Shown piece by piece: positions 1 to 64,000 of a DNA stretch of 64,000 nt. Under the pieces are notes generated by a model. It had not been told where the DNA came from. It did no database searches and worked only from the letters and a program-made list of their open reading frames with translations. Numbering within the stretch: the stretch's first letter is position 1; each line of letters opens with the position of its first letter. Origin of the DNA: Cellulomonas marina (lineage in GTDB: Bacteria > Actinomycetota > Actinomycetes > Actinomycetales > Cellulomonadaceae); contig NZ_FOKA01000003.1 in NCBI RefSeq assembly GCF_900111925.1, positions 62,001 through 126,000 of the forward strand, read 5' to 3'. The position numbers were made by a program, and so were the translations under genes.

Positions 1-85
1 CGGGGCCGCGCCGGGCAGTAGGTTCGTCCCGGTTCGTCCGGTCGTGGTCACCCCCCTGCGGCTGCGGCCGGGCGGACCCCTGATC

Positions 86-124
86 GCCCCCTCCTCGCCC
101 ACTGCCCCCGGGTGGGGAGGGGGC
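86..124 (-). terminator. Possible terminator downstream of nirD
   Basis: The arms GCCCCCTCC (86-94) and GGAGGGGGC (116-124) are perfect reverse complements, with some extra pairing inside. The hairpin lies about 90 nt beyond the nirD stop in the direction of nirD transcription. There is no T-run, which is normal for this base composition. Nothing else is recognisable in positions 1-212. Confidence 0.35.
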
Positions 125-212
125 ACCTCCGCGTGCCCTCATGGCGACGAGCCCCGCCGCTGGCCGTGCCGACGAGCGTGCTGCCGGCCCCTCGCGGGTC
201 GGGCGACCGCGG

Positions 213-707
213 TCAGGCCGTCGCGAGGAGGACGGCGTCGCCCTCGACGCGCACGCCGTAGGTGCGCAGGTCCTGCGGCTCGCGGCCGACCGGGTCGAGG
301 CACGCCCCCGTCGTCAGGTCCCAGACCTGCTTGAGCATGGGCGAGGTGAGCACGGGCGCCTCGCCCCGGCTCCCGACGATGCCCCGCGCCAGCACGTTCG
401 CCCCCGAGAAGGGGTCGCGGTGCTGCACGCCGAGCACGCGGTCGTCGGCCAGCCGGAACAGCGCCACCTGCTGCCCGTCGACGAGGACGGCCGCGCCGCG
501 CTCGGGCACGAGGTCGGACAGCGCGCAGACGGGCACCCAGCCGGCCGCGGTGCCGGCGGACGCGGCCGACACGGTGGTGCCGGCGCGGCTCGGCGCGCCG
601 ACGGGGGCGACGCCGGCGGCGGGACCGCCACCGCAGCGGCACGAGCCGCAGCAGCCCGCGCCCTCGGCGGCATCGGTGACGGCGGCGACGGTGGTGGCGG
701 TGCTCAC
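213..707 (-). CDS. nirD: Nitrite reductase small subunit NirD
   Basis: Small Rieske-fold subunit of NADH-dependent assimilatory nitrite reductase; it partners NirB in reducing nitrite to ammonium in the cytoplasm. The protein is 164 residues. The C-terminal ~110 match the NirD fold (WVPVCALSDLVPERGAAVLV, then a GREPQDLRTYGV end). As usual for NirD, the Rieske Cys/His ligands are absent from the core. The GTG start at 707 overlaps the nirB stop as GTGA, so translation is probably coupled. Unusual: an N-terminal extension of about 50 residues carries four cysteines in a tight cluster (C19, C20, C23, C25; CCGSCRC), making the protein longer than typical NirD. The extension could be an artefact of start choice, but the GTGA junction supports this start. 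Confidence 0.9.
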   Translation of the reverse strand: MSTATTVAAVTDAAEGAGCCGSCRCGGGPAAGVAPVGAPSRAGTTVSAASAGTAAGWVPVCALSDLVPERGAAVLVDGQQVALFRLADDRVLGVQHRDPFSGANVLARGIVGSRGEAPVLTSPMLKQVWDLTTGACLDPVGREPQDLRTYGVRVEGDAVLLATA

Positions 708-3289
708 GGGACGACCTCCAGGGTGCGGGCGACGCGCGGGTCGTGGTGCTGGACGTCGCCGGTGCGGGCCGGGCGGACCTGGCCGCGCAGGGACGTGTAG
801 GACAGGTCCGGGTCGTGCTGGTCCGGCGCGTTGACGAAGGCCACGAAGTGCCGGAGCTTCTCGGGGTCCTCGAGCGTCGCGCGCCACTCGTCGACGTACG
901 CGTCCACGTGCCGGGCGATCTCCGCCTCGAGCTCGGCCCCGAGGCCCCGGGAGTCCTCGACGACGACCCGCCGCAGCTCGGCGATGCCGCCCTCGAACCC
1001 GGCGACCCACGGCGCGGTGCGCTGCAGGCGGTCGGCCGAGCGGATGTACAGCGCCAGGAAGCGGTCGACCACCTGCACGACGCGCTCGTCGTCCAGGTCC
1101 TCCGCCAGCAGCTCGGCGTGCCGGGGCGTGAAGCCGCCGTTGCCGCCGACGTAGACGTTCCAGCCCTTCTCGGTGGCGATGACGCCGACGTCCTTGCCGC
1201 GCGCCTCCGCGCACTCCCGGGCGCAGCCGGAGACGCCGACCTTGAACTTGTGCGGGCTGCGCAGGCCGCGGTACCGCAGCTCCAGCCGCGTGGCCATGCT
1301 CACCGAGTCCTGCACGCCGAAGCGGCACCAGGCCGACCCGATGCAGCTCTTCACGGCCCGCAGGCTCTTGCCGTAGGCCTGCCCGGACTCGAACCCGGCG
1401 TCGACGAGGCGGCGCCAGATCGTCGGGAGCTGGTCGAGGCGCGCGCCGAACAGCCCGATCCGCTGCGCGCCCGTGATGCGGGTGTAGAGGCCGAAGTCCT
1501 GCGCCACCTGCGCGAGGACCGCGAGCTTCTCCGGCGTGATCTCCCCCGCCGGCACGCGCGGCACCACGGAGTACGTCCCGTCCTTCTGCAGGTTGGCCAG
1601 GACGTGGTCGTTCGTGTCCTGCAGCGAGGACTGGTCCGGCTGGAGGACGTGACCGACGCCGAGCACCGACAGGATCGAGGCCACGACCGGCTTGCAGACG
1701 GCGCAGCCGCGCCCGGTGCCGTGCTTCGCGACGACCTCGGAGAACGTGCGCAGCCCGTCCTGCCGCACGAGCGCCAGCAGCTCGGCGCGCGGCATCGCGA
1801 AGTGCTCGCACATGGCCCGGCTGACCTCGACGCCCGCCTTCTCCAGCGCGGTGTTGACCAGCGTCGTCACCAGCGGGACGCAGGAGCCGCAGACCGTCCC
1901 GGCCTTCGTGCAGGCCTTGACCTCGCCGACGCTCGTGCAGCCGTGCTCGCTGACCGCGCCCCGGATGGTGCCGGCGGTGACGTTCGCGCAGGAGCAGACG
2001 ACGACGTCGTCGGGCAGCTCCGTCTGCGGCGCGCCGCCCGCGCCCTCGGGCGTGAGGAACGCGGCCGGGTCCGCGCCGAGCGGGCGCCCGAGCAGGGGGC
2101 GCAGCCGGGAGTACAGGTCGATGTCGCCGACGAAGACCCCGCCCAGCAGGGTCCGCGCGTCGTCGGACACGACGAGCTTCTTGTACGTCTTCGCCACGGG
2201 GTCCGCGAAGGTCACCTCGAGCGCGCCGGGCGTCAGGCCCAGCACGTCGCCGAAGCTCGCGGCGTCGATGCCGACGCCCTTGAGCTTCGTGCCCTCGGCG
2301 GAGCGGCTGTGCACGGCCGTCCCCCCGAGCAGCCGGTCGACGACGACGTCGGCCATGGCGTTGCCCGGCGCGACGAGGCCCGCGCACTCGCCCTCGAAGG
2401 ACGCGCACTCCCCGATCGCCCACACGGCGGGGTCGGACGTGCGGCACGTGGGGCCGACGACGACGCCGCCGCGCTCCCCCACCGCCAGGCCGCTCTCGCG
2501 GGCGAGCCGGTCGCGCGGCCGCACGCCGGTGGAGAAGACCACGACGTCCGCGTCGAGCACGTCCCCCGTGGACAGCTCCGCGCGCGCCACGGCCCCGTCC
2601 GGCCCGGCGACGAGGCGCTGGGCCGCCGCGCCCGTGCGCACCTCCATGCCGAGGTCGTCGACGAGCACCCGCAGGGCCTCGCCGCCGCCCGCGTCGAGCT
2701 GCACGGCCATGAGCCGGTCCGCGAACTCGACGACGGCCGCCTGGGCACCGAGCGTCTGCAGCGCCGCCGCCGCCTCGAGCCCCAGCACGCCGCCGCCCAC
2801 GACGACGCCGCGCACCGACCGCCCGAGCGCCGCCCCACGGTCGCGCACCCAGGCCATGAGCCCGCGCAGGTCGTCGAGCGTGCGGTAGGAGAACACGCCC
2901 GGCAGATCGGTCCCCTCGGCGCGGGGCGTCCAGGCCCAGGAGCCCGTGGCCAGCACGAGGGTGTCGTAGGGGTGCACGGACCCGGATGCCGTCCGCACGG
3001 TACGGGCCTCGCGGTCGACCGCCGCCACGGCGTCCCCGGTGCGCAGCACGACGCGGGGGTCGTCCCAGACGGCCGGCGCCATCGCCAGGTCCTCGACGGT
3101 GCGGCCGCCGACGTGCTCCGACAGGTGCACCCGGTCGTAGGGGAGGTAGGGCTCGTCGCCCAGCACCGTCAGGCTCCAGCCGTCCTCCGGCGCACGGCGC
3201 AGCCAGGACTCCACGAACCGGTGGGCCACCATGCCGGCACCCACCACCACCACGCGGCCGGGGGCGCCGCCGTCTCCGTCACTCGTCAC
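704..3289 (-). CDS. nirB: Nitrite reductase large subunit NirB
   Basis: Catalytic subunit of cytoplasmic NAD(P)H nitrite reductase, six-electron reduction of nitrite to ammonium. Domains in order: FAD/NAD-binding oxidoreductase (FAD motif GAGMVAHRF near residue 17, NAD motif VVVGGGVLGLEAA in the middle), a BFD-type [2Fe-2S] domain with CSC and CGSC cysteines, then the ferredoxin-like half and siroheme/[4Fe-4S] domain. The siroheme-cluster cysteines are visible as C649, C655, C689 and C693 (CIGSAWC and CARECAE). It is 861 residues, a normal length. I chose the GTG at 3289, just before the FAD motif; an in-frame ATG at 3355 would add 22 residues unlike the family. Neither has a strong Shine-Dalgarno. 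nirD follows with a 4-nt overlap. Confidence 0.93.
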   Translation of the reverse strand: MTSDGDGGAPGRVVVVGAGMVAHRFVESWLRRAPEDGWSLTVLGDEPYLPYDRVHLSEHVGGRTVEDLAMAPAVWDDPRVVLRTGDAVAAVDREARTVRTASGSVHPYDTLVLATGSWAWTPRAEGTDLPGVFSYRTLDDLRGLMAWVRDRGAALGRSVRGVVVGGGVLGLEAAAALQTLGAQAAVVEFADRLMAVQLDAGGGEALRVLVDDLGMEVRTGAAAQRLVAGPDGAVARAELSTGDVLDADVVVFSTGVRPRDRLARESGLAVGERGGVVVGPTCRTSDPAVWAIGECASFEGECAGLVAPGNAMADVVVDRLLGGTAVHSRSAEGTKLKGVGIDAASFGDVLGLTPGALEVTFADPVAKTYKKLVVSDDARTLLGGVFVGDIDLYSRLRPLLGRPLGADPAAFLTPEGAGGAPQTELPDDVVVCSCANVTAGTIRGAVSEHGCTSVGEVKACTKAGTVCGSCVPLVTTLVNTALEKAGVEVSRAMCEHFAMPRAELLALVRQDGLRTFSEVVAKHGTGRGCAVCKPVVASILSVLGVGHVLQPDQSSLQDTNDHVLANLQKDGTYSVVPRVPAGEITPEKLAVLAQVAQDFGLYTRITGAQRIGLFGARLDQLPTIWRRLVDAGFESGQAYGKSLRAVKSCIGSAWCRFGVQDSVSMATRLELRYRGLRSPHKFKVGVSGCARECAEARGKDVGVIATEKGWNVYVGGNGGFTPRHAELLAEDLDDERVVQVVDRFLALYIRSADRLQRTAPWVAGFEGGIAELRRVVVEDSRGLGAELEAEIARHVDAYVDEWRATLEDPEKLRHFVAFVNAPDQHDPDLSYTSLRGQVRPARTGDVQHHDPRVARTLEVVP

Positions 3290-3320
3290 GGGGACGAGTC
3301 TTCGTCGTCCCCCGGGCGAG

Positions 3321-3344
3321 GTCCTGGGACCGAGGGCCCAGGAC
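3321..3344. repeat. Inverted repeat upstream of nirB
   Basis: GTCCTGGG (3321-3328) and CCCAGGAC (3337-3344) are perfect 8-bp arms around an 8-nt spacer, 32 nt upstream of the chosen nirB start. It could be an operator or a leader hairpin. I recognise no specific regulator motif. Confidence 0.35.
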
Positions 3345-3439
3345 ATCCCGGGCACGGGGGACGGAGGGGGACGTCCCGGGCGGTCCCGGGGCGCACGCCC
3401 GACGAGGCACGGGGTGCGAGCGGGATCGAGGACGGGCCG

Positions 3440-3516
3440 TGGAGCCCCCTGTCGGATTCGAACCGACGACCCCCTGTTTACAAGACAGGTGCTCTGGCCG
3501 ACTGAGCTAAGGAGGC
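3440..3516 (-). tRNA. tRNA-Thr (anticodon TGT)
   Basis: The minus strand folds as a complete cloverleaf of 77 nt. The acceptor GCCTCCT pairs with AGGGGGC; there is a D-arm with AGCTCAG and a five-base anticodon stem CCTGT/ACAGG around the loop CTTGTAA, giving anticodon TGT (reads ACA, threonine). The T-arm has GGTTCGAATCC. The 3' CCA is encoded, with a T discriminator. It stands alone between nirB and the thioredoxin-like gene and probably has its own promoter (box at 3526-3531). Confidence 0.97.
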
Positions 3517-3525
3517 GAGGCGCCC

Positions 3526-3531
3526 AGGGTA
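3526..3531 (-). promoter_or_regulatory. -10 box for tRNA-Thr
   Basis: TACCCT on the minus strand fits the actinobacterial -10 pattern TANNNT and would start transcription around 3519, about 3 nt before the tRNA 5' end at 3516. No convincing -35 element is visible. Confidence 0.5.
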
Positions 3532-3551
3532 GCGTCGGCGGCCGGACGCGC

Positions 3552-3588
3552 CGACGGCGGCACCCCCGTCCGGGTGGTGCCGCCGTCG
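3552..3588 (-). terminator. Terminator after the thioredoxin-like gene
   Basis: A perfect 13-bp stem (3552-3564 with 3576-3588) closes an 11-nt loop. It lies 54 nt past the stop of the gene ending at 3642 and before the tRNA-Thr promoter, so it probably insulates the tRNA from read-through. Confidence 0.7.
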
Positions 3589-3641
3589 TCGTCGGTCGTC
3601 CGCCGTGCGCCGCCCGCCGGGTGCAGGACCCGGCCGGGGTG

Positions 3642-4541
3642 TCAGCCCGCGAGCGCCAGGTCGATCTGCTCCTCGAGCGGGCCCGGCGTCGTCGGGTCGC
3701 CGGAGAACGGCTGGCCGTCGATGAGGATCGTCGGGGTGCTCAGGCGCGGCAGGTCCGCCTCGGCCTGGCCGGTGACCGCGACGACCCACGGCGCGTACGT
3801 GCGCCACGTGCCCTCCTGCTCGCCGTCGCCGTCGGTGAAGGAGCCGGAGACCGTGTCGGTGAAGGTGTCCGTGACGGCGGCCGGGACGCCGACGCCCTGC
3901 GCGATCTCGGCGATCTCGGCGTCCGTCAGGCCCTCCGTGCCCTCGGCCGGCTGGTTCTCGAACAGCGCGGTGGAGAAGGCGATGAAGTTGTCCGGGTCCT
4001 GGTCCGCCACCGTCGCGGCGGCGTTGGCGGCGCGCGTGGAGTAGAAGGTGCCGTTGGAGGCGCGGTCCAGGAAGGACAGGAGGTGGTAGGTGACGGAGAT
4101 GTCGCCCGCCTCGGTCCGCTCGGCGAGCATCTGCGCGTTGGCCGCCTCGAACTGCGCGCAGAACGGGCACTGGTAGTCGAGGTAGACGGTCAGCTCGACG
4201 GGGGCGTCGCCGGTGGTGCCGACGCCGTCCGCGCTGACGGGGATGCCGCCCCTGTCGTCGGTCCCGGCGGGCGACGTGACGTCCGTCAGCGCCGGGGCCT
4301 CGACCGTGTCCGACGTACCGCCGTAGACGACCTGGCCGTAGGCCTCACGGTTGGCGGTGCTGTTGGTGATGATGAGCGCGACGACGACGGCCAGCGCGAT
4401 GACGGCCGCGGCCAGGCCGCTGATGGCGATGATGCGGGTGCGCTTGGCCTTGCGGGCCTGCTCTGCGCGCAGGCGGGCGGCCTCCGCGCGGGCCGCCTCG
4501 CGGCGGTCGGCCTTCGACGGCCGGGGGTCGTTGCTGGGCAT
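3642..4541 (-). CDS. Membrane-anchored DsbA-family thioredoxin-like protein
   Basis: A 299-residue protein with a charged cytoplasmic N-terminus, one transmembrane segment at about 37-59, and an extracytoplasmic thioredoxin fold. The redox motif is CPFC at 125-128 (DYQCPFCAQF), and the STPTILIDG strand with cis-proline lies near the C-terminus. This is the DsbA/thioredoxin_4 family of actinobacterial thiol-disulfide oxidoreductases, which form or shuffle disulfides in exported proteins. The ATG at 4541 has an upstream GGAGAG. It lies 50 nt downstream of a small membrane protein gene on the same strand, so may share a transcript with it and the Ser/Thr kinase. The natural substrate is unknown. 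Confidence 0.85.
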   Translation of the reverse strand: MPSNDPRPSKADRREAARAEAARLRAEQARKAKRTRIIAISGLAAAVIALAVVVALIITNSTANREAYGQVVYGGTSDTVEAPALTDVTSPAGTDDRGGIPVSADGVGTTGDAPVELTVYLDYQCPFCAQFEAANAQMLAERTEAGDISVTYHLLSFLDRASNGTFYSTRAANAAATVADQDPDNFIAFSTALFENQPAEGTEGLTDAEIAEIAQGVGVPAAVTDTFTDTVSGSFTDGDGEQEGTWRTYAPWVVAVTGQAEADLPRLSTPTILIDGQPFSGDPTTPGPLEEQIDLALAG

Positions 4542-4591
4542 GGTGGGTCTCTCCGGTGGCTCGGTGCTGCACGCGCTCGTCGGCGCGGGGG

Positions 4592-5137
4592 TCAGGGACG
4601 GGCGGCGGTCGGCCCGACGAGGGCCGCGAGCACGGCCGGGGGCCCGCGGTGCGAGCGGACGGTGCCCAGCCCGCGCTGCGCGGGCGGACCGTCGACGGCG
4701 GGCGCGGCGCGTCCGCGCGGCACGCGGCCGACGGGGTCCGCGGCGAGCACCGGCCGGCGGCCGCGCACGACGACGCGCACGACCGCGTCCCACAGCGCAC
4801 CGGCCGTCCGCACCAGCGCCGCGGCGACGCCGAGCAGCCCGGCCCCGCAGGCGGCGAGGACGACGTGCGCCCCCGTGAGCGACAGCGCGAGCTGGGCGAC
4901 GACGAGCGCGGCGCGCCCGAGCCCGCCGAGCCCCAGGGTCCCCTCGGGACAGCCCGGTGCGCCCGCGAGCAGGTCCAGCCGCAGCGCGAGCGGTGCCAGC
5001 CCGCCGGCGGCGACGCACCGGTGCCACAGGACCGTCACGGCCCCGAGCGCCAGCAGCACGACCAGCGTCCCCGCGGCGGCCGCGAGCACGGCCCCGGCGG
5101 ACCGGGGCAGGCGCAGGCGGGCGGCGGACGACGGCAC
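4592..5137 (-). CDS. Small three-helix membrane protein, unknown function
   Basis: Predicted 181-residue protein with hydrophobic segments near residues 15-38, 70-92 and 94-112, two cysteines (41, 63) in the first outer loop, and a basic Pro-rich C-terminal tail. I do not recognise the family. The GTG start at 5137 is supported by a TACCCT box exactly 6 nt upstream (5144-5149), giving a leaderless mRNA. It sits between the receptor kinase and the DsbA-like protein on the same strand; a role with the thioredoxin-like partner (for example quinone- or thiol-linked) is only a guess from the adjacent cysteines and location. Confidence 0.6.
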   Translation of the reverse strand: MPSSAARLRLPRSAGAVLAAAAGTLVVLLALGAVTVLWHRCVAAGGLAPLALRLDLLAGAPGCPEGTLGLGGLGRAALVVAQLALSLTGAHVVLAACGAGLLGVAAALVRTAGALWDAVVRVVVRGRRPVLAADPVGRVPRGRAAPAVDGPPAQRGLGTVRSHRGPPAVLAALVGPTAARP

Positions 5138-5143
5138 GAGCCC

Positions 5144-5149
5144 AGGGTA
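5144..5149 (-). promoter_or_regulatory. Leaderless -10 box of small membrane protein gene
   Basis: TACCCT followed by 6 nt and the GTG at 5137. If transcription starts at the G of the start codon, the box occupies exactly -12 to -7. Confidence 0.5.
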
Positions 5150-5238
5150 CGGGCCGCCCCTGAGGCGCCCGACGCCCGCCCGGGTGAGGAGCGTCCGGAC
5201 GCGGCTCGTCCGACGTCCGCCCCGAGCGCTGGGCCGGC

Positions 5239-7125
5239 TCAGGGCAGCGTCGGCGTGGGCAGCGGGGTCCAGTCGACGGCCTGGCCCTGCAGCACCTGGG
5301 CGACGAGCAGCCCGGCCACGACCAGGGCGACGAGCACGAGCGCGACCGCCCCGCCGCGGCCCGGCGCCAGCGCCGCCAGGGTCCAGCGCGCCCCGAGCCG
5401 TGTGGTCCGCGACGCGGGCCCCCACCAGGCGGCGAGCACCCCGACGAGCACGCCGCCGCCGAGCAGGGCCTGCACGGTCCGGCCGCCCGGCGGCTCGCCC
5501 GGGACGAGGTGGGCACCCGTCGGCGCCCACGTCCCGCTGCCCAGCAGCCACCACAGGACGCCCAGGACGATGACGGCCACGCTCGCCCCGACGACGAGCG
5601 ACGGCAGCAGCCCCACGAGCGCGCGCAGCAGGTGCCACGGCGTCGTCCCCACCGCCGCCGCGACGTCCGCCCGCCCCGGGCCGCCGCGCCGCTCGCGCCG
5701 GCCGTGCATCGCCTCGACCGTCGAGCCGACGGTCCTCACGAGCAGCAGCAGCACCGCCACGACCGCGAGCGTCCAGACGGGCACGAGCGCGCCCGCCGCC
5801 CCGACGACGAGCGCCAGCGCGAGCAGCGACCCCCAGCGGCGCCGCGGGACCGGGCGTCGCCAGCCGGGCCCGGGCGGGTCGACGTCCGTGTCGCCGCCCG
5901 GACCGGGCGCGCCCGGCGAGGTGGGCACGCCGGGCGCGCCGGGCCCGACGAGCGGGCTGACGTCCCCGGACCCGACCGGGGGCACGGCGACCGGCGCCGC
6001 CGCGGCCGCGCGGGGCGGCCGGACGGGCAGGAGCTGCGTGCTGCCGTCCTGCGCACGGTCGGAGGGGGTCGCCACGACCGCGGGCGCCCGCCCTGTCACC
6101 GGCGTGTGGACCGGCGCCGGGGCCGGCGGGGGCGCCGTAGGCAAGACCTGCGTGGCCCCGGTCGGCGGCGGCGGCGCAGGGGGCAGCACCTGCGTGGCCC
6201 CCGCCGGCGGCGGGACGGCGGGCAGCACGTGCGTATCGCCGTCGTCGCCGCTCGGCCCGCCGGCACCGGCAGCGCCGAGGTGAGCCACGTCGTCGGCCAC
6301 GTCCTCGTCGTCGCCGACGCCCAGGGCCGCGTCGTGCAGCACCTCGAGCAGGACGTCGGGCCGGGGTCGTCGCGCGGGGTCCGGGTCGAGCGCCGCACGC
6401 AGCGCCGCCCGCACCCGCCCCCCGACGCCCTCGAGCGCCGTCTCCCCCGCCATCGTCCGCGCGAGCACGGCGTCCGCCGGCCCGCGGCCGAACGGCGGGC
6501 GGCCCGTGGCGGCCCAGGCGACGACCGCCGCCCAGCCCCACAGGTCGGACGCCGGGGTCGGCTCCTGCCCGGCGACGAGCTCCGGCGCGAGGTAGCCCGG
6601 CGTCCCCACGACGAGCCCCGCCGAGGTGACCCGCGTGTCGTCGGCGGACTGCGCGATGCCGAAGTCGATGAGCACGGGCCCGGCCGGCGTGACCATGACG
6701 TTCGACGGCTTGAGGTCCCGGTGGACGACGCCGGCCGCGTGCACGGCGCGCAGGGCGTCGAGCAGGCCGTCGGCCAGCAGCGCGAGGTCCGGGCCGTCCA
6801 GCGGGCCCTCCCGGCGCACGCGCGCCTCCAGGTCCTCGCCGGGGACGAGCTCCGTGACGAGGAAGGCCTCGGAGGAGTCGGCCTCCGCGTCGAGCACCGC
6901 GGCGACCCCGGGGTGCCGCAGCCGCTGCAGGGCCAGGACCTCGCGGCGCAGGCGGTCGCGGGCCTCGGGGTCCGCGCCGACGTGGGGGTGCAGCAGCTTG
7001 AGCGCCACGGCGTGCCCGCCGCCGTCCACCGCCCGGTAGACGGCGCCCATCCCGCCCGCGCCGAGCGGGGCGACCACGGTGTAGCCGCCGACCTCGGTGC
7101 CCGGGGCAGGGCCGATGCGCTCCAT
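5239..7125 (-). CDS. Receptor-type serine/threonine protein kinase
   Basis: A 628-residue PknB-like kinase. The catalytic domain (about 1-265) has the glycine loop GAGGMGAVY (22-30), the ATP lysine K43, HRDLKPSN (135-142), DFG (154-156) and a GTPGYLAPE activation/APE segment (174-182); all key residues are present. A Pro-rich linker follows, containing THVLP (298), TQVLP (311 and 325) and TQLLP (363), four near-identical motifs. The C-terminal ~200 residues contain several hydrophobic helices (about 431-463, 503-528, 553-569, 592-613), not the PASTA domains of cell-wall-sensing kinases, so its input signal is probably membrane-embedded. The ATG at 7125 lies 8 nt after a TAGCGT box. It is divergent from otsA. 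Confidence 0.88.
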
Positions 7126-7133
7126 GCCCCCGC

Positions 7134-7139
7134 ACGCTA
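7134..7139 (-). promoter_or_regulatory. Near-leaderless -10 box of the kinase gene
   Basis: TAGCGT on the minus strand, 8 nt before the ATG at 7125. This predicts an mRNA with at most a 2-nt leader. Confidence 0.4.
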
Positions 7140-7212
7140 GCGCCCGGTCCCGCCCCTGGCCGGGAGCGGACAGGTGCGTCCGCGGCGCCGGGCGGGGCCG
7201 CGGTTCGCCCGT

Positions 7213-7242
7213 TAGGGTCGACGCAGCCCGCCGCCGGGCTGC
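7213..7242 (+). promoter_or_regulatory. otsA -10 box and leader hairpin
   Basis: TAGGGT (7213-7218) is a good -10 candidate, predicting a 5' leader of about 70 nt. Just inside it GCAGCCCG (7223-7230) and CGGGCTGC (7235-7242) form a perfect 8-bp stem with a 4-nt loop. The box sits in the 169-nt gap between the divergent kinase gene and otsA. Confidence 0.4.
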
Positions 7243-7294
7243 GCTGCGCGCGCCCTCGCGGCCCTCTGCACGACCACTCCCAGGAGGTGTCCTC

Positions 7295-8908
7295 GTGCCC
7301 GCAGCCGGCACCCCCGACGACCGCACCGCCGACGACCGCACCGCCGACGACCGCACCGCCGACGACCGCACCGCCGAGAACCGCACCGACGGCACGACCG
7401 ACGGCCCCGACGGCAGCACGGCCGACCTGGCCCCCGGGGACGGCTACGAGCTCGTCGTCGTCGCCAACCGCCTGCCCGTCGACGTCACGCTCGGCGAGGA
7501 CGGCGAGCCGAGCTGGACGCGGTCCCCGGGCGGGCTCGTCACGGCCCTGTCCCCCGTCATGGCCAAGGCCGACGGCGCCTGGGTGGGCTGGGGCGGGTCC
7601 CCGGACCTGGCGCTGGACCCCTTCGACGTCGACGGGACCCGGCTGGTCCCGGTCGCGCTGAGCGCCGACGACGTCGCCACGTTCTACGAGGGCTTCTCCA
7701 ACGACACGTTGTGGCCGCTCTACCACGACGTCATCGCGCCGCCCGCGTTCCACCGCAACTGGTGGGACTCCTACGTGACGGTGAACCGGCGCTTCGCGGC
7801 GGCCGCCGCCGAGCAGGCCGCGCCGGGTGCGACGGTGTGGGTGCAGGACTACCAGCTCCAGCTCGTCCCGGCGATGCTCCGCGAGCAGCGCCCCGACCTG
7901 CGGATCGGGTACTTCCACCACATCCCGTTCCCGCCGCTGGAGATCTTCGCGCAGCTGCCGTGGCGGCGGCAGGTCGTCGACGGCCTGCTCGGCGCGGACC
8001 TCATCGGCTTCCAGCGCGCCGGCGACGCGAGCAACTTCGTGCGGGTGGTGCGCCGGTACACGGACCTGCCGACACGCGGTCAGGTCATCACGGTGCCGCG
8101 GCCGGGGGCGGTGGACCGCCAGGTGCGCGCCTCGGCGTTCCCCATCTCCATCGACAGCGGCGCGTTCGACGAGCTGGCCCGCACGCCCGAGGTGCAGCAG
8201 CGGGCGCGGGAGATCCGCCACGACCTGGGCGACCCGAAGGTGCTCCTGCTCGGCGTCGACCGGCTCGACTACACCAAGGGGATCATCCACCGCATCAAGG
8301 CCTTCGGCGAGGTCCTCGAGGACGGCACCCTCGACCCGCAGGACGTGCGCCTCGTGCAGGTGGCCAGCCCCAGCCGCGAGAACGTCGAGGCGTACCAGCA
8401 GCTGCGCGACGAGGTGGAGCTGCTCGTCGGGCGCATCAACGGCGACCACGGCGCCGTCGGCCACACGCCGATCCAGTACCTGCACCAGTCCTTCCCCATG
8501 GCCGAGATGGCGGCGCTCTACCTCGCGGCGGACGTCATGCTCGTCACGGCCCTGCGCGACGGCATGAACCTCGTCGCCAAGGAGTACGTGGCGGCGCGCA
8601 ACGACGAGCGGGGCACGCTCGTGCTCTCGGAGTTCACGGGTGCGGCCGACGAGCTGGCCGGCGCCGTGCTCATCAACCCGCACGACATCGACGGCCTCAA
8701 GGACGCCATCGTGCGGGCGGCGACGATGGAGCCGCGGCAGGCGCGCACCCGCATGCGCCGCCTGCGCCGTCGAGTGCTGGAGCACGACGTGACGGCGTGG
8801 TCGGAGCAGTTCCTCGGCGCCCTGCAGGCCGAGCCCGCGGCGCCGGGCCGGGCGCTGCCCGACCCGGGGGCGACGGAGGGACGGGACCTGGTGGTGGGAC
8901 GTGGCTGA
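7295..8908 (+). CDS. otsA: Trehalose-6-phosphate synthase
   Basis: GT20 glycosyltransferase joining UDP- (or ADP-/GDP-) glucose to glucose-6-phosphate to give trehalose-6-phosphate. Predicted 537 residues. The catalytic domain begins at [11 protein letters not shown] (about residue 50) and contains the FHHIPFP segment, the VDRLDYTKG nucleotide/phosphate segment and the LVAKEY helix typical of the family. The GTG at 7295 has a strong AGGAGGT 6 nt upstream. The first ~45 residues are an extension made of the repeat DDRTA, encoded by a 15-bp tandem repeat, absent from normal OtsA. otsB overlaps the end by 8 nt, forming an operon for the compatible solute trehalose. Confidence 0.93.
7316..7390 (+). 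repeat. 15-bp coding tandem repeat in otsA N-terminus
   Basis: Four perfect copies of GACGACCGCACCGCC (7316-7375) and one degenerate copy (7376-7390), encoding DDRTA four times then ENRTD. The unit is a multiple of three, so copy-number change would keep the frame. Confidence 0.95.
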
Positions 8909-9764
8909 GACGGGGACGACGACGGGCGTGACGACGGGCACGACGACGGGCCCGTCAACCGGAGCCACGGCCGACGCCGCCGCGGTCGCGGCCCTGACGG
9001 CGCTCGCGGGCGACGCCGACGCGCGCCCGCTTCTGGTGGCGCTCGACTTCGACGGCGTCCTGGCCCCCCTGCAGGACGACCCGTCGGCGTCGCGCGCGCT
9101 CCCGGCCTCCGTGGCCGCCCTCGCGCGGCTCGGGCAGGTGCGCGGCGTGCACCTCGCGCTGGTCAGCGGCCGGGCGATGGCCGACCTGCAGGCCCTCGCG
9201 GAGGTGCCGGTCGGGACGGTGCTCGTCGGGAGCCACGGCTCCGAGCGCGCCCGGACGACGTCCTTCGGCCTCGACCGGGCCGTCGTGCGCCTCACCGACG
9301 TGCAGCAGGACGCGCTGGCCGACCTCGGGGCGCAGGCGGCCGCCGTCGCGCGCGGCCGCGACGGGGTGTGGGTGGAGACGAAGCCGGCGGCCGTCGTCGT
9401 GCACACGCGCCTGGCCCCGCGCGAGGTGGCGGCCGTGGCCGAGGGCGAGGCGCTCGACCTCGGGGCGCGGCTCGGCGTGCACGTGCTGCACGGCAAGGAC
9501 GTCGTGGAGATGAGCGTGCTCGACGCGGACAAGGGGAAGGCCGTCCTCGCCCTGGTGCGCGAGCTGGGCGCCCGCGCCGCCGTTTACGCCGGCGACGACG
9601 TCACGGACGAGAACGCGTTCCGGGCGCTCGCCGGGGCCGCCGACGAGGTGCGCGGGCTCACCGTCAAGGTCGGCCCGGGCAGCACCGTCGCCGCTCACCG
9701 GCTCGCCGACCCCGAGGCCGTCGCGACGGCCCTCACCGCGCTGGCCGACGCGCTCGGCGCCTGA
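8901..9764 (+). CDS. otsB: Trehalose-6-phosphate phosphatase
   Basis: HAD-superfamily phosphatase converting trehalose-6-phosphate to trehalose, second enzyme of the OtsAB route. Predicted 287 residues. HAD motif I is LDFDG with D49 and D51; motif II/III lie around LVSGRAM and DADKGKAV; motif IV is [11 protein letters not shown]. The GTG at 8901 overlaps the otsA stop by 8 nt. The first ~25 residues are a low-complexity Thr/Gly run (repeated TTG), another repeat-derived N-terminal extension. No terminator is obvious in the 235 nt before the next gene. Confidence 0.92.
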
Positions 9765-9858
9765 CGCCCGCCCCTTCCGGGTCGGCGTGGAACCGGCCGG
9801 TCAGGAGCGGGCACGGTGCACGTCGGCGACGGGCTGCGGAAAGCGCTCGCCGCGCATG

Positions 9859-9889
9859 TTGTCCGTCTCACCCGCTCGTGTGCCATGAT
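9859..9889 (+). promoter_or_regulatory. Candidate promoter of the ABC ATPase gene
   Basis: TTGTCC (9859-9864) and CATGAT (9884-9889), spaced 19 nt, resemble -35 and -10 elements. The spacing is slightly long. They predict a leader of about 100 nt before the ATG at 10000. Confidence 0.35.
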
Positions 9890-9922
9890 GGCGCCACGTC
9901 CGCGGCTCCCTGGCCGCGGTCG

Positions 9923-9946
9923 GTGTCAGAGCAGACACGCTGACAC
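9923..9946. repeat. Inverted repeat in the ABC ATPase leader
   Basis: GTGTCAG (9923-9929) and CTGACAC (9940-9946) are perfect 7-bp arms 10 nt apart, upstream of the ribosome-binding site of the gene starting at 10000. They could be an operator or an RNA hairpin. Confidence 0.45.
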
Positions 9947-9999
9947 TCTTCACGACGGATCGTCCGGCACGTACCTGCCGGTGGAGGGATGTACCAGTC

Positions 10000-11121
<1,122 letters not shown>

Positions 11122-11134
11122 CGTCAGCGTGTGC

Positions 11135-11170
11135 GGAGGGGCGGGACCGGGTCGCCGGTCCCGCCCCTCC
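11135..11170 (+). terminator. Strong terminator after the ABC ATPase gene
   Basis: A perfect 16-bp stem (11135-11150 with 11155-11170) and a 4-nt GTCG loop, 14 nt past the stop codon. No U-tract follows, as usual at this GC content. Confidence 0.85.
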
Positions 11171-11236
11171 GTCGTCCCCGCGCGCCCACCCACGGCGTGG
11201 GACGCTGGTGCCACCCCCGCCCGACCCGAGGACGTC

Positions 11237-12544
11237 ATGAGCCCCACGCCCCCGCGCCTGCAGATCACCGCGGCGACCACCGACCCCGCGCTCCTCGACC
11301 TGCCCTGGCACGTGCCGCTCGAGCAGTGGCCGTCCGAGGTGCTGGCCGCGCTGCCCCGCGGCATCTCGCGGCACATCGTGCGGTTCGCGCGGCTGTCCGG
11401 CGGCGTCGTCGCCATCAAGGAGATCGGCGAGACCGTCGCCTACCGGGAGTACGAGCTCCTGCGCCAGCTCCGCAAGCTCGAGATCCCCGGCGTCGAGCCG
11501 CTCGGCGTCGTCACCGGTCGCCACGCGCCCGACGGTGAGCCGCTCGAGGCGTGCCTGCTGACCCGCCACCTCAGCTTCTCCCTGCCGTACCGCGCGCTGT
11601 TCAGCCAGTCGCTGCAGCCGGACACCGCGACCCGCCTCATCGACGCCCTCGCGGTGCTGCTCGTGCGGCTGCACCTCGTCGGCTTCTACTGGGGCGACGT
11701 CTCGCTGTCGAACACGCTGTTCCGCCGGGACGCGGAGACGTTCGCGGCGTACCTCGTCGACGCCGAGACGGGCGACCTGCACGACAAGCTCTCGCCCGGG
11801 CAGCGGTCCTACGACCTCGAGGTCGCCCGCGTGAACATCATCGGCGAGCTCATGGACCTGCAGGCGGGCGCGTTCCTGTCGGAGGACGTCGACGCGGTGG
11901 AGATCGGCGACGCCATCGTCGTGCGCTACCAGGAGCTGTGGCGCGCCCTCACCGAGCGCGAGTCGTTCTCCTACGGCGACCGGTGGCGCGTGCAGCAGCG
12001 CATCGACCGCCTCAACGACCTGGGCTTCGACGTCGGCGAGCTCGACATCACCACCGACATCGACGGCACGACCGTGCGCATCCAGCCCAAGGTCGTCGAC
12101 GCCGGCCACCACTCCCGGCGCCTCATGCGCCTGACCGGCCTGGACGTGCAGGAGAACCAGGCGCGGCGGCTGCTCAACGACCTCGACGAGTACCGCGCCG
12201 CGACGGACCGGCAGATGGAGGACGAGTCCTTCGTCGCCCACGACTGGCTCACGGACGTCTTCGAGCCGGCCGTGCGGAAGGTCCCGCGGGAGTTCCGCAA
12301 GAAGCTCGAGCCGGCGCAGGTCTACCACGAGCTGCTCGACCACCGGTGGTTCCTGTCCCAGCAGCAGAACCGGGACGTGCCCATGAAGGAGGTCGTCAAG
12401 AGCTACGTGAAGACCGTCCTGCCCACCCGGCCCGACGAGCAGGCCGTCCTCGGCGTCAGCGCCGAGGACCTGCGCGAGACGGAGACGGGCTCGATGCCCC
12501 GTGTGCACCCCGACGAGGTCGACGGGGACATGCTCATCGGCTGA
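11237..12544 (+). CDS. DUF4032 protein with a kinase-like core
   Basis: A 435-residue cytoplasmic protein of the DUF4032 (LPS-kinase-like) family common in actinobacteria. The N-terminal half shows kinase-like landmarks: VAIKE with K61, a catalytic-loop-like WGDVSLSN (152-159; D154, N159) and LVDAETGD with D175 in the metal-binding position. The C-terminal half is the DUF4032 region, ending about residue 410. A phosphotransferase activity is therefore plausible, but no substrate is known. The ATG at 11237 has GAGGA 5 nt upstream. It is separated from the ABC ATPase by a terminator and from the next gene by a convergent one, so it is probably monocistronic. Confidence 0.8.
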   Translation: MSPTPPRLQITAATTDPALLDLPWHVPLEQWPSEVLAALPRGISRHIVRFARLSGGVVAIKEIGETVAYREYELLRQLRKLEIPGVEPLGVVTGRHAPDGEPLEACLLTRHLSFSLPYRALFSQSLQPDTATRLIDALAVLLVRLHLVGFYWGDVSLSNTLFRRDAETFAAYLVDAETGDLHDKLSPGQRSYDLEVARVNIIGELMDLQAGAFLSEDVDAVEIGDAIVVRYQELWRALTERESFSYGDRWRVQQRIDRLNDLGFDVGELDITTDIDGTTVRIQPKVVDAGHHSRRLMRLTGLDVQENQARRLLNDLDEYRAATDRQMEDESFVAHDWLTDVFEPAVRKVPREFRKKLEPAQVYHELLDHRWFLSQQQNRDVPMKEVVKSYVKTVLPTRPDEQAVLGVSAEDLRETETGSMPRVHPDEVDGDMLIG

Positions 12545-12558
12545 CGCGGGTGGCCGCA

Positions 12559-12594
12559 GCGGGGGTGGCGTGCACGGCGGCACACCACCCCCGC
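12559..12594. terminator. Bidirectional terminator
   Basis: GCGGGGGTGG (12559-12568) pairs perfectly with CCACCCCCGC (12585-12594), with further inner GTG/CAC pairing. It fills the 57-nt gap between two convergent genes. Confidence 0.75.
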
Positions 12595-12601
12595 GACGGG
12601 C

Positions 12602-13816
12602 TCAGCCCAGCGGCACGCGCACGACGGAACCGGCCGGCGTGGAGCCCGGCTGGAGGCCGCTCAGCACGTCGGTCGTGACCCACAGGTCCTTCCCGACGAC
12701 CTCGACGGCCCCGGGGAACGGCACCTCGACGGCGGTCGTCGGGGTGCTCGTCCCGCGAGCCACCACCGAGACGCGTCCGCCGAACAGCTCGGCCACGTAG
12801 ACGTCCCCGGAGCCCGACACGGCGAGGTTCGTCGCCCCGGCGAAGCCGGTCGCCACCAGCCGCAGCTCACCCGTCGCCGGGTGCACCCGCCACACGGACC
12901 CGCGGGCACCGAGGCTCGGGTCCTCGGGACCGCCGGGCAGCGTCGACACGTAGAGCCAGCCGTCCGGGCCGAGCTCGACGTCCGTGGGCACCGCCTCGAA
13001 GGAGTACGGCGTGCCGAAGGCGCAGCTCGGGAAGCCGAAGGCGGCGTAGGCCTCGTCGGGCAGGACCGCGGGCTGCGGGGGCAGCGCGGCGAGCGGCGTG
13101 ACCTGGCCGCCCTGCACCTTCCAGATCGTGTTCGCGCCCGCGTCGGCGACGTAGAGCACGTCGCGGACGGTCGTCGTGGCGTACGGGTGCGAGTACGTCT
13201 CCCCGGTGTAGGTGGCGCCGCCCACCTCGGCGGGCACCTGCGCCGCGCACGCCTCGTCGACCTCGAGCAGGCCGTACTCGGTGTCGCCGTCGGGGTCGAA
13301 GGCGACCTCGGCCGCCCAGGTGTCCGCCACCGTCTTCGTCCCGCCCCAGACGTTGCGCTCCTTGACCACGGCCGAGGTCTCCCGACTCTCGGCGTACGTG
13401 ACGCGGCCGGACGGCGTGACGGAGAGCGCGCCCAGCTCCGCGCCCGGCTCGAGCTGGGTGCCGACGCGCGTGACCGTGCCGGCGGCGGCACCCTGCGTCT
13501 TCACCGAGGACATCAGGCCGGCGAAGTTCTGCGACACGAGCACCGTGCCGTTGGGGCGGACCGCGAGGGACAGGGGGCTGAGCAGGCCCTGGGCCTCGAC
13601 GTCGGGGGCGGCCGTCGGCGGTGCGGCCACGGCGGGCAGGGCGAGCGACCCGCCGAGCGCGAGCGCGGCGCAGGTGCCGATCGCGGCGGCCAGGGTGCGG
13701 GTGCGGGTGCTGGTCCTGGTGCGGGTGCTCGTGCGAGTGCTGGTGCTGGTGCCGGTGCTGGTGCGGGTGCTGGTGCGGGCGGTCGGCAGCGCCGACCGGC
13801 GGGTGGTGCGCGTCAT
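12602..13816 (-). CDS. Secreted ScyD/ScyE-family beta-propeller protein
   Basis: A 404-residue exported protein. After a long basic n-region comes a hydrophobic stretch (42-60) and a signal-peptidase site near AVAAP (about residue 65). The mature part has repeated blade motifs such as NGTVLVSQNFAG, DVLYVADAGANTIWKV, DGWLYVSTLPGG and GDVYVAELFGG, i.e. an NHL/SMP-30-like propeller of the ScyD/ScyE family. ScyD/E names come from the cyanobacterial scytonemin cluster; nothing here suggests scytonemin synthesis, so the role is unknown. The ATG at 13816 has GGGAGA upstream and a possible TACGGT -10 at about 13880. The n-region is an odd run of Thr-Arg and Thr-Ser dipeptides made by a hexanucleotide-like repeat. 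Confidence 0.75.
   Translation of the reverse strand: MTRTTRRSALPTARTSTRTSTGTSTSTRTSTRTRTSTRTRTLAAAIGTCAALALGGSLALPAVAAPPTAAPDVEAQGLLSPLSLAVRPNGTVLVSQNFAGLMSSVKTQGAAAGTVTRVGTQLEPGAELGALSVTPSGRVTYAESRETSAVVKERNVWGGTKTVADTWAAEVAFDPDGDTEYGLLEVDEACAAQVPAEVGGATYTGETYSHPYATTTVRDVLYVADAGANTIWKVQGGQVTPLAALPPQPAVLPDEAYAAFGFPSCAFGTPYSFEAVPTDVELGPDGWLYVSTLPGGPEDPSLGARGSVWRVHPATGELRLVATGFAGATNLAVSGSGDVYVAELFGGRVSVVARGTSTPTTAVEVPFPGAVEVVGKDLWVTTDVLSGLQPGSTPAGSVVRVPLG
13695..13785 (-). repeat. Short tandem repeat in the propeller signal peptide
   Basis: Imperfect 6-bp repeats (GTGCGG, GTGCTG and variants on the plus strand) encode about 15 Thr-Arg or Thr-Ser dipeptides in the n-region of the export signal. 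Slippage in multiples of six would alter n-region length and charge without a frameshift. Confidence 0.85.
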
Positions 13817-13913
13817 CGCGGGTCTCCCGTGCGGTAGCAGCAGCGTCCCCGGCACGCCAGGGGCGCTCGGACGCGCGCACCGTACAGCCGGCGTCCAGGC
13901 GGCTGCCAGGGTG

Positions 13914-15236
13914 CTAGCCCCGCCCCCGTCGCAGCGCCTGCCGCAGCGGCGGCACCACCGTCCCCTGCTCCGCCAGCAGCGCGCGCGTGCGTCGTCGGGC
14001 GCGCAGGAGCGCCACCACCCCGACCGCCCACATCGGGTACTGCACCGCCATCGCCCAGCGGAACGCGTCCAGCGTGTAGGTGTCGGGCGTCCCCGCGCCC
14101 TGCAGGTCCAGCGCGACCCCGACCAGCGCCAGCGCCACGAGCGCCGACACGAACCCGCCGCTGTTGACGATGCCCTGGGCGCTGCTGATCCGCTCGGGCG
14201 GGTTGAACGAGCGCGCGTAGTCCAGCCCGACGAGCGACCCCGGCCCGCCGGAGGCGAGCGCCAGCACGAGGACGACGAGCAGCCAGGACGGCGCCGGCCC
14301 CGGCCGCAGCAGCACCGTCGTCCAGGCGGCCGCCTGGACCGCGACCACCGCGAGCACCGCCCACGACCGCCGCAGCGGGTGCCGCCCCGTGAACCGGCCG
14401 ATGAGCAGCCCGGCCACGATCCCGGCCAGCACGAACAGGACGAGCAGCCCCTGCGCGGCCCCGTCCGTCAGGCCCTCCCCCGCCGTCAGGTACGGGAAGC
14501 CCCACAGCAGGGCGAACGTGTGCGCCGGGAAGGGCGCCACGGCGTGCGTCCACAGGCCCAGCCGCGTCCCCGGGTGCGACCAGGCCGCGGCGAGCCGGCC
14601 CCGCACGTGCCCGCCCGGGTCGGTGGCGGCGGCCGCGGCCACGCTTCGCGGCCCCTCGCGCACGGCCAGGGCGACGAGCAGCGCCCCCAGCGCCAGCGCC
14701 GCCCCGAGCCCGAGGAAGGCGGGCTCCCAGCCGGCCTCGTCGAGCACCGCGCGCAGCGGCACGACGCTGACGACCTGCCCCAGCTGCCCGACGATGCCGG
14801 TCACCTGCACCATGAGCGCCGTCCGGTGCACCGGGAACCAGGCGACGACGAGGCGCAGGACGGCCACGAACACCGTCGCGTCGCCCGCCCCCACCAGCGC
14901 GCGCGCCGCGATGGCGGCCGGGACGGCGGTCGCGGTGGCCAGCACCACCTGCCCCACGGCCATGGTGACCACGCCGACGAGCAGCACCCGCCGGGTCCCG
15001 AACCGGTCGAGCAGCACCCCCACCGGCACCTGCAGGGCGCCGTAGACCGCGAGCTGCAGCACCGCGAACAGCGACAGGGTGCCGGCGGAGACGCCGAACC
15101 GGTCCGACGCCTCGATCCCGGCCGCCGACAGCGACGTGCGGCTCGTCACCGCCAGCCCGTAGACGAGCAGGCCGACGCCCCAGACGAGCCACGCCTGCCC
15201 CGGGACGGCGCGTGCGGCGCCCGCGGGGGTGGTCAC
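13914..15236 (-). CDS. MFS transporter
   Basis: A 440-residue major facilitator with about 12 hydrophobic helices. The loop 2-3 signature is visible as LLDRFGTRRVLLVG, followed by RALVGAGDATVFVAVLR in helix 4-5. It resembles nitrate/sugar-phosphate-type MFS exporters or importers, and I cannot name the substrate. The GTG at 15236 overlaps the stop of the upstream GH13 gene as GTGA, so it is the last gene of a translationally coupled chain (LysR-cysS-rlmB-GH13-MFS). Pairing with an amylase-like enzyme suggests a carbohydrate, but this is weak. Confidence 0.8.
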   Translation of the reverse strand: MTTPAGAARAVPGQAWLVWGVGLLVYGLAVTSRTSLSAAGIEASDRFGVSAGTLSLFAVLQLAVYGALQVPVGVLLDRFGTRRVLLVGVVTMAVGQVVLATATAVPAAIAARALVGAGDATVFVAVLRLVVAWFPVHRTALMVQVTGIVGQLGQVVSVVPLRAVLDEAGWEPAFLGLGAALALGALLVALAVREGPRSVAAAAATDPGGHVRGRLAAAWSHPGTRLGLWTHAVAPFPAHTFALLWGFPYLTAGEGLTDGAAQGLLVLFVLAGIVAGLLIGRFTGRHPLRRSWAVLAVVAVQAAAWTTVLLRPGPAPSWLLVVLVLALASGGPGSLVGLDYARSFNPPERISSAQGIVNSGGFVSALVALALVGVALDLQGAGTPDTYTLDAFRWAMAVQYPMWAVGVVALLRARRRTRALLAEQGTVVPPLRQALRRGRG

Positions 15237-16627
15237 GGGTGCGTCAGCACCGCCCAGCCGTGCGGCGGCAGCACGACCGTGCGGCCGCCGTCGGCGAGCG
15301 ACCCGGTCCCGGCGGCGAGCGCGGCCGGCCCGGCGGCGAGGGCTCCCGGCAGGTCGGCCGGCAGGCCCCAGCGCACCTCGGCGTCGTCGGTGCTCAGCAC
15401 GAGCAGGACGCCCTCGTCGGGCCCGGCGTCCGGCGCCCCCGCCCGCGGCGCGAGCGCGACGACGAGCAGCGGGTTGGACACGTGCCGTACCGACAGCTCC
15501 GCGTCGTGCAGCCACGGGTGGCGCCGCCGGAGACCGACGAGCTCCTGGTGGCGGTGCAGCACGGGCAGGCCCACGGGGCTGAGCTCCGACGGCGTGGCGG
15601 GGAACGCCGGCCGGACCGCGTCGTCGCCGCCCGCGCGGTCCTCCTTCACACCGGTGAACCCGTGCTCGTCGCCGGCGTAGACGCACGGCGTGCCGGGCAC
15701 GGTCAGCAGGAGCGCGAGCGCGTGGTCCAGGTGGCGCGGGTCGCTCAGGCGGCTGGCGATGCGGGTGACGTCGTGGTTCCCGACGAAGGTCAGCGGGACG
15801 AACGCCTCGGTGAACTCCGCGTGCCGGCGCAGCGCGTGCGCGAGCTCCCACGCGTTGCCGTCCTCGAGCGAGCTCCAGGTCGCCTTCCACAGCTCGTACT
15901 GCGTGACGGCGTCCATCCCGGAGGCCGCGACGATCCCCGCGTAGTCGCCGTGGATCACCTCGCCCACGACGTAGACGTCGGGGTGGGCCGCCCGGACCGC
16001 GGTCAGCACCGGCGCCCAGAACGCCGGCGGCACGGCGTAGGCGGCGTCCAGGCGCCACCCGTCGGCGCCTCGCTCGAGCCAGTACCGCATGACGTGCTCG
16101 ACGTGCGCCGCGACGGCGGGCTCGTCGTGCGCGAGGGCGACGAGCGCGCCGTGCCCCTCGAAGTCGTCGTGGGCGGGGTGGCCGCCACCGTCCGCGGCGG
16201 ACGGGTCCGGCCAGCGCAGCCGGAACCAGCGGGCGGCCGGCGACGACGGGCCCTCCGCGAGGGCCTGCCGGTACTCGCCGAAGTCCTCGCCGACGTGGTT
16301 GAAGACGCCGTCGAGCACGACCCGCAGGCCCCGGGCGTGCGCGGCGGCGAACAGCGCGACGAGGTCCGCCTCGTCGCCGAGCCGCCGGTCGACGGCGAGG
16401 TGGTCCGTCGTGTCGTACCCGTGCGTGCGTGAGGCGAACACCGGCCCGAGGAGGATCCCGGACGCCCCGAGCGACACGGCGTGGTCGAGCCACGGCTCGA
16501 GCGCGGACAGCCGGTGACGCACCTCGCCCTCGGGGACCTCGTCGGCCGTCCGCTCCGCGCCGAGGAAGCCCAGCGGGTACAGGTGGTAGAGGACCGCGTG
16601 CCGGACCCAGCCCGGCTCGGGGCTCAC
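15233..16627 (-). CDS. GH13 alpha-amylase-family protein
   Basis: A 464-residue cytoplasmic (no signal peptide) alpha-amylase-family glycosidase. All four GH13 regions are seen: [17 protein letters not shown] with the nucleophile Asp, VVGEVIHG with the acid/base Glu, and FVGNHD with the third carboxylate. The barrel starts at [14 protein letters not shown]. The short length and small C-terminal domain resemble the uncharacterised alpha-amylase-like proteins of actinobacteria, so the substrate (maltodextrin, trehalose or other alpha-glucoside) is open. The GTG at 16627 overlaps the rlmB stop (GTGA), and its own stop overlaps the MFS start. Confidence 0.85.
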
Positions 16628-17664
16628 GCGGGGACCGGCCCGCGCTGGCGGGCCACCTCGTACAGCGCGATGCCCGCGGCGACCCCGGCGTTGAGCGACT
16701 CGACCGCGGACGCGATCGGGATGGAGGCGACCACGTCGCACTGCGCCCGCACGAGCCGGCTCAGGCCCTTGCCCTCCGACCCGACGACGAGCACGACGGG
16801 GTCCCCCGCGTAGGGCATCTCCGCCAGCTCCGTGTCGCCGCCGGCGTCGAGCCCGACGACGAACAGCCCCGCGCTGCGGTAGTCCTGCAGGGTCCGCGCG
16901 AGGTTGGTCACGCGGGCCACGGGCACGCGCGCGGCGGCCCCCGCCGACACCTTCCACGCCGCGGCCGTCACGCCGGCCGCGCGCCGCTCGGGCACGAGCA
17001 CGCCGTGGGCCCCGAAGGCGCCGGCCGACCGCAGCACCGCACCGAGGTTGCGCGGGTCCGTGACCTGGTCGAGGGCGACGAGCAGGGGCGGCCGGCCCGA
17101 GGCCTCGGCGGCGTCGAGCAGGTCGTCGACGTCGGCGTAGTCGTAGGGCGGCACGACGAGCGCCACGCCCTGGTGCACCGAGCCATCGGTGAGCCGGTCG
17201 AGCTCCGTGCGCGACACCTCGAGCAGCGGACGGCCGGAGTCCGCCGCGATGGCGATGATCTCGCGGGTGCGGTCGTCGGCCTCGAGCTTGGCGGCGAGGT
17301 ACACCGTGGTCACGGGGATGCCCGCGCGCAGCGCCTCGAGCACGGAGTTGCGACCGGAGATGGTCTCCGTCGCCCCCGCGCCGCGCGCCGACCCCCGGGC
17401 CTTGCCGCCGCCCGCACGGCCGCCTGCACGGCCGCCGGCCACACGCGCGCCGCCGGCACCCGCACCCGGCCGCGCGCCCGCCGCGGCGGCGCGCTCGGCG
17501 GCCACCTTGCGCTGGTGCGCCACGTGGTAGACGCGGTCCTCCGCCTTCGGCGTGGGGCCGCGCCCCTCGAGGGACCGGCGGTTCTTGCCGCCGGTGCCCG
17601 TCGTGGCGCCCTTCTTCGAGCCCGCCTTGCGGGTGGCCCCGCGCCGCTGGGAGTTGCCGGCCAT
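16624..17664 (-). CDS. rlmB: 23S rRNA (guanosine-2'-O-)-methyltransferase RlmB
   Basis: SpoU-family SAM-dependent methyltransferase modifying G2251 of 23S rRNA. Predicted 346 residues: an N-terminal ~95-residue Lys/Arg/Gly-rich extension, a substrate-binding L7Ae-like domain ([14 protein letters not shown]), then the trefoil-knot catalytic domain with motifs [24 protein letters not shown] and [15 protein letters not shown]. The ATG at 17664 shares one base with the cysS stop (TGATG). The cysS-rlmB order matches M. tuberculosis Rv3580c-Rv3579c. The basic tail is typical of actinobacterial RlmB. Confidence 0.93.
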
Positions 17665-19175
17665 CAGTCCTCCGTCGTCGTGGTCTCGGCGGCGCCGGCC
17701 GGGGCCGCGAGGCTCCAGCGGGCGCCGGCCGGTGAGTCCTCCACCGCGATGCCGGCGGCGGTGAGGCGGTCGCGGATCGCGTCCGCGGTGGCCCAGTCCC
17801 GGGCGGCGCGCGCCTGGGCGCGCGCCTCGAGCTCGGCGCCGACGACCGCGTCCAGCGCGCGGGCGGCCCGGTCGTCGCCCGCGCCCCGGCCGGCGGCCCA
17901 CTGCGGGGACGCCGGGTCCAGGCCGAGCACGTCGAGCATGCCGCGCACGGCGACGACGGCGGTGCGCGTGGCCGCGGCGTCGCCGGCCGCGAGCGCGGTG
18001 TTGCCGGCCTTGAGGTGCTCGTGCACCACCGCCAGCGCGGCGGGCACGTTGAGGTCGTCGTCCATCGCGGCGGTGAAGGCCTCCGGCAGCGCGGCGAGCA
18101 GCACCTCGTCGTCGTCCACCGCCCCGACCGCCTCCGTGGCCCGCGCGACGAACCCGGCGAGCCGCTCCCACGTCGCCCCGGCCTCGCGCAGGATGTCGTC
18201 GGTCCACTCGAGCATGGACCGCAGCTGCACCGCCGTCAGCGCCAGTCGGACCACCGGCGCGGGGGTCGTCCGCAGCACGGCGTCGACGAGCAGCCCGTTG
18301 CCCAGGGACTTGCTCATCTTCGCGCCGCCCTGCGTGACCCAGCCGTTGTGCACCCAGTACCGCGCGAACCCGAAGCCGGCCGCCCGGCTCTGCGCCTGCT
18401 CGTTCTCGTGGTGCGGGAAGCGCAGGTCGAGGCCGCCGCCGTGGATGTCGAACGTCTCCCCGAGGTAGCGGTGCGCCATGGCGGAGCACTCGAGGTGCCA
18501 GCCCGGCCGCCCCCGGCCGAACGGGGTGTCCCACGCCGCCGTCGCCGGCTCGCCCGGGCGCGGCGACTTCCACAGCGCGAAGTCGTGCGGGTCGCGCTTG
18601 CCGGGCGTCGCGCGCTCGTCGAGCGGCTCGTCGTCGGGAGCCGGCTCCCCCGCCGCCGGGCCTTCGTCGTCGGGCGAGGGGACCATGTCCTCCAGCCGCT
18701 GGTGCGTCAGCTCCCCGTAGGCGGGCCAGGAGCGCACGTCGAACCACACGTCGCCCGGCGCGGTGGCGTAGGCGTGCCCGCCCTCGACCAGCCGCTGCAT
18801 GAGCGCCACCATGTCGGGCACGTGCCCGGTGGCCCGCGGCTCGTACGTCGGCGGCAGGACGCCGAGCGCGTCGTACGCGCGCGTGAAGGCGCGCTCGTTC
18901 GTCAGCGCCCACGCCCACCACGGCTCCCCCGCGGCGGCCGAGCGGGCCAGGATCTTGTCGTCGACGTCCGTGACGTTGCGGACGAGGGTCACGCGGTAGC
19001 CGGAGCGGCGCAGCCAGCGCACGAGCACGTCGAACGCGACCGCCGAGCGCACGTGCCCCACGTGGGGCGGCGCCTGCACGGTCGCGCCGCAGAGGTAGAC
19101 GCCCACCTGTCCCGGCACGACGGGTTCGAACGGCCGCACGCTGCGCGTGGCGGAGTCGAAGAGGTGGAGGGTCAC
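17664..19175 (-). CDS. cysS: Cysteinyl-tRNA synthetase
   Basis: Class I aminoacyl-tRNA synthetase charging tRNA-Cys, 503 residues. The HIGH-type motif appears as PPHVGHVRS, the zinc/cysteine-binding residues lie in YLCGAT, GWHLECS and HHENE, and the KMSKS motif is [10 protein letters not shown]. Length and C-terminal anticodon-binding domain distinguish it from the mycothiol ligase MshC (about 410 residues). The GTG at 19175 overlaps the lysR stop as GTGA. A TAGCCT sequence lies exactly 6 nt before the start but inside the end of lysR, so an internal promoter is possible, not certain. Confidence 0.94.
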
Positions 19176-20092
19176 CGCCCCAGGCTACCGACGTCCACGC
19201 CCCGGGCCGTCTCGACGAGCGCCGCCAGCACGAGGGCGACCACGCGGCGCTGGGCGCGGTCCGGCCGCTGCAGCGCGTCGACCCGGCGCGCGGCACGCAC
19301 CCCGACGAGCGGCACGAGGGCGAACCGGCCCGCCGCGGCCAGCCCGGAGGTGTACCGCGGCAGCAGGGAGACGCCGTGCCCGGCGGCGACGAGGGCCTCG
19401 ACCACGTGGAAGTCGTTGGACCGCTGCACCACGCGCACCGGCGCCCCGGCCGCGGCCTCCACCGCCGCCAGCACCCCGGCCACCGGGAAGCCCTCCTGCA
19501 CGGCCACCCACGCCTCGTCCACGAGATCGGCCGGCGTCAGGGCCGTGCGCCCGGCCAGGGGGTGGTCCAGGGGCAGCGCGACGTCCATCGGCTCCCGCAG
19601 CAGGGGGGTGACGACGAGCCCGGCCGGCCAGGCTGCGCCGTCCTCGGGCCGGTGCGCCACGACGACGTCCGCCTCGGCCGTCAGCGCGGGGTACGCCGCC
19701 TGGCTGACGTCCTCGTCGGCCAGCTCGACCCGCACCCCCGGCCACGTCGCCGCCCGCGTGAGCAGGCCCGGCGCGAGCATCTGCGCGGCGGAGGCGAACA
19801 GGGCGACGCGGACGGTGCCGGTGGGCCGCTCGGCGAAGGCGTCGACGGCGGCCCGCGCGCGAGCCAGGGCCGTCAGGACGTCCGCCCCCGCGTCCGCCAG
19901 CGCGTGCCCGGCCGGGGTGAGCCGCAGGCCCCGGCCGTGGCGCTCGGTCAGCGGGGTCGGGCCGACGGACCGCTGCAGCGCGGCCAGGGACTGCGACACC
20001 GCCGAGGGCGTCAGGTGCACGGCGGCCGCGGCGGCGGTCACCCCGCCGCGGTCGCGCACGGCCCGCAGGACCTCCAGGTGCCGGGTCTCCAC
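19172..20092 (-). CDS. LysR-family transcriptional regulator
   Basis: A 306-residue LysR regulator: N-terminal winged HTH ([21 protein letters not shown], then [14 protein letters not shown] at about 28-41) and a C-terminal periplasmic-binding-protein-like effector domain. It is divergently transcribed from an EamA exporter with 97 nt between starts, the classical arrangement for a LysR regulator and its target. A TAGGGT box 7 nt before the GTG suggests a leaderless mRNA. A 17-bp dyad lies in the shared promoter (20124-20140). The effector is unknown. It also overlaps cysS at its 3' end, so it may feed the downstream chain. Confidence 0.86.
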
Positions 20093-20099
20093 GCCGCGC

Positions 20100-20105
20100 A
20101 CCCTA
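20100..20105 (-). promoter_or_regulatory. Leaderless -10 box of lysR
   Basis: TAGGGT on the minus strand, 7 nt before the GTG at 20092, in the divergent intergenic region. Confidence 0.45.
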
Positions 20106-20123
20106 GCGGCGCGACGTGTCACC

Positions 20124-20172
20124 GTGCAGCGACGCTGCACGATCCGTTCACCACCTCGTGATGGTGCTGCAC
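20124..20172. promoter_or_regulatory. Candidate LysR operator between lysR and the EamA gene
   Basis: GTGCAGC-GAC-GCTGCAC (20124-20140) is a perfect 7-bp dyad, and a third half-site GCTGCAC occurs at 20166-20172, exactly 32 bp (three helical turns) from the identical half-site at 20134. A strong dyad plus a helically phased downstream half-site is what LysR tetramers bind. Confidence 0.6.
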
Positions 20173-20189
20173 GCTCCTCGCGGCGCAGG

Positions 20190-21365
20190 ATGACGCCCGT
20201 GCCGCCCCGTGACCGCCTCACCGCCCTGCTCGTCGCCCTGTGCTGGGGCGTGAACTTCCCCGCCATCCACCTGACCCTGGAGCAGTTCCCGCCGTTCCTG
20301 GCCGGGTCGCTGCGGTTCGCGGTGCTGGCCGTGCCGGCGGTCCTCCTCGTCCCGCGGCCGCAGGTGCCCCTGCGGTGGCTGCTCGGGTACGGGCTCGGGT
20401 TCGGCACGCTGCAGTTCGCGTTCCTGTACCTGGCGATGGACGGCGGCATGCCGACCGGCCTGGCGTCGCTCGTGCTGCAGTCGAGCGCGCCGTTCACCGT
20501 CGTCCTCGGCGCGCTGCTGCTGCGCGAGCGCGTCACCCGACGGCAGGCCGTCGGCATCGCCGTCGCCGTGCTCGGCCTGACGGGCATCGCGGTGCTCCGC
20601 GCCGGCGCGCACGGTGCCGGCGGGCTCGTCCCCGTGCTGCTGACCCTGTGCGGCGGGCTGGGCTGGGCGCTGGGCAACCTCGCCAGCCGCCGCGCGCAGG
20701 CCCCCGACCCCGTGCGCTTCACGCTGTGGATGTCGACGGTCCCCGTGCTGCCCCTGCTCGCGCTGGCGCTCGTCGTCGACGGGCGGGACGCCGTCGTGCG
20801 GTCCTTCACCACGCTGGGCACGGCGACGGGTGCGTGGGCGCTGGCCGGGCTGGCGTTCACCGTGCTGGTCGCGACGCTGCTGGGAACCGGACGCTGGACG
20901 GCGCTCATGGCCCGGCACCCGTCGTCCGTCGTCGCGCCCTGGTCGCTGCTCGTGCCGGTGGTCGGCATCGGCACGAGCTGGTGGTGGTTCGGCGAGCGGC
21001 CGGCCGGCGGCGAGCTCGCGCTGGCGGCTCTCGTCGTCGGCGGGGTGCTGCTGGGCTCGACCGCCCGACCGGCGCCGCCGCCCCAGCCCGTGCCGCCGTC
21101 TCTGTCCGCGGCGCCGTCCCGCGATGCGGCGCGGTCTCAGCCCGCGGTCGCCGTGCCGGCGGGCGCCACGGGCACGACGAGGGCCGTGGCGATCCCCGCC
21201 ACCCCCTCGCCCCTGCCGGTGAGACCGAGGCCGTCGGTCGTCGTCGCCGAGACCGAGACCGGCGCGCCGACGGCCGCCGACAGCGCCGCCTCCGCCTCCG
21301 CCCGCCGGGGTCCCAGCCGCGGCCGGTTGCCCACCACCTGCACGACGACGTTGCCGACCGCGTAG
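20190..21365 (+). CDS. EamA/DMT-family exporter, with long C-terminal tail
   Basis: Ten-helix drug/metabolite transporter (EamA domains at about 5-135 and 150-285): [14 protein letters not shown] at the start and the repeat-end motif [21 protein letters not shown]. Such proteins often export amino acids or metabolites; substrate unknown. The ATG at 20190 lies in the lysR divergent promoter region. Odd: the frame continues about 100 residues past the last helix as a Pro/Ala/Ser-rich tail and stops only at 21365, so it overlaps the convergent ispF by 229 bp. Either a real antisense overlap or a lost stop codon explains this. The conserved part ends near position 21070. Confidence 0.8.
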
Positions 21366-21718
21366 CCGGCCGCCCGGACCTGCCGGGCCGCCTCCGCCAG
21401 CAGCGTCGTGCCCGCCGCCCCCGCCCAGCGCGGGTCGGAGGTGCCGAAGACCGAGCCGAGGTCACCGATCCCCGCCGCCGTCAGCAGGGCGTCCGCCGCC
21501 GCGTGCGCCGCCACGTCGGCGTCGGAGTGGCCGGCGAGCGGTCGCTCCCCCGGCCACGCCAGCCCGGCCAGGTGCAGCACGGCGCCGGGCGCGGGGTCCG
21601 GGTCGTAGGCGTGCACGTCCACGCCGATCCCCGTGCGCGGCAGCCCCGCCGGCACCCCCGCCGCCATCCTGCCCGGCACCTCGTCGGGCACCCCTCCCGC
21701 GCCTGCGACGTCGGTCAT
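21137..21718 (-). CDS. ispF: 2-C-methyl-D-erythritol 2,4-cyclodiphosphate synthase
   Basis: MEP-pathway enzyme cyclising CDP-ME-2-phosphate to MEcPP with release of CMP. Predicted 193 residues. The zinc ligands appear in DVHAY and in AGHSDADV; the conserved end [13 protein letters not shown] is present. It is longer than the usual ~160 because of ~27 extra N-terminal residues. The start ATG at 21718 overlaps the ispD stop (ATGA). The last ~229 bp are covered by the antisense tail of the EamA gene. The ispD-ispF-cysS neighbourhood is as in M. tuberculosis except that lysR/EamA are inserted here. Confidence 0.93.
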
Positions 21719-22518
21719 CCCTGGTCCCCCTCGTCGAGCAGCAGTCGCGCGACCGCGAGGTCGTGCGCCGTGGTCACCTTCATCGCCCGCTCCTCGCCGG
21801 GCACCACCCAGACCTCGGCGCCCAGCGCCTCGACGAGACCGGCGTCGTCGGTGAGGGCGGTCGCCTCGTCGCCCGCGAGGTGCGCGGCCGCCGCGTGCGC
21901 GCGGTCGAGGAGCGCGCGGTCGAACCCCTGCGGGGTCTGCACCGCGCGCAGCTCGCCGCGGTCGACGGTCGCCAGCACGGGCCACGCCGGGGGCGCGCCC
22001 GCCGGCCCGGGTACGGGACCGCCGGCGGCCCCGTGCACCGTCGTCGTGCCCGGTGCCACCTGCGGCCGTCCGACCCGCTTGAGCGTGTCCGTCACGGGCA
22101 GCCCCGGCACGACGGCGGCGCGACCGGCGCGCACCTCGGCCTCCACCGCGCGCACGAGGCCGGGACCCGCGAGCGCGCGCGCCGCGTCGTGCACGAGGAC
22201 GACGTCGACGTCGGGCCCGAGCACGGCCAGCCCCGCCGCCACCGACGCCTGCCGCGAGGCGCCGCCGGCGACCAGCCGCACCGGCACGCCGTCCAGCTCG
22301 GCCGGCAGGACCGACGCGAAGGGCGCCTCGCCCCCCGGCGGCACCGTCACGACCACGGAGACGACGACGCCCGACGCGGCGAGGCGTCGGGCGGCGTGGA
22401 GGACCAGGGGCTCGCCCGCCAGCGGCACGAGGGCCTTGGGGCCGGCGGCACCCAGACGACGACCGCTGCCGGCGGCGGTCAGCACGGCAGCGGTCGTCAT
22501 GGCGGAGCGGGGGGACAC
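21715..22518 (-). CDS. ispD: 2-C-methyl-D-erythritol 4-phosphate cytidylyltransferase
   Basis: MEP-pathway enzyme coupling CTP to MEP. Predicted 267 residues: nucleotidyltransferase signature [10 protein letters not shown] near the N-terminus, VLVHDAARA mid-protein, and TPQGFDR and LTDDAGLVE later. It is longer than E. coli IspD (236), partly from a Gly/Pro-rich insertion around residue 165-185. I chose GTG 22518 because GGAGA lies 5 nt upstream; ATG 22500 is an alternative with no such site. It follows carD by 48 nt, so carD-ispD-ispF form an operon. Confidence 0.92.
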
Positions 22519-22566
22519 GTGGTCTCCGGGGCAGGCGGCGGGACCCGTCCGGGCCGCCGCGGTGCG

Positions 22567-23049
22567 TCAGGAGGCCAGGACCTCGTCGAGGATGGCCTCG
22601 GCCTTGTCCTCCTCGGTGTGCTCGGCCAGCGCGAGCTCCGAGACGAGGATCTGCCGGGCGCGGGCGAGCATGCGCTTCTCCCCGGCGGACAGGCCGCGGT
22701 CGGCGTCGCGGCGGGAGAGGTCGCGGACGACCTCGGCCACCTTGATGACGTCACCCGAGGCGATCTTCTCGAGGTTCGCCTTGTAGCGGCGCGACCAGTT
22801 GGTCGGCTCCTCGGTGTAGGGGGCGCGCAGGACCTCGAAGACCCGGTCCAGCCCCTCTTGCCCGACGACGTCGCGGACGCCGACGAGGTCGACGTTCTCG
22901 GCCGGCACCTCGATGGTCAGGTCGCCTTGCGCGACCTTGAGCTTGAGGTAGATCTTGTCCTCGCCCCGGATGGTCCGGGTCTTGATCTCCTCGATGAGTG
23001 CGGCCCCGTGGTGCGGGTAGACAACAGTCTCCCCAACCGTGAAAGTCAT
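22567..23049 (-). CDS. carD: CarD-family RNA polymerase-binding regulator
   Basis: Essential actinobacterial transcription factor that binds the RNA polymerase beta subunit and stabilises open complexes, notably at rRNA promoters. Exactly 160 residues. The N-terminal CarD_CdnL/TRCF domain ([21 protein letters not shown]) contacts polymerase; the helical C-terminal half ([20 protein letters not shown]) contacts upstream promoter DNA. The ATG is at 23049. A TAGACT -10 lies at 23078-23083. It is divergent from lpqE and upstream of ispD-ispF, the same order as M. tuberculosis Rv3584-Rv3581c. Confidence 0.96.
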
Positions 23050-23077
23050 CTGCAGGTGTCCCCTTTCGCAATGGCCG

Positions 23078-23083
23078 AGTCTA
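23078..23083 (-). promoter_or_regulatory. carD -10 box
   Basis: TAGACT on the minus strand predicts transcription from about 23071 and a leader of about 22 nt. Confidence 0.45.
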
Positions 23084-23210
23084 GCACGCGACCCCTTCGC
23101 GACGGCCGTCCCCGTGGTCTGCGTCACACCACCGTGGCGCGCGAATCCGCAGGTCAGCGGCCGGACCTGCGGCGGGACCGCCCGGGGGGCCGCACGCGTC
23201 CCCCGACCGA

Positions 23211-23216
23211 TAGGCT
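23211..23216 (+). promoter_or_regulatory. lpqE -10 box
   Basis: TAGGCT on the plus strand predicts a start near 23223 and a ~37-nt leader. No clear -35 is seen in the 210-nt divergent region shared with carD. Confidence 0.4.
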
Positions 23217-23259
23217 CGGGGCCGCACGTCGAGGACCAGACACGACCCCAGGAGCACCC

Positions 23260-23907
23260 GTGACCGCGTTGCCCGCGTCCCTGCCCGCGCGCCCGTCGCG
23301 CCGCCCCGCGCGCCCCCGTGCAGAGGCACGCACCGGGGCCCGCGCCGATGCACGCACGGTGGCGCGGGCCCTGCCCGCCGCCGGGTTCGCGGTGCTCGCC
23401 CTGGCCGGCTGCACGGCGACGAACCCCGTCACCACCAACGTGAGCTACGACCCCTCGGACGGCATCGGCGTCACCGTCGGGACCGTCTACGCCCAGAACC
23501 TCCTGGTCCTCACGACGGCGGAGGGCGAGCCGGGGGTGCTCGTCGGCGCGTTCACCAACGAGAGCTCGGACGCGGTCGACGTGTCCCTCGAGCTGCCGGG
23601 CGGCGAGAGCGACAGCCTCGACCTGGCGGCGGCCGAGGCCGTCTACCTCGGCACGGAGGACGACGAGGGGATCGCCATCGACACGGTGCCCGCGGCACCG
23701 GGCGGCCTCGTCGACGTCACGATGTCCACGCCGGAGGGCGGGTCGCAGACGGTCCGCGTCCCCGTGCTCGACGGCACGCTGCCGGAGTACGCCACGCTCG
23801 TCCCCACCCCGCCCGGCTCCACCGTCTCCCCGAGCGCGACGCCCGCCCCCAGCGGCTCCGCCGGCGCCGGGAACGAGGAGGGCGAGGAGGGCGAGGAGGA
23901 GGGCTGA
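23260..23907 (+). CDS. lpqE: LpqE-like lipoprotein
   Basis: A 215-residue predicted lipoprotein: h-region FAVLALAGC with lipid-modified C51, followed by an immunoglobulin-like or copper-chaperone-like beta domain and an acidic tail rich in Glu/Gly. It is equivalent to M. tuberculosis LpqE (Rv3584) by position, divergent from carD. Function in the family is not established. The GTG at 23260 has AGGAG 5 nt upstream, but this gives an unusually long, Arg/Ala-rich n-region of ~40 residues; an internal GTG at 23359 would give a normal signal peptide but has no ribosome-binding site. Confidence 0.75.
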
Positions 23908-23972
23908 CGCGCCCCCTCCGGGCCCGGCCCGGCGGCCCGGTCGGGCCACCCGGCCCCCACCCGCGCACGGCG

Positions 23973-24008
23973 ACGGAGGCCCGCACCCCGAGGGGTGCGG
24001 GCCTCCGT
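23973..24008. terminator. Bidirectional terminator between lpqE and pstB
   Basis: The 17-nt arms at 23973-23989 and 23992-24008 are perfect complements (the central bases form the loop). It lies between two convergent genes. Confidence 0.85.
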
Positions 24009-24043
24009 GGCATCGCGGGCACGGCCGGGGCCGCGCGCGCCGG

Positions 24044-24823
24044 TCAGCCGAAGCGGCCGGAGATGTAGTCCTCCGTGGCCTGCTCGTGCGGGGAGGAGAA
24101 GATCGTCGAGGTGTCGTCGATCTCGATGAGGCGACCGGGCTTGCCGGTGCCGGCGATGTTGAAGAACCCCGTGCGGTCGCTCACGCGCGCGGCCTGCTGC
24201 ATGTTGTGCGTGACGATGACGATCGTGTAGTCGTCCTTGAGCTCGGCGATGAGATCCTCGATCGCGAGCGTCGAGATGGGGTCCAGCGCCGAGCACGGCT
24301 CGTCCATGAGGAGCACCTGCGGCTTCACCGCGATGGCGCGCGCGATGCACAGGCGCTGCTGCTGGCCGCCCGACAGGCCCGACCCGGGCCGGTCGAGGCG
24401 GTCCTTGACCTCGTTCCAGAGGTTGGCGCCCTGCAGGGACTGCTCGACGAGGTCCTGCGCGTCGCCCTTGGAGATGCGCTTGTTGTTCAGCCTCACGCCG
24501 GCCAGCACGTTCTCGGCGATGGACATCGTCGGGAACGGGTTGGGGCGCTGGAAGACCATGCCGACGTGCCGGCGGACCGCGACGGGGTCGACGTCGGAGC
24601 CGTACATGTCCACGCCGTCCATGACGACCTTGCCCTCGGCCCGGGCGCCGGGGATGACCTCGTGCATGCGGTTGAGCGTCCGCAGGAAGGTCGACTTGCC
24701 GCAGCCCGACGGGCCGATGAGCGCCGTGACCGTGCGGGGCTCGATCGTCATGGAGACGTCGGCCACGGCCAGGAAGCTGCCGTAGTAGATGTTCAGGTCG
24801 CTGACGTCGATGCGCTTGGCCAT
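24044..24823 (-). CDS. pstB: Phosphate ABC transporter ATPase PstB
   Basis: ATPase of the high-affinity phosphate importer PstSCAB, 259 residues. Walker [10 protein letters not shown] (about 38-46), Q-loop FQRPNPFP characteristic of PstB, signature LSGGQQQR, Walker B VLLMDEP, H-loop THNM. The ATG at 24823 lies 55 nt downstream of pstA. Last gene of the pstS-pstC-pstA-pstB operon, expected to be induced by phosphate starvation through SenX3-RegX3. Confidence 0.97.
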
Positions 24824-24878
24824 CGGTGTCCTTCGGGGTGTGGTGTCGGCCGGCCGGAGAGGTGCTCCGCCGGGGCGG

Positions 24879-25847
24879 TCAGCGACCGGCCTTGGGGGCG
24901 AAGAAGCGGGCGATGAGGCGCGCGATCAGGTTGAGCGCCATGACGATGAGGATGAGCGTCAGGGCGGCGGCCCAGGCGCGGTCGAAGTTGATCGTCGGGA
25001 TGCAGTCGGTCGCCCCCGCCACGCAGGACACGTTGCCCTGACGGTACTGCCCGAAGATGTACACGGGCAGGGTCATCATGCGGCCGTCGAAGACGTTGGT
25101 GTTGATGCTGTCGACCGTGCCCGCCACGATGAGCAGCGGGGCCGTCTCGCCGATGACGCGGGCGATGGCCAGCATGACGCCCGTCGCGATGCCCGCGATC
25201 GCGGTGCGGAGCACGACCTTGAGGATCGTCAGGTACTTCGGCACGCCCAGCGCGTAGGAGGCCTCCCGCAGCTCGTTCGGCACGAGCCGGAGCATCTCCT
25301 CGCAGGACCGCACGACGACCGGGATCATGAGGACCGAGAGCGCCACCGACCCGGCGATGCCCAGGCGGACGCCCGGCCCGAAGAACAGCGCGAACAGGGC
25401 GTAGGCGAACAGGCCCGCGACGATCGACGGGATGCCCGTCATGACGTCGACGAAGAAGGTGACGGACTTCGCCAGCCGCCCGCGGCCGTACTCGACGAGG
25501 TAGATCGCGCACAGCAGCCCGATCGGCACGCTGATGAGCGCGGCGAAGAGGGTGATGAGGAGCGTGCCGAGGATGGCGTGGTAGATGCCGCCGGCGTCCA
25601 TCCCGCCGAACACGCCGCGCATCGACACCGTGAGGAAGTAGAGGTCGAACCGCTCGAGGCCGCGGCTGATGACGGTCCACGACACCGACACCAGGGGCAC
25701 GAGGGCCACGGCGAAGGCGAGCGTCACGACCACGGTCATGAGGCGGTCGGCCCGCTTGCGGCTCGGCTCCAGGCCGGCGCCGGTGAGCTGGCGGCGCAGC
25801 TCGTCGTCGGCGGCGGGTCGCGTGGGGGCGCTCTGCACGGTGGCCAT
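24879..25847 (-). CDS. pstA: Phosphate ABC transporter permease PstA
   Basis: Membrane permease subunit, 322 residues, six predicted helices, with the ABC-permease EAA loop around [19 protein letters not shown] and the family segment [10 protein letters not shown] ~40-residue cytoplasmic N-terminus precedes the first helix. The ATG at 25847 shares a base with the pstC stop (TGATG). It forms the phosphate channel with PstC. Confidence 0.95.
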
Positions 25848-26848
25848 CAGTTCGCTCCGGAGAACTCGGCCCGGCGCGAGACGATCCAGCGCGCGAGCAT
25901 GTTGACGGCGAGGGTGATCACGAACAGCACGAGGCCCGTGGCGATGAGCGTGCTGACGCCGTAGGTGTTGGCCTCGGGGAACTGGTTGGCGATGTTCGCC
26001 GCGATCGTCTGGTGCTGCCCGGCCTGCAGGAGCGCGAAGCTGTAGGCGAAGCCCGGCGACAGGATCATGAGGACGGCCATCGTCTCCCCCAGGGCGCGGC
26101 CGAGACCGAGCATCGCGGCGGAGATGATGCCCGAGCGGGCGAAGGGCAGGACCGCCGTGCGGATCACCTCCAGGCGGGTCGCGCCGAGGGCCAGCGCGGC
26201 CTCCTCGTGCAGGCGCGGCGTCTGGAGGAAGACCTCCCGGCAGACCGCGGTGATGATCGGCAGGATCATCACCGCGAGCACGACGCCGACGGTGAAGACC
26301 GTGCGGGCGGGGTGGGCCGCGGGACCGTCGAACAGCGGGATCCAGCCCAGGTACTGGGCGAGGAAGTCCTGCACCGGCACGATCCGCGGCGCCAGCACCA
26401 GCGAGCCCCACAGCCCGTAGACCACCGAGGGGATCGCGGCGAGCAGGTCCACGAGGTAGCCCAGGCCCTGCGCGAGCCGCCGCGGCGCGTAGTGCGAGAT
26501 GAACAGCGCGATGCCGATCGCCAGCGGCGTGCCGATGAGCAGCGCGAGGACCGCGGCCAGCAGTGTGCCGAACACGAGCGGCCCGACGTAGCCGAGGATC
26601 CCGCCGGCCTCGGGGAACCAGGAGATGCGCTCGGCCAGCTCGGCCGGGCTCGTCGTCACGGCCGGCATCGCCTCGAGCACGAGGAACACCGTCACCGCCG
26701 CGAGCAGCGCGAGGATGGTGACGCCCGAGGCGGTGCTCAGGCGGGCGAACGCGCGGTTGGCCAGGCTCGCGCGGCCGTGGGTCATGGACTCCGCCGGGGT
26801 CAGCGACGGCTCGGCGCCCTCGGGGCGTCGCGTCGGGGTGGTGCTCAT
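25847..26848 (-). CDS. pstC: Phosphate ABC transporter permease PstC
   Basis: Second permease subunit, 333 residues, six main helices after a polar ~40-residue N-terminus. The EAA-type loop is LHEEAALALGATRLEVIRT and the family motif GRALGETMAV is present. The ATG at 26848 has GGAGGA 5 nt upstream. It is separated from pstS by 91 nt containing a strong hairpin, so it is probably transcribed at a lower level than pstS. Confidence 0.95.
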   Translation of the reverse strand: MSTTPTRRPEGAEPSLTPAESMTHGRASLANRAFARLSTASGVTILALLAAVTVFLVLEAMPAVTTSPAELAERISWFPEAGGILGYVGPLVFGTLLAAVLALLIGTPLAIGIALFISHYAPRRLAQGLGYLVDLLAAIPSVVYGLWGSLVLAPRIVPVQDFLAQYLGWIPLFDGPAAHPARTVFTVGVVLAVMILPIITAVCREVFLQTPRLHEEAALALGATRLEVIRTAVLPFARSGIISAAMLGLGRALGETMAVLMILSPGFAYSFALLQAGQHQTIAANIANQFPEANTYGVSTLIATGLVLFVITLAVNMLARWIVSRRAEFSGAN

Positions 26849-26891
26849 CGGTCCTCCGGGGGTCCGGTGGTCGTTCCGGGGGCGGCGCGCC

Positions 26892-26921
26892 GGTGGCCGG
26901 TCCCGAGCGGGACCGGCCACC
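26892..26921 (-). terminator. Intra-operon hairpin between pstS and pstC
   Basis: A perfect 13-bp stem (26892-26904 with 26909-26921) and a GAGC loop, located 19 nt after the pstS stop. It probably acts as a partial terminator or 3' stabiliser that raises PstS over PstCAB. Confidence 0.7.
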
Positions 26922-26939
26922 AGCGTGACGTGCGTGGCG

Positions 26940-28070
26940 TCAGGACGCCAGGGTGATGGCGCCGATCGCCGCCGTGACCTGCTCGCGCAGGGTCTCGGAG
27001 ATCGGGGCGTTGCCCGCGGCGCCCGCCGCGGCCTGCTGGCCGCCCTCCGACGCGAGGTAGGTCAGCCACGCCTTGACGAGGTCGACCTGCTCCTGCTCCT
27101 CGTACGCGAGGCAGGCGATCGTGTAGGAGACGAGGACGATCGGGTAGGCGCCCGCCTCCGTGGTGTCGCGCTCGAGCTCGAGCGCCAGGTCGTGCTCCGC
27201 GCGCCCCTCGGCGACCGGGGAGGCGTCGACGACCGCCGCGGCGGCCTCCGGCGAGAACGGCACGTACTCCTCGCCGACCTTCACCGCGACGGTGCCGAGC
27301 GAGCCGGCGCGCGAGGCGTCGGCGTAGCCGATGGTGCCCTCGGCGCCCTCGACCGTCTGGACCACGCCGGACGTGCCCTGCGCGGACTGCGTCCCGCTGA
27401 AGGGCCAGTCGCCCGACGGCTCCTCCGTCCACACCTCGGGGGCGGCGGCGGCGAGGTACTCCGTGAAGTTCTCCGTCGTGCCGGACTCGTCGGAGCGGTT
27501 GACGGGCGTGATGGCCAGGTCGGGCAGCGTCACGCCCTCGTTCTCCGCGGCGATGGCCGGGTCGTTCCAGTTCGTGATCGCGCCGGAGAAGATGCCGGCG
27601 ATCGTCGCGGCGCTCATCTGGAGCTGCTCCGTGACCTCGGGCAGGTTGTAGATGACCGCGATGGGGCTGATGTACAGCGGGAGCTCGGTGACGCCGGCGC
27701 CAAAGCAGCGCTCCTCGGCCGTCGCGAGCTCCTCCTCGTCCAGCGCCGCGTCGGAGCCGGCGAAGTCCGTGCCGCCCTCGAGGAACTGGGTACGCCCCGC
27801 GCCGGAGCCGGCCGGGTCGTAGGAGACGGACACGTCGGGGTTGGCGCTCTGGAACCCGGCGCGCCAGGCCTCCATCGCCGACTCCTGCGAGCTCGCGCCC
27901 GCGCCGACGAGCTCGCCCGACAGCTCCGAGCCGCCCGCCGCGGGGGCGGAGCTCTCGCCACCGGCGGCACCGGGCACGGCGTTGTCCGACCCGCAGGCGG
28001 CCAGCGTCAGGGCGAGGGCGCCCACCACCACACCGGCACGAGCCCCACGGCTGGTTCGGTTCAGCTTCAC
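26940..28070 (-). CDS. pstS: Phosphate-binding lipoprotein PstS
   Basis: Extracytoplasmic phosphate receptor, 376 residues. The lipobox LTLAAC gives lipidated C26, followed by a Gly/Ser/Ala-rich spacer. Phosphate-binding segments are recognisable: GAGASSQ early, DFAGSDAALD, and RSDESGTTENFTEYL. The GTG at 28070 lacks a strong ribosome-binding site. The gene is preceded by 11-bp-phased PHO-box units (28139-28182) and a TACCGT -10 (28124-28129), so RegX3-dependent induction is likely. First gene of the pst operon; regX3 lies 216 nt upstream on the same strand. Confidence 0.96.
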   Translation of the reverse strand: MKLNRTSRGARAGVVVGALALTLAACGSDNAVPGAAGGESSAPAAGGSELSGELVGAGASSQESAMEAWRAGFQSANPDVSVSYDPAGSGAGRTQFLEGGTDFAGSDAALDEEELATAEERCFGAGVTELPLYISPIAVIYNLPEVTEQLQMSAATIAGIFSGAITNWNDPAIAAENEGVTLPDLAITPVNRSDESGTTENFTEYLAAAAPEVWTEEPSGDWPFSGTQSAQGTSGVVQTVEGAEGTIGYADASRAGSLGTVAVKVGEEYVPFSPEAAAAVVDASPVAEGRAEHDLALELERDTTEAGAYPIVLVSYTIACLAYEEQEQVDLVKAWLTYLASEGGQQAAAGAAGNAPISETLREQVTAAIGAITLAS

Positions 28071-28123
28071 GTCATTCCGTCCGTTCGTCGCACGTCCGCG
28101 CACGTCCTGCGCGCCGTGCCCCG

Positions 28124-28129
28124 ACGGTA
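28124..28129 (-). promoter_or_regulatory. pstS -10 box
   Basis: TACCGT on the minus strand, predicted start about 28117. The first PHO unit begins about 10 bp upstream, covering the -35 region, as expected for an activator-dependent promoter. Confidence 0.55.
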
Positions 28130-28138
28130 GGCAGGGGA

Positions 28139-28182
28139 GGTGACCGGGTGGTCGGGCTCGGGTGAACCGCGGGTGAACGACG
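28139..28182 (-). promoter_or_regulatory. PHO box upstream of pstS
   Basis: Four units in strict 11-bp phase: GGTGACC (28139), GGTCGGG (28150), GGTGAAC (28161) and GGTGAAC (28172) on the plus strand. Read on the pstS strand, the two best are GTTCACCCGAG and GTTCACCCGCG-type direct repeats. GTTCACC repeated every 11 bp is the PhoP/RegX3 site of actinobacteria. senX3-regX3 are the neighbouring genes. Confidence 0.8.
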
Positions 28183-28286
28183 GGCGACGACTCGTCCGGG
28201 TGACGTCCTGCCCCCTTGACGGCGCGCCCGCGGCGCGGCATAGGTGTGGCCCGGGTCACGCCCGTCCTCGCCGGGCCGGCGACCGG

Positions 28287-29006
28287 TCAGGCCGTGGCGG
28301 GGTCGTCGAGCTTGTAGCCCAGGCCACGCACGGTGACGAGCAGCCGGGGGTCGGCGGGGTCGTCCTCGATCTTGGCCCGCACCCGCTTGACGTGGACGTC
28401 GAGGGTCTTGGTGTCCCCCACGTAGTTCGCGCCCCACACCCGGTCGATGAGCTGGCCGCGCGTGAGCACCCGGCCCGCGTTGCGCATGAGCAGCTCGAGC
28501 AGCTCGAACTCCTTGAGCGGGAACGCGACGGCGCTGCCGCGCACGTGCACGGTGTGCCGCTCGACGTCGAGGAGCACGGGCCCCACCTCCAGCACGCCGC
28601 CGTCCTCGCCCCCGGCGGCGGCACCGGCCCCGCCGGCGCGCGGCCGCCGCAGCACGGCCCGCACGCGGGCGACGAGCTCGCGGCCCGAGTACGGCTTCGT
28701 CACGTAGTCGTCGGCCCCGAGCTCCAGGCCGACGACCTTGTCGATCTCGTCGTCCTTGGCCGTCAGCATGACGACCGGCACGTCGGAGGTGAGCCGGATG
28801 CGCCGGCAGACCTCCGTGCCCGGCATGCCGGGCAGCATGAGGTCGAGCAGCACGAGGTCGACGGGCGGCTCGGTGGCCGCCTCGAACGCGGCGAGCCCGT
28901 CGGGCCCCGTCTCGGCGACCCGCACGTCGTAGCCCTCGCGCCGCAGCAGGAAGGCGAGCGGCTCGGAGTACGAGGGCTCGTCCTCGACGACGAGGATCAG
29001 GGTCAC
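28287..29006 (-). CDS. regX3: Response regulator RegX3 (PhoP-type)
   Basis: OmpR/PhoB-family response regulator of 239 residues. Receiver domain: acidic pocket E8-D9, phosphoacceptor D55 (LVLLDLMLPG), conserved Lys in YVTKPYS. The C-terminal winged helix (FPLKEFELLELLMRNAGRVLTRGQL, and a DVHVKRVRAKIE recognition region) binds DNA. The GTG at 29006 overlaps the senX3 stop (GTGA). With SenX3 it activates phosphate-starvation genes; candidate sites lie before pstS and phoU in this window. Confidence 0.94.
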   Translation of the reverse strand: MTLILVVEDEPSYSEPLAFLLRREGYDVRVAETGPDGLAAFEAATEPPVDLVLLDLMLPGMPGTEVCRRIRLTSDVPVVMLTAKDDEIDKVVGLELGADDYVTKPYSGRELVARVRAVLRRPRAGGAGAAAGGEDGGVLEVGPVLLDVERHTVHVRGSAVAFPLKEFELLELLMRNAGRVLTRGQLIDRVWGANYVGDTKTLDVHVKRVRAKIEDDPADPRLLVTVRGLGYKLDDPATA

Positions 29007-30211
29007 GGCACGCTCCGGGTGGTCTCGGGGTCGGGGTCTCGGCCGGGGCCGATGGCCGCCGGCGCCGCCGCCCGCTCCGGGGCGAGCGGCAGCCGCAGGG
29101 TGAAGGTGGAGCCGCGGCCCGGGCGCGACCAGACGGCCACGTCGCCCCCGTGGTCCAGGGCGACGTGCTTGACGATGGACAGGCCGAGGCCCGTCCCGCC
29201 GGTGTCGCGGGAGCGGGCCGGGTCGACGCGGTAGAACCGCTCGAAGACGCGCTCGAGGTCGTCGGCGCCGATGCCGATGCCCTGGTCGACCACCGCGATC
29301 TCCACGACGTCGTCGAGCCGCCGCACCCCGACGCCCACGCGGGTGCCGGGGTTGGAGTAGGCCACGGCGTTGTCGAGCAGGTTGCGCACGGCCGTCACCA
29401 GCAGGTTGTGGTCGCCGACGACCTCGCACCCGGCGTCCTCGCCCACGACGATCTCGATCTCCTTGGCCGCCGCCACGGTCCGCGCGCGGTCCGCGGCCTC
29501 CCCGAGGACGTCCGCGATGCGCACCCGCTGCGCATCCCCGGGCACCGCCGTGCTCTGGAGGCGCGACAGCTCGATGATCTCCTGCACGAGCTGGCCCAGC
29601 CGCGCCGCCTCGGAGCGCATGCGCGTGCCGAAGCGGCGCACCGCCTCCGGGTCCTCCGCGGCCTCCACCGTCGCCTCCGCCAGGAGGGACAGCGCGCCCA
29701 CGGGCGTCTTCAGCTCGTGCGAGACGTTGACGACGAAGTCCCGGCGCACGGCCTCGAGCCGGCGGGCGCCCGTGAGGTCCTCGGCGAGGACGAGCACGTG
29801 GCGGTGCGTCACCTGCGCGACCCGGACCTGCAGGAGCAGCAGCCCGGGCCCGTGGGGACCTCGCGGCACCTCGAGCTCCTCGTCCGCGATGACGCCGTCG
29901 CGCCGGACGCGGGCGACGAGCTCGCGGACCGCGACCGGGGCGAGCCGGCCCTCGCGGACGAGCCCGAGCGCCAGCGCCGGGGCGCTCGCCCGCACGACGC
30001 GGTCCGACTCGTCCAGCACGACGGCGGCCGAGCGCAGGACGGCCAGGACGCGCACGATCCCCTCGTCCACCGGCGGCGCCGGCAGGGCCGGGACCCGGCG
30101 CTGGGCGCGCTCGCTGAGCCGGAACGCCAGCACGGACACGACGCCGACGAGCACGCCGAGCAGCCCTGCGCCCAGCGTGACGACCCCGGTCAGCCCCTCC
30201 ACAGCGCTCAC
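29003..30211 (-). CDS. senX3: Sensor histidine kinase SenX3
   Basis: Phosphate-sensing histidine kinase, up to 402 residues. One clear membrane segment (about 8-30), a PAS-like region (50-150), H-box VNVSHELKTP with H165, N-box NLLDNAVAYS, G1 DQGIGI and G2 GTGLGLSI. In the family, signalling goes through PhoU and the Pst transporter. The start is ambiguous: GTG 30211 (used here), or GTG 30202, which lies 7 nt after a TACAGT box (30210-30215) and could be leaderless. It is divergent from phoU with 191 nt between them. Confidence 0.93.
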   Translation of the reverse strand: MSAVEGLTGVVTLGAGLLGVLVGVVSVLAFRLSERAQRRVPALPAPPVDEGIVRVLAVLRSAAVVLDESDRVVRASAPALALGLVREGRLAPVAVRELVARVRRDGVIADEELEVPRGPHGPGLLLLQVRVAQVTHRHVLVLAEDLTGARRLEAVRRDFVVNVSHELKTPVGALSLLAEATVEAAEDPEAVRRFGTRMRSEAARLGQLVQEIIELSRLQSTAVPGDAQRVRIADVLGEAADRARTVAAAKEIEIVVGEDAGCEVVGDHNLLVTAVRNLLDNAVAYSNPGTRVGVGVRRLDDVVEIAVVDQGIGIGADDLERVFERFYRVDPARSRDTGGTGLGLSIVKHVALDHGGDVAVWSRPGRGSTFTLRLPLAPERAAAPAAIGPGRDPDPETTRSVP

Positions 30212-30296
30212 TGTAGGGGCGGCCCGGCGACGCCCGGACGCCCGCCGACCGTGCGCGCAGGGCCCCGTGCGGAGCCGTGCGGGGCGTGACCCTGGT

Positions 30297-30325
30297 GTTC
30301 ACCCGACGGGGACGCGGTGTTCACC
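30297..30325 (+). promoter_or_regulatory. PHO box upstream of phoU
   Basis: GTTCACC at 30297-30303 and 30319-30325, spaced 22 bp (two 11-bp units), each inside the longer match GGTGTTCACC. About 80 nt upstream of the phoU ATG, in the divergent region with senX3, so it may serve either or both genes. Confidence 0.7.
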
Positions 30326-30402
30326 TCGACGTGCCAGGCTTGTCCCCAGACCCTGCACGTCGCCGTGCCCGCGCACCGCGCGCACGCCAGGAAAGGACCC
30401 GC

Positions 30403-31062
30403 ATGCGTCAGATCTTCGAGGCCGAGCTCAAGGCGCTCGGCGAGGGGCTCGAGAACATGAGCACCCTCGTCCAGCGCGCGATCACGCAGGCCGGCGTGTC
30501 GCTGACCAGCACCGACCTGGCGGTCGCCGAGGCGGTGATCGCGGACGACATGGCCATCGACGCCCTCGAGAACGAGCTCGACGAGCGGTGCGTGCGCCTG
30601 CTCGCGCAGCAGCAGCCCGTCGCCACGGACCTGCGCGTCGTCGTCACCGCGCTGCGCATCAGCGCGTCCCTGGAGCGCATGGGCGACCTCGCGCGGCACA
30701 TCGCGCAGGTCGCGCGCGGCCGGTACCCCCGCCACGCCGTGCCCCAGCACCTCACGGAGACCTTCGCGGAGATGGACGCGGCGGCCGTCCGCCTGGCGCA
30801 CCGGATCTCGGAGCTGCTCGTCACGCGCGACCTCGCGCTCGCCGCGGCCATCGAGGCCGACGACGACCTGCTCGACTCCCTGCACGAGGACACCTTCACG
30901 GCCCTGCTCGGCGGGTCGTGGGCGGGCACCGCGCAGGAGACCATCGACGTCACGCTGCTCGGCCGCTACTACGAGCGCTTCGGCGACCACGGGGTCTCCG
31001 TGGCCCGGCGCATCGCCTACCTCGTCACCGGCGAGGCCGCGGAGTCGGTCGTCGCGCACTGA
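30403..31062 (+). CDS. phoU: Phosphate signalling protein PhoU
   Basis: Negative regulator linking the Pst transporter to the SenX3 kinase, 219 residues, all helical. The two PhoU repeats carry the metal-binding motifs: LRISASLERMGDLARHIAQ in the first and GRYYERFGDHGVSVARRI in the second (E/DxxxD pattern). The ATG at 30403 has GGAAAGG upstream. It is divergent from senX3-regX3 and preceded by two GTTCACC heptamers, so probably RegX3-controlled. A very strong terminator follows. Confidence 0.95.
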   Translation: MRQIFEAELKALGEGLENMSTLVQRAITQAGVSLTSTDLAVAEAVIADDMAIDALENELDERCVRLLAQQQPVATDLRVVVTALRISASLERMGDLARHIAQVARGRYPRHAVPQHLTETFAEMDAAAVRLAHRISELLVTRDLALAAAIEADDDLLDSLHEDTFTALLGGSWAGTAQETIDVTLLGRYYERFGDHGVSVARRIAYLVTGEAAESVVAH

Positions 31063-31100
31063 CGACCGCACCGACGTTCGCGCCCCGACGGGCAGGAGCC

Positions 31101-31138
31101 CAGGAGCCCGGCACCTCGCTCGAGGTGCCGGGCTCCTG
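31101..31138. terminator. Bidirectional terminator between phoU and gpmA
   Basis: Perfect 18-nt arms (31101-31118 and 31121-31138) with a central CT. It lies between convergent phoU and gpmA. Confidence 0.88.
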
Positions 31139-31155
31139 CGGTCGTCCGGGGTGCG

Positions 31156-31893
31156 TCAGCGGCCCTGGTTGGCGACCGCGGCGATGGCGGCGGCCGCGGC
31201 CTCGGGGTCGAGGTACTGACCGCCCGCGGTGACGGGCTTCAGGTCGTCGTCGAGCGTGTAGAGGAGCGGGATGCCGGTGGGGACGTTGAGGCCCGCGATG
31301 GTGGCGTCGTCGATGCCGTCGAGGTGCTTGATGAGCGCGCGGATGGAGTTGCCGTGCGCGGCGACGAGGACGACCTTGTCCGCCCGCAGGTCGGGGACGA
31401 TCTCCTCCTCCCAGTACGGCAGCATCCGGACGAGGACGTTCGCGAGGGCCTCCGTGCGCGGGATGGGCTCGCCGGCGTAGCGCGGGTCGGCGTCCTGGGA
31501 GAACTCGGAGCCGAGCTCGATCTCGGGCGGCGGGACGTCGTAGGACCGGCGCCAGAGCATGAACTGCTCCTCGCCGTACGTGTCGAGCGTCTGCTTCTTG
31601 TCCTTGCCCTGCAGGGCGCCGTAGTGACGCTCGTTGAGGCGCCACGTCCGCTTCACCGGGATCCAGTGGCGGTCGGCGGCGTCGAGCGCGAGGTTCGCCG
31701 TCGTGATCGCGCGGCGCAGGAGCGAGGTGTGCACCACGTCGGGCAGCACGCCCGCGTCCGTGAGCAGTGCCCCGCCGCGCTTCGCCTCCGCGACGCCCTT
31801 CTCCGAGAGGGCCACGTCCACCCAGCCGGTGAAGAGGTTCTTGGCGTTCCACTCGCTCTCGCCGTGGCGGAGCAGCACGAGGGTGTAGGTCAT
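31156..31893 (-). CDS. gpmA: 2,3-bisphosphoglycerate-dependent phosphoglycerate mutase
   Basis: Glycolytic enzyme interconverting 3- and 2-phosphoglycerate, 245 residues. The phosphohistidine motif is [20 protein letters not shown] and [10 protein letters not shown] give the other active-site residues. Length is typical of dPGM. I chose ATG 31893 (AGGA about 8 nt upstream); an ATG at 31902 would add three residues. gpmA next to mshA and the senX3-regX3 block is the usual actinobacterial order. Confidence 0.95.
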
Positions 31894-31935
31894 GGGCGTC
31901 ATCCTGCCGCAGGCGCCCGGTGGACGCAGGGACGT

Positions 31936-31952
31936 CCGTCCCCGGGGGACGG
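31936..31952 (-). terminator. Possible short terminator after mshA
   Basis: CCGTCCCC and GGGGACGG are perfect 8-bp arms around one base, 43 nt beyond the mshA stop and before gpmA on the same strand. The tiny loop makes function uncertain. Confidence 0.3.
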
Positions 31953-31994
31953 CCGGCGGACCGGGTAGCGCGCCGGGGCGGTGCCGAGGACGGC

Positions 31995-33326
31995 TCAGCG
32001 CCGCCCGGCCCCCTCGCGGGCGACGGCGTACACCTTGAGCACCTGGTCGGCGGCGGCGTCCCAGCCGAACCGCTCCGCGGCCGGCCGCGCCCCCGCGGCG
32101 AGCCGCGCCCGCAGCGCGTCGTCGTCGAGCACCTCCTGCAGCGCCGCCGCCCAGCGGTGCGGGTCGTGCCCGCGCACGAGGCGGCCCGACACCCCGTCCT
32201 CCACGATGCTGCGCAGCCCGCCGACGGCCGCGGCGACGACCGGGACGCCGCACGCCTGCGCCTCGGCGGCGACGAGGCCGAAGGACTCGCTGCGCGAGGG
32301 CATCGCGACGACGTCGGCCGCGCGGAACCACAGCGGCAGGCGCTCGCGGTCCGCCGGCGGCCGCACGAGGACGTCGTCGCCGACGCCGAGGGTCGCCGCG
32401 AGCGCGGTCAGCTCCCGCACGGCGGTGGAGCTGCCGCTGGGTCCGCCGAGGACGACGAGCAGCGGCCGCGGCCCCGGCCCGTCGGCCAGCACGCCGAGCG
32501 CGCGGACCAGCACGTCCGGGGCCTTGAGCGCCTGCACGCGCCCCGCGAAGAGCACGACGGGCCGGTCGGCGGGCAGGCCCACGGCCTCCCGCGCCGCCCG
32601 CCGGTCCCCCGGCGTGAACCGGTCGAGGTCGACCCCCGGCTCGACCACGTGCACGCGGTGCGGGTCGGCGCCGTACAGCTCGACGAGCTCGCGCGCCTCG
32701 TCGCCCGTGCTGGCGACGAGGGCGTCCGCCGCCCGCACGACGTCCTCCTCGCCGACGACGCGCGCGGGCGGCTCGGGCCGGTCCCCGGGCGCGAGCGCGG
32801 CGTTCTTCACCAGCGCGAGGGTGTGCGAGGTGTGCACGAGCGGGACGTCCCAGCGGTGCGCGGCCAGCAGGCCGACCTGCCCCGACAGCCAGTAGTGCGA
32901 GTGCACGACGTCGTACCAGCCGGGCAGGCGGGCCGCCTCGGAGCGCAGGACGCCGGCGGCCATGCTGCACAGCACGGCGGGCAGGTCGTTCTTGTCGAGG
33001 GCCTCGAAGGGACCGGCGGGGACGTGGTGCACGAGCACCGGCGGCACGGTCCCGGCCGGCACCTCGTCGGCCAGCAGGAGCGCCCGGGCCGGCTCGCCGC
33101 GCAGGGGCCGGCCCTCCGCGTCGCGGCCGTCGAGGACCACCGTGTCGGGCTGCTCGGAGGACGTGGCGCGCGTGAAGATCTCGACGCGGGTGCCGCGGGC
33201 GGCGAGCGCCCGCGCGAGCTCCAGGACGTACACGTTCATGCCGCCCGCGTCCCCGGTGCCGGGCTGCTCGAGCGGCGAGGTGTGCACGGACAGCATCGCG
33301 ACGCGCGGTGCGTGCGGTCCCTTCAC
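31995..33326 (-). CDS. mshA: D-inositol-3-phosphate glycosyltransferase MshA
   Basis: First enzyme of mycothiol synthesis, a GT4 glycosyltransferase making GlcNAc-inositol-phosphate from UDP-GlcNAc. Predicted 443 residues. Family-specific N-terminus [26 protein letters not shown]; donor-site motifs [15 protein letters not shown] and [20 protein letters not shown] (catalytic Glu region). The GTG at 33326 has GGAGGA 6 nt upstream. Its presence shows the organism uses mycothiol as low-molecular-weight thiol. The upstream lactonase gene is on the same strand, 115 nt away. Confidence 0.95.
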
Positions 33327-33441
33327 GCGGTGTCCTCCGGGCGGGGTGGGCGGGGCCCGCGGGCCCCCGGCGAGGCAGCATCCTGCCGCTGCCGATCCTC
33401 CCCCGACCGCGACGTCCGCGCCCGCCCGTCTCGCGGTGCCC

Positions 33442-34749
33442 TCAGCGGCCGACGACCACGCAGGCGGGTGCGGGGACCGCGAGCCGCCCGCCGACGACCG
33501 CCGGCGTGTCGGCGGCGGATGCGTCGGTGCCCGGTGCGTCGGCGCCACCCGCTCCGCCCGGCCGCACGGCCACGACGGCGTCCGCGTGCTGCAGCGCGAC
33601 CACGGTCCAGCCCGCGAGGACCGCGTGGTGCCGCGGCCAGGCGCCGGGCAGCGCCGTCGTCCACGCGGGCGCCGCCAGGAGCGCGGCCGCCGCGGCGTCG
33701 CCGGCGGCGTCGACCCGGCGGTGGACGAGGACGTCGTCAGGGCCGCGGCCGAGGGCCGGTCCGGCGCCGCGCACCCCGACCGTCAGCGTGCCGTCGACGA
33801 GGGTCACGTGCGAGGGCAGCGGGTCGGGCGCGGCGCCTCCCGGCGCACCACCCGGCACACCACTCGGCACACCTGTCGGCACGGCGTCGCCGACGAGCGG
33901 CACGTCGCCCAGGAGCCTTCCCGTCGACGTCGCCGCGTCCCAGGCGAGGACGTGCAGGCGGCCGTCGAGCTCGCCGACGACGAGCAGGCACGCGCCGTCG
34001 GGGGTGACGGCGAGGTGCCGCGGACCGGTGCCGGGAGGCAGGACGGCGGCGGTGCCGTCGGGGTCGACGACGAGCCCCTCCGCGCCGCGACGCACGCGGA
34101 AGCGGCGCAGCGTGTCCGTCCCGAGGTCGACGGCCAGCACGGCACCGCCCGGCGCGCGGGCGACGAAGTGGGCGTGGGGCGCCTCCTGCCGGTCGGCGCG
34201 CGGGCCGGACCCGGTGGTGCCGTGCACCTGGGTGGGGCCGCCCGCCGCGAGGACCGCGGGTGCGAACCGGCCGTCGTCGGCCAGGGGCAGGACGGCCAGC
34301 GTCCCGCCGGTGTAGGTCGCCACCAGGAGCGCGTGCGCGCCCTCGTGCTCGACGACGAGCAGGTGGCAGGGGTCCGCGCCGCCGGCGGCCACGGTGGACA
34401 GGGGGCGCAGGGCGTGCCCCTCGACCGCGAACGCCGTCACCGTGCCCTCCGCCGCCTCCCCCACGGCGTAGAGCACGTCGACCCCCGGGTGCAGGGCCAG
34501 GAACGACGGGGCCGGGGTTGCCACCACGGGCCCCTCGGCCCCGGGGACGCCGTCGGCGCCGAGCGCGGTCAGCGACCCGTCCGCAGGGTCGAGCACCGCC
34601 CGCCAGATCCCCTCGCCCCGGCCGACCGGCGTGCCCGCCCCGGCCGCGGGATACGACCCGAGCCAGAGGGGCACGCCACCGGCTGGCACGCCGTCGGAGG
34701 GCACGCCGTCGGAGGGCACGCCGTCGAGGGGCACGCCGTCGAGGGGCAC
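33442..34749 (-). CDS. Lactonase-family (YbhE-like) seven-bladed propeller protein
   Basis: Cytoplasmic beta-propeller protein of the lactonase/6-phosphogluconolactonase (Pgl-like) family, up to 435 residues. The core starts at [11 protein letters not shown] and shows repeated blades ([55 protein letters not shown]). By family it may hydrolyse 6-phosphogluconolactone; unproven. The start is uncertain: GTG 34749 (used) makes an N-terminal GVP(S/L)D repeat, GTG 34674 starts right at the core. Neither has a ribosome-binding site. It begins 11 nt after the lsr2 stop, so co-transcription with lsr2 is likely. A second Gly/Val/Pro-rich insertion occurs about two-thirds along. Confidence 0.75.
34686..34745 (-). 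repeat. 15-bp tandem repeat at the lactonase N-terminus
   Basis: Four 15-bp units (two GCACGCCGTCGGAGG, two GCACGCCGTCGAGGG on the plus strand) with partial copies at both ends. On the gene strand they encode [10 protein letters not shown]. Each unit contains a GTG, so every repeat offers a potential start codon. Confidence 0.92.
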
Positions 34750-34760
34750 GGCAGACGTGC

Positions 34761-35114
34761 TCAGTGCGCGGCCTCGTACGCGGCCTTCACCTCGGCCGAG
34801 ATGCGGCCCCGCTCGGAGACCTCCATGCCGTTCTCCTTGGCCCACTCGCGGATGGCCTGCGCCTCGTTGGACGAGGAGCGCTTCGGCCGGTTCGCGGCGG
34901 AGCCCGCCGAGCCGGAGGACCGGCCCTGGCTGCGGCCGCTGCCGACGCGGCGCGCGTGGCCGACCCAGCTCGAGAGCTCGTCACGGAGCTTGGCGGCGTT
35001 GTCGGTGGTGAGGTCGATCTCGTAGCTCACGCCGTCGAGCGCGAACGTCACCGTCTCGTCGGCGGTGCCGCCGTCGATGTCGTCCACGAGCAGGACCTGG
35101 ACCTTCTGTGCCAT
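34761..35114 (-). CDS. lsr2: Lsr2 nucleoid-associated protein
   Basis: H-NS-like actinobacterial xenogeneic silencer that bridges AT-rich DNA, 117 residues. The N-terminal dimerisation domain is MAQKVQVLLVDDIDGGTADE..., the middle a Ser/Gly/Arg linker, and the C-terminal DNA-binding domain contains EAQAIREWAKENG and the AT-hook-like RGR at 102-104. The ATG at 35114 has GGAGAA upstream. A good promoter (TTGACG, 18 nt, CATGAT) lies at 35161-35190 in a locally AT-richer 277-nt intergenic region, compatible with autoregulation. Confidence 0.95.
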   Translation of the reverse strand: MAQKVQVLLVDDIDGGTADETVTFALDGVSYEIDLTTDNAAKLRDELSSWVGHARRVGSGRSQGRSSGSAGSAANRPKRSSSNEAQAIREWAKENGMEVSERGRISAEVKAAYEAAH

Positions 35115-35160
35115 GGCTTTCTCCGTCATTCGTCGAATTGCACGGGGGGGGTGCGTCGAC

Positions 35161-35190
35161 ATCATGTCCGCAGCAAGAGTCGGGCGTCAA
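35161..35190 (-). promoter_or_regulatory. lsr2 promoter
   Basis: On the minus strand TTGACG (35185-35190) and CATGAT (35161-35166) are separated by 18 nt, predicting a start about 35154 and a ~40-nt leader. Confidence 0.6.
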
Positions 35191-35247
35191 ACGAAACGCC
35201 GTGACATTTCCGCGCCAGCTCTTCCGACCAGTCGATGGTGACCTCTC

Positions 35248-35274
35248 TCACAGAACCATTGCGGACATCTGTGA
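35248..35274. repeat. Inverted repeat upstream of the lsr2 promoter
   Basis: TCACAGA (35248-35254) and TCTGTGA (35268-35274) are perfect 7-bp arms 13 nt apart, about 95-120 bp upstream of the predicted lsr2 start. Possible operator; no regulator is assigned. Confidence 0.4.
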
Positions 35275-35360
35275 CCGTTTTCGGGACACCGCGTCGCAAG
35301 CGCCGCGCGGCGCCGGATACGTTGTGCGGTGCGTTGTCCGGCGTTGACGCGGCCCGTGCA

Positions 35361-35400
35361 CAGGAATGTCCATGAGTCCGCATGGACCGCGCTATTCCTG
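35361..35400 (-). terminator. Hairpin at the end of the small membrane protein gene
   Basis: CAGGAAT-GTCCATG (35361-35374) pairs with CATGGAC (35381-35387) and, after a 6-nt bulge, ATTCCTG (35394-35400): 14 bp in all, the outer arm spanning the stop codon at 35392-35394. Probably a terminator upstream of the lsr2 promoter. Confidence 0.55.
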
Positions 35401-35649
35401 CGCGCGCGGGCCTTCCGCGACGTCGTCGTCGCCGGTGCGGGGCTCGTCCTGCGGGCGTCCCTCGTCGAGCACGGTGCGCCGCTCGGCCTCGCGGCGCGCG
35501 CGGTCCTCGGCGTCCAGGCGGGCGAGCGCGAGCCGCTCGCGCCGGTCCGCCTGGACGAGGGCGCGCACGACGAACCAGAAGACGAGCCCCACCCCGATCG
35601 ACGGCAGCACCGCCGCCAGGACCGCACCCAGCTCACCCACCGTGACCAC
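35392..35649 (-). CDS. Small single-pass membrane protein
   Basis: A predicted 85-residue protein: one hydrophobic helix (about 7-30, LGAVLAAVLPSIGVGLVFWFVVRAL) followed by a highly charged, probably coiled-coil tail (ADRRERLALARLDAEDRARRE). I recognise no domain, but a small membrane protein between lysS and lsr2 is commonly seen in Micrococcales, so it is probably a real gene. Start GTG 35649 or GTG 35640; GAGGG lies just upstream of the first. It ends inside a hairpin. Confidence 0.65.
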   Translation of the reverse strand: MVTVGELGAVLAAVLPSIGVGLVFWFVVRALVQADRRERLALARLDAEDRARREAERRTVLDEGRPQDEPRTGDDDVAEGPRAQE

Positions 35650-35675
35650 CCACCCTCGTCGCCCTGCCCACCGCG

Positions 35676-35711
35676 CCCGTCCGCCCGCCCGTCCGCCCGC
35701 CCGTCCGCCCG
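35676..35711 (-). repeat. 12-bp tandem repeat downstream of lysS
   Basis: Three perfect copies of CCCGTCCGCCCG (35676-35711) in the 74-nt gap between the lysS stop and the small membrane protein start. A related CCCGTCCG-containing repeat lies upstream of lysS. Confidence 0.9.
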
Positions 35712-35723
35712 TCCCCCCGCCGG

Positions 35724-37244
35724 TCAGGAGGGCTTGACCAGCGGGAAGAGGATCGTCTCGCGGATCCCCAACCCCGTCAGCGCCATGAGCAGCCGGTCGA
35801 TGCCCATGCCCATGCCACCGGCCGGCGGGAGCGCGTACTCCACGGCGGTGAGGAAGTCCTCGTCGAGGCGCATCGCCTCGTCGTCGCCCGCCGCCGCGAG
35901 CAGGGCCTGCGCCTCGAACCGCTGCCGCTGCACCACGGGGTCGACGAGCTCGGAGTACGCCGTGGCCAGCTCGAAGCCGCGCACGTACAGGTCCCACTTC
36001 TCCACGACGCCGGGGATGCTGCGGTGGTCGCGGGTGAGCGGGCTCGTCTCGACGGGGAAGTCGCGGACGAACGTCGGCGCGTGCAGCGCGTCCCCGACCG
36101 TGTGCTCCCACAGCCGCTCGACGAGCTTGCCGTGCGAGAGGCGCCGCGGGTCGACCTCGACCTCGAGCCGCCCGGCGGTGCGCGTGAGCGCCTCGACGGA
36201 CGTGCCCGGCGTGACCTCCTCCCCGAGCGCCGACGACAGCGAGTCGTACATCGACAGCTGCGGCCAGGTCCCGCCGAGGTCGTACTCCTCGCCGTCGGGG
36301 AGCGTCACCACGGTGGTGCCGAGCACGTCCTGCGCCGCCGTCTGGACGAGGTCCTGGGTGAGCGCCGCCATGGTGTCGTAGTCACCGTAGGCCTCGTACG
36401 CCTCGAGCATCGCGAACTCCGGGGAGTGCGTGGAGTCCGCGCCCTCGTTGCGGAAGTTCCGGTTGATCTCGAAGACCTTCTCGATGCCGCCGACGACCGC
36501 GCGCTTGAGGAACAGCTCCGGCGCGATCCGCAGGTACAGGTCGATGTCGAACGCGTTCATGTGCGTGACGAACGGGCGCGCCGTGGCACCGCCCGGCTGC
36601 GTCTGCAGCATGGGCGTCTCGACCTCGAGGAAGGAGCGCCGGTGGAAGTTCTCGCGCAGGGAACGCACGACGCCGGCCCGCAGCCGGACGGTGTCGCGTG
36701 CGGGCTGCCGCACGATGAGGTCGACGTAGCGCTGGCGGACGCGCGCCTCCTCGCTGAGCTCGGTGCCCTCGTAGAGGTTCGGCAGCGGACGGATGGCCTT
36801 GGCGGCCAGCGTCCAGGCGTCGGCCATGACCGACAGCTCCCCCCGGCGGGATCTGATGACGCGCCCGTGCACGAACAGGTGGTCGCCGAGGTCGACGTCG
36901 GACTTGAAGGCGGTCAGCCGCTCCTCGCCGACCTCCGCGAGGCTGAGCATGGCCTGCAGGCGACCGCCCTCCCCGTCCTGCAGCGTGGCGAAGCAGAGCT
37001 TGCCCGTGTTGCGGAGGAACACCACGCGCCCGGCGACGCCGACGACCTCGTCCGTCTCCTGCCCGGCCTCGAGATCGGCGTGCGCGGCCCTCACCTGCGC
37101 GATCGTGTGGGTCCGCGGGACGCCGACGGGGTAGGGCGCGACGCCCTCGGCGAGCATCCGGGCCCGCTTCTCGCGCCGGACCCGCAGCTGCTCGGGCAGG
37201 TCGTCGGCGGCGGGGGCGGGGGTGGGGGCGGGGCCGTCGGTCAC
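35724..37244 (-). CDS. lysS: Lysyl-tRNA synthetase (class II)
   Basis: Charges tRNA-Lys. 506 residues: N-terminal OB-fold anticodon-binding domain ([24 protein letters not shown]) and class II catalytic core with motif 1 FLEVETPML, motif 2 [18 protein letters not shown] and motif 3 [11 protein letters not shown]. No MprF-like membrane part, so it is the housekeeping enzyme. The GTG at 37244 lies exactly 6 nt after TACGAT (37251-37256), predicting a leaderless mRNA. Flanked on both sides by short GC-rich tandem repeats. Confidence 0.96.
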
Positions 37245-37250
37245 GCCCCG

Positions 37251-37256
37251 ATCGTA
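37251..37256 (-). promoter_or_regulatory. Leaderless -10 box of lysS
   Basis: TACGAT on the minus strand, 6 nt before GTG 37244, at exactly -12 to -7 if transcription starts on the start codon. It lies between lysS and the upstream tandem repeat. Confidence 0.6.
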
Positions 37257-37271
37257 GTTGGCCGACCCGCG

Positions 37272-37347
37272 CCCTCCGTCCGGCCCTCGCGTCCGACCCT
37301 CCCGTCCGGCCCTCCCGTCCGGCCCTCCCGTCCGGCCCTGCGTCCGG
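37272..37347 (-). repeat. 13-bp tandem repeat between nadC and lysS
   Basis: About six 12-13-bp units of the type CCCTCCCGTCCGG, three of them perfect, fill the gap between the nadC stop (37352) and the lysS -10 box. They occupy the -20 to -100 region of the lysS promoter. Confidence 0.9.
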
Positions 37348-37351
37348 CCCG

Positions 37352-38305
37352 TCAGGCGGGGCGCAGGTCGAGCGCGAGGTCCAGCACCGGCGAGGAGTGC
37401 GTGAGCGCGCCCACGGAGAGCAGGTCCACCCCCGTCGCGGCGACCTCGGCCGCCCGGTCGAGCGTGAGCGCGCCGGTGGCCTCGAGCTCCACGCGCCGGC
37501 CGCCCGCACCACCGCCGTGGGCCGCCTCCCAGTCCCGCACGGCGCGCACGGTGGCGGCCAGGACCGGCGTGGGCATGTTGTCCAGCAGCAGGAAGGTCGC
37601 CCCCGCCCCGAGCGCCTCGAGCGCCTGCGCGGTGGTGTCCGCCTCGACCTGGACCTCGACGTCGGGGAAGCGCGCCCGCACGGCCGCGACGGCCGCCGCC
37701 ACCCCGCCCGCCGCCACCACGTGGTTGTCCTTCACCATGGCGACGTCGTGCAGGCCCATGCGCTTGTTCGTCCCGCCGCCGCAGCGCACGGCGTACTTCT
37801 CCAGCGCGCGCAGGCCCGGGGTCGTCTTGCGGGTGTCGAGGACGCGGGCACCCGCGCCGGCCAGCGCGTCCGCCCAGCGGCGCGTGTGCGTGGCGACGCC
37901 GGAGGCCCGGCACACGACGTTGAGCAGCGTCCGCTCGGCGACGAGGAGCACCTGCACCGGTCCCACGAGCTCGGCGACGACGTCGCCGGGGGCGATCGTG
38001 GCACCGTCCCCGAGGCGCCACCGGACCTCCGGCCCCGGCAGGCCCAGCCGCTCGGCGACCGCCGCCAGCACCACCGGCACCGCGACGAGCCCGGCCACGA
38101 CGCCCGGGGCGCGCGCCACGAGGCCGGCGGTGCCGCGGGCGTCGGCGGGCACGGTGGCCTGGGTCGTGACGTCGCGGCCGGGGGCCGGCCCGAGGTCCTC
38201 GTCGAGCGCCGCGACCACGAGCCGGTCCAGCGCCGCCGGGTCGGGCCCGGGGTCGCCCGGCAGGAGGGGAGACAGGACGCGCGGTGCGGTCGGGGGCGTG
38301 GTCAC
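37352..38305 (-). CDS. nadC: Nicotinate-nucleotide pyrophosphorylase (quinolinate phosphoribosyltransferase)
   Basis: Converts quinolinate and PRPP to nicotinate mononucleotide in de novo NAD synthesis. 317 residues, with [30 protein letters not shown] (phosphoribosyl/quinolinate binding), [10 protein letters not shown] and [10 protein letters not shown] family segments. The GTG at 38305 follows the nadB stop by 4 nt. A TAGGTT sequence sits exactly 6 nt before the start but within the nadB end, so an extra leaderless promoter is only possible. Confidence 0.95.
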
Positions 38306-38309
38306 GGCG

Positions 38310-40043
38310 TCAACCTAGCCCGCGGCCGTCCCCGACCACGTCGGTGCGGCGCGAGGTCAGCACGCCGTCGCCGTCCAGGCCGAGCTCGAGGTGCACGCGC
38401 CACCGCGCGTCGTCCCGGTCGGGGTGGTCCCCGCGCACGTGCCCGCCGCGCGTCTCCTCGCGCTCGAGCGCCGCCGCTGCCAGGACCGTGGCGACCTGGT
38501 GGACGTTCGTCGTCTCCCACTCCGCGGTCTGCGGGGCCGCCAGGGCGCGGCCCTCGTCGCGCCGGACGTGCGCGTCCATCGGCACGGCCGCGAGCGCGGC
38601 GGCGGCGCGGCGCAGCCCGTCGCCCGTGCGCAGGACGCCGACGCCGTCCGTGGCGACCCGCTGCACCCGGGCCCGGGCGGCGGCGGCGACGAGCGCGTCG
38701 GGTCCCGGTCGCGGCCGGGGCTCGAGCTCCAGCGCGCGACGGTCGGGCGCGCGCTCGGCCACGTGCCGGGCGGCCCGGGCGGCGAACACGAGGCCCTCGA
38801 GCAGCGAGTTGGACGCCAGACGGTTCGCGCCGTGCACGCCGGTGCACGCGACCTCGCCGATCGCGTACAGGCCCGGGACCGACGAGAGCCCGACCGTGTC
38901 GGTGCGGACGCCGCCCGAGTGGTAGTGCTGCGCCGGCGCGACCGGCACGAGGTCGGTGGCGGGGTCGATGCCGTGCTCGGCCAGGCGGGCGCAGATCGTC
39001 GGGAAGCGGGCGCGCAGGCGGTCCGCGCCGAGGTGCCGCGCGTCGAGCCAGACGTGGTCGGCGCCCGTGGCCGCCGTGCGGGCCACGATGGCGCGCGCGA
39101 CGACGTCGCGGGGCGCCAGCTCGGCCAGCGGGTGCACGTCGGGCATGAACCGCGTGCCGTCGGTGTCGAGCAGGAGGGCGCCCTCGCCGCGCACGGCCTC
39201 GGAGACGAGCGTGAGCTGACCCTTCACGCCCGCGCCCAGCCACAGCACCGTGGGGTGGAACTGGACGAACTCCACGTCCGCCAGGCGCGCGCCGGCGCGC
39301 AGGGCCGCCGCGGTGCCGTCCCCCGTGGCGCCCGCCGGGTTCGTCGAGGACCGGTAGACCTGGCCGATCCCGCCCGTGGCGAGCACGACGGCGCGGCCGA
39401 GGGCGGCACCGACGCCGTCCCGGCTGCCCTCACCGATGACGTGCAGCGTGACGCCGCAGGCGCGGCCGGGCGCGCCGTCCGGACCCGGGGGGCCGGTGAG
39501 GACGTCGAGGACGAGCGCGTGCTCGACCACCTCGATGCCCGGGTCGTCCCGCACCGCCTCGAGCTGGGCGACGAGGGCGCGGCTGATCTCGGCCCCCGTG
39601 GCGTCGCCGCCCGCGTGCGCGATGCGGTCGGCCAGGTGGCCGCCCTCGCGGGTGAGCGCGAGGTCCCCGTCCGCGGCCCGGTCGAACACGGCCCCGCGGG
39701 CGACGAGCTCGCGGACACGGGCGGGGCCCTCGGTGACGAGCACGTCGACGGCGTCCTCGTCGCACAGGCCGACGCCGGCCACGAGGGTGTCCGTGCGGTG
39801 CGCCGCCGGGGAGTCGGCGGGGTCCAGCGCCGCCGCGATGCCGCCCTGCGCCCACACCGTGGACCCCGAGGCGAGCACGTCCTTCGTCACGAGCAGCACG
39901 CGCGGGACGCGGGTGCGCAGCTCGAGCGCGGCGGTCAGGCCGGCGATCCCCGACCCGACGACGACGGCGTCGGCGTGCACGGTCCAGCCGGGCTCGGGCG
40001 CGGCCAGCCGGCGGGCGAGCCGGGGCGCGGCGGGTGCGCTCAC
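38310..40043 (-). CDS. nadB: L-aspartate oxidase
   Basis: FAD enzyme oxidising L-aspartate to iminoaspartate, first step of de novo NAD synthesis. 577 residues. FAD dinucleotide motif VVVGSGIAGLTAALE, fumarate-reductase-like active site HRTDTLVAG..., HPTVLW, and HSGGVRTDTVGLSSVPGLYAIGEVACTGVHGANRLASNS-type family segments (shortened here). The GTG at 40043 overlaps the panC stop (GTGA). nadA (quinolinate synthase), normally the partner, is not in this window. Confidence 0.95.
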   Translation of the reverse strand: MSAPAAPRLARRLAAPEPGWTVHADAVVVGSGIAGLTAALELRTRVPRVLLVTKDVLASGSTVWAQGGIAAALDPADSPAAHRTDTLVAGVGLCDEDAVDVLVTEGPARVRELVARGAVFDRAADGDLALTREGGHLADRIAHAGGDATGAEISRALVAQLEAVRDDPGIEVVEHALVLDVLTGPPGPDGAPGRACGVTLHVIGEGSRDGVGAALGRAVVLATGGIGQVYRSSTNPAGATGDGTAAALRAGARLADVEFVQFHPTVLWLGAGVKGQLTLVSEAVRGEGALLLDTDGTRFMPDVHPLAELAPRDVVARAIVARTAATGADHVWLDARHLGADRLRARFPTICARLAEHGIDPATDLVPVAPAQHYHSGGVRTDTVGLSSVPGLYAIGEVACTGVHGANRLASNSLLEGLVFAARAARHVAERAPDRRALELEPRPRPGPDALVAAAARARVQRVATDGVGVLRTGDGLRRAAAALAAVPMDAHVRRDEGRALAAPQTAEWETTNVHQVATVLAAAALEREETRGGHVRGDHPDRDDARWRVHLELGLDGDGVLTSRRTDVVGDGRGLG

Positions 40044-41047
40044 GCCGGCCCGTCGCCCGCTGCCGTCGCCGTCGCCGCGCCCGCCACGGCACCCGCGAGC
40101 ACCAGCTCCTGGTTGTCGATGAGCCGGGTGCCGCCGACCCGCGCGGCGACCAGGAGCAGGCCGGGACCGGCGGCGGCCGCGTCGACGGGGTCGAACGAGG
40201 TCGGGTCGACGAGCGCGACGTAGCCCACCTCGTCGGCCACCGGGTCGAGCGCGCGGTCGAGGACCGCCCGCGCGGCGGCGACGACGGCCGGGCCGTCCGC
40301 TCCCGCCGTGGCGGCGGCCGCGCCCGCCGCGAGCGCCGCCGGGAGGGCGCGCGCGCGGACGCGCTCGTCCGGCGCGAGGTAGGCGTTGCGGCTGGAGCGG
40401 GCCAGGCCGTCGTCCTCGCGCTGGGTGTCGACGGCCAGCACCTCGACGGGGACGTCGAGGTCGCGGACCATCGCGCGCACGGCGGCGAGCTGCTGGGCGT
40501 CCTTGCGGCCGAAGAGGGCGACGTCCGGGGCCGTGAGGTGCATGAGCTTGAGGACGACGGTGAGGACGCCGTCCAGGTGACCCGGCCGCGCGGCGCCCTC
40601 GAGGACCTCACCGACCGGCCCGGCGGACACGCGGACCGCCGGGTCGCCGCCGGGGTAGACGACGTCGGGGGTCGGTGCGAGGACGACGTCGCCGGGGCCG
40701 AGCAGGCCGTCCCCCGACAGCAGCGCCAGGTCGCCCTCGAGGTCGCGCGGGTACCGGTCGAGGTCCTCGCCGGCGCCGAACTGCAGGGGGTTGACGAAGA
40801 TCGTGACGACGACGGCGTCGGCCACCCGCCGGGCCTCGCGGACGAGGGCCAGGTGGCCCGCGTGCAGCGCCCCCATCGTCATGACGACCGCCCGCCGTCG
40901 GCCCGACGGCGCCGCGGGCCCGGCGTCCTGCGCGCGCAGGGCCGTGGCGAGCTGCTCGCGCGTGCGGACCAGCAGGGGGCCGGGTCCGGCCGCCGGCCTC
41001 GATGTGCCGGTGGCGGTCGACGTGCTCGCGGTGGTCGTGGTGCTCAT
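40040..41047 (-). CDS. panC: Pantothenate synthetase
   Basis: ATP-dependent condensation of pantoate and beta-alanine. 335 residues. TMGALHAGH with the HIGH-like HAGH (62-65), FVNPLQFGAGEDLDRYPR, FGRKDAQQ and RSSRNAYL active-site segments are all present. The first ~22 residues are a Ser/Thr-rich low-complexity extension (STTTTASTSTATG). The ATG at 41047 has AGGACAGG upstream. panD, which follows panC in M. tuberculosis, is absent here; nadB follows instead. Confidence 0.95.
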   Translation of the reverse strand: MSTTTTASTSTATGTSRPAAGPGPLLVRTREQLATALRAQDAGPAAPSGRRRAVVMTMGALHAGHLALVREARRVADAVVVTIFVNPLQFGAGEDLDRYPRDLEGDLALLSGDGLLGPGDVVLAPTPDVVYPGGDPAVRVSAGPVGEVLEGAARPGHLDGVLTVVLKLMHLTAPDVALFGRKDAQQLAAVRAMVRDLDVPVEVLAVDTQREDDGLARSSRNAYLAPDERVRARALPAALAAGAAAATAGADGPAVVAAARAVLDRALDPVADEVGYVALVDPTSFDPVDAAAAGPGLLLVAARVGGTRLIDNQELVLAGAVAGAATATAAGDGPA

Positions 41048-41167
41048 GGTGGTGCCTGTCCTCGTGGTGGTGCCTGGTCGTGCGGGGGAGGTGCCGGTCG
41101 CGCGTCACGCCGCGCAGGCGTGCGCCGGGGCCGCGGCGGTGCCGGTGGCGGCGGCGCAGGTGCCGTG

Positions 41168-42151
41168 TCAGCCCGCCGGGGGTGCGCCGCCGGCCGCCTC
41201 CGGGCCGGGTGCGTCCAGGACGTCGAGCAGCCGCTGCGCCGCGGACGGGTCGATCATGCCCGCCCCGAGCGCCCGCTGCGTCGCCGCCCGCGACAGCGCC
41301 GCGTAGCCGGCGACCACGTCGACGGTCCCCGATCGCGCGGCCAGCGCGCGCAGGGCGGCGAGGTGCTCGGCGACGGTCCCCGCGTCGCCGCGCCGCACGG
41401 GTCCCGTGAGCGCGGCGAGGGCGCCCGGGCCGCGGTCGCCCGAGGCGTCGGGCTGCTCCGACCGGACGGCGCCGTCGAGCGCGGCGCCCAGCAGCGGCGC
41501 CAGGACGCGGCCCGGCTCGTGCACCCCGGCCGCGGCCAGGGCGTCGGCGGCCTGCGCGACGAGCACGACGAGGTGGTTGGCACCGTGGGCGAGCGCCGCG
41601 TGGTAGAGCCCGCGCGCCTCCTCGTCGACGACGACGGGCTCACCGCCGACCTCGACGACGAGCGCCTGCCCGATGGGGAGCACCGCCGCCGGCGCCGTGA
41701 CCGCGAACCCGCACCCGACGAGCCGGGACAGGTCCAGCGACGTGCCGGTGAAGGTCATCGCCGGGTGCAGCGCCAGAGGGATGACGCCCGCGGGCCGTGC
41801 GGGCGCGAGGACGTCCACGCCGTACCGGCCGGCGGTGTGCACGACGATCTGCCCCGCCTGCCACAGGCCCAGCTCGGCCAGGCCGCCGACGAGCGGGGCG
41901 AGCGCGTCGTCGGGCACGGCCAGCAGGACGAGCTCCGCGCGGCGCACGACCTCCGGGACGTCGACGACGGGCACGCCCGGCAGCAGCGCCGCGGCGCGCT
42001 CGCGCGACTCCTCGGACACCGCGCTCACCGCCACGACGGGGTGCCCCGCGGCCCGTAGCGCGCTGCCGAGCACGGCCCCGACCCTGCCGGCCCCGACGAC
42101 GCCCACGCCGAGCCGCCCCGGGCGGCGCGAGGCGTCGGCGGTCGCCGTCAC
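41168..42151 (-). CDS. Rossmann-like/DUF2520 protein
   Basis: A 327-residue cytoplasmic protein: N-terminal NAD(P)-binding Rossmann domain (GVGVVGAGRVGAVLGSALRAAGH) and C-terminal DUF2520 helical domain (HPAMTFTG, HGANHLVVLVAQA). It looks like a 6-phosphogluconate-dehydrogenase-type reductase but the substrate is unknown. It corresponds by position to M. tuberculosis Rv3603c, directly upstream of panC. Proposed roles in pantothenate (ketopantoate reductase-like) have been discussed only by context. The GTG at 42151 overlaps the stop of the PH-domain gene (GTGA). Confidence 0.88.
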   Translation of the reverse strand: MTATADASRRPGRLGVGVVGAGRVGAVLGSALRAAGHPVVAVSAVSEESRERAAALLPGVPVVDVPEVVRRAELVLLAVPDDALAPLVGGLAELGLWQAGQIVVHTAGRYGVDVLAPARPAGVIPLALHPAMTFTGTSLDLSRLVGCGFAVTAPAAVLPIGQALVVEVGGEPVVVDEEARGLYHAALAHGANHLVVLVAQAADALAAAGVHEPGRVLAPLLGAALDGAVRSEQPDASGDRGPGALAALTGPVRRGDAGTVAEHLAALRALAARSGTVDVVAGYAALSRAATQRALGAGMIDPSAAQRLLDVLDAPGPEAAGGAPPAG

Positions 42152-43869
42152 GGGGCCGTCCGGACGTCGCGCAGCCACTGCTCCGGCGCGGCGCCCGCGC
42201 GGGCGGCCCGGGCACGCACCGACAGCTCGTCGAGCAGCGCGGCTGCGTCGGCCGCGGCGAGGTGGTCCACGCGAGGGCTGACCGGCCCCGGGGTGGAGTG
42301 CAGCACCACGGAGGCCAGTCCCAGGCGGCGCTGCAACGGCCCCTGCTCGACGCCGAGCGACTGCGTGCGCTCGTGCGGCACGACCTCGAGGACGCGCGTG
42401 AACCGGCCGCGGCGGGCGAGCAGGGCCCGGTCGGTGACGACCGCGGCCCGCCGGCGCCACGCGACGGGGTCGAGGCGGCGGGCCGGGCGCGGCGAGGTGA
42501 TGGCGCCCTCGCGGGCCGTGGGGTCGGCGGACAGCAGCGTGTCGAGCAGGGCCCGCGGGTCGGCGACGCCGAGGTCCGGCAGCACGAGCCAGACGGCGGT
42601 GACGGCCTCGTCGCGCGGGCCGACGGGCAGCAGGACGGTCTCCGACGAGGTCGACTCCCCGCCGCCCCCTCCGCCGTAGCCGGCCACGTTCATCTCGACG
42701 CGCCACCAGTCCGGCCCCCGCCACAGGGGGGTCTGGGTGAGGCGCACGGCCTGGACGCGACCCGGCGGCACGGTCTGCGCGCGCTGCTCGGTGAGACCGT
42801 GGCGCAGGCGGATGCCGTCGGGGGACGTCGCCGCGCGGAACCCGATGCCGTTGTTGACCCGGCTCCACACGAAGCCCAGGGCCCCGAACACCGCGGGGAA
42901 GAGCACGAAGAACCCGCCCGGCTCGCCGAACAGGACCGCCGGCACGGTCACGCCGGCCACGGCGACGAGCGGCCAGACCAGCGCGGAGGAGCGCACCACC
43001 GACAGCAGCACACGGCCCGCGGGGACCTCGTAGACCTGCTGCTCCGGGGAGGCGGTGAAGCGGCCGTCGCCGACGCCGACCGGCGCGGCGGCGGGCACGG
43101 CCGGCGCAGGGGCGTCCGTCCCGTCGTGGGCGCCGTGCGAGGTACCGCCGTGCGGGCGGTCCTGCGTGCCGGCCGGCCCCACGGCGGGGGGCGCGCCCTC
43201 GTCGCCGGTCGTGAGGGTGCGGGCGAGCGGGGCGTCCGCCGGGAGGGGGCCGGTGCCGGGGCGCTGACGGCCGGCGGCCAGCGCGAGCAGCTCCACGCGC
43301 AGGTCCTCCGCCTCCGCCTCGCGCAGGAACGCGAGCGCGACCGACGACCCGGTGCCGCCGGCGACGTCGAGGCGCAGCTCCGCCAGCCCCAGCAGCCGCG
43401 CGAGCAGGGGCTGCACGAGGTCGACGGCCTGCAGGCGGTCCAGCCGCGCCTGCCGCTGCTGCCGGAAGACCACGCCCTGCCGCAGGTGGACGGCCTCGTC
43501 GGTCACGGCGAACCGAGTCATCCGCCACGCCAGCACCGAGGAGGCGAACCCGATCACGCCGACGACGAGCAGCAGCCCCAGCCCGACGAGCCACGCGCGG
43601 GCGCCGAGCTCGACGACGAGGTCCACGAAGGAGTCGAGCTGGAACACCGCCACCGCGAGCACGCCGACGACCACCCGCCACCCCCGCACGACCGGCGTCA
43701 CGGGGTGCATGCGTCGCCAGGCGTAGGCCTCCTCCCCGACGGCCTCGGGCGTGACGGGCGCGACGGGACCATCAGGGGCCGGCGACGGGAGGTCCGGCGT
43801 CGCGAGGTCCGAGGTCACGGAGTCCGGCGTGGTGGGGTCCGGCGTCGTCGGGTCCGGCGCGGCGCTCAC
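42148..43869 (-). CDS. Large bacterial PH-domain (YdbT-like) membrane protein
   Basis: A 573-residue membrane protein with two hydrophobic pairs (about 62-105 and 300-345) and two or three bPH2 pleckstrin-like domains (RMTRFAVTDEAVHLRQGVVFRQQRQARLDRLQAVDL; ALLARRGRFTRVLEVVPHERTQSLGVEQGPLQ). A Gly/Ser/Pro-rich insertion separates the halves, and the N-terminus is a DPTTP-type repeat. The YdbS/YdbT pair in Bacillus is linked to resistance to heterologous antimicrobial peptides. Function here unknown. The GTG at 43869 overlaps the preceding YdbS-like gene. Confidence 0.82.
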   Translation of the reverse strand: MSAAPDPTTPDPTTPDSVTSDLATPDLPSPAPDGPVAPVTPEAVGEEAYAWRRMHPVTPVVRGWRVVVGVLAVAVFQLDSFVDLVVELGARAWLVGLGLLLVVGVIGFASSVLAWRMTRFAVTDEAVHLRQGVVFRQQRQARLDRLQAVDLVQPLLARLLGLAELRLDVAGGTGSSVALAFLREAEAEDLRVELLALAAGRQRPGTGPLPADAPLARTLTTGDEGAPPAVGPAGTQDRPHGGTSHGAHDGTDAPAPAVPAAAPVGVGDGRFTASPEQQVYEVPAGRVLLSVVRSSALVWPLVAVAGVTVPAVLFGEPGGFFVLFPAVFGALGFVWSRVNNGIGFRAATSPDGIRLRHGLTEQRAQTVPPGRVQAVRLTQTPLWRGPDWWRVEMNVAGYGGGGGGESTSSETVLLPVGPRDEAVTAVWLVLPDLGVADPRALLDTLLSADPTAREGAITSPRPARRLDPVAWRRRAAVVTDRALLARRGRFTRVLEVVPHERTQSLGVEQGPLQRRLGLASVVLHSTPGPVSPRVDHLAAADAAALLDELSVRARAARAGAAPEQWLRDVRTAP

Positions 43870-44384
43870 AGGCCCGCCAGCCTGGCCTCACCGCGCGAGG
43901 CCAGGCGGTCCCGCAGCCGCGCCGCCTCCTGCGGCGGCAGCCCGTCGATCGACGCGTTCGTCCCGACGGACGCGGTGTGCAGCTGCACCGACGCGATGCC
44001 GAAGCGCCGCGCGAGCGGGCCGGCGGACACGTCGACGTACTGCATCCGCCCGTACGGCACGACGACGAGCTGCCGGAAGAGGATGCCGCGGCGGATGAGC
44101 AGGTCGTCGTCCCGCTCGGCGTACTGCAGCGCCCGCACCTGCCGCGGGACCAGCCACAGCGCCCAGAGGAGCAGCGCGACGAGCGCGGCGGGGAACACCC
44201 AGACCCACGGCGCGGTGAGGACGGCGACGAGCACGGTCGCCGCCAGCGGCACGAGCAGCGTCAGGGCGATCGCCGTGCAGCGGGCTCCGGCGAGCCGCGG
44301 GGACACCGGGGTCCAGGTCACCGCCGCGGGGTCGAACGGGCCGGCGGGCTGCGCGTACCGGACGGCGCCCTCGTCGGTGGTCAT
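43866..44384 (-). CDS. Small bacterial PH-domain (YdbS-like) membrane protein
   Basis: A 172-residue partner of the larger PH-domain protein: two transmembrane helices (about 36-80) followed by one bPH2 domain (DDDLLIRRGILFRQLVVVPYGRMQYVDVSAGPLARRFG). Together the two genes form the YdbS-YdbT arrangement. The ATG at 44384 has GAGG upstream, and the stop overlaps the next gene as GTGA. Role unknown. Confidence 0.85.
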   Translation of the reverse strand: MTTDEGAVRYAQPAGPFDPAAVTWTPVSPRLAGARCTAIALTLLVPLAATVLVAVLTAPWVWVFPAALVALLLWALWLVPRQVRALQYAERDDDLLIRRGILFRQLVVVPYGRMQYVDVSAGPLARRFGIASVQLHTASVGTNASIDGLPPQEAARLRDRLASRGEARLAGL

Positions 44385-44441
44385 GCGGTCATCCTCGCAC
44401 CGAGCGGCGCCCGTCCGGCGGGACCTGTGGGGCCGGCCCCG

Positions 44442-44942
44442 TCACGGCGCGACGGGCGGGGGTTCCGGCACGGCCCGCGCGCCGGGGCCGTGGTCCTCGT
44501 CGTCGTCCTGCGGCGGGACGCGGCAGAACCACTCCCCCAGGAGCCCGGCGACGACGAGCAGCAGCGCGCCGCCGGCCGCCCCGCCGGCGGACGCGGCGCG
44601 CGCGGCGTTCGTGCCCAGCTCGACCTCGGCCAGCGCGCGGGCCGCCTGGCCGCCGTACCAGCCCAGCAGCAGCGACCCCGACCAGGCCGCGGCCTTGGCC
44701 AGCACGAGCGTCCGCGCCGCGCGCAGCCCCGACAGCCCCGGCCGCTTGCCGCGCACGTACTGCCGCACGCCCCACGCCTGCCCGAGCACGAGGGCGGCGA
44801 GCACCGCCTCCAGGACCGCGACGAGCCAGGGGACCTCGGGCATCGTGCCGCCGCGCCCCTCGACGCCGCGCACGACGAACCACGCGAGCAGCCCGGTGCC
44901 GACGGCGGCGCCCAGCAGGGCCGTCCACCGCGTGCGCTGCAT
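44442..44942 (-). CDS. DUF3180 membrane protein
   Basis: A 166-residue protein with four hydrophobic helices (about 6-26, 35-57, 73-98, 115-140), typical of the DUF3180 family found after folK in actinobacteria (M. tuberculosis Rv3605c). Function unknown. The ATG at 44942 shares one base with the folB-folK stop (TGATG), so it is translated as part of the folate operon. Confidence 0.88.
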   Translation of the reverse strand: MQRTRWTALLGAAVGTGLLAWFVVRGVEGRGGTMPEVPWLVAVLEAVLAALVLGQAWGVRQYVRGKRPGLSGLRAARTLVLAKAAAWSGSLLLGWYGGQAARALAEVELGTNAARAASAGGAAGGALLLVVAGLLGEWFCRVPPQDDDEDHGPGARAVPEPPPVAP

Positions 44943-46183
44943 CAGCCCTCCCCGGGTGCGGGCGGCGGGACCACCGTGACGGGCGAGGTGAGCCAGTCCA
45001 GCGCCATCCAACGCACGCCGGCGCGGTCGGGCGCCGTCGCGGCCAGGGCGGCGACGGGTCCGCCGCCCAGCCCCGGCAGCACCGCGTGCGGGTCCACCTG
45101 CGCCCAGGGGGCCAGCACGAACGCGCGCTGGTGGGCCCGGGGGTGCGGGAGCTCCAGGTCGTCGGTGGCGGCGACGACGGTGCCGTAGGCGACGACGTCG
45201 ACGTCGAGGGTGCGGGGCCCCCAGCGCTCGAGCCGGACGCGGCCGTGGCCCTGCTCGACGCGCTGGACGGCGTGCAGCAGCTCGCGCGGGGCCAGCGTGG
45301 TGCGGCCCAGCAGCACCGCGTTGAGGTAGTCCGGCTGCTCCGGGCCGCCGACGGCCGCGGTCCGCGCGAGGGGCGACACCTCCAGGACCTCCAGACCCGG
45401 CACGGCGTCGAGGTCCGCGACCGCCTGGCGCAGCGTCTCCTGGGCCGCGCCGAGGTTGGCGCCGATGGCGAGCACGACGTCCACGGGCTCCGCCGGCCGC
45501 CGGTCCAGGGCGTCCTCGACGACCTCCGCCTCGACGACGGCGTCGTCGTCCGCGTCGTCGGCGCGCAGGGGACCGCCGTCGGGCCGGTCGGGGTGGTCGA
45601 CGGCGTGCACGTCGGTCGCCACGAGCGTGACGGGCTCCGGCAGCAGCGGATCCGGCAGCGCGTCCGGCAGCGGGTCCGGCAGCGGGTCCGGCACCGTCTG
45701 CGGCGCCGCGTCCGGCACGGGCTCCGGCAGGGGGTCCGCCTCGGGCGGGGGCACCAGGTCACCCGCCGGGACGACCGGGGGCGCGAGCACGCGGTCGCGA
45801 CGTACCGCGACGACGACGTCGTCGAACGGCACGGGGATCGGGGCGGAGGGCTTGTGCACCGCGACGTCGACCGCGACGGCCGCCGGGTGCGCGAGCGCCA
45901 CGGCGGCGATGCGCTCCGCCACGGTCTCGATGAGGTCCGCCGGCGAGCCCGTGAGCACGTCGGAGACGGCCTGCGCGAGCTCGCCGTAGTGCACGGTGGC
46001 GGCCAGGGCGTCGCCGCGGGCGGCCGGCCGCGTGTCGAGGTGGACGACGACGTCGGCGACGAACGTCTGGCCGTCGCGCCGCTCGTGGTCGAACACGCCG
46101 TGGTGGCCCGTCGCGGACACGCCCGTGAGGCGGATCTGGTCGAGCGGGCGGCCCGCGGGGTCCAGCACCGGCCCGTGCGTCAC
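44942..46183 (-). CDS. folK: FolB-FolK fusion: dihydroneopterin aldolase / HPPK
   Basis: Bifunctional folate enzyme of 413 residues. N-terminal FolB (about 15-130; IRLTGVSATGHHGVFDHER, VHYGELAQAVSD) makes 6-hydroxymethyl-dihydropterin; C-terminal FolK (about 235-400; VVLAIGANLG, RWGPRTLDVDVVAYG signature) transfers pyrophosphate to it. They are joined by a ~90-residue linker rich in Pro, Asp and Leu with PLPDP-type repeats and an acidic stretch. In M. tuberculosis folB and folK are separate adjacent genes. The GTG at 46183 overlaps the folP stop (GTGA). Confidence 0.93.
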   Translation of the reverse strand: MTHGPVLDPAGRPLDQIRLTGVSATGHHGVFDHERRDGQTFVADVVVHLDTRPAARGDALAATVHYGELAQAVSDVLTGSPADLIETVAERIAAVALAHPAAVAVDVAVHKPSAPIPVPFDDVVVAVRRDRVLAPPVVPAGDLVPPPEADPLPEPVPDAAPQTVPDPLPDPLPDALPDPLLPEPVTLVATDVHAVDHPDRPDGGPLRADDADDDAVVEAEVVEDALDRRPAEPVDVVLAIGANLGAAQETLRQAVADLDAVPGLEVLEVSPLARTAAVGGPEQPDYLNAVLLGRTTLAPRELLHAVQRVEQGHGRVRLERWGPRTLDVDVVAYGTVVAATDDLELPHPRAHQRAFVLAPWAQVDPHAVLPGLGGGPVAALAATAPDRAGVRWMALDWLTSPVTVVPPPAPGEG

Positions 46184-47043
46184 GGCTCCTCCCTCCGCCG
46201 CGCACCCGTGAGGGCGGCGGCCACGCGGACGGCGTCGGCCGACGCCCGCACGTCGTGGACCCGGACCGCCCACGCGCCGGCCGCGGCGGCCAGGGCGCTG
46301 ACGGCGGCGGTCGCGGCGTCGCGGTGCAGCGGCGGCGCGGGCACGCCGTCCGGCCCCGCCAGCAGGTGCCCCAGGAACCGCTTGCGGCTGGCGCCGACGA
46401 GCACCGGCAGGCCGTCGGCGACGAACGACGGCAGCGCCGCCAGCAGCGGCCAGTTCGCGCTGCCCGGCTTGGCGAAGCCCAGCCCGGGGTCCATGACGAG
46501 CTGCTCGCGTCGCACGCCCGCGGCCGTCAGCGCGGCGACGCGCTCCCCGAGCTCGGCGCGGACGTCGGCGACGACGTCGTCGTACCGGGCGCGCGCGTCC
46601 ATGACGTCCGCGTGCCCGCGCCAGTGCATGACGACGTAGGCGCACCCCGCGGAGGCGACGAGGCCCGCCATCGCGGGGTCGGCCAGCCCGCCGGACACGT
46701 CGTTGACCAGCGTCGCGCCCCGCTCGAGGGCCGCCGCCGCGACGGCGGCACGCGTCGTGTCGACCGACACCGTCGCCCCGCGCCCGGCCAGCGCCTCGAC
46801 GACCGGCAGGACGCGGGCGAGCTCCTCGGCCTCGCTCACCCGGGCCGCCCCCGGGCGCGTGGACTCCCCGCCGACGTCCAGCAGGTCGGCGCCCTCGTCG
46901 AGCAGCCGCAGCCCGTGCGAGACGGCCTCCTGCGGCCGCAGCCACAGCCCGCCGTCGGAGAACGAGTCGGGGGTGACGTTCACGACGCCCATGACCAGCG
47001 TGCGGCCCGCGGCGCGCAGCGGCTCGGGCAGGGGGTCGGTCAC
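46180..47043 (-). CDS. folP: Dihydropteroate synthase
   Basis: Condenses hydroxymethyl-dihydropterin pyrophosphate with p-aminobenzoate; sulfonamide target. 287 residues. Signatures: VNVTPDSFSDGG, GGESTRPGA, LVNDVSGG, DPGLGFAKPG and GASRKRFLG. The GTG at 47043 lies 7 nt after a TAGGCT box (47051-47056) in the 16-nt gap after folE, so it may also have its own leaderless transcript. The stop overlaps the next gene. Confidence 0.96.
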   Translation of the reverse strand: MTDPLPEPLRAAGRTLVMGVVNVTPDSFSDGGLWLRPQEAVSHGLRLLDEGADLLDVGGESTRPGAARVSEAEELARVLPVVEALAGRGATVSVDTTRAAVAAAALERGATLVNDVSGGLADPAMAGLVASAGCAYVVMHWRGHADVMDARARYDDVVADVRAELGERVAALTAAGVRREQLVMDPGLGFAKPGSANWPLLAALPSFVADGLPVLVGASRKRFLGHLLAGPDGVPAPPLHRDAATAAVSALAAAAGAWAVRVHDVRASADAVRVAAALTGARRREEP

Positions 47044-47050
47044 GGGCCAG

Positions 47051-47056
47051 AGCCTA
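47051..47056 (-). promoter_or_regulatory. Leaderless -10 box of folP
   Basis: TAGGCT on the minus strand, 7 nt before GTG 47043 and entirely within the 16-nt folE-folP gap. Confidence 0.4.
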
Positions 47057-47059
47057 CGG

Positions 47060-47769
47060 TCAGCGCCCCACGACCAGGCTCATCGCCTCCGCGCGGGTGG
47101 CCGGGTCGCGGAGCTGACCGCGCACCGCCGACGTCATCGTCCGGGAGCCCGGCTTGCGCACCCCCCGCATCGACATGCACAGGTGCTCGCACTCGACGAC
47201 CACGATGACGCCGCTGGGGTCGAGGATGTCCACCAGAGCGTCCGCGACCTGCGCCGTCAGCCGCTCCTGCACCTGCGGGCGCCGCGCGTACACGTCGACG
47301 AGGCGGGCCAGCTTCGACAGCCCGGTCACCCGCCCGTCCTGACCGGGGATGTAGCCGACGTGCGCGACGCCGTGGAAGGGCACGAGGTGGTGCTCGCAGG
47401 TGGAGTACACCTCGATGTCGCGCACGAGCACCATCTCCTGGTGCCCGATGTCGAACGTCGTGGTGAGCGCCTCGCGCGGGTCCATGTAGAGCCCCGCGAA
47501 GATCTCCCGGTACGCCCGGGCGACCCGCGCCGGGGTGTCCCGCAGCCCCTCGCGGTCCGGGTCCTCGCCCACCGCGGCCAGCAGCTCGCGGACGGCCGCC
47601 TCCGCGCGTGCCGCGTCGTACTCCCCCGTCGCGCGGCCCGAGGCCACCAGCGGCGTGAGGGCGTGCGCAGCGCCCGCGCCGGGGACGTCCAGCCCGTCGA
47701 GGTGCGTGTCCGCGTCCGTCGTCACGTCCGTGCCCGTGCTCGTACCCGTGCTCATGTCGGTGCCCGTGC

Positions 47770-47773
<4 letters not shown>
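47060..47773 (-). CDS. folE: GTP cyclohydrolase I
   Basis: First enzyme of folate synthesis, GTP to dihydroneopterin triphosphate. 237 residues. Zinc ligands in [10 protein letters not shown] and [35 protein letters not shown] is the family signature. The first ~40 residues are a low-complexity extension (repeated STGTD/TT) not found in standard FolE. The ATG at 47773 overlaps the ftsH stop (ATGA); a second ATG six codons later is an alternative start. Confidence 0.95.
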
Positions 47774-49800
<2,027 letters not shown>

Positions 49801-49980
49801 GGGCGTCGGGGCGGTGCCCCTCGTTCCCTCCCCGGTGCTGGGACGTCGTCGCCTGCGGCTGCGGTGCTGTCGCTGCTGCTCACGGGTGCGCGCGTCGGAC
49901 GTGTGGCGATCTCAGCCGAAGGTACACGGCGACGCTGGTGGTTCCCTGGGTGTTCGCCGAGGGCACAGCGGCCGGCGCCG

Positions 49981-50007
49981 GCCCGGCGGACCGCGGTCCC
50001 GCCGGGC
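49981..50007 (-). terminator. Terminator after hpt
   Basis: GCCCGGCGG (49981-49989) and CCGCCGGGC (49999-50007) are perfect arms; the inner bases are also self-complementary. It lies immediately after the hpt stop at 50011. Confidence 0.65.
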
Positions 50008-50010
50008 GCG

Positions 50011-50565
50011 TCAGCCGCCGTAGACGTGCGGCGCGAGCGTGCCGACGCAGGGCAGGTTGCGGTAGCGCTCGGCGTAGTCCAGCCCGTACCCGACGACGAA
50101 CTCGTTGGGGATGTCGAACCCGACGTACCGCACGTCGACCTCGACCTTCGCCGCGTCGGGCTTGCGCAGCATCGTCGCGATCTCGACGCTGGCCGCCCCG
50201 CGCGAGCGCAGGTTCGACAGGAGCCAGGACAGCGTCAGGCCCGAGTCGATGATGTCCTCGACGATGAGCACGTCGCGCCCGTGCAGGTCCGTGTCGAGGT
50301 CCTTGAGGATCCGGACGACCCCCGACGACTTCGTGCCCGACCCGTAGGACGAGACGGCCATCCAGTCCATCTGCACCGGCAGCGAGATCCGCCGGGCCAG
50401 GTCCGCCATGACCATGACGGCCCCCTTGAGGACGCCGACGAGCAGCAGGTCGCGGCCCGCGTAGTCCGCGTCGATCCGGGCGGCCATCTCGGCCAGGCGA
50501 CCGTGCAGCTGCTCCTCCGTGAGCAGGACCTCCTGCAGGTCCTCCCCCATCTGCTCCGGTGTCAC
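50011..50565 (-). CDS. hpt: Hypoxanthine-guanine phosphoribosyltransferase
   Basis: Purine salvage enzyme, 184 residues. PRPP-binding motif [28 protein letters not shown] and the C-terminal [23 protein letters not shown] family end are present. The GTG at 50565 overlaps the tilS stop (GTGA); an internal ATG at 50550 is an alternative. tilS-hpt-ftsH is a widely conserved bacterial order. Confidence 0.95.
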
Positions 50566-51644
50566 CCGACGACTCCCCTCCCGGTCGGCACGCCCGTCCC
50601 CGAGGGGGGCGACGGGTCGAGGAAGAGCCTGCCACAGCGGCGGGCGGCCACCACGCGGCCCGGCAGCGCGACCGGCCCCTGGCCGTGCCAGGCGACGACG
50701 AGGTCGTCGAGCGCGAGCACGTGCGCGCGGGTGAGGGCGCCGGCGGGGCAGCCCGCGCCCAGCGCCGCCACCCGCAGCGCCGCCCGCCGGACCCCGGCGT
50801 GGGCCGCGGCCAGGACGTCGGCGTCGAGCCCGCCCGTCGGCGCGGTCGCCGGGGCCGTCGCGTCGGGTCCCGACGAGGCGCCGTCCGGGGCGGCCGGGGC
50901 GGCTGCGGCGACGAGCAGGTCCGCCGCCAGGGCGTCCAGCGCGTCGGCCTGCTCGCGCGCGAGGTCGGCCCCGCGGGCCAGCGCGGCGGCGACCCCCGGG
51001 CCCAGCACCTCCTCGAGCAGCGGCAGGACCTCGCCGCGCACCCGGGACCGCAGCGGCGCCGCGGGGCCCGGCGCGTTCGTCGGGTCGTGCCACGGCACCA
51101 GCCCGAGCGCGTCGCAGGCCGCGAGCGTCGTCGCACGCGGGAGGTCCAGGAGCGGGCGCCGCAGAGCCCCGCGCCGCGCGGCCATCCCGGCGGCCGACCG
51201 CGGCCCCGACCCCCGGGCCAGGGCGAGCAGCACCGACTCGGCCTGGTCGTCCCGGGTGTGCCCGAGGAGCACGGCCGCGGCGCCGTGCCGCCGGGCGGCG
51301 TCCGCCAGGGCGGCGTACCGCGCCGCGCGCGCCGCGCCCTCGGGCCCGCCCGGCCCGCGCGCGTCCACGGCGGCGACCTCGACGGGGTCCAGCCCGAGCC
51401 CCTGGCAGGCCGCCGCCGCCGCGGCGGCCACGTCGGCCGACCCCTGCTGCAGCCCGTGGTCGACGACGACCGCGCCCGCCCGCCAGCCCGCCCGCGGCCC
51501 GACGAACGCCGCTCCCGCCGCGAGCGCGAGGGAGTCGGGCCCGCCGGAGCACGCGACGAGCACGGTGGCCCCCGCCGGGACGTCGGCCGTCGCGGCGCGC
51601 ACCGCGCGGCGGACGGCGGCCACCACCGGTGCCGGACCTGCCAC
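50562..51644 (-). CDS. tilS: tRNA(Ile)-lysidine synthase
   Basis: Converts C34 of tRNA-Ile(CAU) to lysidine, so it reads AUA. 360 residues. PP-loop SGGPDS at 33-38, [10 protein letters not shown] and the substrate segment [10 protein letters not shown] are present. The C-terminal domain is short, with an Ala-rich insertion. The GTG at 51644 follows a GGGG-type ribosome-binding site. It is coupled to hpt downstream. Confidence 0.93.
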
Positions 51645-51689
51645 CCGGTCCCCGCCCGACCCGTGCCGACCCGCCCGTGCCCGGCCGCG

Positions 51690-52874
51690 TCAGCCGTGGA
51701 CCCGGCGCACCCAGGCGCGCGGGTCGGCCAGCTCGGCGGGCGTGGGCAGGTGGGCGGCGTCGGCCCAGACCGGGTCGAGCCCGCGGGCACCGGCACGCCG
51801 GCGCACGCCGCGGACGAAGCGGGCCCCGTCCCGGTACTGCGCGAGCTTGGCGTCGAGGCCGAGCAGGCGCCGCAGGAGCCCGGCCGGGCCGCCCGCGGAC
51901 GCGGCGGCGTCGCGGCGCGCCTCGAAGCGCCGGCGGATGGTGCGCACGGTCGGCACCACGTCGGCGCCCACCTGGTCCATCGTGACGTCGGCGTGCCCTT
52001 CGAGCAGGGACATCACCGCCGTCACCTCCTCCGCGGCCCGGCGCTGCGGCGCCGGCAGGAGCTCCAGCAGGCCCGCCGACCCCGGCCCGCCGCGGGCGGC
52101 CCGCACGGCGCCGCGCAGCAGGTCCGCGAGGCCGCCCTCGTCGTCGTCGCCGGGCACGGCGCCGCGCGCGCCCCCGTGGCCGGATCCGTCGCCGCCCTCG
52201 TCGACGCCCTCGTCGCCGGTCTCGTCACCGGCGGGACGCAGCCGCCCCGCGAGCCCCGTGCCCAGCTCGACCACCCGCTCCCGCAGGTGCCCGGCCAGCC
52301 ACGGCGCGGCGGCGAACTGCAGGGCGTGCGTCTGCTCGTGCAGGCTCACCCACAGCCGGAAGTCCGCGGCGTGCACGCGCAGCGCCCGCTCGGTGGCCAG
52401 GACGTTGGGGGCGACGAGGAGCAGCCGGCCCGGGGCGCCCGCGGGCGCGCCGAACGGGTCGAACTGGCCCAGGACCTTGCTCGAGAGCAGCGCCAGCAGG
52501 CCACCGAGCTGCGCGGCCCCGGCCGCGCGCGCCGCGGCGGTCACCCGCGGCGTCCGGCGACCCCGGTCCTGCGCGGACCGCACGAGGGCGTCCGTGAGCG
52601 GCGCGCTCAGGGCCGCGAAGGTGCCGACGTTCGCCTCCGCCCACCGGGGCCGGTCGACGACGTGCACGGTCGCCGCGGCGCGCGGGGGCCGGCCGTCCGC
52701 GGGCTGCAGGTGCGCCAGGAGCGCGACGTGCCCGGCCGCCCGGGCGGCGGCGTCCCGCAGCTCGGCCACGAGGTCGACGAGCTCCGCCCGTCCCGCGGCG
52801 GGGCCCCGCGGCGCGAGCCGGCCCGCCAGGCGCGCGGCGGCGTCCCAGTCCACGGGGTCGCGGGTGTCCGGCAC
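51690..52874 (-). CDS. Zinc-dependent metalloprotease (DUF2342/zincin-like)
   Basis: A 394-residue protein of the actinobacterial zincin family once labelled coenzyme F420 biosynthesis-associated (DUF2342; M. tuberculosis Rv3626c by position). The zinc motif is HEQTH (179-183), with a downstream acidic third-ligand region in [13 protein letters not shown] hydrophilic Gly/Asp-rich insertion lies at about 220-245. No signal peptide, so probably cytoplasmic. Substrate unknown. The GTG at 52874 is exactly 6 nt after TAGCGT, predicting a leaderless transcript. Confidence 0.87.
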
Positions 52875-52880
52875 GCGCCC

Positions 52881-52886
52881 ACGCTA
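52881..52886 (-). promoter_or_regulatory. Leaderless -10 box of the Zn-protease gene
   Basis: TAGCGT on the minus strand at exactly -12 to -7 relative to GTG 52874, in the 68-nt gap after dacB. Confidence 0.55.
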
Positions 52887-52942
52887 GTGCCCGGGCCGCA
52901 GGGCACGACCGCCGGGGAGCGGCGGACGGGGGCGCGCAGGTC

Positions 52943-54376
52943 TCAGGAGCAGCCGCAGCCGGCGAGGCCGCCGACGAACACGTCGATCGCCGCGCGCGGC
53001 GGCAGCTGGCCCGCGCCGGGCGTGCGGTCCGCGAGGACGGCGAACACGAGCAGGCGGCCGTCGTCGTCCACCACCGTCCCGGCCAGGGCGGTCACGTCGG
53101 GCAGGCTGCCGGTCTTCGCGCGCACGAGCCCGCGCGCCTCCGACGTCCGGTACCGGTCCGCCAGCGTCCCCGTGAGGCCCGCCACCGGCATGCCGGTGGC
53201 GACCTCCCGCAGGTCGGGGCTGCCCAGGACGTGCAGGAGCAGGTCCGACAGGAGCCGCGCCGACAGCGCCGAGCCCGCCGCCAGGCCGCTCGCGTCGACG
53301 AGCCGCGCGGTGCCCACGTCGACGCCGAGCCCCGCCAGCACGCGCAGCACGGCCTGCGTGGACCCCTCGAACGACGCCGGCAGCCCCTGCTGGAGGGCCA
53401 CCTGCCGCGCCACGACCTCGGTGATCGTGTTGTCCGAGGTGTCGAGGAAGTGGTGCACGACGTCGGCGAGCGGCGCGGACGCCACCTCCCCCAGGACGGG
53501 TGCGCCGTCGGGAGCGGCCGCCCGCGTGGGCGGGCCCGTCACGGTGATGCCGCGCTCGGCCAGGCGCTCGGCCAGGACGCGGCCGGCCGCCAGCGACGGG
53601 TCGGGCGAGCGGGGCGCGTACTCGGCGTCGGTGAGGCGGGCGGTGTCCACCGCCAGCGCGGTCACCGGCGCGGCGTACCCGGCGGCCACGTCCGCGGGGC
53701 CCCAGGCGGCGTTGACGGTCGGGCCGGCGAAGAGGTCGTCGTCGACGGCCAGGCGCACGGTCGTCGTGCCGGCCAGGGTGAGGGCGCGGGCCACCTGGTC
53801 GGCCAGGTCGCCGAGGCCCGCGTGCCCCTCGACGGCCGTGGGGTCGCCCGCACCGGCGGCGAGCATCATGTCGCCGCCGCCGACGAGCACGAGGGTGTCG
53901 CCGTCGCCGCGGACGACGGACGTGGTCGTCGTCGAGGCGGGGTCGAGCACGGACAGCGCCGCCACGGCGGTCAGCAGCTTCTGCGTCGAGGCGGGGATGC
54001 GTGCCGTCCCCGGGTCGGCGACGGCGAGGTCCTGGCCCGTGGCCGCGTCCGCGACGACCACGCCGACGGACGGACCCAGGCGCGGGTCGGTGACGAGCGC
54101 GTCGACCTGCGCCTGGAGCGCCGCGACCGCGGGAACGGGCGCGGTGGCGTCGAGGTCGGGCAGGACCGCGGGCAGCGCGTCGGGGACCACCGCGCCAGGT
54201 GCGGTGGGGTCCGGCGGCGGGGGCGACGGCACCGGCGCGAGCGTGAGCACCCCGGGCACGACGTCGACCGCGTCGGCGACCCCGTAGGCACCCGCGGCCA
54301 GCACGACGACGAGCACGCCGCCGCCGAGCGCCCGCGCCCGTCGTCCCACCGCCACCTCCCGCACGTCCTCGTGCAT
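52943..54376 (-). CDS. dacB: D-alanyl-D-alanine carboxypeptidase/endopeptidase (PBP4 type)
   Basis: Class C low-molecular-weight PBP trimming peptidoglycan, 477 residues. An N-terminal signal/anchor (about 16-36), a Pro-rich spacer, then peptidase S13 with the SxxK motif STQK (130-133), SDN (DTSDN) and KTG (AKTGSL). M. tuberculosis Rv3627c is the positional homologue. The C-terminus ends in CGCS, two cysteines unusual for the family. The ATG at 54376 faces ppa across 141 nt. Confidence 0.92.
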   Translation of the reverse strand: MHEDVREVAVGRRARALGGGVLVVVLAAGAYGVADAVDVVPGVLTLAPVPSPPPPDPTAPGAVVPDALPAVLPDLDATAPVPAVAALQAQVDALVTDPRLGPSVGVVVADAATGQDLAVADPGTARIPASTQKLLTAVAALSVLDPASTTTTSVVRGDGDTLVLVGGGDMMLAAGAGDPTAVEGHAGLGDLADQVARALTLAGTTTVRLAVDDDLFAGPTVNAAWGPADVAAGYAAPVTALAVDTARLTDAEYAPRSPDPSLAAGRVLAERLAERGITVTGPPTRAAAPDGAPVLGEVASAPLADVVHHFLDTSDNTITEVVARQVALQQGLPASFEGSTQAVLRVLAGLGVDVGTARLVDASGLAAGSALSARLLSDLLLHVLGSPDLREVATGMPVAGLTGTLADRYRTSEARGLVRAKTGSLPDVTALAGTVVDDDGRLLVFAVLADRTPGAGQLPPRAAIDVFVGGLAGCGCS

Positions 54377-54427
54377 GTCGAGGACACCTCACCCCACCGG
54401 TCGCTGCACCCGGACGCCCGATGAGAC

Positions 54428-54433
54428 TACTGT
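54428..54433 (+). promoter_or_regulatory. ppa -10 box
   Basis: TACTGT on the plus strand predicts transcription from about 54440 and a ~78-nt leader, in the divergent dacB-ppa region. Confidence 0.4.
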
Positions 54434-54517
54434 CGGGCCCGGTGCGCACCCGACCCGTGCGCCGCGACGAGACGACGCGCCGCCCCAGGGGCGGGTGCGC
54501 CAGCGACAGGAGAGCCC

Positions 54518-55015
54518 GTGGAGTTCGACGTCACGATCGAGATCCCCAAGGGTCAGCGCAACAAGTACGAGGTCGACCACGCGACCGGGCGGATCCGTCT
54601 GGACCGGATGCTGTTCACCTCGACGCGCTACCCCGACGACTACGGGTTCATCGAGGGGACCCTCGGCGAGGACGGCGACCCGCTCGACGCCCTGGTCCTG
54701 CTGGAGGAGCCGACCTTCCCCGGCTGCCTCATCCGGTGCCGCGCGCTGGGCATGTTCCGCATGCGCGACGAGGCGGGCGGCGACGACAAGGTCCTCTGCG
54801 TCCCCACCGGTGACCAGCGGGCGGCGTGGCGGCAGGACATCGACGACGTGTCCGACTTCCACCGCCTGGAGATCCAGCACTTCTTCGAGGTCTACAAGGA
54901 CCTGGAGCCGGGCAAGTCCGTCGAGGGCGCCTACTGGACCGGCCGCACCGAGGCGGAGGCCGAGATCGAGCGCTCCCGCCAGCGGGCCATCGACGCGGGG
55001 TACGAGGGGCACTGA
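54518..55015 (+). CDS. ppa: Inorganic pyrophosphatase (family I)
   Basis: Cytoplasmic Mg-dependent enzyme splitting pyrophosphate, 165 residues. Active-site segments: [37 protein letters not shown] (metal aspartates) and [13 protein letters not shown]. The GTG at 54518 has AGGAG 6 nt upstream. The last codons and stop are the first unit of a 10-bp tandem repeat that places TGA in several frames. It is divergent from dacB and convergent with the NlpC/P60 gene. Confidence 0.95.
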
Positions 55016-55044
55016 GGGGCACTGAGGGGCATTGAGGGGCACTG
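55004..55044 (+). repeat. 10-bp tandem repeat carrying the ppa stop codon
   Basis: Four units of AGGGGCACTG/AGGGGCATTG in exact 10-bp register. Each contains TGA (55013, 55023, 55033, 55043), and because 10 is not a multiple of 3 these fall successively in different frames. Confidence 0.95.
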
Positions 55045-55073
55045 ACGCCCCGGCTCGCCCCGCTCCGAGCACC

Positions 55074-55115
55074 ACGCAGGCCCGGTCCCTCCGCACGGAG
55101 GGGCCGGGCCTGCGT
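55074..55115. terminator. Bidirectional terminator between ppa and the NlpC/P60 gene
   Basis: A 20-bp stem (55074-55093 with 55096-55115), with a single T-G wobble and a 2-nt centre, between convergent genes. Confidence 0.88.
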
Positions 55116-55129
55116 CGTCCCCGCGGTCG

Positions 55130-56641
55130 TCAGGGCCGGCCGGCGTAGGGCATCGTCCCCGACCAGCGCATGGAGACGATGCGCACGAGCGTGCCGGGAC
55201 GGGCGGCCTCGATGATCTGGCCACCCCCGGCGTACATGGCGACGTGGTGGATGGACTGCGGGTCGTCCGGGTTCGTGCCCCAGAAGACGAGGTCGCCGGG
55301 CCGCATGTCGGCGTAGGAGATCTTCTTCACCTGCAGGTACTGCTGCCGCGACGTGCGGGAGAGCCCCAGCCCCGCCGACGACCACGCGAAGCCGGTGAGA
55401 CCCGAGCAGTCGTACCCGCTCGGCCCCGTGCCGCCCCAGAGGTACGGGACGCCGATCTTGGTCTTCGCGGCCTCGACCGCGGCCTGGCCCTGGGCGGCCG
55501 AGCCGCGGGCGCTGCCGGTCCCGAGGAGACCCGTACCGGGCGACGGGGCGGGTGCGGGTGCGGGAGCAGGCGCCGGCGCGGGAGCAGGCGCCGGGGCAGG
55601 CGCAGGTGCCGGTGCCGGCGCGGGAGCCGGTGCGGCGGCCGCGGGCGGCGCTGCTGCCGGCGCTGCTGCCGGTGCCGGTGCCGGTGCTGCCGCCGGTGCC
55701 GGTGCCGGTGCTGCCGCCGGTGCTGCCGCTGCCGGCGCGGCGGCAGGGCGGGGCGCGGACGCGGCAGGTGCCGCGGCGGCGGCGGCCTGACGGGCGGCCT
55801 CCTGCTGGGCGGCGGCGAGCCGCTGGGCCTGCGCGGCCGCCTCGGCGCGCGCCTGGCGCTCGGCCTCGATCTGCGCCTGGCGCTCCCGCTGGACCTCGAC
55901 GCTGGTCTGCTGCGCGGCGGCGAGCTGGACGAGCAGCGCGTCGCGCTCGGTGTCCGCGGCGGCGACGGCCCGCTCGGCGTCCCGCTGCGCGTCCTCGGCC
56001 GCCGCCAGCGCGTCCTGCGCGGCGACCGTCGCCTCCTCGGCCTGACGTGCCGCGGCCTCCGCGCGGGTCTGCAGGGTGCCGGCGACGAGACCCGCCGCCC
56101 GGTACTCCTGCACCGCCTCGTCGGCCTTGCCGCTCACGTGCGTGAGGGCCGAGCTCTTGGCCGCGACCTCGGCGAAGTCCTCCGCGGACACGAGCGCCTG
56201 GAGCAGCTCGGTCCCGCCGCCGGACCGCGACATCTCGCGGGCGATGGCGACCAGCGCCCGGCGCGACTCCTCAGCCCGGGCCGACGCCGTGGCCGACCGC
56301 TCCTGCGCGGCGGCCGCACCGGCGACCGCGGCGTCGCGCGCCGCCGTCGCGCCGGCGTAGTCCTCGGCAGCGGTCTCGACCTGCCGGCCGGCGGTCTCGC
56401 TCACCTGGGAGAGCTCCGCGAGCCGGACCTCCATGGCCGCCACGGAGCCGGCCGCCGCCTGCACGGCCCGCTGCGCCGCGCGCACGTCGTCGTCCGTCAC
56501 GGGGCCGGGGCTGGGTGCGGCGACCGCGGGCGCCACCCCCGCGGCGAGTCCGGCGGTGAGCGCCGTGGTGAGCGCGGCGACGAGCACCGCAGCCCCCCTC
56601 GGGCGCGGTCCCGTCCCGGTCCCGCGTCGTCGTGCCGTCAT
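55130..56641 (-). CDS. Secreted NlpC/P60 peptidoglycan hydrolase (RipA-like)
   Basis: A 503-residue exported endopeptidase. Signal peptide about 1-42 (AVAAP), an Ala-rich coiled-coil (about 50-290), an Ala-Pro linker of ~75 residues, and a C-terminal NlpC/P60 domain (about 385-503) with catalytic Cys412 in YDCSGL, His466 in HHVAMYAG and the VPYLWGGTGP lead-in. The organisation is that of RipA-type cell-separation hydrolases, which cut the peptide stem of peptidoglycan. The ATG at 56641 has GGGGAG upstream. Three 9-bp repeats resembling MtrA sites lie upstream (56735-56761), with a TACGGT -10 at 56701-56706. Confidence 0.93.
   Translation of the reverse strand: MTARRRGTGTGPRPRGAAVLVAALTTALTAGLAAGVAPAVAAPSPGPVTDDDVRAAQRAVQAAAGSVAAMEVRLAELSQVSETAGRQVETAAEDYAGATAARDAAVAGAAAAQERSATASARAEESRRALVAIAREMSRSGGGTELLQALVSAEDFAEVAAKSSALTHVSGKADEAVQEYRAAGLVAGTLQTRAEAAARQAEEATVAAQDALAAAEDAQRDAERAVAAADTERDALLVQLAAAQQTSVEVQRERQAQIEAERQARAEAAAQAQRLAAAQQEAARQAAAAAAPAASAPRPAAAPAAAAPAAAPAPAPAAAPAPAPAAAPAAAPPAAAAPAPAPAPAPAPAPAPAPAPAPAPAPAPAPSPGTGLLGTGSARGSAAQGQAAVEAAKTKIGVPYLWGGTGPSGYDCSGLTGFAWSSAGLGLSRTSRQQYLQVKKISYADMRPGDLVFWGTNPDDPQSIHHVAMYAGGGQIIEAARPGTLVRIVSMRWSGTMPYAGRP
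55548..55740 (-). repeat. Ala-Pro low-complexity repeat in the NlpC/P60 linker
   Basis: Simple GC-rich repeats encode alternating Ala-Pro runs between the coiled coil and the catalytic domain; probably a rigid spacer spanning peptidoglycan. Confidence 0.9.
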
Positions 56642-56700
56642 CCCTGCTCCCCGTCCTCGCACCGCTGCCGGACCCGCCGCCCGTCGCCGGCGCCCCGGCG

Positions 56701-56706
56701 ACCGTA
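56701..56706 (-). promoter_or_regulatory. -10 box of the NlpC/P60 gene
   Basis: TACGGT on the minus strand predicts a start near 56694 and a ~53-nt leader. Confidence 0.45.
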
Positions 56707-56734
56707 CCTGCTCGTCGCCCCAGGGGGAACACCA

Positions 56735-56761
56735 GTCACACGAGTCCCAGAAGTCACACCG
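56735..56761. promoter_or_regulatory. Three 9-bp direct repeats, MtrA-like
   Basis: GTCACACGA, GTCCCAGAA and GTCACACCG are contiguous on the plus strand, at about -41 to -67 of the predicted NlpC/P60 start. M. tuberculosis MtrA binds loosely conserved 9-bp direct repeats of the type GTCACAgcg upstream of cell-wall hydrolase genes such as ripA. The match is by motif and target class only. Confidence 0.5.
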
Positions 56762-56893
56762 TTGTGCTTCCCATCGGCGGGCGGGTGCCCCGTCGTGAGC
56801 GTTCGGGACGCGACGGGCATCCCCGCGCCATCTCACGCAGCGGACAGGCGTCCGGATGGCGGACCCGCTCTCGTCGTCCGAGGGCGCCGCCCC

Positions 56894-56899
56894 TAGCCT
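56894..56899 (+). promoter_or_regulatory. Leaderless -10 box of the metY leader
   Basis: TAGCCT on the plus strand, exactly 6 nt before the ATG of the MTCRMCR frame at 56906, so transcription would begin on that ATG. Confidence 0.65.
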
Positions 56900-56905
56900 C
56901 GCCGC

Positions 56906-56929
56906 ATGACCTGTCGAATGTGCCGCTGA
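56906..56929 (+). CDS. Leader peptide MTCRMCR upstream of metY
   Basis: Complete seven-codon frame ATG ACC TGT CGA ATG TGC CGC TGA, encoding two Cys and two Met in seven residues. It begins 6 nt after a TAGCCT box, so it would be translated from the first base of the mRNA. Short Cys-rich leaderless frames act as cysteine-responsive attenuators upstream of sulfur operons in mycobacteria. Here metY-metX begin 172 nt downstream. The TGC codon lies in GTGCCG (56920-56925), which is complementary to CGGCAC at 56943, 56970 and 57060. Too short for statistical support alone; composition, promoter and context make it convincing. Confidence 0.7.
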   Translation: MTCRMCR

Positions 56930-57101
56930 CCCTGCGCACGTTCGGCACGCCCGGACCCCGCCACCCCGCCGGCACGGCCGCCGAGAGGGACCGGGGCCCG
57001 ACGGCCCCACCGTGCGCCCCACCCGAGCCTGACCGGGTGACCGCGGCGCGAGCAGCCCTCGGCACCCGTCGACCCCCGAGCGACGTACGAGGAGACACCC
57101 C
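56930..57101 (+). promoter_or_regulatory. metY leader with competing hairpins
   Basis: The 172-nt leader contains CGGCAC three times (56943-56948, 56970-56975, 57060-57065), each able to pair with GTGCCG inside the leader frame. The middle copy overlaps GCACGG (56972-56977), which can instead pair with CCGTGC (57010-57015), enclosing the hairpin GGGGCC-CGAC-GGCCCC (56993-57008). These pairings are mutually exclusive. The metY ribosome-binding site GAGGAG is at 57089-57094. No known riboswitch fold was recognised. Confidence 0.45.
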
Positions 57102-58418
57102 ATGAGCGACAGCTGGAGCTTCGAGACCCGTCAGATCCACGCCGGCCAGGTGCCGGACGCCGCCACCGGCGCCCGCGCCCTGCCGATCTACCAGACGACG
57201 TCCTTCGTCTTCGACAGCGCGCAGCAGGCGGCGGACCGGTTCGCGCTGAAGGAGCTCGGCCCGATCTACACGCGCATCACCAACCCGACGCAGGCGGTCG
57301 TCGAGGACCGCATCGCCTCGCTCGAGGGCGGCGTCGGCGGCCTGCTCGTCGCCTCCGGCCAGGCGGCGGAGACGCTCGCGATCCTCACGATCGCCGAGGC
57401 GGGCGACCACCTCGTCGCCTCCTCCTCGCTGTACGGCGGGACGTACAACCTGCTCAAGCACTCCCTGCCGAAGCTCGGCATCACGACGACGTTCGTCGAA
57501 GACCCGCACGACCCGCAGCAGTGGCGCGACGCCGTCCGCCCGAACACGAAGCTGTTCTTCGCCGAGACGATCCCCAACCCGAAGTCCGACGTGCTCGACA
57601 TCGAGACGGTCGCGGGGATCGCGCACGCGGCCGGGGTCCCGCTCGTCGTGGACAACACCGTCGCGACGCCGTACCTCGTCAACCCGCTCGCGTGGGGCGC
57701 CGACGTCGTCGTGCACTCGGCGACGAAGTACCTCGGCGGGCACGGCTCGGCGATCGGCGGCGTGCTCGTCGACGGCGGGACCTTCGACTTCGCGCAGGAC
57801 CCCGAGAAGTTCCCCGGGTTCAACCAGCCGGACCCCTCGTACAACGGGCTCGTGTTCGCCCGTGACCTCGGCGTCGGCGGGGCCTTCGGCGTCAACCTCT
57901 CCTTCATCCTCAAGGCCCGCGTGCAGGGGCTGCGCGACTACGGCGCCGCCATCAGCCCGTTCAACGCGTTCCTCATCGCGCAGGGCGTCGAGACGCTGTC
58001 GCTGCGCGTGGAGCGCCACGTCGCGAACGCGCAGAAGGTAGCGGAGTGGCTCGAGGCGCGCGACGAGGTGCGGCACGTCTTCTACTCGGGCCTCGAGTCC
58101 TCCCCCTGGCACGCCAACCAGCTCAAGTACGCCCCCCGCGGCGCCGGTGCGGTGCTGGCCTTCGAGCTCGACGGCGGCGCGGAGGCCGGGAAGGCCTTCG
58201 TCTCGGCGCTCGAGCTGCACTCGAACGTCGCGAACATCGGCGACGTGCGCTCGCTCGTCATCCACCCCGCGTCGACGACGCACTCCCAGCTCACGCCGGA
58301 GCAGCAGGCGCTGTCGGGCGTGACGCCCGGCCTCGTGCGCCTGGCCGTCGGCCTGGAGGGGATCGACGACATCCTGGCCGACCTCGACGCCGGCTTCCGC
58401 GCGGCCAAGGGCGCCTGA
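57102..58418 (+). CDS. metY: O-acetylhomoserine aminocarboxypropyltransferase/sulfhydrylase
   Basis: PLP enzyme of the Cys/Met-metabolism family joining O-acetylhomoserine and sulfide to homocysteine. 438 residues. Start ETRQIHAGQ; YTRITNPTQAVVEDRIASLEGG (shortened) is the family segment; PLP lysine in SATKYLGGHG. The ATG at 57102 has GAGGAG 7 nt upstream. metX follows 4 nt after the stop, giving a two-gene direct-sulfhydrylation operon for methionine. Likely controlled by the sulfur-rich leader peptide upstream. Confidence 0.95.
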   Translation: MSDSWSFETRQIHAGQVPDAATGARALPIYQTTSFVFDSAQQAADRFALKELGPIYTRITNPTQAVVEDRIASLEGGVGGLLVASGQAAETLAILTIAEAGDHLVASSSLYGGTYNLLKHSLPKLGITTTFVEDPHDPQQWRDAVRPNTKLFFAETIPNPKSDVLDIETVAGIAHAAGVPLVVDNTVATPYLVNPLAWGADVVVHSATKYLGGHGSAIGGVLVDGGTFDFAQDPEKFPGFNQPDPSYNGLVFARDLGVGGAFGVNLSFILKARVQGLRDYGAAISPFNAFLIAQGVETLSLRVERHVANAQKVAEWLEARDEVRHVFYSGLESSPWHANQLKYAPRGAGAVLAFELDGGAEAGKAFVSALELHSNVANIGDVRSLVIHPASTTHSQLTPEQQALSGVTPGLVRLAVGLEGIDDILADLDAGFRAAKGA

Positions 58419-58422
58419 GCCC

Positions 58423-59679
58423 GTGCCCGATCCGGTGCCTGATCTGGTGCAGCACCAGCACCCCGACGTCGCCGCCGCCCTGCCCCGGGCGGCGGCGCCC
58501 GCGGCGAGCCGGACGCCCCTGCCCGAGCGCCCGCCCGTGCCCGCGAGCGCGGCGTGGCGGGACGGCGACCCGGTGGGCCGGCGGCGGTTCGCGGACCTCG
58601 GGCCCTTCCGGCTCGAGGCGGGCGGGCGGCTGCCGGCCGTGCGCCTGGCCTACGAGACGTGGGGGACGCTGAACGCGGCGCGCGACAACGCGGTGCTGGT
58701 GCTGCACGCCCTGACCGGGGACTCCCACGTGACGGGCCCCGCCGGCCCCGGGCACCCGACGCCGGGCTGGTGGCAGTCGATGGTAGGTCCCGGCGCGCCC
58801 ATCGACACCGACCGGTACTTCGTCGTCGCCCCCAACGCCCTGGGCGGGTGCCAGGGGTCGACGGGTCCCGCGTCCACGGCGCCCGACGGCCGGCCGTGGG
58901 GCGGCCGGTTCCCGCAGCTGACGGTCCGCGACCAGGTCGAGGCCGAGGTCCGGCTCGCCGACCTGCTGGGGATCGACGCGTGGCACCTCGTCGTCGGGGC
59001 GTCGATGGGCGGGCTGCGGGTGCTCGAGTGGGCCGTGACGGCCCCGGCGCGGGTGCGGGCGCTGGCAGCGATCGCGACGAGCGCGCAGACCTCCGGCGAC
59101 CAGATCGCGTCGTTCCACACCCAGCTCGCGGCCATCCGCGCCGACCCGCGCTTCCGCGGCGGGGACTACTACGACGCGCCCGACGGCGAGGGCCCGCACG
59201 TGGGGCTCGGCATCGCCCGGCAGATCGCGCACCAGACCTACCGCAGCGCGCGGGAGCTCGACGAGCGCTTCGGCCGCATCCCCCAGGGCGCCGAGGAGCC
59301 GCTGGCCGGCGGCCGCTACGCCGTGCAGTCCTACCTGGACCACCACGGCGACAAGCTGGCCCGCCGGTTCGACGCCAACACCTACGTGCGCTTCACCGAG
59401 ACGATGGTGACGCACGACCTCGGCCGCGACCGCGGTGGCGTCGAGGCGGCGCTGGCGTCGGTCACCGCGCGGGCCCTCGTCGTCGCCGTCGACACCGACC
59501 GGCTCTTCCTGCCGGCGCAGTCCGAGCGGATCGCGGCGGGCATCCCCGGGGCCGGGCCGGTCCGGACCATCCGCTCGGAGTTCGGGCACGACGGCTTCCT
59601 CATCGAGGAGGACCAGGTCGGCGCGATGGTCCGGGAGTTCCTGCTCGAGACGGCCACGGACGACGCCATCACCGGCTGA
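58423..59679 (+). CDS. metX: Homoserine O-acetyltransferase MetX
   Basis: Alpha/beta-hydrolase-fold enzyme activating homoserine with acetyl-CoA, substrate supplier of MetY. 418 residues. Nucleophile Ser in GASMGGL, catalytic Asp in VDTDRLF and His in GHDGFL, with NALGGCQGSTGP near the oxyanion hole. An N-terminal ~45-residue Pro/Ala-rich extension precedes the core. The GTG at 58423 lies 4 nt after metY. The end overlaps the convergent glycerate kinase gene by 11 nt, with no terminator in between. Confidence 0.95.
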   Translation: MPDPVPDLVQHQHPDVAAALPRAAAPAASRTPLPERPPVPASAAWRDGDPVGRRRFADLGPFRLEAGGRLPAVRLAYETWGTLNAARDNAVLVLHALTGDSHVTGPAGPGHPTPGWWQSMVGPGAPIDTDRYFVVAPNALGGCQGSTGPASTAPDGRPWGGRFPQLTVRDQVEAEVRLADLLGIDAWHLVVGASMGGLRVLEWAVTAPARVRALAAIATSAQTSGDQIASFHTQLAAIRADPRFRGGDYYDAPDGEGPHVGLGIARQIAHQTYRSARELDERFGRIPQGAEEPLAGGRYAVQSYLDHHGDKLARRFDANTYVRFTETMVTHDLGRDRGGVEAALASVTARALVVAVDTDRLFLPAQSERIAAGIPGAGPVRTIRSEFGHDGFLIEEDQVGAMVREFLLETATDDAITG

Positions 59680-60823
59680 GCAGTGCCGCCCGCACGAGCC
59701 GGGTGACCTGCTCCGCCGTCGTGCGCAGGTGCGCGAGGGTCGTCGCCGGGTCGAGGGCCTCGACGAGCGCGAGCGGGCGGGGGTGGACCGGCAGGACGGC
59801 GTCGAACAGCGCGCCGGTCGGTCCGAGGGGGTGCACGACGAGGCCCGCGAGCCCGACGACGAGCGCCCCCGCCGCGCGTGCCCGCCGGGCCACCCCGGCC
59901 GGCGCCTTGCCGGCGGCCGTCTGCGCGTCGAGGCTGCCCTCGCCGGTGAGGACGAGGTCGGCACCCGCGAGGGCCCCGTCGAGCCCGCCGAGGTCGGCGA
60001 GGGCCGCGAAGCCGGGCTCAAGCCGTCCGCCGAGGGCCAGCACCGCCGCGCCCAGACCTCCGGCCGCCCCGGCTCCCGGGACGTCCAGCGCCCGGCCCGC
60101 CGCGGCCTCGAGCTCGGCGCACCAGGCGGCCAGGGCACCGTCGAGGACGGCGACCTGCTCGGGTGTGGCCCCCTTCTGCGGCCCGAACACCGCGGCGGCG
60201 CCCGTGGGGCCGAGCAGCGGGTTGGTCACGTCGGTGAGGGCGACGAGCTCCGCACCGCCGAGACCGGGCAGGTCCCGGTCCAGCAGCAGCGCGGCGCCGG
60301 CGCGGTCGTCGGGCCACAGCGGGTTGCGGCCCGGGGACGCGTCACGTGCCAGCCGCACGCCCAGAGCGGCGAGCATGCCCGCGCCGCCGTCGGTGCTGGC
60401 CGTGCCCCCGAGGCCCAGCAGCACGCGCCGCGCCCCCGCCGCGACAGCGTGCGCCACCTGGACGCCGACGCCCCACGACGACGCCCGCGGCGGCACGGTC
60501 GCGTCGACCGGACCGACGCGCGGCAGACCGATCGTGGCGGCGGCCTCGACGACGGCCGTCCCGTCGTCGAGCAGGAGCAGGGGCGCGCGCAGCGGGCGGC
60601 CGACGGCGTCGACGGTCTCGACGGGGACGCGTCGTCCACCGCGCGCGGCGGCCACGGCCTCGAGCGTGCCCTCACCGCCGTCGGCCACGACGACGACGTG
60701 CACGTCCGCCTCGGGGTCGGCGGCCAGGACGCCCGCCCGCACCGCCGCTCCGGCCTCCGCGCTGCCGACGCTGCCCTTGAACGCGTCGACCGCGACGACG
60801 ACGCTCAGCCCGCCGCCGATCAC
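59669..60823 (-). CDS. Glycerate kinase
   Basis: GarK/GlxK-type glycerate kinase, 384 residues: VVVAVDAFKGSVGSAEA, the conserved DGGEGT, LGLGGTASTDGGAGM, LTDVTNPLLGPTGAAAVFGPQKGA and GEGSLDAQT family segments. It phosphorylates glycerate to 2- or 3-phosphoglycerate. The GTG at 60823 overlaps the ROK stop (GTGA), so it is co-translated with that regulator. Its stop lies inside the end of metX on the other strand. Confidence 0.9.
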   Translation of the reverse strand: MIGGGLSVVVAVDAFKGSVGSAEAGAAVRAGVLAADPEADVHVVVVADGGEGTLEAVAAARGGRRVPVETVDAVGRPLRAPLLLLDDGTAVVEAAATIGLPRVGPVDATVPPRASSWGVGVQVAHAVAAGARRVLLGLGGTASTDGGAGMLAALGVRLARDASPGRNPLWPDDRAGAALLLDRDLPGLGGAELVALTDVTNPLLGPTGAAAVFGPQKGATPEQVAVLDGALAAWCAELEAAAGRALDVPGAGAAGGLGAAVLALGGRLEPGFAALADLGGLDGALAGADLVLTGEGSLDAQTAAGKAPAGVARRARAAGALVVGLAGLVVHPLGPTGALFDAVLPVHPRPLALVEALDPATTLAHLRTTAEQVTRLVRAALLSR

Positions 60824-62139
60824 GTCGTGGCCGTGGGCGCGGACGCGACGGGGGCGGACGGCCGCGTCCACGCCGACGGCCGGGCGACGACCTGCGCCAG
60901 CACGGCGAGCGCCCCACCCGTGAGGGCCGCGTACCGGCCGGCGCGCGCGGCGGAGACCCGGACGGGCGACCACGCGTCGAAGACGACGAGCTCGGCCAGC
61001 GTGGCGGTCACCTCGGCCGCGAGGACGTCGAAGAGCGCGGCGAACGTCCCGCCGAGCACCACCTCGTCGACGTCGGCGACGTGCGCGACGGCCGCGAGCG
61101 CGACGCCCAGCGCCCGGCCCGCGCCGCGCAGGGCGGACGCCACCTCGGTCACCGTCCCGGCGGCACCCTGCGCCGCGACGCGCTCGAGCTCCGACAGGCC
61201 CGCGCTCGTCGGGAGACCGGCCGCGCGCAGCAGGGCGTGCTGGCCCGCCACCTGCTCCAGCACCTGCAGCCGGCCGTCCGGTGCGGTGCCGACGACGACG
61301 TGGCCCACCTCCCCCGCCCAGCCGTGCCGGCCCGCCTGCAGCTCGCCGTCGATGACGGTGGCGCCGCCGATGCCGATCTCGCCCGAGACGTAGAAGAAGC
61401 TGGGTGGCCGGTCGCCGCGGCGCTCGTGCGCCTCCGCCCGCGCGGCCAGGTCCGCCTCGTTCGCGACGAGCGGTGCCAGCGCCGCGAGCGGCGACGACGG
61501 GCCGAGGTCGACGTCGCGCCAGCCGAGGTTCGGGGCGACGCGCAGGGGGCCGCCGGCGCCGGCGCCGCGGTCGACGAGGCCCGGCAGCGCGAGCGCGGCA
61601 CCGGCGACGCGCGTCCCGGTGGCGACGAGGCCGTCGCGCACGTCCGTGGCCATCGCGGCCAGCCGTTCCAGCACCTGCGCCGGGTCGGAGCCCGACAGGT
61701 CCGCGTGCTCGACGTGCTCCGCGAGCACCGAGCCGGCCAGGTCGACCGCGCGCACGCCGAGGTAGTCGACGTTCACCTCCAGGCCGAGCCCGGCGACCGC
61801 GCCCGGCGCGGGGACCAGCGGGGTCGCGGGCCGGCCCGCCCGGGGCAGGGCGACGGGGGCGAGCTCGCGCACGAGCCCGGCGGCGACGAGCACGTCGACG
61901 AGGCCGCTGACGGCCGCGCGCGACAGCCCCGTCCGGGCGGCGACCTGCGCCCGGGAGACGGGTTCGCGGGCCCCGACGACCTCCGCCAGCGCGAGCGAGA
62001 GGTTGTGCTCGCGCATGCGGTCCTGGCGGGCGACGCGGCCGGCGTCGAGCGCCGGGCGCCCGGCGTGGTCCGACGCGTCCCCGAGCCCCATCGCGCCCGC
62101 CGGCAGCGGTGCGGGGACGGGTGACGGGGCGGCGACCAC
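60820..62139 (-). CDS. ROK-family (XylR-like) transcriptional regulator
   Basis: A 439-residue repressor with N-terminal winged HTH ([31 protein letters not shown] at about 61-92, shortened) and a ROK sugar-kinase-like domain ([38 protein letters not shown]). Divergent from xylA, so it is probably the xylose repressor, with xylose or a derivative as inducer. The GTG at 62139 lies exactly 6 nt after TAGGGT, predicting a leaderless mRNA whose -10 overlaps the xylA -35. A candidate operator is at 62166-62188. Confidence 0.87.
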
Positions 62140-62142
62140 GGG

Positions 62143-62172
62143 TTGACCCTATCGGCTCCGAGCGCTTATGTT
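62143..62172 (+). promoter_or_regulatory. xylA promoter
   Basis: TTGACC (62143-62148) and TATGTT (62167-62172) are separated by 18 nt, predicting a start near 62179 and a ~60-nt leader. The -35 overlaps the ROK -10. Confidence 0.65.
62146..62151 (-). promoter_or_regulatory. Leaderless -10 box of the ROK regulator
   Basis: TAGGGT on the minus strand at exactly -12 to -7 of GTG 62139, sharing bases with the divergent xylA -35 TTGACC. Confidence 0.6.
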
Positions 62173-62188
62173 CATCGCGCCAACAAAA
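62166..62188. promoter_or_regulatory. Candidate ROK/XylR operator
   Basis: TTATGTT (62166-62172) and AACAAAA (62182-62188), 6 of 7 positions complementary, 9 nt apart, resemble the TTTGTT/AACAAA half-sites of XylR. It covers the xylA -10, so binding would repress xylA. It is one of the few AT-rich patches in the window. Confidence 0.6.
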
Positions 62189-62238
62189 TGCCGTCGCAGC
62201 CCCGCGTCGGCCCGCACCAGCTCGACGGAGACATCGCG

Positions 62239-63426
62239 ATGACGCGCACACCCACCCGTGAGGACAAGTTCTCGTTCGGCCTCTGGACCGTGGGCTGGCC
62301 GGCCCAGGACCAGTTCGGCTCGGCCTCCCGCCCCGACCTCGACCCGGTCGAGTCCGTGCACAAGCTGGCCGAGCTCGGCGCCGCGCACGTGACCTTCCAC
62401 GACGACGACGTGGTGCCCTTCGGCTCCAGCGACGCCGAGCGCGAGAAGATCCTCGACCGCTTCCAGGCGGCCCTGGAGGAGACCGGCATCACGGTCGAGA
62501 TGGTCACGACCAACACCTTCAGCCACCCCATCTTCAAGGACGGCGCGTTCACCTCCAACGACCGCCGCGTCCGCCGCTACGGCCTGCGCAAGGTCCTGCG
62601 GAACGTCGACCTGGCCGCGCAGCTCGGCGCCGACACGTTCGTCATGTGGGGCGGCCGCGAGGGTGCGGAGTACGACTCCGCCAAGGACCTCAACGCCGCG
62701 CACGACCGCTACGCCGAGGGCATCGACACCGTCGCCGCCTACATCAAGGACAAGGGCTACGGCCTGCGGATCGCCATCGAGCCCAAGCCGAACGAGCCCC
62801 GCGGCGACATCCTGCTCCCGACGATCGGCCACGCCCTGGCCCTCATCGCCAAGCTCGAGCACGGCGACATCGTCGGCCTCAACCCCGAGACGGGCCACGA
62901 GCAGATGGCCGGCCTCAACTACACGCAGGGCATCGGCCTGGCGCTGTGGGCGGGCAAGCTCTTCCACATCGACCTCAACGGCCAGCGGTCCATCAAGTAC
63001 GACCAGGACCTCGTCTTCGGTCACGGCGACCTGTTCTCCGCGTTCGCCACCGTCGACCTCATCGAGAACGGCTTCCCCGCCGGCGGCCCCCGCTACGACG
63101 GCCCGCGCCACTTCGACTACAAGCCCTCGCGCACCGAGGACATGGACGGCGTGTGGGAGTCCGCGCGCGCCAACATGGCCACGTACCTCATCCTCAAGGA
63201 GCGCGCGCAGGCCTTCCGCGCCGACCCCGAGGTCCAGGCGGCCTTCGAGGAGTCCGGGGTGCTCGAGCTGTCGCAGCCGACGCTGGCGGAGGGCGAGTCC
63301 CTCGCCGACCTGCTGGCCGACCGCTCCGCGTTCGAGGACTTCGACGTCGACGCCGTCGCCGCCCGCGGCTTCGGCTTCGTCCGTCTCAACCAGCTGGCCC
63401 TCGAGCACGCGCTCGGCGCCCGCTGA
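62239..63426 (+). CDS. xylA: Xylose isomerase
   Basis: Converts D-xylose to D-xylulose (also glucose/fructose). 395 residues, the class I actinobacterial length. Start [11 protein letters not shown], active-site [12 protein letters not shown] (catalytic His), [13 protein letters not shown], metal ligands in [11 protein letters not shown] and HIDLNGQ. The ATG at 62239 has GGAG 8 nt upstream; upstream in-frame ATGs would read through the promoter. First gene of the xylA-xylB operon, regulated by the divergent ROK protein. Confidence 0.97.
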
Positions 63427-63457
63427 CCCTCGGCCCACCCGCCGAGCACCGGCCGTC

Positions 63458-63490
63458 GGCCCGTCGCGCGCCCCGAGCGCGCGGCGGGCC
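63458..63490 (+). terminator. Hairpin between xylA and xylB
   Basis: A 14-bp stem (63458-63471 with 63477-63490, one wobble) and a 5-nt loop, 31 nt past the xylA stop. It may be a partial terminator or stabiliser favouring xylA over xylB. The rest of the 182-nt gap holds short CCCTCCCTGCAC repeats. Confidence 0.6.
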
Positions 63491-63608
63491 GTCGCCGTCC
63501 CCTCTCCCGCCGTACCCCTCCCTGCACCCCCTCCCTGCACCCCCGCCCCTCCCCTCGGGGCGACGAGAGGTCGCCCGCGCCGACGCGGCCGACCGGACGA
63601 GGAACGTC

Positions 63609-64000
63609 ATGACGCTGGTCGCCGGGGTGGACTCCTCCACCCAGTCCTGCAAGGTCGTCGTGCGCGACGCCGAGACGGGCGCCCTCGTGCGCTCCGGCCG
63701 CGCGAGCCACCCCGACGGCACGTCCGTCCACCCCCGCCACTGGTGGGACGCGCTGCGCACCGCCGTCGACGACGCCGGCGGCCTGGCGGACGTCGACGCC
63801 GTGAGCGTCGGCGGCCAGCAGCACGGCATGGTCGCGCTCGACGCCGACGGCGAGGTCGTCCGTGACGCGCTGCTGTGGAACGACACGCGCTCGGCGGGCG
63901 CCGCCGAGGACCTCGTCGCCGAGCTGGGCGCGCAGGAGTGGGCCGACTCCGTCGGCTCGGTGCTCGTCGCCTCCCTCACGGTGACGAAGCTGCGCTGGCT
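63609..64000 (+). CDS. xylB: Xylulokinase, N-terminal part
   Basis: FGGY-family kinase phosphorylating D-xylulose, truncated by the window end. The visible ~130 residues show the ATP/phosphate motif [13 protein letters not shown], the substrate-binding VGGQQHGMV and LLWNDTRS segments of xylulokinases. The ATG at 63609 has GAGGAA upstream. Second gene of the xylose operon. Confidence 0.93.

What the first reader, a model, noticed from the sequence alone, without database searches (positions are those of the whole stretch)
56894..57101. Leaderless MTCRMCR leader peptide and switchable leader RNA before metY-metX
Seen: TAGCCT exactly 6 nt before an ATG; a seven-codon frame with 2 Cys and 2 Met; GTGCCG covering its TGC codon; three complementary CGGCAC sites downstream; an overlapping alternative pairing GCACGG/CCGTGC around a GC hairpin; metY 172 nt on. 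Known: Cys-rich leaderless short frames control sulfur operons by attenuation in mycobacteria. Inference: ribosome stalling when charged tRNA-Cys (or Met) is scarce alters pairing and raises metY-metX expression. A peptide mixing Cys and Met could sense both end products.
Basis: partly seen in the sequence, partly recalled or inferred. Interest (0 to 1): 0.82.

Follow-up and report, generated by a model that had tools for sequence, protein, structure and literature searches.

The report
Conserved leader peptide before methionine genes
A seven-amino-acid peptide encoded at the very start of the messenger for two methionine-making enzymes is kept almost unchanged across related bacteria and resembles a published Streptomyces leader peptide, so it is very probably a real regulatory switch, although how it switches is not yet shown.

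Summary
The sequence is as described: TAGCCT, ATG six bases on, frame MTCRMCR*, metY 172 nt later, then metX. Conservation is strong: 27 of 27 same-genus leaders with upstream DNA (genus Cellulomonas by contig-length match; window included) carry a leaderless frame ending RMCR*. The first Cys is kept in only 12 of 27; Arg-Met-Cys is, with Arg always CGA (3 of 554 Arg codons in metY genes). The core recurs in longer leaderless peptides before a regulator gene in Microbacteriaceae (29 of 30 leaders), before metN-like genes in seven presumed Streptomyces genomes, matching the published metL peptide of S. lividans, and in short frames between SAM-IV riboswitches and metY. None of 20 metY leaders scanned has both SAM-IV and the leaderless frame.
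Its statistical support is modest, and folding did not support occlusion of metY's ribosome site. Best reading: a metL-type leader peptide whose translation sets metY-metX output according to Cys/Met supply. Responsiveness and mechanism remain untested.

The parts
56894..56899 (+). -10-like box TAGCCT; predicted transcript start at or near 56906
   Evidence: Sequence; TANNNT 6-7 nt before the uORF ATG in 27 of 27 same-genus leaders with upstream DNA, window included; 0.01 expected by chance for the combined pattern in 64 kb. The generic sigma-70 scan found nothing here. No start-site data.
56906..56929 (+). Leaderless uORF MTCRMCR*; conserved core CGA ATG TGC CGC TGA at 56915-56929
   Evidence: 27 of 27 same-genus leaders end RMCR*; L023 of another family ends RMRS*; lengths 24 or 27 nt only; core found before metY across the order
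56912..56926 (+). 5' arm of hairpin P1, overlapping uORF codons Cys3 to Arg7
   Evidence: MFE of 56906-57036 pairs 56912-56926 with 56934-56947; the 31-nt core hairpin alone has z -4.71, the 131-nt stretch z -1.17; RNAalifold top helix in 70 leaders
56934..56947 (+). 3' arm of P1 (GCGCACGTTCGGCA), just after the uORF stop; also the segment that could take part in the distal pairing
   Evidence: Most columns of GCGCACGTTC nearly invariant in 44 aligned leaders; 92.3% of P1 cells paired against at most 53.7% when slid; no covariation, because the arms hardly vary
57011..57017 (+). Distal CGTGCGC that could pair with GCGCACG (56934-56940) instead of P1
   Evidence: CGTG(C/T)GC in 24 of 27 same-genus leaders. 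Covariation is weak: 19 cells changed on both sides against 10.1 in shuffles, but slid controls reach 17
57090..57094 (+). AGGAG ribosome-binding site of metY
   Evidence: Sequence
57102..58418 (+). metY, O-acetylhomoserine/O-acetylserine sulfhydrylase
   Evidence: Pfam Cys_Met_Meta_PP; NCBIfam NF005872 and TIGR01326 above cut-off
58423..59679 (+). metX, homoserine O-acetyltransferase, 4 nt after metY (start codon uncertain)
   Evidence: NCBIfam NF047917 and NF001209 above cut-off from residue about 50 on

Best explanation
It is a leaderless leader peptide of the metL type: transcription starts at the A of the uORF ATG, a ribosome translates seven codons, and the time it spends on CGA-AUG-UGY next to the stop codon decides the shape and fate of the metY-metX leader. 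With enough Cys (and Met) the ribosome finishes and leaves, hairpin P1 (uORF codons with GCGCACGTTCG) re-forms, and little metY-metX mRNA is made or read. When Cys-tRNA (or Met-tRNA) is short the ribosome sits on the 5' arm of P1, the 3' arm is freed, perhaps for CGTGCGC further down, and expression rises. Because no intrinsic terminator was found and the leader is C-rich, the likeliest output step is Rho-dependent termination or loss of coupling rather than simple occlusion of the metY ribosome site. Shown here by sequence comparison: the frame, its leaderless geometry, its conservation, the fixed CGA-ATG, conserved P1 arms in the metY group, and SAM-IV in its place in other families. Inferred: transcription start, translation, stalling, the sensed molecule, the direction of the effect and Rho.
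For: 27 of 27 same-genus leaders with upstream DNA carry the leaderless frame, length changing only by whole codons; three more same-genus leaders fetched later (L187, L198, L199) do too. The core stands before metY in 87 distinct leaders, two of them with SAM-IV. Microbacteriaceae: 29 of 30 leaders of a regulator gene carry CGAATGT in a peptide ending (C)CRM(C/S)(R/A/S); 75 distinct peptides give pN 0.24 against pS 0.40; -35/-10-like boxes judged by eye. Seven presumed Streptomyces genomes have the same CGA-ATG-TGY in a peptide before a MetN-like gene, and S. lividans metL is reported as leaderless from RNA-seq (PMC8079986, passages). Of 20 metY leaders scanned across the order 8 have SAM-IV, 5 the leaderless frame, none both; in some families SAM-IV is followed by a ribosome site and a short frame with the CGA-ATG core, then metY, which suggests that translation of the frame is the controlled step. 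No intrinsic terminator found; leaders average 46% C, 30% G. CGA is 3 of 554 Arg codons in metY genes and 24 of 692 in the regulator genes.
Against: No transcript or ribosome data for any Cellulomonas; the sigma-70 scan found no promoter. 15 of 27 same-genus uORFs have a single Cys codon, a weak sensor. Equilibrium folding with ribosome masks gave little change at the metY ribosome site (mean unpaired 0.24 without, 0.27 with the Cys mask, 0.26 with the stop mask; by more than 0.05, 15 of 79 leaders opened and 5 closed with the Cys mask, 13 and 5 with the stop mask; window unchanged at 0.43). Pairing of the core with the 45 nt downstream exceeded shuffles at p<=0.05 in 17 of 78 leaderless metY leaders (window p 0.066), 2 of 59 regulator leaders, 0 of 8 SAM-IV and 0 of 3 Actinomyces-type leaders, so P1 is not part of every member. 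The distal pairing is hardly better than slid controls in doubly changed cells (19 against up to 17). 7 of 20 metY leaders across the order have neither SAM-IV nor the frame, two of them before more distant paralogs. L023 lacks the Cys; L185 keeps the core out of frame. 2.3% of window stretches on this strand match the leader's best C-over-G excess.
Confidence: 0.6

Rival explanations
1. Nascent-peptide arrest: the short peptide ending Arg-Met-Cys, read through the rare CGA codon, stalls the ribosome in response to a small molecule (for example SAM, Met or Cys) rather than to uncharged tRNA.
For: Arg(CGA)-Met is kept even where the next residue is not Cys (MTCRMPF, MTCRMRR; MNHHRMRR, read by eye); the N-terminal part of the long form is also under some amino-acid selection (pN 0.29, pS 0.40), which plain codon counting would not need; CGA is otherwise avoided.
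Against: Seven residues hardly reach into the exit tunnel (general knowledge); the residues before Arg-Met vary in the short form; no test of stalling.
Confidence: 0.2
2. The conserved bases are a non-coding element: an RNA structure or a DNA-binding site over the transcription start, with the reading frame incidental.
For: The bases of the CGA-ATG codons are fixed at silent positions; P1 arms are conserved; L185 keeps the core out of frame (read by eye).
Against: Length changes are whole codons in 27 of 27 same-genus leaders and mostly 3-nt in the regulator group (by eye); amino-acid selection in the long form; SAM-IV versions place a ribosome site and start codon before the core; no Rfam match at E<=5.
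Confidence: 0.12
3. The uORF is translated constitutively and only protects the transcript or feeds ribosomes downstream; it senses nothing.
For: Short leaderless frames are common in mycobacteria (PMC4633059, title and passages); single Cys codon in 15 of 27 same-genus uORFs.
Against: The same Arg-Met-Cys core before three kinds of gene, two of them methionine genes, and SAM-IV in its place or before it in other families point to sulfur control.
Confidence: 0.08

Closest known systems
metL leader peptide of Streptomyces lividans TK24, before metNIQ (PMC8079986; passages read)
   Same: Leaderless, before a methionine gene, ends ...CMCRRMCAF*; presumed Streptomyces relatives use TGT CGA ATG TGY; no clear intrinsic terminator in either.
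   Different: 29 aa against 7 aa; import operon against biosynthesis operon; SAM-IV exchange and codon invariance are not mentioned in the passages seen; the paper calls it methionine-dependent by prediction.
Polycysteine leaderless sORFs of mycobacteria (Canestrari 2020, doi 10.1111/mmi.14498; paper not held, seen only as summarised or cited in PMC9094748 and PMC9031893, passages)
   Same: Leaderless short frame with Cys codons that regulates the genes below; proposed cysteine-dependent elongation.
   Different: Those are described as having contiguous Cys codons; here Cys codons are single or separated, next to a fixed CGA-ATG, with a hairpin over the frame's end.
Riboswitch plus uORF leaders of M. 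tuberculosis: B12/ppe2 (PMC11260477, abstract and passages) and Mbox/pe20 (PMC12810186, abstract and Discussion)
   Same: A riboswitch controls a uORF; for ppe2 the uORF's translation is required for the gene below, as the SAM-IV plus short frame arrangement here suggests. Rho is considered in both; the pe20 paper reports Rho-dependent termination, the ppe2 passages seen argue mainly for reinitiation.
   Different: Other ligands and other peptides; the window's own leader has no riboswitch.
Cys-rich leader peptides predicted before cys operons in Actinobacteria (Seliverstov 2005, PMC1262725; abstract and passages)
   Same: Short Cys-containing leader frames without terminator hairpins; Rho suggested.
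   Different: That survey reported no conserved RNA regulatory structures before methionine operons.

Membership tests
metL-type leader peptide (S. lividans metL) | Leaderless start just after a -10 box | tested here: met
   Geometry only: 27 of 27 same-genus leaders; no start-site mapping
metL-type leader peptide (S. lividans metL) | C-terminal Arg(CGA)-Met-Cys close to the stop | tested here: met
   Window CGA ATG TGC CGC TGA; presumed Streptomyces TGT CGA ATG TGY GC
metL-type leader peptide (S. lividans metL) | Long N-terminal part (MT..SRTLATEA..) | tested here: not met
   Window peptide is 7 aa; the 33-aa Microbacteriaceae form resembles metL by eye; common descent was not tested
Polycysteine leaderless sORF attenuator (mycobacteria) | Contiguous cysteine codons | tested here: not met
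   C at positions 3 and 6 only; no Cys before RMCR in 15 of 27 same-genus leaders
Polycysteine leaderless sORF attenuator (mycobacteria) | Expression of the operon responds to cysteine | not testable with these tools
   No expression data
Classical (trp-type) transcription attenuator | Intrinsic terminator with U tract | tested here: not met
   0 found in 56700-57200
Classical (trp-type) transcription attenuator | Mutually exclusive pairings overlapping the leader frame | tested here: inconclusive
   P1 and the distal pairing share GCGCACG, but P1 shows no covariation, the distal pairing is weakly supported, and folding gave no consistent output change
SAM-IV or other Rfam riboswitch / T-box | Match to an Rfam model in the leader | tested here: not met
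   None over the gathering score in the window leader, none at E<=5 in 56700-57200

The most novel reading that the evidence does not exclude
CGA-AUG-UGY just before a stop codon is a portable stalling cassette of Actinobacteria: a rare Arg codon, Met and Cys positioned so that the last ribosome on a leaderless mini-frame reports sulfur amino-acid supply. It has been attached to methionine synthesis (metY-metX), methionine import (metNIQ) and a regulator gene, and evolution has exchanged leaderless initiation for a SAM-IV-gated start while keeping the frame as the common output step.
Probability: 0.35. Interest if true: 0.78.

Novelty: new variant of a known kind. Interest (0 to 1): 0.62.

Why it matters
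It gives methionine synthesis in part of a large order a plausible translation-based control standing where other families use the SAM-IV riboswitch, and it links scattered short frames before metY, metN and a regulator gene into one recognisable motif. The same core in a riboswitch context and in a leaderless context makes a clean comparison: what a uORF does when gated by initiation versus by elongation. It also offers a testable case of a fixed rare codon in a seven-codon frame.

Tried and rejected
Occlusion of the metY ribosome site: 79 leaders folded with and without a ribosome mask; small and mixed changes (15 opened, 5 closed with the Cys mask). Not adopted as the main output step; kinetic folding was not modelled.

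Hairpin P1 as the only reason for the silent-site conservation: rejected, because CGA-ATG is also kept in the regulator group, where a complement of CGAATG (G-U allowed) within 60 nt occurs in 1 of 27 leaders against 1.6 in shuffles, while 18 of 33 metY leaders have one against 1.6 (the 33 were chosen by me, partly pattern-found).

Core outside the order: CGAATGTGYMGCTGA in 394 genomes of the class matched in 24 genomes (2 control places); 14 of these lie in the order and the 10 outside it showed no short-frame end before a recognisable sulfur gene. CGNCGAATGTGYNNNNNNTGA matched in 22 of 394 genomes (3 control places); these hits were not examined. TGYCGAATGTGYGC in 48 chosen genomes gave 12 places in 11 genomes (2 control places); 4 were metL-like, 8 not.

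Function of the Microbacteriaceae regulator from its neighbours: ORF lists of three loci read by eye, nothing sulfur-related recognised; its only Pfam match is Trans_reg_C.

Rows left out: one search aligned 44 of the 46 stretches prepared (L023 and L090 dropped, so the two most deviant were not); one search left out 4 Actinomyces-type and 2 SAM-IV leaders and then near-duplicates (87 to 81 to 70); one search used 79 leaders, without L238 and L239 and those lacking a recognisable ribosome site or 45 nt of metY.

Literature: no paper found that reports this uORF before metY; searches (open-licence library only).

Full report
What is there. The window holds TAGCCT, six bases, then ATG ACC TGT CGA ATG TGC CGC TGA (56894-56929), and 172 nt on the metY start. 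metY matches the O-acetylhomoserine/O-acetylserine sulfhydrylase models and metX, four bases after metY, the homoserine O-acetyltransferase models. The combined pattern of -10 box, spacing, ATG and Cys codon is expected 0.01 times in the window by chance. There is no Rfam match in the leader; a generic scan found neither an intrinsic terminator nor a sigma-70 promoter in 56700-57200.

Conservation close by. metY was searched in 58 genomes (57 with a match); 30 loci were returned, two without upstream DNA (L004, L027) and one from another family (L023). In the other 27, all of the same genus and the window among them, a leaderless ATG frame follows TANNNT by 6-7 nt, 191-231 nt before metY, is 24 or 27 nt long and ends RMCR*. 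L023 has MTRRMRS*, 267 nt before metY. Three further same-genus leaders fetched later also carry an RMCR* frame (L187, L198, L199). The Arg codon is CGA in all 28, although CGA is 3 of 554 Arg codons in the metY genes of these loci.

Conservation further out. ATG-N6-Arg-ATG-TGY-Arg-TGA occurs in 55 of 297 genomes of the order (56 places) against 1 control place; at least two places look like chance. That scan fixes the core letters, so it cannot be used to measure their conservation. Among all loci then held, 87 distinct leaders have the core before metY, two of them with SAM-IV.

A second home. In Microbacteriaceae the core stands before a gene with a Trans_reg_C domain. To avoid the bias of the pattern, leaders were fetched by the regulator protein (79 of 80 genomes match; 30 loci taken). 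29 of the 30 carry CGAATGT upstream; in 28 of these the peptide has Arg-Met-Cys and in one (L279) Arg-Met-Ser; L265 has no such core. The frame is mostly 33-34 codons, consensus MTDNAR.LT..EA.GTAGMMMPGR.AVMCCRMC(R/A). Over 75 distinct peptides (pattern-found loci included) pN is 0.24 and pS 0.40; before the core 0.29 and 0.40, in it 0.07 and 0.39, the last figure being lowered by the pattern. Many have TTGAC-like and -10-like boxes with the latter ending about seven bases before the ATG, judged by eye; a strict TANNNT match was found in only 4 of 28 and a ribosome site in 1 of 28.

A published relative. In S. lividans a leaderless peptide metL, MSTTSDRTPATEATTTPGARCMCRRMCAF*, was reported before metNIQ from RNA-seq (PMC8079986, passages). 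Twenty presumed Streptomyces genomes were searched with one narrow pattern (3 hits) and 7 of the same twenty with another (4 hits, all in other genomes than the first 3): 7 of 20 have such a peptide with CGA ATG TGY, 218-241 nt before the start of a common protein. Three of these seven proteins were tested and have ABC_tran and NIL domains; the one scanned with NCBIfam has MetN as its best model, below that model's cut-off. The window's peptide therefore belongs with a known kind, in a much shorter form and before another operon. Common descent of the short and long forms was not tested.

SAM-IV in its place. Of 20 metY leaders fetched from 16 families of the order (three of the 20 same-genus), 8 have SAM-IV, 5 the leaderless frame, 7 neither, none both; two of the 7 lie before paralogs of 52% and 46% identity. 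Only these 20 and the window were scanned for SAM-IV. In 27 of 30 SAM-IV loci a frame of over 150 aa starts within 80 nt of the element. In the other 3, and in 3 of 19 more, a ribosome site and a short frame with CGA-ATG come first (MTCRMPF, MIQRMCP, MTCRMRR; MTCRMCR twice; MNCRMCC, read by eye), then metY; MNHHRMRR and MIERMCR are further cases read by eye. If SAM-IV works there as it does at directly coupled genes, then translation of the short frame must favour metY. This is inference. In these seven distinct peptides Cys follows Arg-Met in 4 and not in 3.

RNA structure. The strongest common helix in 70 leaders pairs CGAAUGUG.CGCU of the uORF with AGCG.CACGUUCG after its stop. In the window the hairpin spans 56912-56947; its 31-nt core folds at -15.6 kcal/mol, z -4.71, while the 131-nt stretch has z -1.17 and three relatives (65 nt each) 0.43, -1.20 and -2.43. 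In 44 aligned leaders 92.3% of P1 cells pair, against at most 53.7% when slid, but the arms hardly vary and give no covariation. Against shuffles of the 45 nt downstream, 17 of 78 leaderless metY leaders reach p<=0.05 (window 0.066), 2 of 59 regulator leaders, 0 of 8 SAM-IV and 0 of 3 Actinomyces-type leaders. GCGCACG of the hairpin could pair with a distal CGTG(C/T)GC, present in 24 of 27 same-genus leaders. With the hairpin next to it this shows 19 doubly changed cells against 10.1 in shuffles (2 of 500), but 14 to 17 in three slid versions; its covariation score is 0.127 against at most 0.064 slid. So the distal pairing is possible, not established. Folding with ribosome masks changed the metY ribosome site little and in both directions.

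Reading. The best-supported account is a metL-type leader peptide whose translation, slowed at CGA-AUG-UGY when Cys or Met is short, prevents the hairpin over the frame's end and raises metY-metX. Couplings of uORF and riboswitch are described for M. tuberculosis, with Rho-dependent termination at pe20 (PMC12810186, abstract and Discussion) and mainly reinitiation at ppe2 (PMC11260477, abstract and passages); cysteine-dependent leaderless frames are described for mycobacteria (Canestrari 2020, known here only through PMC9094748 and PMC9031893). An earlier survey found no conserved RNA structure before methionine operons in Actinobacteria (PMC1262725, passages). What is new here, as far as the searches named in Tried and rejected show, is the uORF before metY, the CGA-ATG-TGY core in three gene contexts, and SAM-IV standing in its place or before it.

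Noticed in passing
window 9938-9996 +: msiK RNA (RF01747), 64.1 bits, E 2e-13.
   Followed up: no
upstream of the -10 box in same-genus loci (L002-L030): Many relatives have a palindrome-like GTCTCA..TGAGAC..GTTTCA (by eye), possibly an operator; it is not evident in the window itself.
   Followed up: no
Loci L258-L287 (Microbacteriaceae): A conserved peptide of about 33 aa precedes a winged-helix regulator of unknown role found in 79 of 80 genomes of the family.
   Followed up: partly
L185 (G050, SAM-IV leader): The core is kept out of frame; the frame starting at GTG runs on and its TGA overlaps the metY start as ATGA (read by eye). Could be an assembly error or translational coupling.
   Followed up: no
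L032-L034, L123 (L123 is Actinomyces; the others unnamed): MNRRMCR* variant without a TANNNT box and with a different sequence after the stop; predicted folding does not use the P1 stem.
   Followed up: partly
own genome G000, outside the window: One SAM-IV riboswitch (E 7e-17) lies elsewhere in this genome (none in the window), so SAM-IV is absent at metY, not from the species.
   Followed up: no
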